From assembly GCA_020628085.1 (NCBI GenBank), contig JAHDFQ010000004.1, forward strand, positions 25,685 through 71,261: a DNA stretch of 45,577 bases. The letters are read 5' to 3'. Below are positions 1-45,577 of the stretch, piece after piece. Numbering within the stretch: position 1 is the stretch's first letter; every line of letters starts with the position of its first letter. The position numbers and the translations under genes are program-made. The notes beneath the pieces were generated by a model. That model did not search any database and was not told the origin of the DNA. It saw nothing but the letters and a program-made list of their open reading frames with translations. Origin of the DNA: Saprospiraceae bacterium. Its GTDB lineage: Bacteria > Bacteroidota > Bacteroidia > Chitinophagales > Saprospiraceae.

Positions 1-282
1 TCTTTAACCGATAGATCAGATGAATACCGGATACACATAAATCTGATAGAAAATTCTTTAGAAAATAAGGGTAGAAATAAGAAAATAGAACGAGTTGCAG
101 GGTGTCTAATTGCATTTGCAGTTCAGATAGCATTCGAAGAAGGGTACTATGGATTTACGTCGCTGACCCCAAAAACAGAACTCATAAATTTGTATCAAGA
201 AAAATATGGATTTTCTCAATTTGGAAGACAGTTGGCAGTAGAAGGAAAAGAAGCAATAGCTCTCATTCAAAAATATTTATAA
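1..282 (+). CDS. GNAT-like protein, C-terminal part (5' end outside window)
   Basis: An open frame runs from the first base to TAA at 280-282, giving 93 residues with no start in the window. The text around residues 38-61 (AGCLIAFAVQIAFEEG, then GFTSLTPKTELI) and a C-terminal LIQKYL look like the acetyl-CoA binding half of a small GNAT-type protein of the kind found in Bacteroidota beside an HTH gene. The stop lies one base before the ATG of the next gene, so the two are almost certainly co-translated. By context it could be the toxin of a toxin-antitoxin pair. This is inference: the N-terminal half is missing and no catalytic residue can be assigned. A shorter frame inside it at 102-287 is a shadow. 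Confidence 0.6.
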   Translation, partial: SLTDRSDEYRIHINLIENSLENKGRNKKIERVAGCLIAFAVQIAFEEGYYGFTSLTPKTELINLYQEKYGFSQFGRQLAVEGKEAIALIQKYL

Positions 283-283
283 C

Positions 284-814
284 ATGAAATACACAGAGAT
301 ATATCAGAAGCTGAAAGAAAAATATACAGACGAAGAAATTGCTGATTCAATGTTGATTCCAGCAGATATGACAGAAGCAGAAAAAATAAAAGCTGATGCT
401 GAGTTCCGAGCATTCCGAATGGAGCGATTACGCAATATGACTGACCAAGATATGATACTGTCAGATGTCATGCGATTAAGATTTCAAATAGATACTTATA
501 TAAAAACTGAATCATTTTCATTCGAAAAAACTTTTGGTAAATATGTACAGGAATACATAAGAGTTACTAAGAAAACAAGAAAACAAATTTCAGAAGACCT
601 AGCATTACATTACACTAAGTTAAGTAGAATTGTCAATGACAAAGAAGAACCTAATATTGAATTAACTTACCGTTTAGAGAAACATTCAGGTAACCTCATT
701 CCAGCAAAATTATGGTGGAAACTCATAATAAAAAAACAAGAGTACGTTCTCTCACAGGACAAAGAAACTAAAAGAATCGAGCAAAATAAAGTTAAAAATT
801 TTCTAAGAGCGTAA
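284..814 (+). CDS. HTH (XRE/HigA-like) protein, probable antitoxin of the upstream gene
   Basis: This 176-residue soluble protein has an acidic, helical N-terminal half (YTDEEIADSMLIP, then a long Glu/Arg helix) and a C-terminal helix-turn-helix at about residues 103-125 (RKQISEDLALHYTKLSRIV). A conserved-looking segment, RLEKHSGNLIPAKLWWKL, follows. The pattern resembles HigA/XRE-type antitoxin regulators of Bacteroidota. It starts one base after the upstream GNAT-like stop, which implies translational coupling and a shared function. It ends 4 bp from the convergent SDR gene with no visible terminator between. The regulator family is supported by the sequence. The antitoxin role rests on gene order only. 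Confidence 0.65.
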   Translation: MKYTEIYQKLKEKYTDEEIADSMLIPADMTEAEKIKADAEFRAFRMERLRNMTDQDMILSDVMRLRFQIDTYIKTESFSFEKTFGKYVQEYIRVTKKTRKQISEDLALHYTKLSRIVNDKEEPNIELTYRLEKHSGNLIPAKLWWKLIIKKQEYVLSQDKETKRIEQNKVKNFLRA

Positions 815-818
815 ACTC

Positions 819-1652
819 CTACCCCACAGGAAATTCCATTGGATTAGGATATTCAAACGTATATCCCAGCACAGCTTTCACCTTCTCATTAGAAACTATC
901 TTAAAATCACCATGCTCATTATCTGCAAAATGCGGTGCTTCAAAACCCTCTAGTTCAGCTCGTTTAATATAAAAATCTTTTCGAGTCGGGTGTTTGTCCG
1001 CACACACATTGAAGGTTTCATTCCATTTTTCTTGTCGAATAATTTCATAGATGACGTGGATACAATCCGTTCGATGTACCATATTGATGGGTGCGCCACC
1101 ATTTTTGATGTCTTTCTTTCCAGCAAAAAAACGTCCCGCTTTTCGATCTCCGCCCAGTAGACCTGCCATACGAGTCACCGTAATCTGTAAATCTTTGATT
1201 GTTTTTAAGTAACGCTCAATAGTTGCCAAAGCCTTACCAGAGTCTCGGACGGGTCGAAGTGCATCTGCTTCTGTAACGACTCTATTTTCATCACCATACA
1301 CACCCGTTGAACTCACAAAAATCACTTGTTGAATACTTCCTTTTTGAGCCGCTTCAATGATCGTTTTGATTTGTTTGGGATGCTCTGTTGCTACATTTGG
1401 GTTTCGACGTCCAGGCGGAATATTGATAATCAATATATCACTATCGAAGAAATCTTCTATTTGTTTACCTTCTAATCTATCCGTTTTAACCGTGATTGAA
1501 AAAGACATTATTCCATTATCTTTTAGTGAACGCAACGTTTCTGTGTCCCTAGAATTTCCTTTTATAAAAAATCCTTTCTTTTGTAAAAAAAGAGCCAGTT
1601 CGTAACCCAACCAACCACATCCTAAAATAGAAATTTTTCTGCCTTTTGTCAT
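819..1652 (-). CDS. NAD(P)-binding SDR/YeeZ-like protein
   Basis: The protein has 277 residues. A Rossmann nucleotide-binding motif lies at the N-terminus (ISILGCGWLGYELA, about residues 8-21). VIFVSSTGVYGD at about 110-121 is the usual SDR strand and serine, but the YxxxK pair of classical extended SDRs is replaced by a region with SGKALATIERYL. This matches the YeeZ/YbjT-like atypical extended SDR group, whose substrates are mostly unknown. It lacks a signal peptide and is cytoplasmic. It is divergent from gcvP, with 148 bp between their starts, and converges on the HTH gene. I see no recognisable -7 box on this strand. Confidence 0.75.
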   Translation of the reverse strand: MTKGRKISILGCGWLGYELALFLQKKGFFIKGNSRDTETLRSLKDNGIMSFSITVKTDRLEGKQIEDFFDSDILIINIPPGRRNPNVATEHPKQIKTIIEAAQKGSIQQVIFVSSTGVYGDENRVVTEADALRPVRDSGKALATIERYLKTIKDLQITVTRMAGLLGGDRKAGRFFAGKKDIKNGGAPINMVHRTDCIHVIYEIIRQEKWNETFNVCADKHPTRKDFYIKRAELEGFEAPHFADNEHGDFKIVSNEKVKAVLGYTFEYPNPMEFPVG

Positions 1653-1733
1653 CTTATCAACATTTTATACACGTTATCAACAATTAGTATTAATTTTTGT
1701 TTCCAACTTGTCATTTAGGTATGCTATTGGATG

Positions 1734-1762
1734 TTGATTTTTACATACAATCGCTATCTTTG
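1734..1762 (+). promoter_or_regulatory. Bacteroidota-type promoter of gcvP
   Basis: A TTG (-33 element) at 1734-1736 is followed after 18 bp by TATCTTTG at 1755-1762, a full match to the Bacteroidota -7 consensus TAnnTTTG. The predicted transcript starts near 1767 and leaves about 35 nt of A/T-rich leader before the gcvP ATG at 1801. The leader has no Shine-Dalgarno site and is too short for a glycine riboswitch. Confidence 0.8.
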
Positions 1763-1800
1763 CATTTTCTTATTGTAAACCATTTGTACAAAAAAATAAA

Positions 1801-4686
1801 ATGAGTAAACTCGCTTATTTCGATCAATTTGTAAATCGTCATATTGGTGTAAATGCTTCTGAAACGGAAGCTATGTTGCAAGCTATCGGTGTAGAGACAA
1901 TGGATCAGTTGATTCAAGAAACCGTACCAGATAATATTCGCTTGACTAAAGACATGGATATTCCTGATGCCATGACGGAATTTGAATATTTGCAGGAGCT
2001 AAAAACAACCGCAGCTAAAAATAAGGTGTTCAAATCGTATATTGGAATGGGTTATTACAATACGATTACGCCGTCGGTTATTTCCAGAAATGTCTTTCAA
2101 AATCCAGGTTGGTATACTCAATACACTCCCTATCAAGCCGAAATTGCCCAAGGGCGTTTGGAGGCTTTATTGAATTTCCAAACGATGGTGAGTGACTTAA
2201 CGGCTATGCCAATTGCCAACGCTTCTTTATTGGATGAAGGAACAGCAGCAGCAGAGGCGATGACCTTGTTTTTTGCAGCAAAAAACAAGCGCAACAAAGG
2301 GGAATCTATCAATGAGTTTTTTGTAGATCAAGGTGTGTTGCCACAAACACTAAATATTCTTTTGACTAGAGCAGAGCCTATTGGTATTAAGGTCATTGTT
2401 GGTGATTGGAAGACCTACGAATTTACAGATAAAACATTTGGAGTATTACTTCAATACCCTAATGTCAATGGAGCCGTGGAGGATTATCGAGCATTCGCAG
2501 AAAAAGTAAAAGCGAATGATCTTTATTTAGCAGTAGCTGCTGATATTTTGAGTTTAGCTATATTGACACCTCCTGGTGAATGGGGTGCAGATATTGTTGT
2601 GGGTAATACACAACGCTTCGGTGTACCAATGGGTTATGGTGGTCCACACGCTGCTTTTTTTGCTTGTAAAGAGGACTTCAAACGTCAATTGCCTGGTCGA
2701 ATTATTGGTGTGTCAGTAGATACACAAGGTAATCCTGCTTTACGTATGGCATTGCAAACAAGGGAGCAACACATTCGACGTGAAAAAGCAACTTCCAATA
2801 TTTGTACAGCGCAAGCATTACTGGCGATCATGGCGAGTATGTATGCAGTCTATCATGGAGCAGAAGGAATTCGAGCAATAGCTGATCGAACACATTTTGC
2901 TACCCAATACGTGGCGAAAAAATTAGTAGAGCTTGGTTATGAACTCACACATGATACGTTTTTCGATACCATTGGAATTAAATCTACAGATCATACGACG
3001 ATTCAAGAATTGGCTTTAGCAGCCGAAATGAATTTCCATTATCAGGAAAATAGTATTCATATCAGTTTGGACGAAACGGTTACTAAATCAGATTTAGAAG
3101 CCATTATTCAAGTATTTGCGAAAGCAAAATCACAGATTTTTGGAAAACTCCATGCTAATGGCGCACGAACATATAGTATACCAGAAAACCTCGTCCGAAC
3201 ATCAGATTATTTGACACATCCTGTTTTTAACCAATACCATACAGAGACTAAAATGATGCGTTATATCAAATCTTTGGAGAACAAAGATTTGTCGTTGACG
3301 CATTCTATGATCGCATTGGGTTCTTGTACGATGAAACTGAATGCAGCTACTCAACTGATTCCAGTAAGTTGGGAGGCTTTCGCCAATATTCACCCATTTG
3401 CGCCACTCGATCAAACTGAAGGTTATCAACAAATTTTCAAAGAATTAGAAGCCTATTTGAGTGAAGTAACTGGTTTTACAGCTTGTTCATTACAGCCTAA
3501 TTCTGGTGCGCAAGGGGAGTATACAGGTCTATTGACCATTCGTGCTTATCACGCATCAAATGGAAATCATCATCGAAATATTGCTTTGATTCCATCATCT
3601 GCTCATGGTACAAACCCAGCAAGTGCGGTCATGGCAGGTATGAAAGTTGTTGTTGTGAAGTGTGATGAACGTGGGAATATTGATGTAGCTGACTTAAAAG
3701 AAAAAGCGGAAAAGCATAGCGATAACTTAGCTGCTTTGATGGTAACGTATCCATCGACGCATGGTGTTTTTGAAACAGCGATCAAAGAAATTTGTGGTAT
3801 TATTCACCAACATGGCGGTAAGGTGTACATGGATGGTGCTAACATGAATGCACAAGTTGGTCTAACAAGTCCTGGTGCTATTGATGCTGATGTGTGTCAC
3901 TTGAATTTACATAAAACATTTGCTATTCCACACGGAGGTGGTGGTCCAGGAATGGGACCTATTTGTGTGAATGATAGCTTAGCTCCGTTTTTACCCAAAC
4001 ATAGCTTGATCGAAACAGGTGGTGAACAAGGGATTCATGCCGTATCGGCTGCGCCTTGGGGAAGTGCTAGTATTTTGTTGATTTCTTATGCTTATATCAA
4101 AATGTTAGGTAAAAAAGGATTAACAGATGCTACCAAATATGCGATTTTAAACGCTAATTATATTAAGGCTCGTTTAGAAGACAAATATGATGTGTTATAT
4201 GTCGGTGATAAAGGAAGGGCAGCACACGAATTGATTTTGGATTTACGTCCATTCAAGAGTTTAGTCAGTGCCGAAGATGTAGCAAAGCGTTTAATTGATT
4301 ATGGATTTCATGCACCAACGTTATCATTTCCAGTAGCGGGAACGATCATGATTGAACCAACGGAAAGTGAAAGTCAGGATGAGTTGGATCGTTTTTGTGA
4401 TGCGATGTTATATATCCGAGCAGAAATAGATGAAATTGCTAATGGTGATTTTGAGAAAGATAATAATGTATTGCACAACGCACCGCATACATTACAATTG
4501 GTTGCAAGTGATAATTGGGAACTGCCCTACTCTAGAGAAAAGGCATCGTATCCAATTCAATATCTCCGTTCAGGATCTAAGTTTTGGGCATCGGTAGGAC
4601 GTGTCAACAGTGCTTATGGAGATCGTAATTTGATTTGTACTTGCCCTCCGATTGAAAGTTATGAAACGGAGGCAGTAGAATCATAA
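1801..4686 (+). CDS. gcvP: Glycine dehydrogenase (decarboxylating), P protein of the glycine cleavage system
   Basis: This 961-residue protein is the full-length fused P protein (GcvPA and GcvPB in one chain). It decarboxylates glycine with pyridoxal phosphate and passes the aminomethyl group to the lipoyl H protein, in the cytoplasm. The N-terminal half carries the family text FVNRHIG and [20 protein letters not shown]. The PLP lysine is K705 in [17 protein letters not shown], and the glycine-rich segment and [11 protein letters not shown] follow as expected. It ends with the conserved C-terminal [11 protein letters not shown]. It stands alone: gcvT and gcvH are not in the window. It has its own promoter and a strong terminator, so it is probably monocistronic. 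Confidence 0.98.
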
Positions 4687-4716
4687 AGTACTCTTCTTAT
4701 CTATTAAAAATATATT

Positions 4717-4757
4717 AATCTCGTTGTATAGGTTTTGGCTTATGCAACGAGATTTTT
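4717..4757 (+). terminator. Intrinsic terminator after gcvP (bidirectional)
   Basis: AATCTCGTTG at 4717-4726 pairs with CAACGAGATT at 4745-4754. Four further inner pairs (one G-U) leave a 10-nt loop. T residues follow on the + strand and A/T-rich sequence flanks the other side. It lies between two convergent genes, so it can serve both the gcvP transcript and the small gene ending at 4764. Confidence 0.88.
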
Positions 4758-4763
4758 ATATAC

Positions 4764-5126
4764 TTAACGTGGTTTTCTAAGCGATTGTGTTCGATCTGCA
4801 AAATCTACATTTTCTTCGTTAGGAACAACATCTACCGTTTTCATAAACTCACCTAAACCAGAATCAGCATCAGCTCCATAGGACGAAACGATGATTCCCT
4901 TTTCTCCATCATTGCATGCTACTGCATAAATTATAGAATTATCTGCTGGGTTAGAGTACCCTTCAAAACGGTGTAATTCTTCAATTTTCATATCTTTAGA
5001 GGCGTATTTATTTTCCGTTTGAATGCAAACCATTTTTCCATCTTCACATCTAAAAGTACTGCTGTAACCTCTTTTCGGTAAATCGTTGGTAGCTTCTACC
5101 AAATTAGCATATCTATTAAAGTTCAT
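4764..5126 (-). CDS. Small conserved Bacteroidota protein (often labelled 'phosphoribosylpyrophosphate synthetase')
   Basis: I place the start at the ATG at 5124-5126 (MNFNRYANLVEATNDLPKRG), giving 120 residues. Upstream in-frame codons back to 5189 are not conserved-looking. The pattern (LVEATNDLPKRGYSSTF, then FEGYSNPADNSIIYAVA, then KGIIVSSYGADAD) matches a family of roughly 100-residue proteins common in Bacteroidota. Databases frequently name them phosphoribosylpyrophosphate synthetase. Nothing of a PRPP synthetase fold (about 310 residues, PRPP loop) is present, so I treat that name as unfounded. The function is unknown, and the protein is cytoplasmic with no signal or TM segment. The C-terminal extension after the SYGADAD segment is acidic and basic and looks specific to this protein. 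Confidence 0.75.
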   Translation of the reverse strand: MNFNRYANLVEATNDLPKRGYSSTFRCEDGKMVCIQTENKYASKDMKIEELHRFEGYSNPADNSIIYAVACNDGEKGIIVSSYGADADSGLGEFMKTVDVVPNEENVDFADRTQSLRKPR

Positions 5127-5216
5127 AGTGTATATATTATTAAGTAAAATTGATGACTTCTTTTCACTATAACTGTTTTGAAAAAACAATGTTCACTTTG
5201 AAAATATTTGCTACGT

Positions 5217-5224
5217 CAAAGCTA
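5217..5224 (-). promoter_or_regulatory. Candidate -7 box for the small gene 4764-5126
   Basis: On the minus strand this reads TAGCTTTG, a full TAnnTTTG match. It would give a leader of about 85 nt before the ATG at 5126. No TTG stands at the usual distance, so support comes from the -7 box alone. The surrounding 5127-5459 stretch (333 bp) holds no other feature I can support. An 80-codon frame in it (5167-5409, minus) has no recognisable content. Confidence 0.4.
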
Positions 5225-5459
5225 TTTTGAATTAAGAACCTTTTCTTTAAAAGTAGCAATTCATGTCTGTCTATCGGCAGTTTTGATGTTCTAAAAAGTA
5301 ATAACCCTATATTACTGGTCGCCATTTTCTGACCAAACAATGGAGTATAAATTAAATTATGGAATGGAACTGTTTTCATCAATAAGTAAAAAAAAAGATA
5401 CAAAAACAAGTCATATGCTTTTGTATCTTAAATTATGTATTAGTTCATACTGAGATCAA

Positions 5460-6110
5460 TTACAGTTGTGGTCCTCCTGTATTGAAGCTCGCCATTGTAT
5501 TTGGTGTACGCTTAAATCGACGTCCATAATTAGATCGACTAAAAAAATCACTTCCATAAAAACGATTATCACTTATAGTCGAAGCTGTAGCAAATGTATC
5601 AATATCATAATTATCTTTTTCAAATGATTCTCGATAATAATCGTCGTGATCAGCGTAATATTTTAATGTAGTCAACTCATGTGCAGGAGTGATTTGGGTA
5701 GATCGAATACCTTGATAACGAGGACTGTTTGCAAAATAAGTATTATTCAAGTTTGATGAAGCAACTACCTTATTGTCATTTTCATCAATATCAACGACAC
5801 CAATTGGAATCAAAATATGGTTATCCTTATCGGTTCCGTAATAGTTTCTGTAACTATCTGTTAGTGTATTGCGATAAGCATCTGTTCTTAAAGAAGAAAG
5901 ATTATCATCCAGTTCTACTTCCAAATAGCGTACTTTTTTAGCCTCGGTATCTGCAATTAAATTTTCTACTGTTCCGATTTTTTCACCAGTTCCAGCATAA
6001 AGATTCCAACCACGTACATCAACATCATCTGAGTGTACTTTCCAGTCATCTAAATTTTCTAAGGCTCCAATACGTTGTTTTGTATCGGTATAATTATCTG
6101 TATTATTCAT
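5460..6110 (-). CDS. PRC-barrel domain protein
   Basis: The protein has 216 residues, no signal peptide and no TM segment. Residues about 29-115 form a PRC-barrel: DVRGWNLYAGTGEKIGTVEN opens the barrel, RYLEVELDD is the central strand, and HILIPIGVVDID closes it. The second half is rich in Tyr, Asp and Arg (for example ADHDDYYRESFEKD) and ends in a low-complexity tail with SNYGRRFKRTPN. PRC-barrels of this stand-alone bacterial type are often linked to stress or desiccation genes, but their ligand is unknown. It lies 54 bp downstream of the single-TM gene 6165-6878 on the same strand, so the two probably form one transcript. Confidence 0.8.
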   Translation of the reverse strand: MNNTDNYTDTKQRIGALENLDDWKVHSDDVDVRGWNLYAGTGEKIGTVENLIADTEAKKVRYLEVELDDNLSSLRTDAYRNTLTDSYRNYYGTDKDNHILIPIGVVDIDENDNKVVASSNLNNTYFANSPRYQGIRSTQITPAHELTTLKYYADHDDYYRESFEKDNYDIDTFATASTISDNRFYGSDFFSRSNYGRRFKRTPNTMASFNTGGPQL

Positions 6111-6164
6111 TTTATTGTTTTTTAGGAGTTAAAAAATAACATGCTCTAGGGCATAGATCAGGTA

Positions 6165-6878
6165 TTATGACCTTGAAATTTGTTCTTTTCTCATTTCCTG
6201 CAATACCTCTGCGGTACGGTTGAAAAAAGTTTTAATTTCTGATTTCTGATCAAGCGTCAGTGTTCGAGTACTAATTTTGTTTGCGGCTTCGGCTACGTTT
6301 GCTACTTGGTCTGACATTTCTGGAAATTTATCTGATTGTATTTCTTCTAAAATTTCAACAGCAGTTAACGCTGCTGACTTAATCATATCAGCATGTTTCG
6401 TAGATTTATGGTTATGATCTAATTGATCCGCTTTTTCTTTTATCATCATGCATTTGGATTTCACATCCAATTCGTTTGCCATTCCTTGTTCTTTAGAAAG
6501 TGCCATCAAACTATTTGCTAATGCTCGAAGTGCAGTATTTGAATAATCGTGCTCCAAATTCATTTCAGCATCAATCTGATTAATACTACTCAAAAAGTAA
6601 ATTACATTTGAATCGTAATCTGCTTCTGAACCATCCCAGTTTTTGTCAAATGTTGTAGAATTACCTGTTTGTTGTACACGAGCATTAATGACATCATTAT
6701 CTGTTCGATCTGTTAAATGTGCATCAGGAAAATCAACTTCGTCTGCGGTAAGTAATTCTGGTTCACCATCTGAGTCAAAAAAGTCGACTGCTAACCATGC
6801 TAGTAATACGATTCCGATGATTCCGAGCAACCAAGGTAACCAGTTATTATTTCTCTTTTCAATTTTAATTTCTGCCAT
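6165..6878 (-). CDS. Single-pass membrane protein of unknown function
   Basis: The protein has 237 residues. A short charged N-terminus (MAEIKIEKRNNN) precedes one TM segment at about residues 13-33 (WLPWLLGIIGIVLLAWLAVD). An acidic linker (SDGEPELLTADEVD) and a helical domain to the end follow. The helical part has heptad-like Leu/Ala spacing and ends KEQISRS. It was probably anchored in the inner membrane with its helical part in the periplasm, although the N-in orientation is only suggested by the lysines. It is the first gene of the pair with the PRC-barrel protein. I do not recognise a named family. Confidence 0.7.
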   Translation of the reverse strand: MAEIKIEKRNNNWLPWLLGIIGIVLLAWLAVDFFDSDGEPELLTADEVDFPDAHLTDRTDNDVINARVQQTGNSTTFDKNWDGSEADYDSNVIYFLSSINQIDAEMNLEHDYSNTALRALANSLMALSKEQGMANELDVKSKCMMIKEKADQLDHNHKSTKHADMIKSAALTAVEILEEIQSDKFPEMSDQVANVAEAANKISTRTLTLDQKSEIKTFFNRTAEVLQEMRKEQISRS

Positions 6879-7227
6879 AATAATTGGGGTTATAGATTTT
6901 AATAAGTTATGATTAAATTGTCTATACTAGAACTGTGCAACTAGTCACATGTTCAATCACATTTTAGACAAAGCTTACTCCAAAATAATTTTAAAACTAT
7001 AAAAATTTTAATATAATTAAATGAATATCAATTGTTTACGAATAGTATAAAACCCTATTAAACAGTCAAGTTATTTAATAAAAATTCAATAAATCGTGAC
7101 ACGTTATTAATTGAAATAACTAAGGAAATTAGAACGTCAACTATAGCTTTAATCGTAAAAAATCAACTGTGTAAAGTCCAAAACTCATTTTGATTCGTAG
7201 GTATATAAATTAATTAAAAGAACTATT
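6879..7227. other. Intergenic, divergent promoter region (349 bp)
   Basis: This A/T-rich spacer lies between two divergently read genes and must hold both promoters. On the minus strand TAAGCTTTG at 6969-6977 resembles the -7 box with one extra base. On the + strand TAGCTTTA at 7144-7151 differs from it at one base. Neither has a properly spaced TTG. I see no hairpin, repeat or RNA gene. Confidence 0.4.
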
Positions 7228-7776
7228 ATGAAATTTACTTACGTCTTATTTTTAATCAGCTTATCACTTAGTATTTTTAGTCAACCAACCATTTCCATGG
7301 ATGATGTAACATCACAACCAGAAGTATCTATGGCTGATGTAACAGTGAAAAGTAGTGATGGAGTTTATAGATATTATGCCAAAGGGTCAAATGAACCATT
7401 TACAGGTATTTTGTACGCTAACTACCCCAACGGTCAAACCAACTCTTGGCAAGAATATGTAAATGGAATCGGTCAAGGAAAATGGATCAATTATTACGAT
7501 AATGGAAATTACAAGGAAATCGGTTACTATGAGCAAAATCGAGTCGAAGGTTCTATTCAAAAGTTCTATCCAAATGGAAATTTAAAAGCAGAAGGTGTTT
7601 ATAAAGATTGGCGAATCCGAGTTGGAATATGGAAATATTATGATGAAAACGGACAGTTAACTAAAACGGAAGATTACGGTGATAAAGGAAGTATTAAAGA
7701 AGTTAAAGAATATTATGAAAGAGGTGATATTCCCAAAAGCTGGTACGATCAAATCCTTGCTAACGGTGGATTTTAA
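7228..7776 (+). CDS. Secreted MORN-type (YwqK-like) repeat protein
   Basis: The protein has 182 residues. A signal peptide (MKFTYVLFLISLSLSIFSQ) with the Bacteroidota-style FSQ end indicates export. Mature residues hold a short internal duplication (ISMDDVTSQPE, then VSMADVTVKSS). Four or five MORN-like units of the YwqK type follow: FTGILYANYPNGQ, GKWINYYDNGN, GSIQKFYPNGNLKAEG, GIWKYYDENGQLTKTEDY. These repeats form beta-hairpins and probably mediate binding. Some YwqK homologues are named antitoxins, but there is no toxin gene beside this one. Its stop TAA (7774-7776) overlaps the stop of the convergent gene. Confidence 0.75.
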   Translation: MKFTYVLFLISLSLSIFSQPTISMDDVTSQPEVSMADVTVKSSDGVYRYYAKGSNEPFTGILYANYPNGQTNSWQEYVNGIGQGKWINYYDNGNYKEIGYYEQNRVEGSIQKFYPNGNLKAEGVYKDWRIRVGIWKYYDENGQLTKTEDYGDKGSIKEVKEYYERGDIPKSWYDQILANGGF

Positions 7777-8396
7777 TTCGTGGCAACATAAGCGTTCGTT
7801 CGCTTTCTAATCAGTACAGCTAGCCTAAACGCCCAAGTACAGACTAGCAAGACCACAAGAGGTAAATATTCGAGATTCCCTGCCATAATTCTTGAGAAAA
7901 TACTATTAGAAAAAACAATCAAAATCCAATAACCGCCTATTGTATGAAGCCATATCCAATGCTTCGTTGAAAGAAGTTTAGAAAAAGGAGCGAAAGAAGT
8001 CAAAAGCATCGTAACTAAAAATACATATGCCAATCCTCCTAAAGCTAGTTCAGACATTGGTCTTACTGTAAAAACTAAATCAAAATACTTATGAAGTACA
8101 ACCAAAAACAGTAAGTGAACTAAGTGAATGAGCGCAAATGAAATACCTAGGATTCTACGATTATGAATAAGCCAGTCAGATATACGATTCTTATAATAGA
8201 ACCTAAATGCCGAAGCACCGAAAGCCAAACAAAAACAGATAATAGCAAACCTTGCTGACCACCTGATATTCATTCGTACACTTGCTTCATCAAAACCATA
8301 CACTAAAAAGACACAAATAAACCAAAAGATGGAAAACCCAACAATAGTATAAGGAAATTGTCTAATAGAACGCTTAAGTATTTTAGGGTTTTGCAT
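7773..8396 (-). CDS. Ferric-reductase-like transmembrane protein
   Basis: This 207-residue polytopic protein has about six TM segments. Conserved histidines lie in two helices (ISFALIHLVHLLFLV and HWIWLHTIGGYWIL), the pattern of the ferric reductase-like domain (PF01794), which holds two b-type hemes in NOX, FRE and MsrQ proteins. There is no FAD/NAD domain in this chain, so it is the membrane part only, as in MsrQ. No msrP is next to it. It lies downstream of the thioredoxin gene on the same strand with about 100 bp between, so electron transfer to a periplasmic or membrane partner is plausible but not shown. Confidence 0.75.
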   Translation of the reverse strand: MQNPKILKRSIRQFPYTIVGFSIFWFICVFLVYGFDEASVRMNIRWSARFAIICFCLAFGASAFRFYYKNRISDWLIHNRRILGISFALIHLVHLLFLVVLHKYFDLVFTVRPMSELALGGLAYVFLVTMLLTSFAPFSKLLSTKHWIWLHTIGGYWILIVFSNSIFSRIMAGNLEYLPLVVLLVCTWAFRLAVLIRKRTNAYVATN

Positions 8397-8497
8397 TATT
8401 TGTATTGAATATTAAATAATTACTAAAATAACTGAAAATACTTATATGAAGAAGAAATTAAATATATTAGTGTTCAAAATCTTTTCTGTATGTATTA

Positions 8498-8854
8498 CTA
8501 CAGAGTTCCATTGATATATCCGTCCAATAGTTCCTCTAAATTAGGCTTTGGTATAATACCTTGAAATCGCTCAACGATATCACCTTTATCTATCATGACT
8601 AAAGTTGGAATAGATTTGATATTAAAATGCTCATTTAACAACGGATTATTTTCCGTGTTAATTTTAGCCACCAATGCTTTACCTTCATATTCTTCTGCCA
8701 ATTCATCAATAATAGGTGAAAGCATCTTACATGGACCACACCAATCAGCATAAAAATCCAATAAAACAGGTACCTCTGAATTTAAGACCATCTCATTAAA
8801 AGTGGTATCGGTAATTTGTGTCGTTGGATATTTAGATTTCTTTTTCCAGAACAT
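8498..8854 (-). CDS. trxA: Thioredoxin
   Basis: I place the start at the ATG at 8852-8854 (MFWKKKSKYPTTQ), giving 118 residues. An in-frame extension to 8911 adds an unlikely leader. The active site WCGPC is at residues 38-42 in LLDFYADWCGPCKM, and the cis-proline segment SIPTLVMI is intact. Length and layout are those of a cytoplasmic thioredoxin. The N-terminal FWKKKSK is slightly longer than usual and basic, but there is no hydrophobic signal. It reduces disulfides and could be the electron donor for the CysH-type reductase further along the window. That link is a general property of the family, not seen here. Confidence 0.9.
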   Translation of the reverse strand: MFWKKKSKYPTTQITDTTFNEMVLNSEVPVLLDFYADWCGPCKMLSPIIDELAEEYEGKALVAKINTENNPLLNEHFNIKSIPTLVMIDKGDIVERFQGIIPKPNLEELLDGYINGTL

Positions 8855-8971
8855 AATCTTACGTTTTATATTTAAATAATTTGCCAACATAAAACAGCCT
8901 TTTAGTTCCAAAGGTTTTGTTCTTATCGTTATTCAGCCGACATTTAGCACGCAAATTCGTTACTCATTGTG

Positions 8972-8979
8972 TATCTTTG
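8972..8979 (+). promoter_or_regulatory. -7 box directly before the U32 start codon
   Basis: TATCTTTG ends four bases before the ATG at 8984. By the geometry of Bacteroidota promoters, transcription would begin at or within a base or two of the start codon, giving a leaderless mRNA. No TTG is seen at the expected -33 spacing, so support is the -7 match and its position. Confidence 0.55.
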
Positions 8980-8983
8980 TAGC

Positions 8984-10873
8984 ATGAAAAAGAAAGTTGA
9001 AATCCTCGCTCCTGCTAAAAATTTATATCAAGGTACTGCTGCTATCAATGCTGGTGCAGATGCTGTTTATATTGGCGCACCACAGTTTGGCGCACGTACC
9101 AACGCTGCCAATTCAGTTGAAGATATTGCTAAATTAGTCGAATATGCTCATCTTTTTAAAGCACAAGTTTTTGTAGTATTGAATACTATTTTATACGATA
9201 ATGAACTAAAAACTTGCCAAAAACTGATTTACGAATTATATGATATTGGTGTGGATGCACTTATTATTCAGGACATGTCGATCATGGAAATGGACTTGCC
9301 ACCGATTGTTATTCATGCCAGTACGCAAGCCAATAATCGTGATCCACAGCACATCAAATTTCTATCTGATGCTGGTATGAAACGGGTCGTTTTAGCACGA
9401 GAACTCAACTTAGATCAAATCAAAGAAATCCACGAAACAAGTGATATTGAATTAGAGTTTTTCGTATCAGGTGCGTTGTGTGTATCTTTCAGTGGAAACT
9501 GCTACATGAGCGTTGCCAACGGCGAACGTAGTGCCAATCGAGGTTCTTGCGCCCAAAATTGCCGATTACCTTATAATTTGATTGATGGAAATGGTGATAC
9601 TTTACTATCTGAAACACATTTATTGTCCATTAAAGATTTCAATTTAAGCGATCAACTACCCAATTTGATTGAAGCAGGTGTCACCTCTTTTAAAATTGAA
9701 GGACGTTTAAAGGATATTGTTTATGTTAAAAACAATGTGTCTTATTTGAGAAAAAAACTGGATGCTTTTTTAGAAAATAATGGGGAGTTCCAAAAGGCAT
9801 CTTCGGGACGAACCATTTATAGCTTTGAAGCTAAAATGGATAAAAGTTTTAATCGTGGTTATACGGATTATTTTGTGAATCATCGAAAGGAAAAAATTGG
9901 TTCGTGGGAAACACCCAAATCTCAAGGTGAGTACATCGGAAAAATACTTGATATTAAAGCTAATGGTTATATCATTGAAAACTCTGATTTATTGAACAAT
10001 GGTGATGGATTATACTTTTTGAATGAAGAAGGGAAAGCGGACGGTGATCGAGTTAATATTATCATCAATGGTGTCGTCGTTCCAAATACCTTCAGAAAAC
10101 TACCGATCGGTACAGAAATTTATAGAAACTCCGATGCATCCTTCAATAAAATACTAGAGCGAGACGATAGTGCGATTCGTAAAATCGGGATTAGCATGTC
10201 TTTTTCTGAAACCGAGACAGGTTTTAAATTATTGGTTACGGATGAAGATGGACATCAACACAGCATTGATATTGATTTCGACAAACAATTAACCAAAACA
10301 GGTGAATCTATTATTCCAAACATTAAAAAGAACCTTTCCAAAACAGGAAATACGCCTTTTATTGTGGATAATGTGGAGGTACAGTTTTCTCAAAACTGGT
10401 TTTTACCCAATTCTAAAGTTAATGAAGCACGCCGAACCGTTCTGGAAGAACTTATTTCCATTCGAGTGGCGGCATATCACCGAGAAGAATATCAGATCAC
10501 CAAAACCGATCATCCCTACCCTGTTTCGCAACTTGATTATACCTATAATGTATCCAATAAAATGGCGCGTCAATTTTATCTCAGACATGGGGTAACAGAT
10601 ATTGAAAAAGCCTTTGAACTACAATGGGATCCAGGTAAAGCACGAGTCATGACCACCAAATATTGTGTCAAATATGAACTCGGAAAATGTCCACGTTTCC
10701 AACGAAAAACCATGGGCGAAAAACTCAAAGAACCATTGATGCTCAAGCACGGCGAAGTAGAATATAAACTCAAATTCAACTGTAAACCCTGTGAAATGGA
10801 AATTTGGGAAAAGGATGCAGAATTTGAAATAGAAGATTATTTCAGTTTGGAAGATATGATTGTAAACAGTTAA
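8984..10873 (+). CDS. U32-family Fe-S protein (RlhA/TrhP-like RNA hydroxylation family)
   Basis: The start is taken as the ATG at 8984, because MKKKVEILAPAKN is the conserved N-terminus of U32 proteins. The five codons before it overlap the -7 box. The product has 629 residues. The U32 core runs from residue 1 to about 280, with INAGADAVYIGAP and four cysteines in the block GALCVSFSGNCYMS...RGSCAQNCRLPY at about residues 164-200. Those bind an iron-sulfur cluster in studied members. A C-terminal extension ends with more cysteines (FNCKPCEMEIW), and the length is close to RlhA. U32 proteins of this group hydroxylate tRNA uridine (TrhP) or 23S rRNA cytidine (RlhA) using prephenate-linked chemistry. 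The 'peptidase' label is historical. I cannot choose between the two RNA targets. Confidence 0.88.
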   Translation: MKKKVEILAPAKNLYQGTAAINAGADAVYIGAPQFGARTNAANSVEDIAKLVEYAHLFKAQVFVVLNTILYDNELKTCQKLIYELYDIGVDALIIQDMSIMEMDLPPIVIHASTQANNRDPQHIKFLSDAGMKRVVLARELNLDQIKEIHETSDIELEFFVSGALCVSFSGNCYMSVANGERSANRGSCAQNCRLPYNLIDGNGDTLLSETHLLSIKDFNLSDQLPNLIEAGVTSFKIEGRLKDIVYVKNNVSYLRKKLDAFLENNGEFQKASSGRTIYSFEAKMDKSFNRGYTDYFVNHRKEKIGSWETPKSQGEYIGKILDIKANGYIIENSDLLNNGDGLYFLNEEGKADGDRVNIIINGVVVPNTFRKLPIGTEIYRNSDASFNKILERDDSAIRKIGISMSFSETETGFKLLVTDEDGHQHSIDIDFDKQLTKTGESIIPNIKKNLSKTGNTPFIVDNVEVQFSQNWFLPNSKVNEARRTVLEELISIRVAAYHREEYQITKTDHPYPVSQLDYTYNVSNKMARQFYLRHGVTDIEKAFELQWDPGKARVMTTKYCVKYELGKCPRFQRKTMGEKLKEPLMLKHGEVEYKLKFNCKPCEMEIWEKDAEFEIEDYFSLEDMIVNS

Positions 10874-11072
10874 AGATCAAGTATAAGTAGTATTTTTTAT
10901 TACTTAGTAATTTATTTAGTTAAAGTGAATCTCCACATGGTTTATGTTGTACAGGCCATGCTACAAAATCTGTCATTGAAAAATTAATAGTGTTCTATGA
11001 TATCAATACCTTTCGGATATTAGTAGAAAAGAATACAATCACTTAAATTTGCTTACAAACAAAACATCAATC

Positions 11073-14000
11073 ATGAAAAAAATCAGAATTCTAACCATTA
11101 TAGTTATAAGCGTTTTAGCAAATCAACTACAAGCCACAGGTGACTTAGACACTCTATTTAGACCTTTATCAATAGTTAACTTTCAAACCAATCTTGCTAA
11201 TTCAAATTGTGTAGAACCAGACATACCTACTATTACTTATAGCCCAAGTACAATCTGTAGTGATAGTTCTGCTGTATTAAATATTTCAGGCAATAAAAAC
11301 GACGCTACTGCTTGGCACATATATACAGGTTCTTGTGGAGGAAATTTAGTTGGAACAACAACTAATAACACCTACACTGTTAATTCAGTAACTAGCAGTA
11401 CAACATATTTTGTCCGAGGAGAAGGCGGGTGTACGACAGTGGGAAATTGTGGTTCTGTATTAGTACCGATTACGCCGTCCGATGATGCTTCATTTACGTA
11501 CAATAACATTACGTATTGTACTAATGATACCGATCCAACACCTATCATTACGGGTGTTACAGGAGGCTCATTTTCTGCTACTACGGGATTATCCATTAAT
11601 CCGACCACAGGTACGATTGACTTGGATACCTCTGTTCCTGGTAATTATACTGTAACTTATACAACTAATAGCGTATGTTCTAATACATCTAATCAATCAG
11701 TAACAATTCATGCTGCACCTGTTATTAACACACAACCGATAGATCAAACTGAATGTGCTGGTTCAGATATTACTTTTTCAGTGGCTGCCTCAGGCAACAA
11801 CCTAAATTATCAATGGGAACAAACCTGTGCTAATAATTGGACAGTCTATGATGCATCCAACAGTAATGGGTTTCCTAGTGATATTATTACAGATGTGTAC
11901 GAGTCCAACGGAAATATTTACGTGGCAACACTAGAACACGGTTTAGCAGTATTGGAAGTTGGAACCAATATATGGGTTGTTTACAATACATGGACTACCA
12001 CGGATTTTCCAAATAACTTTGTTTATGATGTTTACGAATCAAATGGTAATATTTATGCTGCAACTTATGGTGGAGGTTTAGCTGTTTTATATGCAGGTAT
12101 GAATACTTGGGCGGTTTATGACACGTCAGGTTCTGATGGTTTCCCAAATAATAATGTTAGAGGTGTTTACGAATCAAATGGTAATATTTACGCTGCAACG
12201 GGAGGCGGCGGTTTAGCAGTACTCGAAGCAGGTATGACAAATTGGACTGTCTATGACACGTCAGGTTCTGATGGTTTCCCCGATAACATTGCTACAAGTG
12301 TATATGAATCCAATGGAGATATTTATGCTGGAACTGGTGCAGGGTTGGCAGTTCTTGAAGCAGGTATGAATACTTGGACTATTTATGACACGTCAGGTTT
12401 AGATGGATTCCCTAGCAATCTTATTTTAGATGTTTATGAATCCAATGGAAATATTTATGTAGGAACCAATGATAGTGGATTAGCAGTATTGTATGCAGGC
12501 ATGAATACTTGGACTGTTTATGATACTACTGGTTCTGATGGTTTCCCTAGCAATGAAATTTTCGATGTTTATGAATCAAATGGAAATATTTATGCAGCAA
12601 CATATGGTGGTCTAGCAGTCTTATACGGAGGTGAGAATAACTGGACGGTTTATGATATGTCAGGAATAGACGGATTTCCTGAGGATGGTGTTTTTAGTGT
12701 TTATGAATCTAACAATGTTATTTACGCAGGCACTTTTGGTGGTGGGTTAGCAACTTTATCACTCAATACTACTGCTATTGAAATAGCAGGAGCAATTGCA
12801 TCTAATTATACTATCAACTCGGCTAGTGCTGTAAACGCTGCTTGTGATTACCATGTCGTCATTTCTGATATAAATGGTTGTTCTACAACAAGTGATATGG
12901 CTAATTTAATTGTGAATGAGATTCCAGATATTACCACTATTCCTACACAAAGAAATGTTTGTGGTTCAACTGATTTAGATTTAACGACAATACCTGTTAT
13001 AGATAATAATGCCGTTGCTGGAACAATAATAACTTATCATAGTACAACACCATCAAACGCAACGGATATGTCTAATCAATTAACAGGAGCTGACCTTATC
13101 ATTACATCAGATCAGATAGTACAAGTTATGGTTGCAAATCCCTCAACAGGGTGTTTTGATGTTGAAAGTTTTATGGTAGAAATTACAGAACCTATCGTCA
13201 TCACAACAGAACCTATAAATCAAACTGCTTGTACTGGTGAAAATATTACTTTGAGTGTAGCAGCTACAGGGACTAATTTAAGCTATCAATGGGAGCAAGT
13301 TTGCTCTAATTCTAACTCTGATTGGACAGTGTATAGTAATTCTGAAATAATTGGTTTTCCAAGTAATTCTATTTCTATTGTTGACATTCATGAATCTAAT
13401 GGCAACATTTATGCGGCAACTTTTGGCGGTGGATTAGCGGTATTATATGCAGGAACCAGTACGTGGACAATTTATAATAATATTCCAAGTGATTATGCTC
13501 ATGTGACAGACGTTTATATATCAAATGGAAATATCTATGCTGCTACTCAAGGTGGTTTAGCTATTTTATATGCAGGAATGAATACTTGGACACTTTATGA
13601 TGGTATGGGTAGCGATGGTTTTCCTTTCCTAAGTACTCAAGGTGTCCATGAATCTAATGGAAATATTTACGTAGCAACTTTTGGTGGCTTAGCTATTTTA
13701 TATGCAGGAGCAAGTACTTGGACAGTATATGATGGTACGGGTAACGATAACTTCCCTACTCAATTCGTTCATGATGTTTATGAATCAAATGGAAATATTT
13801 ATGCAGCAACGAATCAAGGAGTAGCTATTTTATACGCAGGGGCAAGTACTTGGACAGTAGGTTTCTCTGGATTTACTATCCGTAGTGTTTATGAATCAAA
13901 TGGAAATATTTATATAGCATCTGATGGAGGAGGTTTAGCTGTTTTACAAGCAGGCGCAAATACTTGGACAGTATATAACGCTACTGGAAATGATAGCTTC

Positions 14001-14903
14001 CCATCTAATCGCGTGTATGATGTGTATGTATCAAATGGAACTATTTATGCAGCAACAGATCAAGGCTTAGCTGTTTTATATGCAGGAGCTAATATTTGGA
14101 ATATTTATGATGTATCAGGTTCAGACAATTTCCCTTCTAATGATGTTTACGCTGTATATAAATCTAACGGAATGATCTATGCAGCAACAGGTCAGGGGGC
14201 AGCTATAATAAATACTACCAAAGTAATTCAAGGAGCAACTCTACCAACATACACACTAAGTTCAGCTAGTACTACAGATGCAAATTGCAGCTATCAAGTC
14301 GTCATTTCAGATACTTATGGTTGCTTTGTTACAAGTGATTCAGCTAGCTTAACAGTAAATGAGACACCCGACATTGCTCCAATTATAGATCAAACTAACG
14401 CCTGTCCAGCAACAGATTTAGATTTAACGACTATATCTATAGTAGATAATAATTCAGTCTTGGGTACAACTAAAACATTCCATAGTGCTATACCAATAAA
14501 TACTACAGATATGACCAATGAACTGGCATCAACAATAGTCTCGGCAGACCAAACAATTTATGTTATGATTGCAAATACTGCTACAGGGTGTTTTGATGTA
14601 GAGAGCTTTATTTTTGCTGCTGATCCTTGTTATGCTCCTTGCCCTGACGATTTTGTAGGTGCAAATCAATTAATAGGAACGCAATCTGTAAATGACGATT
14701 ATGAAACAAATGGTGGAATTGAATCTACTCAATTCATTCCTTCGGGTATAAAAGTCGATTACGATTCGGGTACTACCATTGATCTTTTACCAAGTTTTGA
14801 AGTACAACTTGGTGCTGAGTTTGATGCCTTCATTGATGGCTGTAACGATGGAGCAGGAGGAAACCAATTACAAGATCAAGACGATCAAACAAATCAAAAA
14901 TAG
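11073..14903 (+). CDS. Secreted surface protein with two seven-unit propellers nested in Ig-like domains
   Basis: The start is the ATG at 11073, since MKKIRILTIIVISVLANQLQA is a good signal peptide. The product has 1276 residues. Residues about 45-215 are Ig/PKD-like. An Ig-like domain opens at about 220 (CAGSDITFSVAASG, then YQWEQ). It is interrupted by seven VYESNGNIY-type units (about 251-566) and resumes with ASNYTINSAS...ISDINGC to about 616. A linker domain (about 618-706, ending GCFDVESF) follows. The whole arrangement is then repeated: Ig 708-743, seven units 750-1051, Ig end to 1098, linker to 1183. The C-terminus (about 1196-1265, FEVQLGAEFDAFIDGC) resembles a C-terminal module frequent in Bacteroidota surface proteins. 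The role is presumably binding or adhesion, with no enzyme motif. It is flanked by a strong terminator. Confidence 0.8.
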   Translation: MKKIRILTIIVISVLANQLQATGDLDTLFRPLSIVNFQTNLANSNCVEPDIPTITYSPSTICSDSSAVLNISGNKNDATAWHIYTGSCGGNLVGTTTNNTYTVNSVTSSTTYFVRGEGGCTTVGNCGSVLVPITPSDDASFTYNNITYCTNDTDPTPIITGVTGGSFSATTGLSINPTTGTIDLDTSVPGNYTVTYTTNSVCSNTSNQSVTIHAAPVINTQPIDQTECAGSDITFSVAASGNNLNYQWEQTCANNWTVYDASNSNGFPSDIITDVYESNGNIYVATLEHGLAVLEVGTNIWVVYNTWTTTDFPNNFVYDVYESNGNIYAATYGGGLAVLYAGMNTWAVYDTSGSDGFPNNNVRGVYESNGNIYAATGGGGLAVLEAGMTNWTVYDTSGSDGFPDNIATSVYESNGDIYAGTGAGLAVLEAGMNTWTIYDTSGLDGFPSNLILDVYESNGNIYVGTNDSGLAVLYAGMNTWTVYDTTGSDGFPSNEIFDVYESNGNIYAATYGGLAVLYGGENNWTVYDMSGIDGFPEDGVFSVYESNNVIYAGTFGGGLATLSLNTTAIEIAGAIASNYTINSASAVNAACDYHVVISDINGCSTTSDMANLIVNEIPDITTIPTQRNVCGSTDLDLTTIPVIDNNAVAGTIITYHSTTPSNATDMSNQLTGADLIITSDQIVQVMVANPSTGCFDVESFMVEITEPIVITTEPINQTACTGENITLSVAATGTNLSYQWEQVCSNSNSDWTVYSNSEIIGFPSNSISIVDIHESNGNIYAATFGGGLAVLYAGTSTWTIYNNIPSDYAHVTDVYISNGNIYAATQGGLAILYAGMNTWTLYDGMGSDGFPFLSTQGVHESNGNIYVATFGGLAILYAGASTWTVYDGTGNDNFPTQFVHDVYESNGNIYAATNQGVAILYAGASTWTVGFSGFTIRSVYESNGNIYIASDGGGLAVLQAGANTWTVYNATGNDSFPSNRVYDVYVSNGTIYAATDQGLAVLYAGANIWNIYDVSGSDNFPSNDVYAVYKSNGMIYAATGQGAAIINTTKVIQGATLPTYTLSSASTTDANCSYQVVISDTYGCFVTSDSASLTVNETPDIAPIIDQTNACPATDLDLTTISIVDNNSVLGTTKTFHSAIPINTTDMTNELASTIVSADQTIYVMIANTATGCFDVESFIFAADPCYAPCPDDFVGANQLIGTQSVNDDYETNGGIESTQFIPSGIKVDYDSGTTIDLLPSFEVQLGAEFDAFIDGCNDGAGGNQLQDQDDQTNQK
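11870..12770 (+). repeat. Seven tandem units, first propeller array
   Basis: There are seven units of about 134 bp (44-45 codons), with the VYESNGNIY core starting near 11895, 12028, 12164, 12298, 12432, 12567 and 12699. Each unit reads roughly D-V-Y-E-S-N-G-N-I-Y-A-A-T, then GGLAVLYAG, then NTWTVYDTSGSDGFP. The last unit is the most divergent (VYESNNVIYAGTFGG, no AG..NTW tail). All units are open and in one frame. Confidence 0.9.
13340..14220 (+). repeat. Seven tandem units, second propeller array
   Basis: A second block of seven units has cores near 13387, 13513, 13645, 13777, 13888, 14022 and 14154. Unit 4 lacks most of the linker that follows TWTV, so the step to unit 5 is only about 111 bp. 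The units are closer to one another than to the first array in places (AILYAGASTWTV), which suggests separate expansion after the block was duplicated. Confidence 0.88.
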
Positions 14904-14934
14904 AATAAGACATTTAGAATTGGAATATGTTATT

Positions 14935-14969
14935 TCCCCGTTGCATGTATTTGTAGCGGGGATTTTTCT
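14935..14969 (+). terminator. Intrinsic terminator after the propeller protein
   Basis: TCCCCG at 14935-14940 pairs with CGGGGA at 14957-14962 around a 16-nt loop and is followed by TTTTTCTT. It starts 32 bp after the stop codon at 14903. Confidence 0.82.
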
Positions 14970-15047
14970 TATCTAAACTGCACTAAATCCTCAAATCTTT
15001 TCTTAATTTGGAGTTTCTATTTTCATACAAACACTACATTATTCATT

Positions 15048-16148
15048 ATGGCAAAGCGATTATTTGTAGCAGCAACAGGACAACATCGAGGAAAAACCAC
15101 TTGTACATTGGGTATTGTGGCCGCATTGGTCAGACAAGGTATCAATGTGGGGTATTGTAAACCCGTGGGGCAACGGCATTTGAGTATTCGAGGAAAAATG
15201 ACGGATAAAGATGCGGTGTTGTTTGAAGAAATGCTACAATTTGAGGTCAATCCTGATATTCATAGCCCTGTTATTATTGCTTCGGGCGTCACTGCCAAAT
15301 ATATTGATGATCCAAGCCAATTTAACTTTAGAGAAGACATCGAGTTTGCTGCTGATTATTTAGAAAAGAACCACGATTATATTGTGTATGAAGGAACGGG
15401 ACATGCAGGCGTAGGTAGTATTGCCGACCTTTCCAATGCGCAGGTAGCTAAAATGTTAGATGCCGAAGTTATTATTGTGTGTGGTGGCGGTATTGGTAAC
15501 ACCTTTGATCGCCTCAACCTCAACTTATCCATTTTTAGAGAATTAAATGTTCCTGTAAAAGGGGTGATTGTCAATAAAGTGCTACCTGATAAACTTGAAC
15601 ACGTTCGCTATTATTTGGAAAAACGCTTGGCACAAATTAATATTCCTGTGTTGGGTGTCCTCCCCTTCGATCAGACCCTTTCTTTTCCTTTAATGGGAAC
15701 GGTAGTCAAAGCTGTTAAAGGAAAAATGATCCGTAATAGCCATAAGTTGTATAATCAAGTGGAAGAAATATTGGCAGGTTCATCGCTAGAAATTGATGAA
15801 TTTACAGTACTTAGAAACGTCTTACTTATTGTCAATCAAGCCTATTTTAAAGAAGCCATTCAAAAAATCAAATCAAAAGCTTTGGAACTCGGCATCGAAG
15901 AAGCGCCACTTAGCGGTGTAATTGTCACAGGCGATGGTAAGCAAGATGTCTGGGACGACAAGGAAGATATTACATCTAATTATTTAGAAGAAAACCAAAT
16001 TCCCGTCCTCACGACCAAATACGATACGTATGATACCGTCGTTCGCATCAGTCGTATTGAGGTAAAAATCAATACACATACGCCCTGGAAAGTCCGTCGT
16101 GCGATTGAGTTATTACAGGAGAATATGGATGTGGAAGGGTTGTTTTAA
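15048..16148 (+). CDS. BioD-like P-loop ATPase with DRTGG domain
   Basis: The protein has 366 residues. The N-terminus holds a P-loop of the dethiobiotin synthetase/CobB type (ATGQHRGKTT, residues 9-18), followed by GYCKPVGQ, IVYEGTGHAGVG and VCGGGIGNTFD, which is the AAA_26 fold. The C-terminal part (about 255-350, with PLSGVIVTGDG and IPVLTTKYDTYDTV) is a DRTGG-type domain. The same pair of domains forms the N-terminal half of long phosphotransacetylases, but no acetyltransferase domain is present here. Stand-alone members are widespread and of unknown substrate; a regulatory, nucleotide-sensing role is usually assumed. It is cytoplasmic. No matching -7 box is clear upstream. Confidence 0.8.
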   Translation: MAKRLFVAATGQHRGKTTCTLGIVAALVRQGINVGYCKPVGQRHLSIRGKMTDKDAVLFEEMLQFEVNPDIHSPVIIASGVTAKYIDDPSQFNFREDIEFAADYLEKNHDYIVYEGTGHAGVGSIADLSNAQVAKMLDAEVIIVCGGGIGNTFDRLNLNLSIFRELNVPVKGVIVNKVLPDKLEHVRYYLEKRLAQINIPVLGVLPFDQTLSFPLMGTVVKAVKGKMIRNSHKLYNQVEEILAGSSLEIDEFTVLRNVLLIVNQAYFKEAIQKIKSKALELGIEEAPLSGVIVTGDGKQDVWDDKEDITSNYLEENQIPVLTTKYDTYDTVVRISRIEVKINTHTPWKVRRAIELLQENMDVEGLF

Positions 16149-16151
16149 GAG

Positions 16152-16610
16152 TTACTTCTTCTTAATATTCTTCTCATACAATTCAATCCAATCTTGAGGT
16201 GTCATCTTTTGTAATAGTTCAGCAATCAGTTCAAAGGGGATTTCATTTGGCTTTTTAAATCGAATACAGCTTTTACCCATATCGAGTTTGCGTTTACAAT
16301 ATTTGGGATATTCGCCTACAAACCAATCATATAAATCTTGATCGGCATAAATACCCGAATGATACAGCGCAATATAGTTTTTCTGATTGGCGATGCTCAC
16401 AAAAGGTAGAGCGTCGGTAGGCTTACAATGATAACCATCAGGATAGAGTGAATGCGGTACAACGAAACTTGGCATTCGATACTGCAAGGTTTCTTCAAAT
16501 CCTTTAGGAAGGTTGTCGATTATCGTTTGACGGAGTTGATTGAAAGCAGCTTGGCGTTCTTCAGGCACACCTGCTAAATATTCGGTTACATTGGTTGCTG
16601 GAATAATCAT
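16152..16610 (-). CDS. DUF1801 (YdhG-like) protein
   Basis: This 152-residue cytoplasmic protein has the DUF1801 pattern: an N-terminal helix (VPEERQAAFNQLRQTIIDNLP), the core ETLQYRMPSFVVP, then FVSIANQKNYIALYHSGIY, and GKSCIRFKKPNEIPFELIAELL near the end. The fold binds a small ligand or partner, but no activity is established for the family. It converges on the ATPase gene with 3 bp between stops and diverges from the DCC gene. Confidence 0.85.
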   Translation of the reverse strand: MIIPATNVTEYLAGVPEERQAAFNQLRQTIIDNLPKGFEETLQYRMPSFVVPHSLYPDGYHCKPTDALPFVSIANQKNYIALYHSGIYADQDLYDWFVGEYPKYCKRKLDMGKSCIRFKKPNEIPFELIAELLQKMTPQDWIELYEKNIKKK

Positions 16611-16708
16611 AATTGTGAATTAGTTGAATTCCCAATATAAGGTATTTCAATAAAAGTATTTTCATAAACCTTGAGTTACTTTGAGTTGTTTATAAGAGAA
16701 ACCTATTT

Positions 16709-17125
16709 ATGCAATCAACAACATCCATAGCACATCCGACTTTACTTTTCGATGGTGTTTGCAACCTTTGCGATGGTTTTGTGCAATGGGTCATTCGGCG
16801 TGATCCAGAGGCAATTTTTCGGTTTACGGCATTACAATCAGAGGCAGGACAAGCATTATTACATAAACATGACCTGCCAACCAAGGAGTTAAGTACTGTT
16901 ATTTTGATTCATAACAATCAGTTATACACACATTCAGATGTAGCACTTGAAATTTGTAAATTATTGGGTGGGTTCTGGCAAGTCTTCTATGTTTTTAAAA
17001 TTGTTCCTCCTTTCATAAGAAATGGAATTTATAATTTGATTGCCAAAAATAGGTATCGTTGGTTTGGAGAAAAAGACGCTTGTATGATACCAACACCTGA
17101 ATTGAAAAGTCGTTTTTTGGATTAA
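16709..17125 (+). CDS. DCC-family thiol-disulfide oxidoreductase-like protein (DUF393)
   Basis: The protein has 138 residues. The family motif DGVCNLCDGFV is at residues 15-25, with the two cysteines (C18, C21) of the redox-type CxxC arrangement. FRFTALQSEAGQALL and the hydrophobic stretch near residues 90-110 also fit DUF393 (DCC family). Such proteins are assumed to be thiol-disulfide oxidoreductases, but substrates are not known. It is a single gene with a short leader. TTACTTTG near 16675 resembles a -7 box only weakly. It converges on the 195-residue secreted gene. Confidence 0.85.
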   Translation: MQSTTSIAHPTLLFDGVCNLCDGFVQWVIRRDPEAIFRFTALQSEAGQALLHKHDLPTKELSTVILIHNNQLYTHSDVALEICKLLGGFWQVFYVFKIVPPFIRNGIYNLIAKNRYRWFGEKDACMIPTPELKSRFLD

Positions 17126-17142
17126 CGTATTTCAAAAAAATT

Positions 17143-17730
17143 CTATTCAACAAACCGCCAAGGATCATCAGATTTTTTAAAATAGTGTCTTTTTTGTCTA
17201 GACGAAATCGCAAGAGCAAGTCCCGCTCCAATCTCCATAGCAGCAATCCGTCTTAGATTTTTTCTGTCTTGTTTATTTTTTATGGCAAAAGCGTTTACAG
17301 CAGTAATCGCTCCTCCAAAAAATAAAATTCCACCTAAAGTTGTTAGGCGTTTACGATTTTTCTTCCCCTTTTTTGACTTATACGCTGAAAGATATAGAAT
17401 ATCTTTTTGGTGAATAGCTTGTAATCTATTGTCTTGATCCCAGTTATAATTGTTAATCGATGACCAATCTTCAGTACTATTATTATCGCTTAATCGACTT
17501 ACTAAAATTAGAATACTATCATTTTTCACAGATTGAATACTTCCTTCTAAAATGGTGTAAGAACAACAGTTCTGTTCTTTATTATCTGTAATATCTTGAA
17601 GTCGAATTTCAACATAATTCGTCGAATCAATAGTTTTTGATTTCTTTGAATTTACGATTTTGAGACCTTGACTAAAACAGGTCGTTAGAAAAAGGGATAA
17701 AAGAATGGATAGTGTTATTCTGGTTTTCAT
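17143..17730 (-). CDS. Secreted or membrane-anchored protein of unknown function
   Basis: The protein has 195 residues. The signal peptide (MKTRITLSILLSLFLTTCFSQ) ends in the FSQ motif; a cysteine is present, but LTTC is a poor lipobox. A domain with a CC pair (EQNCCSYTILEGSIQSV) looks like a small beta-rich unit. A lysine-rich stretch (KSKKGKKNRKR) follows, then a hydrophobic segment (LTTLGGILFFGGAITAVNAF). A second hydrophobic stretch (IAAMEIGAGLALAIS) makes a helical hairpin likely. I recognise no family. It lies 26 bp after the Uma2 gene on the same strand and may share its transcript. Confidence 0.65.
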   Translation of the reverse strand: MKTRITLSILLSLFLTTCFSQGLKIVNSKKSKTIDSTNYVEIRLQDITDNKEQNCCSYTILEGSIQSVKNDSILILVSRLSDNNSTEDWSSINNYNWDQDNRLQAIHQKDILYLSAYKSKKGKKNRKRLTTLGGILFFGGAITAVNAFAIKNKQDRKNLRRIAAMEIGAGLALAISSRQKRHYFKKSDDPWRFVE

Positions 17731-17756
17731 TATTTCAATTAATATTGGTTAAAGCT

Positions 17757-18344
17757 TTATTCTATTTCTAAATCCTCTAATAGTTGCGCCACATTAATGG
17801 TAGCGTCTTCCACAACATGAATTTCTTTATTCCACGAAAATATTTGCCAAATATCTTGTTCTGCTGCAAGCATTACTTTTTTAGTATCCGTAAAAATCCA
17901 GATCACTTTTTGGACACCAAAATCAAGCAATTGTGCTGTTTTCTTTTGATAATAACTTGAAGGGCGTTTGTCATCTGAAAAATCTGCCTTGGTATCAATT
18001 TCGATGACTACCTCTGGAGCTATATTCATACATTTATTATTCAGTGGCAAACCTTTCAAAACAGATGTTTTATAAATTGCTATATCTGCATTTCGCCAAC
18101 TACCTTTTTCAAATTGCAGTCCAATTTCACTAGAAATTAAACGATACTGCTTCATATCTAATAACTGACTCAATACAATAATCATCTGTGTAATTAAAAC
18201 ACCTTGTAAATAACTACTTCCCATAATTTGCTCTAGTTGTTTCTTATTCTTCAAATAGTCTTTATATCCTCGATAATAGATAGGCTGACCGTCATCCATT
18301 TCATAGATAAGTATATCGGGAATCGTTTGCGTGGAAGCTTTCAT
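17757..18344 (-). CDS. Uma2 family (DUF820) restriction-endonuclease-fold protein
   Basis: The protein has 195 residues. The PD-(D/E)XK-like layout of the Uma2 family is visible: the acidic residue in WRNADIAIY, then APEVVIEIDTKAD, and later KKTAQLLDFGVQKVIWIFTD. These are common single genes in cyanobacteria and Bacteroidota, often in many copies. Nuclease activity is assumed from the fold and no biological role is settled. Upstream, 18345-18508 is A/T-rich and shared with the divergent asnS promoter. The downstream neighbour is the secreted unknown protein. Confidence 0.85.
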   Translation of the reverse strand: MKASTQTIPDILIYEMDDGQPIYYRGYKDYLKNKKQLEQIMGSSYLQGVLITQMIIVLSQLLDMKQYRLISSEIGLQFEKGSWRNADIAIYKTSVLKGLPLNNKCMNIAPEVVIEIDTKADFSDDKRPSSYYQKKTAQLLDFGVQKVIWIFTDTKKVMLAAEQDIWQIFSWNKEIHVVEDATINVAQLLEDLEIE

Positions 18345-18508
18345 AAAAAAGAATTTTAGTAGTAAATCCGACCATTTACTGCAAAATACGATTTTTATCC
18401 ATTAAACTCAATCAGATACCTAAACCTAACATTCTGTCACAACCTTTTGGAACTTTTTACGTGTAATCATTATTATTGAAGTACAATCTAAAACACCACT
18501 CCAACACA

Positions 18509-18540
18509 TTTGAAGTTTATTTTTAGATTTGGTACTTTTG
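18509..18540 (+). promoter_or_regulatory. Bacteroidota-type promoter of asnS
   Basis: TTTG at 18509-18512 is followed after 20 bp by TACTTTTG at 18533-18540, a full -7 match. The predicted start near 18545 leaves a leader of about 60 nt that contains the inverted repeat described next. Confidence 0.75.
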
Positions 18541-18553
18541 CGGTTTAGATTAG

Positions 18554-18585
18554 AGCGAAGAGGTGACTAGAGTCAACTCTTCGCT
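18554..18585 (+). promoter_or_regulatory. Hairpin in the asnS leader
   Basis: AGCGAAGAG (18554-18562) is perfectly complementary to CTCTTCGCT (18577-18585). Inside it, TGAC (18564-18567) pairs with GTCA (18572-18575) across one mismatch, leaving loop TAGA. No T-tract follows, so it is not an ordinary terminator. It lies within the transcribed leader, 21 bp before the ATG. Confidence 0.7.
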
Positions 18586-18606
18586 GAAACTTGTCAGAAA
18601 TTAGTA

Positions 18607-20058
18607 ATGAAAATGGAATCAACAACGATCAGAAGAACAGAAATAGCGGAGGTCTTAAAATCCGAAACATTTGATAAAAAGGTACTAGTCAAAGGCTGGG
18701 TGAGAGCCTTTAGAGCCAATCGTTTTATCGCACTTAATGACGGTTCAACTTTTAATAATATCCAAATCGTTGTAGATTTTGAGAACCTAGACGAGGCCAT
18801 TCTTAAAAAAATAGGTTTCCATGCTTGTATCGCAGTAGAAGGACAACTGGTTGAATCACAAGGATCAGGTCAAAAAATGGAGATTGCAGCTGAAAAAATA
18901 GAAATCTTAGGTGAAAGTAACCCTGATGATTATCCATTACAGCCCAAGAAACAAACGATGGAGTTTTTGCGAGAAAAAGCACATTTCCGTATGCGTACCA
19001 ACACTTTTAGTGCGGTATTTCGTATTCGTCACGCCATTGCTTATGCGGTTCATAAATATTACAATGACAATGGTTACTACTATATGCACACGCCTATCAT
19101 TACGGGTAGCGATGCCGAAGGTGCAGGTGAAATGTTTAGAGTGACCACCTTTGAACCGAATAATGCGCCAAAAAGAGAAGATGGTGCTGTTGATTTTAAA
19201 CAGGATTTCTTCGGAAAAGCAACGAATCTTACAGTTTCAGGACAGTTACAAGCAGAAATTGCAGCTTTGGCATTAGGTAAAGTATATACATTTGGTCCAA
19301 CATTTAGAGCTGAAAACTCCAATACTTCTCGTCACCTAGCAGAATTTTGGATGATTGAGCCAGAAGTAGCATTCAACGACATTTTCGATAATATGGACTT
19401 AGCGGAAGACTTTTCCAAATATCTGATTAACTATATTTTAGATAATTACATCGACGATCTAACTTTCTTGGATAAGCGGATTCAAGATTTAGAGAAGAAT
19501 ATGAAAAAAGAAGACCGTCGGGCGATGGGTCTGATAGAAACATTGCGCTTTGTGGTGGACAATGACTTTGAACGTATTACTCACGCAGAAGCTATTCAAT
19601 TAATCAAACGTTCTAAACCCTATAAAAAAGGACGTTTTGAATTTGAGGTAGATGAAAAATCAGATTTACAAGCAGAACATGAACGTTGGTTAGTTGAGAA
19701 ACACTTCAAAAAACCTGTTATTGTTCGTGATTATCCGAAAGGCATTAAAGCATTTTACATGCGTATGAATGATGATAATGAAACCGTAGCGGCAATGGAT
19801 GTGCTTTTCCCAGGGATAGGAGAAGTGATTGGTGGTTCGCAACGTGAAGAACGTCTCAACATTTTAGAAGCTCGCATGGCTGAAATGGATGTAGACGCCC
19901 ATGAATTAGACTGGTATATGCAGCTTCGTAGATTCGGTGGCTGTCCGCACGCTGGTTTTGGTTTAGGTTTTGAGCGTATGGTTTTATTTATCACAGGAAT
20001 GAATAATATTCGTGATGTTATTCCGTTTCCTAGAACGCCTGGAAATGCTGAATTTTAA
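18607..20058 (+). CDS. asnS: Asparaginyl-tRNA synthetase
   Basis: This 483-residue class IIb synthetase charges tRNA-Asn with asparagine in the cytoplasm. The N-terminal OB-fold anticodon-binding domain ([20 protein letters not shown]) is followed by the catalytic core. Motif 2 is at about residues 228-250 ([18 protein letters not shown]), and motif 3 near residue 450 ([15 protein letters not shown]). The AEFWMIEPE text separates AsnRS from AspRS. Two starts are possible six bases apart (18607 or 18613), and I keep the first. It has its own promoter, a hairpin leader and a strong terminator, so it is monocistronic. Confidence 0.98.
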
Positions 20059-20091
20059 AACACTATACATTAAAAATAATCAATATAAGTT

Positions 20092-20129
20092 AAAAGTGAA
20101 ATTCATTAGTTATGGATTTCACTTTTTTT
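20092..20129 (+). terminator. Intrinsic terminator after asnS
   Basis: AAAAGTGAAATTCA at 20092-20105 pairs over 14 bp (one G-U) with TGGATTTCACTTTT at 20113-20126 across a 7-nt loop. The run of T continues to 20129. Confidence 0.88.
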
Positions 20130-20510
20130 ATATATTTGTATTTATAATAACAAACCTCCTCTAAATCTACATATTACTTCAAGTTAATACTTTTATCAAA
20201 TTTCAATTTAATCATACGGAAAGCTATCATCAATAAGCATTAGATAGCAATTAAACAAGGGATTTCACCTTATGATATTGAATAAGCAATACATCTGACA
20301 TATTATTTCAGGCTACTTGTATCAATATTTACAAACCTAATTTGCTTGATTTAGCCTTGATCTCTGTATGTATCTAGTAGAATTCATCTTGATCAGCTTA
20401 TTTTTGCTTGTTACGAAGCTTTTATTTTTATTGAAACATACACTTTTTATAAATCGTATGGTGTATTAATTTAAATGTAAATTTTAATAATAAATACTCA
20501 ACACAGTGCA
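20130..20510. other. Intergenic region before the polysaccharide locus
   Basis: This is 381 bp of A/T-rich DNA between the asnS terminator and the first transporter gene. It must contain the promoter of the polysaccharide locus, but no full TAnnTTTG box with a spaced TTG stands out. I see no RNA gene, repeat or short ORF that I can support. Confidence 0.4.
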
Positions 20511-21308
20511 ATGCTCAATCAGATTCTTAGTCCTATACTGGAATATTTCCCTGAAAACAATCGTCTGGAGCGTATTTGGAAGTTGGCAGAAGTCGATTTT
20601 AGAAGAAGATACTATGACAATCTATTAGGTTTATTCTGGGCTTTAATTAATCCTTTATTTAGAGTTGCGGTATATTATTTTGCTTTTACGCAACTACTCG
20701 AAGGCCGAATGGAAAATTACGCATTATACTTGTTCTCTGGGATCATCTTTTGGTTATTTTTTACAGAAGGTACAAACAAAGGACTAACAATAATGGTTCA
20801 AAAAAAATATCTAATAGAAAATATTCAGTTCAATAAACTGGATTTATTCTATTCTTCTACTCTAAGTGTTTTTATAGGTTTTATGTTTAACTTATTAGCC
20901 TATCTAGCTGTAAGTATCATTTCTGGAGTTCCTTTTTATGGGTCAATTGCTTTCTTCCCACTTTTAGTTATCAATATGTTTATTTTAGTTTTATCAGTTA
21001 GTATGTTCTTAGCAACGTTGAATATATATATTAAAGATATTAAACACCTGTGGGCGATGTTAATTATGGCTGGATTTTGGGTAACGCCTATTTTTTTACC
21101 TCGTGAAGCATTTTCTGGTAAATTTGAAATATTATTATACATGAACCCTGTGGCAGGAATTATTATTAATGTCCGTGAAGTTTTATTATATGGCAGAATG
21201 CCAGAAATGAATTTTTTATTGTGGAATTTTGCTTATGCGGTTACACTATTAGCTACGGCTACTATTTTATTTAAGTATTTCTCACATAAGGCTGTTGAAA
21301 AGTACTAG
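20511..21308 (+). CDS. wzm: ABC-2 type polysaccharide export permease
   Basis: The protein has 265 residues. Six TM segments and a cytoplasmic N-terminal amphipathic stretch (IWKLAEVDFRRRYYDNLLGLFW) are typical of Wzm/KpsM-type permeases, as are YIKDIKHLWAMLIMAGFWVTPIFLP and the closing MNPVAGIIINVREVLLYG. It forms the membrane channel that exports a lipid-linked polysaccharide across the inner membrane, with the ATPase encoded 51 bp downstream. It is the first gene of a long + strand locus. Confidence 0.92.
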   Translation: MLNQILSPILEYFPENNRLERIWKLAEVDFRRRYYDNLLGLFWALINPLFRVAVYYFAFTQLLEGRMENYALYLFSGIIFWLFFTEGTNKGLTIMVQKKYLIENIQFNKLDLFYSSTLSVFIGFMFNLLAYLAVSIISGVPFYGSIAFFPLLVINMFILVLSVSMFLATLNIYIKDIKHLWAMLIMAGFWVTPIFLPREAFSGKFEILLYMNPVAGIIINVREVLLYGRMPEMNFLLWNFAYAVTLLATATILFKYFSHKAVEKY

Positions 21309-21359
21309 AATCATTGAAGCTTTTATAATAGATATTTCACCGATTATATAAATAAGATC

Positions 21360-22124
21360 ATGAACGATGATATAGCTGTAAGATTAAAAAATGTTTCTAA
21401 AACATTTTATGTAAATGAAAAGAATAATGATTCTATAAGAGATAGGGTTTTCAATATATTAAAACGAAATGCCTCGAAAAAGATAAAAGCCGTTCAAGGT
21501 ATTAATTTAGAGATCAAGCGAGGAGAGTTTTTTGGAATTATTGGTAGAAATGGTAGTGGAAAATCTACTCTTCTCAAACTTATTATGAATGCATTTCCTC
21601 CCGATAAAGGTGGAAAAGTAATCACTCGTGGTAGGATTATTCGCCTTGCTTTAGGTATGGGGTTTGACCCCAATCTATCCGCTAGAGAAAATATTTATGT
21701 AAATGCTTCTATACTTGGGTTAACCTTCAAGCGAATCGGATTAATTTTCGATGATATTATTGGCTTTGCAGAGTTAGAGAATTTTGTAGAAACTCCAGTT
21801 AAATTTTATAGTAGTGGTATGCGAAGTCGTTTAACCTTTGCTATTGCTGTTCATGCAGAAGCTGATATTTTTTTAATGGACGAATTTTTTGGAGGTGTAG
21901 GAGATATTTCTTTCAAAGAAAAATCTGAAGAAGTGTTTAGAAAAAGTTTTATAGACGGAAGAACTATTATTCATGTGAGTCATCAACTTCGTACTATTGA
22001 AAACCATTGTAATCGGGTATTGATGATGAATAATGGTATTGCTGAAGCAATTGGTTCCGTTCAAGAGATACTTCCACTTTATAAACAACAATTTATAAAA
22101 AAAACAACAATTTCAAGTAAATAG
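21360..22124 (+). CDS. wzt: ABC polysaccharide export ATPase, short form without a C-terminal carbohydrate-binding domain
   Basis: The protein has 254 residues. Walker A is at about 58-66 (GRNGSGKST), the signature at about 150-160 (YSSGMRSRLTFAIA), Walker B at about 170 (ADIFLMDEFFGGVGD), and the H-loop at about 205 (IIHVSHQL). The sequence ends soon after the nucleotide-binding domain (PLYKQQFIKKTT). Wzt proteins that recognise a capped chain end carry a further domain of roughly 150-200 residues, which is missing here. The Walker B text differs from the usual LLIDEVLAVGD, with Phe-Phe-Gly-Gly replacing Val-Leu-Ala. The stop lies 2 bp before the next ATG, so coupling to the giant sulfotransferase/glycosyltransferase is likely. 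Confidence 0.93.
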   Translation: MNDDIAVRLKNVSKTFYVNEKNNDSIRDRVFNILKRNASKKIKAVQGINLEIKRGEFFGIIGRNGSGKSTLLKLIMNAFPPDKGGKVITRGRIIRLALGMGFDPNLSARENIYVNASILGLTFKRIGLIFDDIIGFAELENFVETPVKFYSSGMRSRLTFAIAVHAEADIFLMDEFFGGVGDISFKEKSEEVFRKSFIDGRTIIHVSHQLRTIENHCNRVLMMNNGIAEAIGSVQEILPLYKQQFIKKTTISSK

Positions 22125-22126
22125 TT

Positions 22127-25100
22127 ATGAGTACGAAAAAAGAGTTTCTATTCATTATAGGTATGCACAGAAGTGGGACTTCTGCTGTTGCTGGTTGTTT
22201 TTCACATTTGGGAGGTTATGATCTTGGAAAACAACTTATTCCTCCAAGTTTCGATAATAAAAAAGGTTTCTTTGAAAACCGCTTAATCACTAATTTAAAT
22301 GAAGCACTATTAAAAGCAATAGGTCGTTCTTGGGACTCCCTCATGCCAATGCCTGATGACTGGATAGAATATGATCTTATTGACTCTTTCTTCCAAAAAG
22401 CTATTTCTATTGTTAATAATGAGTTTACAGAAGACTTGCCTATATTAATTAAGGATCCTCGCATCTGTTTACTTTTACCTTTTTGGCTAAAAGTAGTCTA
22501 TCATTTCGAGGCATCTGCAAAAGCAATTATAGTTATACGTGAACCGATATCCGTTGCTAAATCTTTAAATAAGCGAAATAACATACCTTTAAATATAGGT
22601 CAGCTTCTATGGGCTAAATACATGCTAAATATTCAAAAGCATATTAAGGATGTGCAACATGCCTTTATATCTTTTAATTCGCTTATTAACGCACCAAGTG
22701 TCACGATTGATAAGCAAATTCGTACTTTAAAATTAGGAAAACCTTCGAGTAAGAAAAAATTAAAAACTCTTCGAGATTTTATTAGTGCTTCCCTCAATCA
22801 CAATGCAACATCCGAAGATGTAGAGGAAATTGTACGAAATAAAAAAATCGATAGATACTACGAAGTACTACACCTCATCTCAAATACAACAAAGGCAAAT
22901 CGTTTAGATTCTAAGTTTAAAAAAACTTTTAACTCTTTACTAGAAAGTTTAGATTTTTATTACCAAGGACTCATAGAACCAAAGATTTTCTTTGCACAAT
23001 TATCTTTTATCGAATCAGAAAGTGTAAAAAGTACAAAAAAAATAGAGCTGTCAACGGGAAATCAACAATTAAATTTTGAATTTATAAAAAATAAGAATAT
23101 TGATACCATTATTTTACATCCTTGCAATTCTAGTTCTTATTTACAATTGAATAGAGTAATAATTAACTATAATCAAACTTTTGATATTCTAAATGCGACT
23201 CAAACAGAGTCGATTATGGAGCATGGGATCGAATATATATTTGATCAGAATGGATTTATCAAGTTCGATGTTGGAGAGTATGATCATATTGAGTCCGTTA
23301 GCTTTGATATACAATATAGAGCTTTGGGTCAAGCTGCTGTTAATAGTATTAAACATCTTGTTCAATCTTCTAATGAATGGTTTTATAAACGAATGGAAAT
23401 TATTGAAGAAGATAAAAATAGATTAGAACAAGAATTTCAAGAGCAGCAACAAAAAATAGAGCAGCAATCTTTAGAAAAGTACCAAGAAGTAGAGGGTAAA
23501 CTTTCATTATCTGAGACTAATTTAGAGCAATCTAACCAACAAATCAATCAATTTGAAAAAATAGTCAAAGAAAAAGAAGCTATGCTTGAGAAAGAAAAAC
23601 AACAATCCAAAAAACTATTCAAAGACCTTAATGATCTAACTAATGATAATATAGAGCAGCAGAAGCTGCTTGAAGAGGCAATTGCAAGTATAGAGAAACA
23701 TAAAGCTGACAATAATGCTTTTATTCAATCTGTAAAGCAACAACACCAAAAGACAATAGATAAAACGAATACAGAAATAGAAAAAATAAAGGCTGAAAAT
23801 CTAGCTCATAAAGATAGTATTGTTCAAAAACAAAATGAAATTCTGGAAAAAGAACGTTTACTACTTAAAAGTGAATTTCAACTAGAACAAAAAGATTTCT
23901 TTTTAGATCAACTTCAAACGAAGTTGGATGACAAAGAGAAAGATATACAACATATTGAGTCGAAGGTTCAAAATCAACAAGAAAAAATCAGTCAGCTAAA
24001 TGAACAAATCAGCGTCAAAGAAGCAACTATAAAGAACCTTAATCAAAAAGTTGAAGAACTGCAATCAGAGCTAAAAGAAACTAAGAAACAGACAAAAAAT
24101 AACATTGACCATAATAGTATTGAAAAAATAGAACATGTTAAACAACAATTAGCAGATAAAAATATTGAAGTAACAAATCTGCTCGCCAATTTAAAGTTTG
24201 AAGAAGAAAAGAACAAATCTGTTAATGAACTTATTCAAATGATTTTTAATGAGTTAGAAGAGAAAGATTCTTCTATAAAAATCAAAGCAGAAGCTCTACA
24301 ATCAGCACAACAAAATATTGCAACACTATCTTCCCAAGTCGAAGAAAAAAAGAAAGTACTACAAGAAAAAATAGATGAACTCAATCACTTTAAAACTCAA
24401 GTCCAACATTTCTCTTCTGAAAAACAAGAACAAAGTAATCAAATCGTTTTACAAGATGCACAAATTAATACTATAAAAAATTTATTGCAATCTAGTGAAG
24501 AGTTGATTCGAAATCAACATGCTGAAATTAATGAATTGCAGCAAATTATATTAAACTTAGATCGGAATTATGCAGACTTGAAATCTTCCGTTAGCTTCAA
24601 AACTGGTTGGGCAGTAACCTCTCCTTTTAGATGGGTATATGATAAAATATATAAAAATAAACCATTTAATCAATCACAAATGTGGTTATGGATGCAGTTT
24701 TTCAACAACGGGATTAGCAAACCAGGTGCATTTTTGAAGAATGTCAATGCTAAAAATATTAGTACTTTAAGAAAAGCACTCACGAATGAAAGTCCTGAGC
24801 AAATTGCCGCCAATCTTAAAAAACTAATTGCTGGAAGTAATAATGGATCGGCTGTTATAAGTTCAGAAAACGCAACCGTCACCGCTGCAATACAGCAACC
24901 AGAAACAATAGAATCTATTGCATCTAGTCCTATAGAACCCGTCCAAAAAGATGTTATTCAAACTCATGGTGCTGGTACTATTAATGGGCTTTTTCCAAGA
25001 CCAAAAGTATTGTATATCTCTCCAAACCTACCCGATTACGATACTTCAAGTGGAGGTAAACGTGCCACACGAATGCTAGAATTACTTGCACAGGATTGTG

Positions 25101-26854
25101 ATGTGTATGCATTTACTAGAGGATCTATGCCTGAAAAATATATCCAAAAATTATCTGAAGTAGGGGTTATAGTCTTACGAACAACTGATTATAATCAAAT
25201 CAGACGTAGAGTTCATCATATCGATACGATTATTTATGCTTGGTATTATACCTATTTTGATGCCAATCGTTTCACACAACTATATCCTGATGCTAAAATT
25301 GTAGTAGACTCTGTAGACGTACATTGGGTTAGAGAAACACGTTCTCTTGGTATTTGGGAAGGATTGACTCAGGAGACTGTGGATGCGAATAAAAAACGAG
25401 AATTGGAATCTTATAGAAATGCAGACATTGTATGGGCAGTTACAGAAAATGATAAAAAGGCAATCATAGCAGAACTCCCTGATGCGGACGTACGAGTGGT
25501 TTCAAACATTCACGAACATGTAAAAGATAATTTTGAAGATACGAATAATAATAATTTATTATTTATTGGCGGATTCAATCATTATCCTAATATTTCGGCA
25601 GTCAAACTACTGGTAAATGACATACTTCCTAAAATACGTCAACAAGTTCCTGATGCAACGTTGACTATTGCAGGTGCCAATGCGCCCGAAGAAATTCAAG
25701 ACTTAGGAAAGCTACCTGGCGTTATCTATAAAGGATTTATAGAAGAAGAAGACATGGACGCCTTATATGACAATAGTTTCGCTACTATTTCTCCACTTTT
25801 AGCAGGTGCAGGCATTAAAGGTAAAATTTGTGAATCTATCTCTTATATGACACCTGTTATTACGAATGCAATTGGTAATGAGGGTATCGAACTGGAAAAC
25901 ATCAATGATGGTTTGATCACAGATGATTTTGATGAAATGGCAAATCTAGCGGCGAGAGCATTAAAGCGAGAGTTTGATTTTGATACCATGACCAAAAATG
26001 CACAGCACAAACTGCATGGACTTGTAGGATCTGAAACGGTGAAGCAGCGCATGATGTCATCTATTCTGCCCGAAATTTCAATCTGTATCGTTACTTGGAA
26101 TAGACTAGAACTATTAAAACGTTGTATTGAATCGGTAGAAGGAAATACCAATTATCCATATTATAAAATTATTGTCCACTCTAATGGATGTGAAGACGGT
26201 ACACAAGCTTATTTAGAAGCGGCTGCTAAGATCAATCCGAAGATAATTCCTGTCTTATCAAAAGATAATGATGTGTTTGTGATTCCGAACAATCAAATGA
26301 TGATGCAATATCCAGATAATGATGTTGTACTATTAAATAATGATACTTATGTTACTCCCAATTGGTTGATTGGTCTGTACAAAGCAGCCTACTCTTCTAG
26401 TGAAATCGGGATATCTGGTTCCAAAATTATGTATCCAGATGGAAGACTTCAAGAGTTTGGATCTGAGTTATATGAAAATGGATCTGGACGAAATATTGGA
26501 AAGTGGGATGAGAATCCCAACAAACCAGAATACAGTCAGCAAACAGCTGTAGGCTACGTTTCTGGCTGTTCTATGTATATTAAGCGATCCACTATCAATA
26601 AAATAGGAGTTTTTGATCTACAATTTCACCCTTGTTATTGTGAAGACAGTGATTATTGCTATACAGCTTGGGAACATAATATTCAAACTGTCGTAACCCC
26701 ACTAAGTGTCATTTATCATGATGAAGGTGGAACTTCTGGTACAGATACGAGTTCTGGTTTTAAACGCTATCAAGAAGTGAATTTCAAAAAATTCTTAGAT
26801 AAACATAAATCAAACTTAAGTCAAATTGCAGAACAGATAAAAGAATTGAATTAA
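22127..26854 (+). CDS. Sulfotransferase / coiled-coil / GT4 / GT2 fusion protein
   Basis: The protein has 1575 residues. Residues 1 to about 330 are a PAPS-dependent sulfotransferase domain: phosphosulfate loop GMHRSGTSA at 12-20 and 3'-phosphate-binding VIREPISVAKSL near 134-146. Residues about 330-420 form a beta-rich insert. Residues about 423-820 are almost unbroken coiled coil (Gln/Glu/Lys heptads). A short motif, FKTGWAVTSPFRWVYDKIY (about 824-843), follows; similar motifs recur after coiled coils in polysaccharide enzymes, as I recall. A GT4-like domain spans about 958-1305 (SPNLPDYDTSSGGKR, FIGGFNHYPN, LAGAGIKGKICE). A GT2 domain fills about 1313-1575 (ISICIVTWNRLELLKRC, VLLNNDTYV). 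It has no signal or TM segment, so it works at the cytoplasmic face with Wzm/Wzt. Confidence 0.88.
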   Translation: MSTKKEFLFIIGMHRSGTSAVAGCFSHLGGYDLGKQLIPPSFDNKKGFFENRLITNLNEALLKAIGRSWDSLMPMPDDWIEYDLIDSFFQKAISIVNNEFTEDLPILIKDPRICLLLPFWLKVVYHFEASAKAIIVIREPISVAKSLNKRNNIPLNIGQLLWAKYMLNIQKHIKDVQHAFISFNSLINAPSVTIDKQIRTLKLGKPSSKKKLKTLRDFISASLNHNATSEDVEEIVRNKKIDRYYEVLHLISNTTKANRLDSKFKKTFNSLLESLDFYYQGLIEPKIFFAQLSFIESESVKSTKKIELSTGNQQLNFEFIKNKNIDTIILHPCNSSSYLQLNRVIINYNQTFDILNATQTESIMEHGIEYIFDQNGFIKFDVGEYDHIESVSFDIQYRALGQAAVNSIKHLVQSSNEWFYKRMEIIEEDKNRLEQEFQEQQQKIEQQSLEKYQEVEGKLSLSETNLEQSNQQINQFEKIVKEKEAMLEKEKQQSKKLFKDLNDLTNDNIEQQKLLEEAIASIEKHKADNNAFIQSVKQQHQKTIDKTNTEIEKIKAENLAHKDSIVQKQNEILEKERLLLKSEFQLEQKDFFLDQLQTKLDDKEKDIQHIESKVQNQQEKISQLNEQISVKEATIKNLNQKVEELQSELKETKKQTKNNIDHNSIEKIEHVKQQLADKNIEVTNLLANLKFEEEKNKSVNELIQMIFNELEEKDSSIKIKAEALQSAQQNIATLSSQVEEKKKVLQEKIDELNHFKTQVQHFSSEKQEQSNQIVLQDAQINTIKNLLQSSEELIRNQHAEINELQQIILNLDRNYADLKSSVSFKTGWAVTSPFRWVYDKIYKNKPFNQSQMWLWMQFFNNGISKPGAFLKNVNAKNISTLRKALTNESPEQIAANLKKLIAGSNNGSAVISSENATVTAAIQQPETIESIASSPIEPVQKDVIQTHGAGTINGLFPRPKVLYISPNLPDYDTSSGGKRATRMLELLAQDCDVYAFTRGSMPEKYIQKLSEVGVIVLRTTDYNQIRRRVHHIDTIIYAWYYTYFDANRFTQLYPDAKIVVDSVDVHWVRETRSLGIWEGLTQETVDANKKRELESYRNADIVWAVTENDKKAIIAELPDADVRVVSNIHEHVKDNFEDTNNNNLLFIGGFNHYPNISAVKLLVNDILPKIRQQVPDATLTIAGANAPEEIQDLGKLPGVIYKGFIEEEDMDALYDNSFATISPLLAGAGIKGKICESISYMTPVITNAIGNEGIELENINDGLITDDFDEMANLAARALKREFDFDTMTKNAQHKLHGLVGSETVKQRMMSSILPEISICIVTWNRLELLKRCIESVEGNTNYPYYKIIVHSNGCEDGTQAYLEAAAKINPKIIPVLSKDNDVFVIPNNQMMMQYPDNDVVLLNNDTYVTPNWLIGLYKAAYSSSEIGISGSKIMYPDGRLQEFGSELYENGSGRNIGKWDENPNKPEYSQQTAVGYVSGCSMYIKRSTINKIGVFDLQFHPCYCEDSDYCYTAWEHNIQTVVTPLSVIYHDEGGTSGTDTSSGFKRYQEVNFKKFLDKHKSNLSQIAEQIKELN

Positions 26855-26867
26855 AGAGACCTAACTT

Positions 26868-28412
26868 ATGCAAAATAAGGAAAAACAATATCGTAGTTTT
26901 ATATTCACGCATATTCCAAAATGTGGGGGGACTAGCTTTAGAAAATATATTAACGATGCGGCTTTAGCTAATGATATAGATAAAGCCTTGATATATATTC
27001 CTGGATTCAACGACTTAGATAATGATAAAAATATATCTCAATTAAGTAAAGATAAAATAGCTATACTTCGTAAGCAGCCACTCAAAGTACTAGCAAATCA
27101 CTCGCATCATGGCATACAAGATAAAGAAAGGTTAGATATTAAAAACCCCTTTTCATATACAATATTAAGAGAACCAATTGCACGATTTATATCACATTAT
27201 AATTTCTTTTATTATACATTAGGTTATGAGGGTTGCAAAGGTATTTCTTTAAATGATCTCCCTCAATCTAAACTTGAAGACTTAATATTTAAAATATCAA
27301 ATATTCAAACAAAATATATATCTGGTGTTAAACATCCAAAAGCAGCAGGTTGGGACAACGTTTTAAAAATAGCAAAGTATAATTTACTTTTTGAATTTGG
27401 TTGTTTTGGTATTTTAGAACACATTGATCTGTCAGTATTAATGCTTCAAAATGAAGCGCCAGAATGGCTTCAATTTAATGATGTTTTTCCTGTAAGAAAT
27501 AAGAATAATACTAGTAAAAAGGCTTTATCTATTGATGATAATATTATTAAGTTAATTCAAAAAATCAACAAATATGATTGTCAATTATATGATTTTGCAT
27601 TAGAGCAGTTTAATACTAAGATAGAAAAAAAAAATTATCAAATTGATCTAACAAAAAAAAACGAAGAACCCAAGCCAATTACTTACATTCAAGTTTTTGG
27701 AGAACGAAATTCAGGGACAAATTTTTTAAAGAAATTAATTGAATCTAACTTTGAAAATGTAGAAGTTGGGTTCAAATATGGGTGGAAACATGGATTTGTA
27801 AATTTGCGACGTATTCAAAGAGAGGATACAGAACAAACACTATTCTTATGTCTCTTCAAAGATCCTTACTCTTGGTTAGTATCGATGAATAATAAGCCGC
27901 ACCATGCACCACAACTTTTTTTCTTAGAATTTTCAGATTTCATAAAAAGAGAATGGGTTTGTTATAAAGGAAAAGGCTATACTGAAAGAGCCAAACAACT
28001 CGACAAATTTCCTGTAACGGATGAGGAAGAAATGTTACAAGAAAGACATCCCAAAACGAAGGAACGCTTTGAGAATGTAATGCAGCTTAGGAACTTAAAA
28101 AATGACTATTATATAAGACTAAAAAACTGTTGCGAACATTATAAAGCCATTAAATATGAAGATTTATTAGAAGATTCTTCTTCTATTTTGAATGATATAG
28201 AATCCACTTATCAATTAAAGCGTAAGAGTGAAGTAATTATAGATCAAGGCTATCATGGTAAAAACCCAAAAAAGAAATTCAATCGAAAAGCATTTTACCT
28301 CGAAAAAAAATATTTAGACACGTATTCTGATACTGACCTAAAATATGTCAATAAATATCTTGACTTCGAAATAGAAAAAACCATTGGATACAAAAAAATT
28401 AAAAATTTATAA
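26868..28412 (+). CDS. Protein with two tandem sulfotransferase domains
   Basis: The protein has 514 residues. The first domain (about 8-245) has the sulfotransferase family 2 loop HIPKCGGTSF (14-23) and the 3'-phosphate motif ILREPIARFISHYN near 98-111. After a lysine-rich linker (about 250-266), a second domain (about 268-510) has the loop FGERNSGTNFLKKLIE (about 275-290) and LFKDPYSWLVSMNN near 329-342. It ends with the C-terminal helix ending KTIGYKK. Both domains would use PAPS, and the different loops suggest different acceptors. It has no signal peptide and is cytoplasmic. The gene lies 13 bp after the fusion gene. Confidence 0.85.
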   Translation: MQNKEKQYRSFIFTHIPKCGGTSFRKYINDAALANDIDKALIYIPGFNDLDNDKNISQLSKDKIAILRKQPLKVLANHSHHGIQDKERLDIKNPFSYTILREPIARFISHYNFFYYTLGYEGCKGISLNDLPQSKLEDLIFKISNIQTKYISGVKHPKAAGWDNVLKIAKYNLLFEFGCFGILEHIDLSVLMLQNEAPEWLQFNDVFPVRNKNNTSKKALSIDDNIIKLIQKINKYDCQLYDFALEQFNTKIEKKNYQIDLTKKNEEPKPITYIQVFGERNSGTNFLKKLIESNFENVEVGFKYGWKHGFVNLRRIQREDTEQTLFLCLFKDPYSWLVSMNNKPHHAPQLFFLEFSDFIKREWVCYKGKGYTERAKQLDKFPVTDEEEMLQERHPKTKERFENVMQLRNLKNDYYIRLKNCCEHYKAIKYEDLLEDSSSILNDIESTYQLKRKSEVIIDQGYHGKNPKKKFNRKAFYLEKKYLDTYSDTDLKYVNKYLDFEIEKTIGYKKIKNL

Positions 28413-28433
28413 ACAACTAAATTAAATAAAATC

Positions 28434-28850
28434 ATGAGACATATATTGTTTTGTTTTACTCTAATATTCTTATTTACAGCCTGCTCAAATGATAAAAAGC
28501 CAGCTGCAACAATACAAAAACCTAAAACTGAAAAAAATACAAAGCCTGCCAATAAAAAAGGCAATAAAAAGGGTAAGCAAACTCCTAAAAAGGTAGTCAA
28601 ATCAAAAGATAAAAACCCTTATTTTGCTGGATTACAGGAAGCACTTGGTCTGAGTAATGCAGAACTTAAAGAGTTTAAAGCTGCTCAAAATAAATATTTT
28701 AAGCTAAGAGCTAAATTGCCCAAAAACGACACTGCGGCTCTAGACAATTGGAGAAAAAAAAGAAACGAGGAGTATATGGAAATATTAGGGATGAAAAAAT
28801 ATCGCCAAAAGGCAGCATACGACAGAAGATTAAGAAAAAATAAAAAATAA
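28434..28850 (+). CDS. Small basic lipoprotein of unknown function
   Basis: The protein has 138 residues. The signal MRHILFCFTLIFLFTAC ends in a lipobox-like FTAC with the lipid-modified cysteine at residue 17. A Lys/Pro/Asn-rich linker (about 20-58) leads to a helical domain of about 75 residues (NPYFAGLQEALGLSNAELKEF...KKYRQKAAYDRRLRKNKK). This is a strongly positive protein that would sit in the periplasm or outer membrane, close to sulfated, hence negatively charged, polymer. That electrostatic link is inference. I recognise no family. It is the last gene before a 196-bp gap. Confidence 0.65.
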   Translation: MRHILFCFTLIFLFTACSNDKKPAATIQKPKTEKNTKPANKKGNKKGKQTPKKVVKSKDKNPYFAGLQEALGLSNAELKEFKAAQNKYFKLRAKLPKNDTAALDNWRKKRNEEYMEILGMKKYRQKAAYDRRLRKNKK

Positions 28851-28909
28851 TATCATCTGAAGTTTATACATATTTGACTTTCTCAAATACGCCTTCTTTT
28901 CTTTAAGAT

Positions 28910-28952
28910 ACTGAACAGTATGGACTGTAAAAGTACATACTGTTCAGTCCAT
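28910..28952. repeat. Dyad with two alternative stems between lipoprotein and MBOAT genes
   Basis: ACTGAACAGTATG at 28910-28922 is the perfect inverse of CATACTGTTCAGT at 28936-28948 (13 bp, 13-nt spacer). A second perfect 8-bp pair, ATGGACTG (28920-28927) with CAGTCCAT (28945-28952), overlaps it, so only one can form at a time. No T-tract follows. Confidence 0.75.
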
Positions 28953-29046
28953 TCATTTACTAAAAACTACTCCATATCTTAAGAGAGTTTCTAGTAAGTT
29001 AAATGATCTTCTTTTGAACGGATTATATAACTAGTCCTACCCTATT

Positions 29047-30498
29047 ATGATTTTCAATTCCATTGAATTCTTACTATTTCTTCCCATAGTCTTTATATTA
29101 TTTTGGTTCGTTTGTGCTAAAAGTATTAAACTTCAAAATGCTTTATTGATTGTAGCAAGTTATATTTTCTATGGATGTTGGGATTGGCGTTTTTTAGGAC
29201 TTATTATTTTTAGTAGCGTTTTAGATTATACAATAGGGCGACAATTATCCATTGAACCATCTATAAATAAACGTAAGCTACTCCTCTATCTTAGTGTACT
29301 CGTCAATCTCGGATGCCTTGGTTTTTTCAAGTATTTTAATTTCTTTATTGATTCTTTTGAACAACTGATAACAACAGTAGGAATTGAAACGAACTTATGG
29401 ACGTTACAGATTATCTTACCAGTAGGTATCAGTTTCTATACTTTTCAGACGCTTAGTTATACTATAGATGTATATAAAAAAGAAATTGAAGCTAGCACAG
29501 ACCCTTTTGCATTTTTTGCCTATGTTGCATTTTTTCCTCAACTTGTAGCAGGACCTATCGAACGAGCAAAACAGTTTCTGCCTCAATTTTATACCAAGAA
29601 GAAGTTTAATTATACAGAAAGCATAGACGGTTGTAGGCAGATTTTATGGGGTTTCTTCAAAAAAATTGTTATTGCAGACAACTGTGCGCCTTTTGTAGAT
29701 CAGATTTTCGCAGACCCAACCCAATACTCCAATCCTGTCCTATTTTTAGGAGCAGTCTTATTTGCATTTCAAATTTACGGTGATTTTTCTGGATATACAG
29801 ATATAGCCATAGGAGTGGCCAAGCTATTTGGATTCAAATTAATGCGCAACTTTGCATATCCTTATTTTTCAAGAGATATTGCTGAATTTTGGAGACGTTG
29901 GCATATATCCTTATCCTCTTGGTTTAAGGATTATTTATATTTTCCGTTAGGTGGTAGTCGTGGTTCATTACAAAAAACGATTCGTAATGTATTTATCATA
30001 TTTTTGGTGAGTGGCTTTTGGCATGGTGCTAACTGGACATTTATTGTTTGGGGAGGTTTAAATGCACTTTATTTTTTACCTTCTCTGATTGCTGGTTCAA
30101 ATCGAAAAAATTTAGATATGATTTCCAAAGATTCCATCTTACCGCCTTTTTCGGAACTTTATTCTATTTTGACCACGTTTACATTGACCTGCTTAGCATG
30201 GATTTTCTTTCGGGCAGAATCAATTAGTCATGCCATTACATATTTATCGAATTTATTTAACCCATATAGTATTCATAAAACCAACACAGTTCATCTTTCA
30301 AATCATATTTCTATAAGTATTGTATGTAGCTTTATTATGGTTTTAATTATAGTAGAATGGGCACAACGAAGAAGGCTTCACGGACTTGAAAGAATGCCTC
30401 AAAACCAATGGCTAAGATATTTTATTTACACTATTCTAAGCATAACTATTATTTACCATTTTAGTGATGCTACTGAGTTTATATATTTTCAGTTTTAA
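29047..30498 (+). CDS. MBOAT family O-acyltransferase (AlgI-like)
   Basis: The protein has 483 residues. Polytopic membrane protein with about ten TM segments. The family signatures are present: LPVGISFYTFQTLSYTIDVY, FPQLVAGPIERA, EFWRRWHISLSSWFKDYLYFPLGG (first conserved His at about residue 284) and VSGFWHGANWTFIVWGGLN (catalytic His at about 325). It moves an acyl group, normally acetyl, across the inner membrane to a carbohydrate. Its stop overlaps the next gene's start by one base (TAATG), and the next product is the expected SGNH-type partner. Confidence 0.95.
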   Translation: MIFNSIEFLLFLPIVFILFWFVCAKSIKLQNALLIVASYIFYGCWDWRFLGLIIFSSVLDYTIGRQLSIEPSINKRKLLLYLSVLVNLGCLGFFKYFNFFIDSFEQLITTVGIETNLWTLQIILPVGISFYTFQTLSYTIDVYKKEIEASTDPFAFFAYVAFFPQLVAGPIERAKQFLPQFYTKKKFNYTESIDGCRQILWGFFKKIVIADNCAPFVDQIFADPTQYSNPVLFLGAVLFAFQIYGDFSGYTDIAIGVAKLFGFKLMRNFAYPYFSRDIAEFWRRWHISLSSWFKDYLYFPLGGSRGSLQKTIRNVFIIFLVSGFWHGANWTFIVWGGLNALYFLPSLIAGSNRKNLDMISKDSILPPFSELYSILTTFTLTCLAWIFFRAESISHAITYLSNLFNPYSIHKTNTVHLSNHISISIVCSFIMVLIIVEWAQRRRLHGLERMPQNQWLRYFIYTILSITIIYHFSDATEFIYFQF

Positions 30499-31535
30499 TG
30501 AAACGATTCCTTCTATATATCATTTTATTTTTAGCCTTTCTGCTATTCATATTACAAATCCCGGGGTTGTTGCTACCTGAATATTGGGGAAATGACCGAT
30601 TTCGTGCCAAGTTTTCATACTTGGATAAAACAACTCATAATTATTCAACTTATTTCATAGGATCAAGCAGGGTTGGAAATGGAATTATTCCAGAAGTATT
30701 TGATCGTCTCAACAATAAAAAAAATCAATCTTTTAATATTAGTGTTCCTGGTTCAAGTAGTTTAGAAAATCTTAGAGTACTCAAAATTCTTATAAATAAT
30801 TCTGATTTTAATGCTAAAGAAATATTTATAGAATGCCCTACTTTTGCAGTTCCTGAAGGTAGAAACCGAAATTCTGTAAGAGGTATATATTACTATGATA
30901 GTTATGCTTTTTTCATCCAATTGAAAAACATATACAGTAAAAAGACAAACGTTATAAATAAAATAAATTCTGGTTTTGAATATACGATACTCTACCTGAA
31001 ATACCTTTTAAAAATTAATTTATTACAAACTCAAATCAAACAATTAATAGGCTTCTCTCCAGCGCAAAATATACCTTCTATTAAAACTAATCATGGGTAT
31101 GCTCCTCTAAAAATTGGAAGTCAAAATCCAAAACTAATCAAAAGAAGAAATCAGTTCCTGAAGAACACTTCAATATTGAATATAAGAAGAAAAGGAGCAA
31201 AAGAAGCTTTTCAAAAAGAGTATAGTTATGATGAAATTGTTAATCATCATGTTGATGAACTCAAGCAGCTTATCAAGACTGCAAAAAATAAAAATATAGA
31301 TTTATATTTTATGTTGCTTCCTAAAGCTCCTGCAAGTTATTACGAGGATGTATATAAGCATCTTCTAGTACTACCAGAATCTAATTATGTGAATGTTGCC
31401 AATCCTATCAAGTATCCTAATTTATATCAACTAGAATATTCTTTCGACCGAGCGCACTTAACCTTTGAAGGTTCAAAGATATTAACGAAAGCTTTATACA
31501 ATGAATATACTATAAAAAAAGAGTTAAAAAGATGA
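30498..31535 (+). CDS. Membrane-anchored SGNH-like protein, probable MBOAT partner
   Basis: The protein has 345 residues. One N-terminal TM segment (LLYIILFLAFLLFILQIPG) anchors it. The soluble part begins an SGNH-type fold: STYFIGSSRVGNGI (block I, Ser near 54-55) and the closing FDRAHLTFEGSKIL (block V with Asp and His near 316-319). The middle is weakly conserved and I see no clear Gly and Asn blocks. In alginate and peptidoglycan acetylation an MBOAT protein works with such a periplasmic protein (AlgJ/AlgX, PatB type) that transfers the acyl group to the acceptor. The one-base overlap with the MBOAT gene supports that here. Confidence 0.7.
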   Translation: MKRFLLYIILFLAFLLFILQIPGLLLPEYWGNDRFRAKFSYLDKTTHNYSTYFIGSSRVGNGIIPEVFDRLNNKKNQSFNISVPGSSSLENLRVLKILINNSDFNAKEIFIECPTFAVPEGRNRNSVRGIYYYDSYAFFIQLKNIYSKKTNVINKINSGFEYTILYLKYLLKINLLQTQIKQLIGFSPAQNIPSIKTNHGYAPLKIGSQNPKLIKRRNQFLKNTSILNIRRKGAKEAFQKEYSYDEIVNHHVDELKQLIKTAKNKNIDLYFMLLPKAPASYYEDVYKHLLVLPESNYVNVANPIKYPNLYQLEYSFDRAHLTFEGSKILTKALYNEYTIKKELKR

Positions 31536-31544
31536 TATAGGAAA

Positions 31545-33143
31545 ATGAAAAAAACGAATCATATCTCAAATATCAGCTTATCAATACCGTTTGTACATCA
31601 AGTAGTACTCTTGGTTGTTGGTCTCTGTTCAATAAGTTGCTCTAAATGTGTGATGCCAGCAAAAGGACACTTATTAGTACCAACATTTGAAGATGTCACA
31701 GACACAAAATCTGTCAGTAACAGAAATATGACTTTTGCCGCCGCAGCAGGTGACTTTAATCAAGACAGTTGGATGGATTTAGTAGTATCTAATCATAATT
31801 ATATTCAGGTATATATTAATAACGAAGGAAAAAGCTTTACTCCTTTGGATACTTTAAATCATAAAAAAGATAATCATGGAGTTAGTTTTATTGATTTGAA
31901 TAATGATTACAAACCAGAATTAGCTGTGTCTATTGGTAGTAGAAAAGGGAAAGGGAAAGGTGAAGGAAATAATTTCTTTAATTTTACTCCTTCAAATAAA
32001 TTTGAAGAAACTCCCCTTACGGATAGTATTCTCTTAGATAACTGGGGACGTGGTCGCCTAATTATTCCATTAGATTTTAATCAAGATGGCATAATGGACA
32101 TGTCTTACATGAACTATGGAACGGGAAGCAACTCTAAAAATGTAAATAAAATCATTTTAGGGAAAACAAAGAATTCTTCTTTACTAAATCAGTATGAAGT
32201 TATTCATTCAGGTATTGAAAACCTTAATACTACATATTTCACCTTAGCTAACCTGTTTAATTCCAAAGATAGATACCTTATTCTAGATAGAGGAGGAAAT
32301 CAATCAGGAAGTATCTTTAAAGTAACACCCGATTTACAATTGATAGATGAAACTGAAAATTTTGATGTTATTTCAGCAAGTGTTGTCAAAAGAATAGTTC
32401 CTTTAGACTTTGATAATGATGGAGATTTGGATTTGCTTTACCTTTTATCTAAAAAGAAAACTACCGTATTATTCGAAAATACAGGTCATTCATTTATCAG
32501 AACACCAACAGGAATCGAATTTAATGCTAAAGGAGGGGATGCAGTTACAGGTGATTTTAATAATGATGGTTTTATTGATATCTATATCATTAATACGAAT
32601 TTAAAAAAGCCAATACCACCTAATGCGCTGTACCTCAACAATGGTAAGAAAGAATTTTTTAGAATTAATGCAATTACGAAAAGAGATTCTATTAAAACAT
32701 TAGAGCAGATTCCTACCATTCAATTTGGAGCATCTATCTTAGATGGTTTATCCAAAGGAGAGAGCAATGGAGCCGTTTGTTTTGACAACAATAATGACGG
32801 AAAACTAGATATTTTTATTCATAATGGACATCGTAAAAGTAGTGGTTCGAATCAACTTCTTCAAAATACTACTATAAATAAGGGTAATTTTTTACAAATA
32901 AATTTAAAAAGTACCGTTTCCAATACACAGGCATGGGGAACAAGAATACTAGTAGAATTTGGTGATCAACAACAATATCAACAAAAATTTAGTGCTAATG
33001 CTAAGTTAGGTGTAAGTGATTTACCTTTTCACGTTGGTTTGGGTAATTCTAAAAAAGCAAAAGTAACGGTATTTTGGCCTTCTGGAAAGGTAACTGTGCT
33101 AAAAAAAGTAAAGGCCAATCAATTTATTACGATACAAGAGTAA
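31545..33143 (+). CDS. Lipoprotein with FG-GAP repeats and C-terminal ASPIC/UnbV domain (CRTAC1-like)
   Basis: The protein has 532 residues. A hydrophobic N-terminus ends in a lipobox-like SISC, giving a probable lipoprotein. Six calcium-binding-type loops follow at about residues 69 (DFNQDSWMDLVV), 117 (DLNNDYKPELAV), 177 (DFNQDGIMD), 288 (DFDNDGDLDLLY), 336 (DFNNDGFIDIYI) and 414 (DNNNDGKLDIFI). These are the signs of an FG-GAP/VCBS propeller. The end (about 460-530, FHVGLGNSKKAKVTVFWPSGKV) is an ASPIC/UnbV module. Proteins of this build are extracytoplasmic and thought to bind other molecules; no enzymatic role is proven. It lies 9 bp after the SGNH gene and 9 bp before the GT-C-like gene, so it clearly belongs to this operon. 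Confidence 0.85.
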   Translation: MKKTNHISNISLSIPFVHQVVLLVVGLCSISCSKCVMPAKGHLLVPTFEDVTDTKSVSNRNMTFAAAAGDFNQDSWMDLVVSNHNYIQVYINNEGKSFTPLDTLNHKKDNHGVSFIDLNNDYKPELAVSIGSRKGKGKGEGNNFFNFTPSNKFEETPLTDSILLDNWGRGRLIIPLDFNQDGIMDMSYMNYGTGSNSKNVNKIILGKTKNSSLLNQYEVIHSGIENLNTTYFTLANLFNSKDRYLILDRGGNQSGSIFKVTPDLQLIDETENFDVISASVVKRIVPLDFDNDGDLDLLYLLSKKKTTVLFENTGHSFIRTPTGIEFNAKGGDAVTGDFNNDGFIDIYIINTNLKKPIPPNALYLNNGKKEFFRINAITKRDSIKTLEQIPTIQFGASILDGLSKGESNGAVCFDNNNDGKLDIFIHNGHRKSSGSNQLLQNTTINKGNFLQINLKSTVSNTQAWGTRILVEFGDQQQYQQKFSANAKLGVSDLPFHVGLGNSKKAKVTVFWPSGKVTVLKKVKANQFITIQE

Positions 33144-33152
33144 CTTTAGTAT

Positions 33153-35429
33153 ATGAAAACACTATTGAATACGGTCAGAACAACTTTCTCTAATCTCAAT
33201 CTATTAGATAAGATTTTACTCTTATTTATTTTATTTATTTGTTCTCGAATCATATACCTCACACCTTCATTTGATGGTGCAATGAATTTATTGCCTGCAA
33301 AAAACCTTGTTTTGTTTGGTAAGTACTATTCTTATTATTTTGAACAATATTTCTATCACGGCATACAAACCCGATTTACTCTTCAAATGCCTGCTGCATT
33401 CTTTATGTGGATAGGGGGAGTAAGCTATTTTACAGCGTTATTACCCTCAGCGATATATACTTTTATATTCGTGTTGATCTCTTGGAAATTAGTCGTCAAA
33501 CTGACACCAAGTATACATCGTGAAAATTTATTCATCATCCCTTTATTTTTATTTATACCAGATTTTTTTCATGTAGGTTTAAAAGGATGGGGAGAAGTTA
33601 TTACTTATTTTTTCACAGTACTTGCACTTTTACAATGGATAAGAATTACAGAACAAGACTCCACTTCTCGTAAAAACGCTCCTTATCTATTTATGGGAGT
33701 CTTTATTGGTCTGTCTATACTTACTAAAACAGTTGCACTAATTACACTTCCTGCTTTTGCAGGCGGAATATTATATCAAACGATTAAAAATAAACAAATA
33801 GATTGGCGTTTTTTATATACGTTATTAGGAATATTGATCCCTATAGCTTCCTATGAATTATGGAAAATATATTTGATGGGGTTTGATCAATATATTAAGT
33901 GGTGGACTTATCAAAGTTCAGCCATATCATCACAAGCAGGAGTCGCTTCAAAAGTGACGGTCACCGAACAGAAGGTTACCGAAAACCTTGGAGAATCTTC
34001 TAGCAAATTCATGAATCACTTGAATATCACCGCTAGTAATCTTTACATTAGTACAAAAATACTACTACTTTATTTTATTATTCCTTCTTTCTTAACCGTA
34101 TTTTTTCATTTCAAAGGATTTCTAAAAAAGAACAGTTTCCCTATAATTATTTTTATATTTCTTCTCATTTGGGGATATTTTGTTTGGTGGATGGCGATTA
34201 CACCTACCAATAAAGTAGATGATTATGGAAAATTTAGACGATTGCTTCCTGCATTCATAATGAATACTTATTTAATAGCAATCACAACTCAAACCCTAAT
34301 CGAGTTAAATAAAGATAAACTAAAATCCTATGTGGTTATCGCAACGATTACTTCCGTAGGAATATTCATTAGTTGTTTCATTGGATTAAAAAGTTTTAAT
34401 AAAACGACAGAGATTATCACAACCTCCGCCCCGAGTTCTATCCATAATGAATTTTATCGGAAATTAAATAGTCTTCCACAGAATGCAAAAATCTTCGGAA
34501 ATGCTTATAGACAAGCCCCTCAAGTAGCATTAAAGTATAATCGTCATTTTACAAATAACGTAAGATATAGCTTTGACGAACTCATCAACGGCGAAGATCA
34601 CTATATCATTCTTGATGACTATCTTATATCTAGAGGATATTTCAACCCTATTTTAGAAGTCATAGATTATAATATTATTGCAGAAAATAAAGAAGATCAA
34701 AAAAATGAAATGCAACTGATAAAAATAAATGGATATAAAGAAGAATTTGATCTTAAAAGACCTAGGCTATCCAATTGCGTGGACTTAGAGAAGATGAATC
34801 CATATCCAAATAAATTTGGTTTTTATCCAAAGAACAATCAAAATTGGACTACTCCTAAATTCAATGTTACATTAGATGAAGGTAACTACAACTATCTATT
34901 TTTAACTTTTTATACCAATCCTAATGTCAAATATAAAGATAAACAAACAAGCCTTGAATTATCATTAAATAGTCAACTCTTGAAAAAAGTGAAGATTCAA
35001 AAAGGAAGGAATCATCTCAAAATTCCAATTGATAGCAATTGGTGTAATACAAGTACTCCCAATCAAGTTGCAGGTTTACTCAATACATATGCTATAAAGT
35101 CAGCTAGTTACTATGGATTAATCTGCAATCAAGCTTGTTTAAAGACTATTGAGGAAACAAATAATATTATCATTAAAAATATGCGCATCAATAGCAGTAA
35201 AAAACTCGTATTACGAATTGAAAACGTATCCGACAATATTGCCGTATACATTAATGATAGAGAATCCAAAGTAACAACTAATATGAATACACTTGCATGT
35301 AAATTGCCTGGTTCAACCTCAACTGCTAGTAGTTACATGCTTGAAATTTTCGATCTCGATAAAAATGTATCTCAAAAGTTTAACATATTTATGGATCGAG
35401 AAAATCAAATTGTTCGGTTGTTGGAATAA
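33153..35429 (+). CDS. Polytopic GT-C-like membrane protein (ArnT/GT39-like) with C-terminal soluble domain
   Basis: The protein has 758 residues. About eleven TM segments fill the first 430 residues. The first extracytoplasmic loop has an acidic residue in TPSFDGAMNLLPAKN (Asp41), where GT-C enzymes using undecaprenyl-phosphate sugars have their catalytic Asp. Residues about 440-758 are soluble and would face the periplasm, with beta-rich stretches (LDEGNYNYLFLTFYTN and MRINSSKKLVLRIENVS). GT39 assignment is by layout, not by a decisive motif. It may add a lipid-linked sugar to the exported polymer. The gene shares an operon with MBOAT, SGNH and the FG-GAP protein. Confidence 0.65.
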   Translation: MKTLLNTVRTTFSNLNLLDKILLLFILFICSRIIYLTPSFDGAMNLLPAKNLVLFGKYYSYYFEQYFYHGIQTRFTLQMPAAFFMWIGGVSYFTALLPSAIYTFIFVLISWKLVVKLTPSIHRENLFIIPLFLFIPDFFHVGLKGWGEVITYFFTVLALLQWIRITEQDSTSRKNAPYLFMGVFIGLSILTKTVALITLPAFAGGILYQTIKNKQIDWRFLYTLLGILIPIASYELWKIYLMGFDQYIKWWTYQSSAISSQAGVASKVTVTEQKVTENLGESSSKFMNHLNITASNLYISTKILLLYFIIPSFLTVFFHFKGFLKKNSFPIIIFIFLLIWGYFVWWMAITPTNKVDDYGKFRRLLPAFIMNTYLIAITTQTLIELNKDKLKSYVVIATITSVGIFISCFIGLKSFNKTTEIITTSAPSSIHNEFYRKLNSLPQNAKIFGNAYRQAPQVALKYNRHFTNNVRYSFDELINGEDHYIILDDYLISRGYFNPILEVIDYNIIAENKEDQKNEMQLIKINGYKEEFDLKRPRLSNCVDLEKMNPYPNKFGFYPKNNQNWTTPKFNVTLDEGNYNYLFLTFYTNPNVKYKDKQTSLELSLNSQLLKKVKIQKGRNHLKIPIDSNWCNTSTPNQVAGLLNTYAIKSASYYGLICNQACLKTIEETNNIIIKNMRINSSKKLVLRIENVSDNIAVYINDRESKVTTNMNTLACKLPGSTSTASSYMLEIFDLDKNVSQKFNIFMDRENQIVRLLE

Positions 35430-35459
35430 GTCATCATCTTTAAAATAATTTTAATTTAA

Positions 35460-37319
35460 GTGAAACATATAGATAATCTTATAAAGATAGCTGTCGCCAT
35501 TATATCTATTATACTAGCAGTAATATTTATTAAGGGTATCTTTTCTGGACCAATTAATAGTCTAGGAATCAAAGATGATTTTATCGTGTTTCATAAGCAA
35601 TTTGAAGATTTCTGGTTACAGGCTGACTCCTTTCTGGACAAGTTTAACTATCTAGTTATGAAGTCGCACTGGCCTCATCCTAAAATAATAGGTAGACTGG
35701 CTACACTTGTAGGCTATTATACTGTTGGCTACATTCATTTAGGCTATATTATGATTTTTTCTAATATTGCGATGATATGTACATGTATAACCATCTATTT
35801 ACTATATTTTAAAGATAAAATACTCTTCATTCTCCCTATATTACTGATACTTTTACAAGTACATCATATCAATTTCTGGACAGTAGCAATCATTGCACAT
35901 GGTACCGTCTATATCGTTTTATTATTGTTCTTTTATTGTCTTATAAGACAAAAGTATCTCCCTGCACTTTTCTTACTTTTTATACTTTTTTTTAGGAGTG
36001 GTGGGGGATTTTTGGTGATGATTCCTTTGGCTATTATCATGTTTTTATTGTATCAACACGATAAAATCACGCTCAAAACAATCGGTCTATTTTCAGGTGC
36101 TAGTATTCTTTTCTTTATTTTATTCTACTCGTTTACACTCAGTGGAGTTTTAGAAAATAACAGAACTAGTAGTTTGTTAAAAGATGAAGTTTCCGTAAAC
36201 TTTATAAGTAAAATAGGTTCGATTGCTGCTTATTGCCTTCAAGTTCTTGGTGGTTTTTTCTCATCTCGATATGTGCCAATTGAACACAACAACTACCTAA
36301 ATTTCACTTTTGGAATCATCGGTATAATTTTGATTATTGCATTTTTGTATAAAAGTAAATCTCTCTCTACTCGATTATATCCTGTTTTTGGAGCTGCTAT
36401 TTACTTTTTATTACTTTGTATGTTAGCTGGATTAATTAATGATAAACCCGATCAGTTTTTTGAAACAACGATCATTCGTTATAAGTTTTATTCTATATTT
36501 TTCTGGATATCTATTTACACTGCACTTGTTCAGATTTTCTACAAAAAAAAGGTATTTTATTATAGTTATGCACTACTGCTTTTGTTTTGTTTTAGTGGTT
36601 TTTATAAAAATGCAAACTCTCAATACATAAAAAACTTAGGGTTTTTAAAAACTCGAGCTTTATTTAATAATATTTCTGGAGATTTATACAGTAAACCTCA
36701 GTTGGATGCTAGTTTCATGAAAAGTCTATCCATACATAAAATCTACAATAGTTCTTATGAAAAGAACATTTCAGGTCATCTGAATTTTGAAAAAGTGCTA
36801 AATATAAAATTGAGTCCAGATAAGGTGAAAATAAAACCTAACTCCCCTGCTCTTGATCAATTAGTAGAATACTATATGTTCCAAGAGAATGGACTACTTA
36901 AAATAGTGGGTGCTGTCAATCAAAAAAAGAAACGACTGGTCACCATTTTAGATTTTGGAGATTTTAAGGAATATTATTTAATCAATAAACTAAAAAAGAA
37001 AACAAAAGGTAAGGAAACAAAATATTTCTTTGATGCTTTTATTGTTCCTGATGAACGTGCCAACTTTACCGTCTCTTTTGCTGGTTTCAATACATCTTAC
37101 CACCTGATAAATAGTCGGCAGACGTTTTCTACTAGTGTATTAAAAGATAATTTTTTAAATCCGTATAATTTTAAAGACAAAAACAAAATCATGCAAGTAG
37201 AAGAAGAGTTTTACACAAAAATTATGAAAACTAACAGTAATCAGCAAAAAATAAATAAAGCTCTCAGAAATAGAAATAAACAACTAGAGCAGTTCAAGTC
37301 AAAGAAAAAAAGAAATTAG
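35460..37319 (+). CDS. Polytopic membrane protein of unknown function, GTG start
   Basis: The protein has 619 residues. It starts with GTG at 35460 because no ATG lies close and MKHIDNLIKIAVAIISIILA is a good first TM. About ten TM segments run to about residue 390, then a soluble tail of about 230 residues follows, ending in a basic stretch (NRNKQLEQFKSKKKRN). The layout (TM bundle, then a soluble tail) repeats that of the preceding gene, but I do not see the GT-C acidic loop. It is the last gene of the + strand operon and its stop lies 4 bp from the stop of the opposing operon. Confidence 0.6.
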   Translation: MKHIDNLIKIAVAIISIILAVIFIKGIFSGPINSLGIKDDFIVFHKQFEDFWLQADSFLDKFNYLVMKSHWPHPKIIGRLATLVGYYTVGYIHLGYIMIFSNIAMICTCITIYLLYFKDKILFILPILLILLQVHHINFWTVAIIAHGTVYIVLLLFFYCLIRQKYLPALFLLFILFFRSGGGFLVMIPLAIIMFLLYQHDKITLKTIGLFSGASILFFILFYSFTLSGVLENNRTSSLLKDEVSVNFISKIGSIAAYCLQVLGGFFSSRYVPIEHNNYLNFTFGIIGIILIIAFLYKSKSLSTRLYPVFGAAIYFLLLCMLAGLINDKPDQFFETTIIRYKFYSIFFWISIYTALVQIFYKKKVFYYSYALLLLFCFSGFYKNANSQYIKNLGFLKTRALFNNISGDLYSKPQLDASFMKSLSIHKIYNSSYEKNISGHLNFEKVLNIKLSPDKVKIKPNSPALDQLVEYYMFQENGLLKIVGAVNQKKKRLVTILDFGDFKEYYLINKLKKKTKGKETKYFFDAFIVPDERANFTVSFAGFNTSYHLINSRQTFSTSVLKDNFLNPYNFKDKNKIMQVEEEFYTKIMKTNSNQQKINKALRNRNKQLEQFKSKKKRN

Positions 37320-37323
37320 GAAA

Positions 37324-38217
37324 TTATTTTTTCTTTAAGGTGAAAATTATAGGAGTTGAAAGACTAATTGGCAGTAACTTAAATAAATTTAACAATCGTG
37401 TTGTTTTCAAGACTTTTACTATTGGAATTAAGTTTTTATGTCTGCTTGCAAACCCTGGATCTGTTAGTACACGATTCAGTGCATTAAAAAAAATATTTTT
37501 CTTAAATTGTATATCTAGATTTAAGTTTGAACTCATTTTTCTAAGGCTACCTGTTGTTATGAAATTTAAACCTTTCCACATCTCATTATGAACCAACTCT
37601 GGTTTTAATTTTTGTGTTGATCTTGGAAAAAATGGGATAAGCATGATTCCAAAATGAGGTTCATAAGGCACATTATAATTGACCGTATTATGTACCATTT
37701 CTCCACCATCAGACAATACTTTTTGCAAACCAGCAAGGGTTTCTTCTAAAGCAGGAATATGTTCTAAAACATTATTAGAAAATATGAAGTCAAATATTTG
37801 ATTTATTTTATGTGCATCCTGACCTAAATAATTATACCATCTATCAGCAGACACACCAAGCACTCTAAATAGCTCTTTGCCAGCATCAAAATAGTTATTA
37901 AATCCTGAATCAGAAGGTTCTAGTGCATAAATATTATAACCCGCTTGTTGTAAAAAAGCATAGGTTAATCCTACCCCTCCTCCAACTTCTAAAATGGGTA
38001 TTTTTTTATCAACTTTTTTATGATCTAATAATGAAACTGATATTTTAGCTTCTTCAAGATATGCATTAAAGGTTCGGTCAAATATCTTACGTTCATTATT
38101 TTCTTTACGACTAACTCTTTGACCTATAACAGTATTCAAAATAGTTTCTCGAACTTTATCATCCGCATAAAGTTGATCTATTTTTGATTCGTAATATTTC
38201 GCTATTAACTCAACCAT
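37324..38217 (-). CDS. SAM-dependent methyltransferase
   Basis: The protein has 297 residues. Class I Rossmann methyltransferase: motif I ILEVGGGVGLTYAFLQ at about 75-90, then IFDFIFSNNVLEHIP, and LSDGGEMVHNTVNYN after motif III. The tail (about 225-297) is basic and helical. It is likely to methylate a sugar or lipid-linked intermediate, given the operon. It is the last gene of the seven-gene minus operon, 28 bp after the previous methyltransferase. It meets the + strand operon tail to tail with no terminator visible. Confidence 0.85.
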   Translation of the reverse strand: MVELIAKYYESKIDQLYADDKVRETILNTVIGQRVSRKENNERKIFDRTFNAYLEEAKISVSLLDHKKVDKKIPILEVGGGVGLTYAFLQQAGYNIYALEPSDSGFNNYFDAGKELFRVLGVSADRWYNYLGQDAHKINQIFDFIFSNNVLEHIPALEETLAGLQKVLSDGGEMVHNTVNYNVPYEPHFGIMLIPFFPRSTQKLKPELVHNEMWKGLNFITTGSLRKMSSNLNLDIQFKKNIFFNALNRVLTDPGFASRHKNLIPIVKVLKTTRLLNLFKLLPISLSTPIIFTLKKK

Positions 38218-38246
38218 TTTATATAATTTGATGTAGAACGCACTAA

Positions 38247-39062
38247 TTACTTCTTAGTAGCTACTAATGTGAAGGAAGAAGAAATGTTATTGGCCATCGG
38301 ATGATAACGTAGTAATATATCTATAAATTTAATGGGAAATGTAAGTATCATTAAAATAAAAAATATCAACTTATACAGAGGCTTTATTCCAAATGATAAT
38401 ACCATGGCAACCCACTCTTGAAAAATCCATAAAAAGCCCCCAGTTGGTCCTCCTAGTCCTTTTACTTCTTCTAGTTCGTAATCGCTGTATAAAACTTTGA
38501 TACCTTCAATTGTTCTACGTGAAAAATCATATGGTGAAGCATGGAATCCCTGCATAAATGGAAATAAGGAATAAACCTTACCTCCTTTTTTGAGTACTCT
38601 TCTTATTTCTTGCACTACCTTTTCTGGGTTTGGAACATGTTCCAATACAGCAATATTAACGACTATATCTATTGAATTATCTTCAAAAGGTAAGGCTGCT
38701 ATATCACAGACAATATCAACATTATCGTAGGCAAAAATATCGCAATTTATTACCTTGTCTGAAATGTATGAATTTCCACTCCCTATATTTAGAGCAACCG
38801 TATTTTCTGACTGTAGGTGTTTGTCTAAAAACTGCTTCAAATGTCGTTTAGATGGAACCGTGTAAATAGGGCTAAATAAATCAATCAAAAACCGATATAT
38901 TTTATGGTTCTTTTTTAAAATTCCTTTTAACTTATTTAGATAATCTTTTTCGTATTCCTCTTCTTCCAATGCTAAAAAGTAATACTTATTATTTTTTAAC
39001 TGGTAGTTATTATTAGAAAAAAATTCTTTTAAAAAATTTATGTCCTTGTTTGTAGTGGTCAT
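38247..39062 (-). CDS. SAM-dependent methyltransferase, membrane-associated tail
   Basis: The protein has 271 residues. Motif I is at about 88-98 (ALNIGSGNSYI). DIVVNIAVLEHVPNPEKVVQEI and LKKGGKVYSLFPFMQGFHASP complete a type 11 methyltransferase core. The C-terminal part (about 215-250, LYKLIFFILMILTFPIKFI) is strongly hydrophobic and probably touches the membrane, which would suit a lipid-linked substrate. This resembles methyltransferases of O-antigen loci, but the substrate is not visible. It lies 11 bp after the epimerase gene. Confidence 0.85.
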   Translation of the reverse strand: MTTTNKDINFLKEFFSNNNYQLKNNKYYFLALEEEEYEKDYLNKLKGILKKNHKIYRFLIDLFSPIYTVPSKRHLKQFLDKHLQSENTVALNIGSGNSYISDKVINCDIFAYDNVDIVCDIAALPFEDNSIDIVVNIAVLEHVPNPEKVVQEIRRVLKKGGKVYSLFPFMQGFHASPYDFSRRTIEGIKVLYSDYELEEVKGLGGPTGGFLWIFQEWVAMVLSFGIKPLYKLIFFILMILTFPIKFIDILLRYHPMANNISSSFTLVATKK

Positions 39063-39073
39063 TTTTTGCTTAT

Positions 39074-39979
39074 TTATATTAAATTATTTTTAATATTCAA
39101 TAACTCTTGCTTAAATACATTAACATTATTAATGATATTTAAATTTTCTTCACCTATATGTACTCTAATACTTCCCATTTTTATATGTTTATTAACAAAA
39201 ACATATTGAAGTTTAGGATAGATTTCTTTTAAGTATTCAATAATTTCTAATACAGAAAAGTGATGCTTTACAGCAGTATGAGTCCCCGCACTAAAATCGG
39301 AATCTAACGGACGAAGTAAAGATTCTGCTGCATCTGTAACTCTTATAAAAGGTCGCACTTGATGACCATCACCAAAGACAGAAATGGTATTTCCATAGTG
39401 TGCCTCGAACATCAATTTATTGATAATTGTATTGAAACGAACACAAGGATTTACACCATAGATATTTCCAATTCGGATATTATAAATACTTATATCGCTA
39501 CCAATATCGAGCTGTTGTTCACCTCGCCATTTAGAAATGCCATAAAAAGACTTTGGACTAGGAGTATCTTTAAGAGCGGCAGCCTCTTCGCTATATCCGT
39601 AAACGTATATACTTGAAGCATAAACAATAGATTTTACCTGTTGCTTAATCGCTTCATTAATGAGTACTGCCGTACCCCAAGTATTGGTTTGTTCAAAAAA
39701 ATGAGCGTCAATATCCCGATCAGGTTCTGAAGTTTTAGCTGCCAAGTGAAAAACAGTATCTATGCCTTTTAGCGATTCTCCTAGTTTTCTGTTATCCAGT
39801 ATATCTCCATTAATAAATTTTATTTTTTGGGATTTATTCAGTTGAGTAAGAAAAAAAGGATACGAATTGGCACTTAAATTATCGTAAATAATAATTTGGC
39901 TTATTTCTGCCCTTTGTTCCAAACGCTCAATTAAACTATAACCTAAATAGCCTGCACCACCTGTTACTAATACTTTCAT
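39074..39979 (-). CDS. NAD-dependent nucleotide-sugar epimerase/dehydratase
   Basis: This 301-residue extended SDR has the NAD-binding GGAGYLG at 7-13, SSIYVYG at 122-128, and the catalytic YGISK (Tyr146, Lys150). IRIGNIYGVN and VFGDGHQVRPFIRVTDAAE complete a nucleotide-sugar enzyme of the GalE/RmlB group. The exact reaction (epimerase, dehydratase or reductase) cannot be read off. It is not a sulfoquinovose synthase: it is far shorter and lacks the typical insertions. The gene lies 10 bp after cysH. Confidence 0.88.
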   Translation of the reverse strand: MKVLVTGGAGYLGYSLIERLEQRAEISQIIIYDNLSANSYPFFLTQLNKSQKIKFINGDILDNRKLGESLKGIDTVFHLAAKTSEPDRDIDAHFFEQTNTWGTAVLINEAIKQQVKSIVYASSIYVYGYSEEAAALKDTPSPKSFYGISKWRGEQQLDIGSDISIYNIRIGNIYGVNPCVRFNTIINKLMFEAHYGNTISVFGDGHQVRPFIRVTDAAESLLRPLDSDFSAGTHTAVKHHFSVLEIIEYLKEIYPKLQYVFVNKHIKMGSIRVHIGEENLNIINNVNVFKQELLNIKNNLI

Positions 39980-39989
39980 TTGAATCTAT

Positions 39990-40661
39990 TTATGTATGCA
40001 ACCCACATTCTGTTTTATCTAATCCTTCCCAACGCCCAGAACGACTTTCTCCAAATTCTATAAAAGAAGTGCAAGGTTCACAACCTATACTACCACCTGC
40101 CAAATCATATAAAGGATGTTGAGGTAAATCATATTGATGAATATATTGCCAAATCATTCTTTTATCCCATTCTAACATAGGATAATATTTGAGAATATCA
40201 CTTCTTGAGTCATCTTCTTTAGAAAGTCCTGATCTATGCGTGTTTTGATCTCTCCGCAATCCACTTATCCAAATATCATACTGTGCAATAATTGGTTCTA
40301 GGGGTAATACTTTGTTCAAATAACAGCAATGATCTGGCTTCGAAGTGAAGTGAAATTTACCTCCTGTATTTTTTTGTTCTATTTTACTGATTGGTGATTC
40401 TAAATCGATTACTTTAATTCCCAGCCTAGTGGCTACTTGATTTTTAAAAGCAATCGTTTCTGGAAAGTGAAATCCAGTATTTAGAAAATAAACAGGTATA
40501 TTTTCATCTATTGTACTGATAATGTGTAATAGTGGAATACTATGAGATTGAAAAGAGGAGGATATAAAAATAGATTTACCTTCTTTTTTGTACTGGCCAA
40601 GTTGCTGTTTGATACCCGTAATTTCCTGTTCAATTTTGATTGTAGTATCCGTTGATTTCAT
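39990..40661 (-). CDS. cysH: APS reductase-type CysH protein
   Basis: The protein has 223 residues. Full-length adenosine-phosphosulfate reductase: SSSFQSHSIPLLHI (35-48), LNTGFHFPET (60-69), CC at 112-113 in KPDHCCYLNKVLPLEP, WISGLRRDQNTHR (131-143), CxxC at 194-197 in IGCEPCTSF, and the catalytic Cys219 in KTECGLH. The CC plus CxxC set binds a 4Fe-4S cluster and marks the APS, not PAPS, type. It reduces APS to sulfite with thioredoxin-type donors. It starts directly after the GNAT stop (TAG then ATG, no gap), inside a sugar operon, with no sulfate-assimilation genes beside it. Confidence 0.92.
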   Translation of the reverse strand: MKSTDTTIKIEQEITGIKQQLGQYKKEGKSIFISSSFQSHSIPLLHIISTIDENIPVYFLNTGFHFPETIAFKNQVATRLGIKVIDLESPISKIEQKNTGGKFHFTSKPDHCCYLNKVLPLEPIIAQYDIWISGLRRDQNTHRSGLSKEDDSRSDILKYYPMLEWDKRMIWQYIHQYDLPQHPLYDLAGGSIGCEPCTSFIEFGESRSGRWEGLDKTECGLHT

Positions 40662-41441
40662 CTAAGATTCTTGTTTTGAGAGTAGAAATGTCAGAGACAT
40701 TTTACTCAAATTTCGATCAGATCGGATATGATTTTTAACGACAGCATAGTTGGATAATTGAGTGGTATTATCCAAGTAAAACTCATTAGATACAAAATCA
40801 TTAAATAAAAAGGATTGTAGAGCTAAATGTAATTTTTTACCCTGATGTGCTTTTTCTATAGCGCACAAAATCCCTTTATAGAGTGGTGTTTCTTTATAAT
40901 CTTCCTTTTGTTCAAATATAAAAAAACCAACAACTTCACTTTCAAATTCTAAAACAGCAGTGTGTGCATTTTTAGAGTTAATGGAATAATTAATCCATGT
41001 TTCAAAGTAGCGTTCAGCATCCTTTTCATCAAAAAAATCTAAATCCTTATATCTAGATACAAAGTTACTATTCCAAGTTAAAAATCGATGTGTCATTTCT
41101 ACTATAACAGGCAGATCCGTAGCCATAGCATACCGAATATTGTATTCCTTATAGGTGTTTGGATGGTCAAAAGCTCCTTCTGCTCTATTAATCTTTGTAA
41201 CGAATGTTATCCTAGAATCAACCAATTGAAAATGGTACTTTTCTAATACTTTGGCCATCTTAATATGACACAAATCTAAGTTACATTCAATCAAATCAAA
41301 ATCCTCTGATGATAGCATTTGCTTCAATGCGTGTGAGCAGTCTACCTCATTCAAATGCTCTTTAAATACTAGAGCATAATATTTTTTGTTAAAAAAAGAG
41401 GACTCCCAATCTTTTAGTTTTAATTCTATGGACTTTGACAT
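40662..41441 (-). CDS. WecD/RffC-like GNAT acetyltransferase
   Basis: The protein has 259 residues. The N-terminal text LKLKDWESSFFNKKYYAL and the later KYHFQLVDSRITFVTKIN match the N-terminal half of WecD (TDP-fucosamine acetyltransferase). The GNAT core follows at about 101-250 (YNIRYAMATDLPVIVEMTH, VLEFESEVVGFFIFEQ, KAHQGKKLHLALQ). WecD acetylates dTDP-4-amino-4,6-dideoxygalactose to dTDP-Fuc4NAc; the transaminase that makes that substrate is encoded at 43109. The match is by pattern, so another amino-sugar acceptor is possible. The gene lies 4 bp after the hexapeptide gene and abuts cysH. Confidence 0.65.
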   Translation of the reverse strand: MSKSIELKLKDWESSFFNKKYYALVFKEHLNEVDCSHALKQMLSSEDFDLIECNLDLCHIKMAKVLEKYHFQLVDSRITFVTKINRAEGAFDHPNTYKEYNIRYAMATDLPVIVEMTHRFLTWNSNFVSRYKDLDFFDEKDAERYFETWINYSINSKNAHTAVLEFESEVVGFFIFEQKEDYKETPLYKGILCAIEKAHQGKKLHLALQSFLFNDFVSNEFYLDNTTQLSNYAVVKNHIRSDRNLSKMSLTFLLSKQES

Positions 41442-41445
41442 TTAA

Positions 41446-42000
41446 TTATATTGTAATTTTCTTATATAACTTAGCGGGCAATCCATACCAAATTTCATTA
41501 TCAGGAACATTCTTTCTCACCTGCGAACAAGCTCCAATTTCACTGTTTTCACCAACGGTAACTCCAGGTAAAATAACAACCGCAGCACCATATTTTGAAT
41601 TGTCTTTTAACACACAAGTCAATTTTTCTTTTTCACCAATCTTAGGGGTATCGGTAGCAACAAACCCATACTTTACAATGACATTAGATCCTACAATTGT
41701 TCCTGCTGAAAGTGTACATCGACTACCAAAACTAGAATAATCTCCAACGACACAATTATCTCTAATCTCCCCAAAACTTGTCATTCTTACACCTTTACCC
41801 AATCGAGCTTCAATACCAATTTTTGTATAAGTCCCAATAAAGCAGTCATCTCCTATTATGGCACCTTTTTTAATCATAGCATAATCTTCTATGATGACAT
41901 TATTACCTATTGATACACCTTCTTCCACAATACAAAATCGTCCAATTTGGACATTTTTACCAAACTTTGCATGCTCTGAAATAAAATTAAATTTTTCCAT
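41446..42000 (-). CDS. Hexapeptide-repeat (left-handed beta-helix) acyltransferase
   Basis: I start at the ATG at 42000 (MEKFNFISEHAKFG), giving 184 residues. A possible ATG at 42021 adds seven unconserved residues. Many hexapeptide units ([LIV]-G-x4) are visible: IGRFCIVEEGVSIGNNVIIED, GAIIGDDCFIGTYT and LPGVTVGENSEIGACSQV, and NEIWYGLPAKLYKK is a typical ending. Such trimeric enzymes acetylate or formylate sugars. It may act on an amino sugar or, being in the same operon, be an alternative to the WecD-like enzyme. Confidence 0.88.
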   Translation of the reverse strand: MEKFNFISEHAKFGKNVQIGRFCIVEEGVSIGNNVIIEDYAMIKKGAIIGDDCFIGTYTKIGIEARLGKGVRMTSFGEIRDNCVVGDYSSFGSRCTLSAGTIVGSNVIVKYGFVATDTPKIGEKEKLTCVLKDNSKYGAAVVILPGVTVGENSEIGACSQVRKNVPDNEIWYGLPAKLYKKITI

Positions 42001-42047
42001 ATTATTATTTTTTGGGTTCAAAAGATTATTTTAACTGTTATATGAGA

Positions 42048-43025
42048 CTATCGAGTTGTTACGGTTTGATGTTTGTTTGCACTTTCCAACTCATTGTCTT
42101 TAGTTACTATGGTTTTCACTACAAAAGCAGGTTTTTCTTCCACACTACGGATAATTCGAATTAGATATTCTCCTATGATACCTAAAGTGAAGAGCTGTAG
42201 ACCCCCAAAAAAGACTAAAGCTACAATTGTAGATGTCCAACCAGTTACACTTGTACCCAGTACAAAATATTGAAGTACAGCAATAAAGATAAAAACCAAA
42301 CTCCCTCCTGCGATTAGCAGACCAATATTTCCAATGATTTGAAGTAATAAAGAAGAATTATTAATTAGTAAAAAACTAAAAAGTTTTAGCATCTTACCTA
42401 AGGTATAACCCGAGGTGCCTTCCATTCTTTCGTGGTGTGGTATTTTTACTGAAGTGACATTTTTCGAAACATAAAACATCAATGCTGGAATAAATGGAGT
42501 GGGTGTCTTGATTTGTAGCATTCCATCAACAACACTTCTGTTGAATAATCGAAATGCTGAAAGTTGAATCCCCTTGGGTTTTCCTAAAATAATATGATCG
42601 AAATAGCCCTTCAATTTACTTGCCATTCGCCTTGAAAAACCATGTGTTTTCTTAGTTAAATGTCCAATTACAATATCATACTCTCTCTTTTCCCATAAAC
42701 GCATAATATCAGCAGGGGCATGCTGGTAGTCATCGTCCATCGTAATAATATAATCTCCTTTTGAAAGCGATAAACCGCAAAGAGTAGCTGGTTGCTGACC
42801 AAAGTTTCTAGTCAATCGAATCCCTTTCACATGTTGGAAAGTGTTCGTTACATCTTGCACACTTGTCCAAGTATCTTGATTAGGAGAATAATCATCTACT
42901 AACAATATCTCATATGATATATTGTTAGTCCGAAGGACATTAATAATATCATTTGTCAATCTTTTTAGAATAACCGACGTATTGTAAACAGGAATTACGA
43001 TTGAAAGCTCAACTTTTCGTTCCAA
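42048..43025 (-). CDS. Polyprenyl-phosphate glycosyltransferase (GtrB/ArnC-like GT2)
   Basis: The protein has 325 residues. The GT2 core (ELSIVIPVYNTS, EILLVDDYSPN, then ITMDDDYQHAPADI at about 95-108) is followed by two C-terminal TM segments (about 228-290, LLLQIIGNIGLLIAGGSL and TIVALVFFGGLQLFTLGI). This is the layout of GtrB, ArnC and DPM1-type enzymes that put a sugar on undecaprenyl phosphate. A GtrA-like flippase is encoded nearby at 44251. It is the first gene of the minus operon; the divergent 83 bp to rffA hold the promoters, but no full -7 box is visible. Confidence 0.88.
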   Translation of the reverse strand: MERKVELSIVIPVYNTSVILKRLTNDIINVLRTNNISYEILLVDDYSPNQDTWTSVQDVTNTFQHVKGIRLTRNFGQQPATLCGLSLSKGDYIITMDDDYQHAPADIMRLWEKREYDIVIGHLTKKTHGFSRRMASKLKGYFDHIILGKPKGIQLSAFRLFNRSVVDGMLQIKTPTPFIPALMFYVSKNVTSVKIPHHERMEGTSGYTLGKMLKLFSFLLINNSSLLLQIIGNIGLLIAGGSLVFIFIAVLQYFVLGTSVTGWTSTIVALVFFGGLQLFTLGIIGEYLIRIIRSVEEKPAFVVKTIVTKDNELESANKHQTVTTR

Positions 43026-43108
43026 AATTTGGGGATTATATATTTATATTTAAAATAATTTCCACTTCAATGTCATAAATATTATCAACTTGCTCATACA
43101 TTAAAAAC

Positions 43109-44242
43109 ATGAAAATACCATTTAACAAGCCATATCTATCTGGAAAAGAACTTTATTATATTTCCACTACTATACACAATGGCAGAACGGCTGGAAATAA
43201 TGATTTCACCAAAAAATGTCATGCTTTCTTTCAGGATAAGTTTCAATTCAATAAGACCTTGTTTACTACATCTTGTACAGATGCTTTAGAGATGTCAGCC
43301 CTTTTAATGAAAATTCAACCTGGTGATGAAGTTATTATACCTTCTTATACTTTTGTTTCCACTGCCAATGCCTTTGTACTAAGAGGTGCAAAAATAGTAT
43401 TTGCTGATAGTTACGTAAACAACCCCAATATAGATTCATCTGGTATTGAAAAATTAATTACGCATAAAACAAAAGCCATAGTAGTTGTGCATTATGCTGG
43501 AGTTGCTTGTAATATGGATGAAGTTTTAGCGATTGCAGAAAAATATAAATTATTTATAGTGGAAGATGCTGCTCAAGCTATTGACTCTTACTATAAAGAA
43601 AAACCACTTGGTGGAATTGGTGACCTTGGAACGTTCTCCTTCCATGAAACTAAAAATATTATTTGTGGCGAAGGTGGCTTGTTAGTCGTTAATGAGCAAC
43701 AGTTTACTAAGCGTGCTGAAATTATCTGGGAAAAAGGAACGAATAGAGCTGCTTTCTTTAGGGGAGAAGTCAATAAATATGGCTGGGTTGATATTGGTTC
43801 ATCTTTTTTAGCTTCTGAAATATTAGCTGCCTTTCTATATGCACAGCTGGAACACATGGAAGAAATTCAGACTAGAAGAAAAGAAATTTGGCAAAATTAC
43901 TATGACGGACTATTACCTTTAGCTACCTCTGAAAAAATAGCTCTTCCTCATATTCCAGAATATGCTAGTCAAAATGGACATCTATTTTATATCACATGCA
44001 ACTCCTTAGAAGAAAGAAGTTTATTGATAAAGTATTTAAGAGATAGAGGGATCTATGCTGTTTTTCATTATTTATCCTTGCATAAAAGTAAGTTTTTTGA
44101 AAATCAATATACAGGTGAAGCACTACCAAATTGTGATCGGTTTGCTGATAATCTACTTAGACTCCCCTTGTTTTATGAACTTACAAATGAAGCACAACAA
44201 AAGATTATAGCCGATATTTTTGATTTCTATAAAGACAGATAA
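43109..44242 (+). CDS. rffA: dTDP-4-amino-4,6-dideoxygalactose transaminase
   Basis: The protein has 377 residues. DegT/DnrJ/EryC1-type PLP aminotransferase with close pattern agreement to WecE/RffA: VIIPSYTFVSTANAFVLRG, VVVHYAGVACNMDEV, and GTFSFHETKN with the PLP lysine at Lys182. EKGTNRAAFFRGEVNKYGW, then IGSSFLASEILAAFLYAQLE, and ending LLRLPLFYELT, continue the match. It converts dTDP-4-keto-6-deoxyglucose to dTDP-Fuc4N. The upstream RmlA and RmlB are not in the window. It lies 8 bp before the GtrA gene. Confidence 0.92.
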   Translation: MKIPFNKPYLSGKELYYISTTIHNGRTAGNNDFTKKCHAFFQDKFQFNKTLFTTSCTDALEMSALLMKIQPGDEVIIPSYTFVSTANAFVLRGAKIVFADSYVNNPNIDSSGIEKLITHKTKAIVVVHYAGVACNMDEVLAIAEKYKLFIVEDAAQAIDSYYKEKPLGGIGDLGTFSFHETKNIICGEGGLLVVNEQQFTKRAEIIWEKGTNRAAFFRGEVNKYGWVDIGSSFLASEILAAFLYAQLEHMEEIQTRRKEIWQNYYDGLLPLATSEKIALPHIPEYASQNGHLFYITCNSLEERSLLIKYLRDRGIYAVFHYLSLHKSKFFENQYTGEALPNCDRFADNLLRLPLFYELTNEAQQKIIADIFDFYKDR

Positions 44243-44250
44243 ATTTTATT

Positions 44251-44646
44251 TTGAAAGAATTATACGCTTTTTTCAGATATGTTGGTGTAGGTGTTGTCAT
44301 GCTAATTTTTTCATTATTATCATTTTACATTACACTTGAGGTTTATCAACTTCCTCTATACCCCACATATATTGTTACTTATTTTATAGCAATATTTATT
44401 TCTTATGTACTCAACTCTAAGTTTACGTTTAAAAAAGAGCAAAGTAAGGAAGATGCTTTTAAGTATTATTTGGTTTATGGTTTGGGAATGATAATTGGAA
44501 TTAGTTTACTAAAATTATTTAGCTATCTTTTCGATGTCTCTAACTTTGTGCTAGTGCTGTTGATACTTGTTCCGAGAACATTAATCACTTATATATTAAG
44601 TAGAATATTCGTTTTCAACAATAATCTTCAAAATTCAACTAAATAA
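44251..44646 (+). CDS. GtrA-like flippase-type membrane protein (TTG start)
   Basis: The protein has 131 residues with four TM segments (FFRYVGVGVVMLIFSLLSFYI, TYIVTYFIAIFISYVLNSKF, LVYGLGMIIGISLLKLFSYL, VLVLLILVPRTLITYILS). NSKFTFKK and the closing SRIFVFNN are typical GtrA features. The best start is TTG at 44251, 8 bp after the rffA stop; the next ATG would cut off the first TM. GtrA proteins are thought to flip undecaprenyl-phosphate sugars made by GtrB-type enzymes. Confidence 0.85.
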   Translation: MKELYAFFRYVGVGVVMLIFSLLSFYITLEVYQLPLYPTYIVTYFIAIFISYVLNSKFTFKKEQSKEDAFKYYLVYGLGMIIGISLLKLFSYLFDVSNFVLVLLILVPRTLITYILSRIFVFNNNLQNSTK

Positions 44647-45301
44647 TTTACCAATAGGCTATTGATGGTATCATTTATGCTTATAATACGTTGTAATATA
44701 CTAAAGAATAAAACTAACTAACTAAAAAAGTTCGTTGAAAAATTGATAGCAAATTCATAATTGTATTTAATGATGGTGTAAGTGCCTTTTCAAATTTTTT
44801 AGTACAGAAATAATCTTTAACTGTAAGCATTTATATTTAAATAGCCAACCTGGCTGACAGGCAAATAATTTCGTAAAAGCACCTACATTGCCTAATATAA
44901 TTGAAAAAGGTATTCAAATACTATTTGAAAGTTTGTCAAATTGACTCCCTTTCATCTAAAAAACATTTTGTAATAAAACCGCGTCTTCTATCTCTTCTTC
45001 CTTTTTAGCATTGAATTGATTGAAGTTATAAGGCTCCATTTTAATTCACTCATTTACAGACCTCTATTTGTCTTTGGTAGAACTATTCAATAAATTTTAA
45101 TGTCACTTGAACGAATAGGCAAATAACAGTACTTGAGAAAAAATAATGCTTTTTCGTAAGTATACCCCGTTTTTAAATCACTCTTTTATCCTGCTATCAC
45201 ATTTACAATATACTATAATTTGCGTCAGATGGCACAGATTTAATAAACTATAGTTATTTTTATTCTTTAACTTTCACTTAAATGGTTTGTCAGTAAACCC
45301 C

Positions 45302-45433
45302 CTGCTGTTGGGCAGATTAGTGCAAAACAAATCTATTGAACCGTCAAAAATACCCGCTTGCGTTGGACAGGGTTCGTAACCCCGAGGATTCGGGATCAAT
45401 TACTTACTCTTTTTATGACAGCAGATTTTTTTT
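45302..45433 (+). other. Structured GC-richer element ending in a T-tract
   Basis: CTGCTGT at 45302-45308 pairs with ACAGCAG at 45418-45424 (7 bp plus two wobble pairs), and a T-run (45426-45433) follows directly. Inside lie GGGTT-CGT-AACCC (45370-45382) and CCCGA-GGAT-TCGGG (45381-45394), which overlap and therefore compete. GTTGGGCAG (45307-45315) and GTTGGACAG (45362-45370) are an imperfect direct repeat. It may be a small RNA with its terminator or a dispersed intergenic repeat. It is not a tRNA. Confidence 0.45.
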
Positions 45434-45465
45434 GCACAAGTTTTAACCCCATACTTTAGTTGGGA

Positions 45466-45473
45466 TAATTTTG
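45466..45473 (+). promoter_or_regulatory. Candidate -7 box of the glycosyltransferase at the window end
   Basis: TAATTTTG matches TAnnTTTG and would give a leader of about 45 nt before the ATG at 45524. No TTG is found at the expected -33 distance. Confidence 0.35.
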
Positions 45474-45523
45474 ACTGACTACTTAACTGACTGCTTTTAA
45501 TTAAACCGATTACAATCGCATTC

Positions 45524-45577
45524 ATGTATTTGATTATACAAATACCTTGCTTCAATGAAGAAACGACACTCCCTTTG
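45524..45577 (+). CDS. Glycosyltransferase family 2, first 18 codons (runs off the window)
   Basis: ATG at 45524 opens MYLIIQIPCFNEETTLPL, the first strand and donor-binding loop of GT2 enzymes (IP-C-[FY]-N-E-E). The rest is outside the window. It shows that the polysaccharide locus continues beyond the long non-coding gap. Confidence 0.75.
   Translation, partial: MYLIIQIPCFNEETTLPL

Follow-up and report, generated by a model that had tools for sequence, protein, structure and literature searches.

A sulfotransferase, a long coiled coil and two glycosyltransferases in one chain: a possible sulfate cap and chain-length ruler in a Saprospiraceae bacterium

In the window, by which we mean the whole stretch of 45,577 nucleotides that was analyzed, one open reading frame joins a sulfotransferase, a long coiled coil and two glycosyltransferases in a single polypeptide, and starts two bases after the stop codon of a Wzt-like gene (Table 1). 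The question raised by this locus is whether the sulfotransferase could end a growing polysaccharide chain at a distance set by the coiled coil, or whether its sulfate would go elsewhere. We hold with about even confidence that the protein belongs to the one-chain glycan assembly proteins typified by WbbB and O7 ORF6, with a sulfate cap and a coil ruler. For the wide family of such proteins, terminal sulfation combined with a ruler is the preferred reading; for the window protein itself, it is only moderately likely. The mechanism is plausible and has family-wide support, but terminal capping competes with sulfation of the repeats for the window protein.

In the proposed mechanism, the C-terminal GT4 and GT2 domains would elongate a lipid-linked polysaccharide chain at the membrane, where a motif behind the coil may anchor the glycosyltransferase end, and the coil would keep the PAPS-dependent sulfotransferase far off. 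Once the growing non-reducing end reached the sulfotransferase, sulfate would be added and extension would stop, the chain length would be set by the length of the coil, and the finished chain would be exported by Wzm/Wzt. The sulfate at the terminus, the stopping of extension and the use of the coil as a measure are the steps that we infer.

Domains and surroundings of the window protein

Table 1. Features of the locus, with positions in the window
Feature	Position	Strand	Basis or remark
Wzm-like ABC-2 permease, 265 aa	20511-21308	+	Pfam ABC2_membrane, E 2.4e-10
Wzt-like ATPase, 254 aa, without C-terminal CBM	21360-22124	+	Pfam ABC_tran and weaker P-loop matches
Whole ORF, 1575 aa, ATG start	22127-26854	+	sulfotransferase / beta-sandwich-like region / coil / conserved motif / GT4 / GT2
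Sulfotransferase domain, residues 1-254	22127-22888	+	AlphaFold model, fold comparison, alignment
PAPS loop GMHRSGTS, residues 12-19	22160-22183	+	motif in sulfotransferase domain
KDPR motif of sulfotransferase domain	22451-22462	+	motif
Beta-sandwich-like region, residues 288-400, possible sugar-binding module	22988-23326	+	eight strands, low-confidence model
Coiled-coil zone, residues 415-820, limits set by eye	23369-24586	+	COILS, periodicity, AlphaFold
Conserved S-x-S-[YFW]-x-x-G motif, then T-x-P-x-R, at the coil's C-terminal end	24587-24658	+	pattern
GT4 glycosyltransferase, residues 984-1310	25076-26056	+	Pfam PF13692, E 1.3e-16
GT2 glycosyltransferase, residues 1311-1570	26057-26836	+	Pfam PF00535, E 8.2e-12
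Downstream gene, 514 aa, Sulfotransfer_2 domain and second sulfotransferase-like part	26868-28412	+	Pfam PF03567, E 1.8e-12 (first part)

The initial annotation had placed the ORF directly after Wzm/Wzt, and the pair indeed occupies 20511-22124, so that an ABC exporter adjoins the ORF, as is characteristic of coiled-coil polymerase-terminator proteins. By domain order, the putative terminator and the polymerase-type glycosyltransferases lie at opposite ends of the coil. The GT4 and GT2 domains claimed for the C-terminus were both matched by Pfam (Glyco_trans_1_4 at residues 1142-1279 and Glycos_transf_2 at residues 1318-1484).

At the N-terminus, Pfam yielded only a sub-threshold match to Sulfotransfer_3 (E 0.2), and the domain was therefore modeled by AlphaFold. 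With an alignment of 68 rows, the model had a pLDDT of at least 87 in every ten-residue block of residues 1-220. The best 20 Foldseek matches were sulfotransferases without exception, and six of them had an E of 0.001 or better; Teg12 and Teg14, which we take to be sulfotransferases, were among the matches. VIA-align superposed the model on human TPST1 with bound PAP (5wri_A) with a Z of 16.1 and an rmsd of 3.5 over 211 aligned residues, and gave Z of 14.7-14.9 for the sulfotransferase domains of the curacin pathway and of the Synechococcus olefin synthase. The possibility that the N-terminus is merely a look-alike P-loop protein was rejected, because unrelated P-loop proteins scored below the best sulfotransferases (adenylate kinase 2c95_B, Z 10.6; PFKFB2, Foldseek rank 21). 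A PAPS-dependent sulfotransferase fold is thus well supported for the N-terminus, which bears out the PAPS-type sulfotransferase read from the sequence by the initial annotation.

The residues G12, M13, H14, S16, G17, T18, S19, N44, G47, K109, D110, P111, R112, R138 and S146 are invariant in the 68-row alignment, in which R138 and S146 are the presumed 3'-phosphate site. The assignment of such motifs to the 5'-phosphosulfate loop and to the 3'-phosphate Arg...Ser pair of PAPS sulfotransferases is our assumption. The 67 other rows came from a scan for motif patterns, which makes the conservation of the motifs in this alignment circular, and the PAPS-site residues were therefore rechecked on proteins found by homology. 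S/C16-G17-T/S18, K109-D110, R138 and S146 are kept in 24 of these 25 proteins, the window protein included, when the duplicates L158 and L175 (identical to L048 and L084, respectively) are dropped and seven rows from the motif scan are kept apart. Small changes elsewhere in the motifs were found in L039, L157, L159 and L176. Dead sulfotransferase motifs in homologues, which had been named as an observation that would speak against a sulfate cap, occur once, in the degenerate domain of L038.

An APS kinase is encoded in the genome of the window, and lies beside the gene in some relatives, which is indirect, gene-content evidence that the domain may transfer sulfate from PAPS. Elsewhere in the window, a CysH-type PAPS reductase (39990-40661, minus strand, over the NCBIfam cut-off) is encoded inside a sugar-biosynthesis cluster; the neighboring protein has a WecD-like match that fell short of the cut-off. 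The nearest folds of the domain are tyrosylprotein sulfotransferases, which could mean that it acts on another substrate, such as a lipid-linked primer, a core sugar or a protein, and that the fusion serves co-localization only. We consider this highly improbable in view of the gene order with Wzm/Wzt, the fusion to glycosyltransferases and the recurrence near Wzm/Wzt in several phyla.

The preferred reading also requires a coil that could act as a ruler. Residues 411-820 contain no proline and one glycine, and have a hydrophobic periodicity near 3.55 that was equaled by three of 2000 shuffled sequences; fully extended, the coil zone of 406 residues would span about 60 nm. COILS, in our own re-implementation, whose matrix may differ from that of the original program, gave P > 0.5 for 322 residues in four segments (419-528, 592-659, 662-754 and 777-827), covering 78% of the coil zone with gaps. 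The initial annotation had described about 400 residues of almost unbroken coiled coil. The length and the predominance of coil hold, but "almost unbroken" is generous, given a COILS gap at about residues 529-591, register shifts, and helix breaks near residues 456-462, 555-559 and 683-691 in a low-confidence AlphaFold model (mean pLDDT 58). A fold search with the same model of beta region and coil found nothing at E 0.001 or better, the best match being a viral protein (E 6.8e-3). A pattern search recognized the motif behind the coil in 11 of 16 distinct proteins (12 of 17 rows); the coil-less L034, L039 and L160 lack the pattern, as do L037 and L085. By analogy with the amphipathic helix of WbdD (PMC11231755), it may serve as a membrane anchor.

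The beta-sandwich-like region at about residues 288-400, the lack of a CBM in Wzt and the second sulfotransferase gene downstream had not been remarked on in the initial annotation. The second part of this downstream gene carries a GERNSGTN loop and is sulfotransferase-like by motif only, as the Pfam search gave no match for it. In L032, the two parts are separate genes, and this two-part organization makes repeated sulfation of the polymer probable. Further downstream, 29047-33143 encodes an MBOAT acyltransferase (DltB-like, below the NCBIfam cut-off), a 345-aa protein without assigned function and an FG-GAP/ASPIC-UnbV protein.

Family relatives with the same glycosyltransferases

Matches to the N-terminus were found in 17 of 148 near genomes and in 38 of 396 genomes of the order, and the GT4-GT2 part was matched at E 1e-120 or better in 18 of 398 genomes of the family, the own genome being included in each case. 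The sulfotransferase is fused in 12 of these 18 (degenerate in one), is encoded by a separate upstream ORF in one (L201), is absent from four (L202, L203, L204 and L205) and is undecided in one, L199, which is cut by a contig end. Eleven have a long coil and two a short one of about 50 residues; four have none before the linker, and one is undecided. A sulfotransferase together with a long coil is present in nine of the 18, counting the degenerate sulfotransferase and the one encoded as a separate ORF. Four have a sulfotransferase without a coil before the linker (L034, L039, L160 and L207, the last with one coil segment of 34 residues nearer GT4), and four have a coil without a sulfotransferase, long in L203 and L204 and short in two. 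The sulfotransferase and the coil have therefore been lost independently of each other, which weakens the strict cap-plus-ruler reading for the family of the window. The coil-GT4-GT2 proteins without sulfotransferase of L204 (9363-13742) and L203 (6630-11663) have an N-terminal beta region, as judged by eye, and the former also has a C-terminal methyltransferase match.

The length of the coil zone, with limits set by eye, differs widely among proteins with the same GT4-GT2: 406 residues in the window, 405 in L032, 328 in L038, 303 in both L157 and L159, 158 in L048 and 137 in L033. In proteins with other glycosyltransferase parts, it is 635 (L031), 431 (L036), 189 (L035) and 122 (L040). The protein of L048 with its shorter coil has 1305 aa. 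Identity of GT2 to that of the window is 59-77% in L032, L033, L034, L038, L048, L157 and L159 and 50-51% in L039 and L160, and identity of the sulfotransferase to that of the window is 30-40%. The expectation that coil length would vary between conserved ends thus holds, with a coil zone from none to about 406 residues and end domains that align around the same GT4-GT2.

Separate sulfotransferase-type genes are present in 14 of the 18 family loci when counted by motif, not by profile (11 by pattern, and L032, L205 and L207 by reading). They are also present where the fused sulfotransferase is absent or degenerate, and are at least as well kept. With them, the polymer probably undergoes more than one sulfation, and such extra enzymes could sulfate the whole chain. 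This bears on the main alternative, in which the fused sulfotransferase would modify residues inside every repeat during synthesis and the coil would be only a scaffold; the four family members that combine a sulfotransferase and glycosyltransferases in one chain without a coil before the linker would also fit it. In the window protein, however, the sulfotransferase is kept at a distance from the glycosyltransferases by a coil zone of about 400 residues, the position of the coil and the order of the domains match those of known terminators (PMC11231755), and Wzt_C CBMs accompany family members elsewhere, and we therefore regard repeat decoration as unlikely, although it is a serious competitor. 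Separate proteins that combine GT2 and TPR parts are encoded near the loci of L038 (2294-5116) and L041 (8176-11442); that of L038 ends in a Sulfotransfer_2 domain, and is a further fused glycosyltransferase-sulfotransferase format.

Transporters, other groups and the evolution of coil length

For terminal capping with a ruler, the transporter is informative, as a CBM-bearing Wzt is a feature of known coiled-coil terminator systems. The window Wzt departs from it: Pfam found no Wzt_C in its 254 aa, and the NCBIfam match to galactan-export Wzt was below the cut-off. The supposition that sulfation gates export in the window system is not supported, since its Wzt lacks the CBM, and export in the Saprospiraceae-type system is probably not gated by sulfate. 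Wzt_C was likewise not found in any of the four Bacteroidota Wzt tested by Pfam. These observations, together with the absence of the sulfotransferase from four of the 18 family members, are compatible with a terminal cap that is optional, varies the chain end and has no role in length or export, like the pyruvate of K. pneumoniae O1. Such a cap is improbable in our judgment, because it leaves unexplained both the long coil and its gap-free conservation between L157 and L159, whose coil zones of 303 residues each are 52% identical, with 84% identity in GT4, 92% in GT2 and only 53% in the sulfotransferase.

Support for a sulfate cap with a coil ruler comes from other groups. A collection of 84,980 species was scanned with the PAPS-loop and KDPR patterns. 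At least 555 loci matched, and the analysis covered 80 of them, which their record titles assign to Proteobacteria, Bacteroidota, Verrucomicrobia, Bacillota and other groups; motif conservation among these 80 is circular, because the motifs were used to find them. At least 28 coil residues follow the sulfotransferase in 61 of the 80, as assessed with our own profiles. A same-strand Wzm/Wzt pair was located in the 6 kb upstream of the gene in 19 of the 80, and 18 of those 19 loci also have a coil. The association between coil and upstream Wzm/Wzt pair was not significant (Fisher p 0.087, 58 testable loci, 16 with the pair). The Wzm/Wzt, glycosyltransferase and sulfotransferase profiles were seeded from Bacteroidota of the group of the window and may miss others. 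Wzt is at least 380 aa long in 14 of the 19 loci with the pair, and a Wzt_C CBM was found in all six long Wzt tested near sulfotransferase-coil genes in other phyla. The five loci with a short Wzt (L054, L061, L082, L085 and L108) indicate that the CBM is not universal. We had considered a His-Arg pair (YLHR..D) in the C-termini of Wzt as a sulfate-specific feature; since Asp-Arg or Ala-Arg stands in its place in some rows, and Asp-Arg in the solved CBM 2r5o, the pair was not used as evidence. In L054, a protein encoded at 9998-12133, 1.7 kb after Wzt, contains, in this order, a sulfotransferase, a methyltransferase and a coil ending in SRSWRYTRPIRK, possibly a double-chemistry cap.

An APS kinase is encoded in nine of the 80 loci, of which three (L049, L090 and L104) have no coil; by a rough estimate, chance would account for fewer than one such locus in 80. 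In the Pseudomonas loci L066, L067, L071 and L074, 28-67 bases separate the sulfotransferase-coil gene from the APS kinase gene that follows it, and the distance is 62 bases in L174, the fifth Pseudomonas locus with the two genes directly side by side. A homology search of 398 genomes of this genus gave 10 matches, including that of L071 itself and counting L175. In all nine other loci, Wzm and Wzt are directly upstream, with a Wzt of 454-498 aa in eight and of 255 aa in L177 (lengths only), and two of the nine, L174 and L176, have an APS kinase. Among the five Pseudomonas loci found by pattern, the pair is present in L071, L074 and L084, and was not found in the upstream stretch examined of L066 and L067, which have the APS kinase.

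The coil of these proteins also differs in length between close relatives. Between L071 and L074, the sulfotransferase is 97% and the coil 65% identical, and the two proteins are of equal length from the PAPS loop onward apart from 14 coil residues, or two heptads. L179 differs from L180 or L181 by a net 32 coil residues, which is not a multiple of seven, while no coil indels separate L180 from L181, L066 from L067 or L071 from L174. A natural length variant is found in a Pseudomonas locus (L178, 7141-7558), where three tandem copies of 138 bp (93%) lie inside the coil. A rule that coil length changes by multiples of seven was discarded, as it fits the 14 residues and does not fit the 32 of L179 or the 46 of the L178 repeat. 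Judged from these comparisons, the coil appears to evolve like a length-tunable spacer, which is consistent with, and does not prove, the measuring of a polymer. The Pseudomonas pair two heptads apart and the 138-bp tandem copies form a natural series of ruler lengths that makes the ruler model directly testable.

The domains, the intact PAPS site, the gene order, the conserved ends around a variable coil and the presence of the same module near CBM-bearing Wzt elsewhere were all computed. From them, we propose that sulfate is a further chemistry that ends and certifies ABC-exported polysaccharides: sulfotransferase-coil proteins in Proteobacteria, Bacteroidota, Verrucomicrobia, Bacillota and others would cap at a distance set by the coil, the CBMs of Wzt would read the sulfated end, and Saprospiraceae such as the present one, without a transporter CBM, would instead have what may be a sugar-binding domain at the ruler's tip. 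We believe this general proposal about as much as we doubt it. If it is true, a terminal sulfate is predicted in the polysaccharides of many uncharacterized bacteria, and the question is raised of how a CBM-less transporter that works with a ruler-like protein decides that a chain is finished. The most valuable part of these results lies outside the window, in the Wzm-Wzt(CBM)-sulfotransferase-coil gene sets of named strains of Pseudomonas, Dyella, Stenotrophomonas and others.

Comparison with known systems

A search of the open-access literature by title or abstract found no sulfotransferase terminator, although subscription papers or reviews may mention one; no open-access paper combined a sulfotransferase with WbdD, and the combination with a molecular ruler returned other topics only. 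The stem "sulf" is absent from the texts of PMC9445017, PMC11231755 and PMC3482155. The nearest published case found is the wbsalmo cluster of Aeromonas salmonicida, in which a separate sulfotransferase gene lies between Wzt and WbbB, and whose authors stated that no such residue seems to be found (PMC4483657). The galactan system of K. pneumoniae O1/O2 resembles the window in having an ABC transporter without a CBM; its terminal pyruvate is optional and does not determine length, and the part of the account available to us mentions no coil terminator (PMC11231755).

In WbdD of E. coli O9a, the capping enzyme is located at the end of a coil (PMC3482155). The same format is found in L047, L053 and L070 (by Pfam) and L058 (by our own profiles), which resemble WbdD since no glycosyltransferase was found fused to their sulfotransferase-coil proteins; among them, glycosyltransferase-profile matches elsewhere in the locus were found in L047 and L070 only. 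WbdD differs from the window protein in that its enzyme is a methyltransferase-kinase, its polymerase, WbdA, is a separate protein, and its C-terminal region comprises about 249 residues (460-708), compared with about 406 in the coil zone of the window (PMC3482155). Proteins with domains after the coil resemble WbbB instead, namely the window protein with GT4 and GT2, L071 with RgpF-like and WbsX domains and L066 with RgpF and a hydrolase (by Pfam). The fused format also occurs in L074, from Pseudomonas koreensis B1M1-15, and the WbdD-like L047 is from Dyella choica; both are culturable environmental strains.

In WbbB of K. pneumoniae O12, an N-terminal terminator, a coiled coil and two C-terminal glycosyltransferases form one polypeptide, and the product is exported by an ABC transporter (PMC11231755). 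The terminator is a beta-Kdo transferase in place of the sulfotransferase, and the transporter reads the cap through a CBM, whereas the window Wzt has none. ORF6 of K. pneumoniae O7, which adds a methyl-phosphate cap, follows the same one-chain plan, with a terminator, an Ig-like CBM-type domain, a coil and two glycosyltransferase modules in succession, much as in the window protein, where the possible sugar-binding module precedes the coil; unlike in the latter, its terminator consists of a methyltransferase and a kinase, its modules are GT2 and GT2, and a further glycosyltransferase is separate (PMC11231755). The suggestion that a capping-type enzyme, a ruler-like coil and polymerizing domains share one chain is thus sustained by a domain order like that of WbbB and O7 ORF6, and for the same reason the one-chain arrangement itself was dismissed as a novelty, as it is already known from these two proteins (PMC11231755). 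The new element is the sulfotransferase in the terminator slot. Known caps are methylation, (methyl)phosphorylation and added sugars such as Kdo (PMC9445017), and sulfation would join them if our reading is true.
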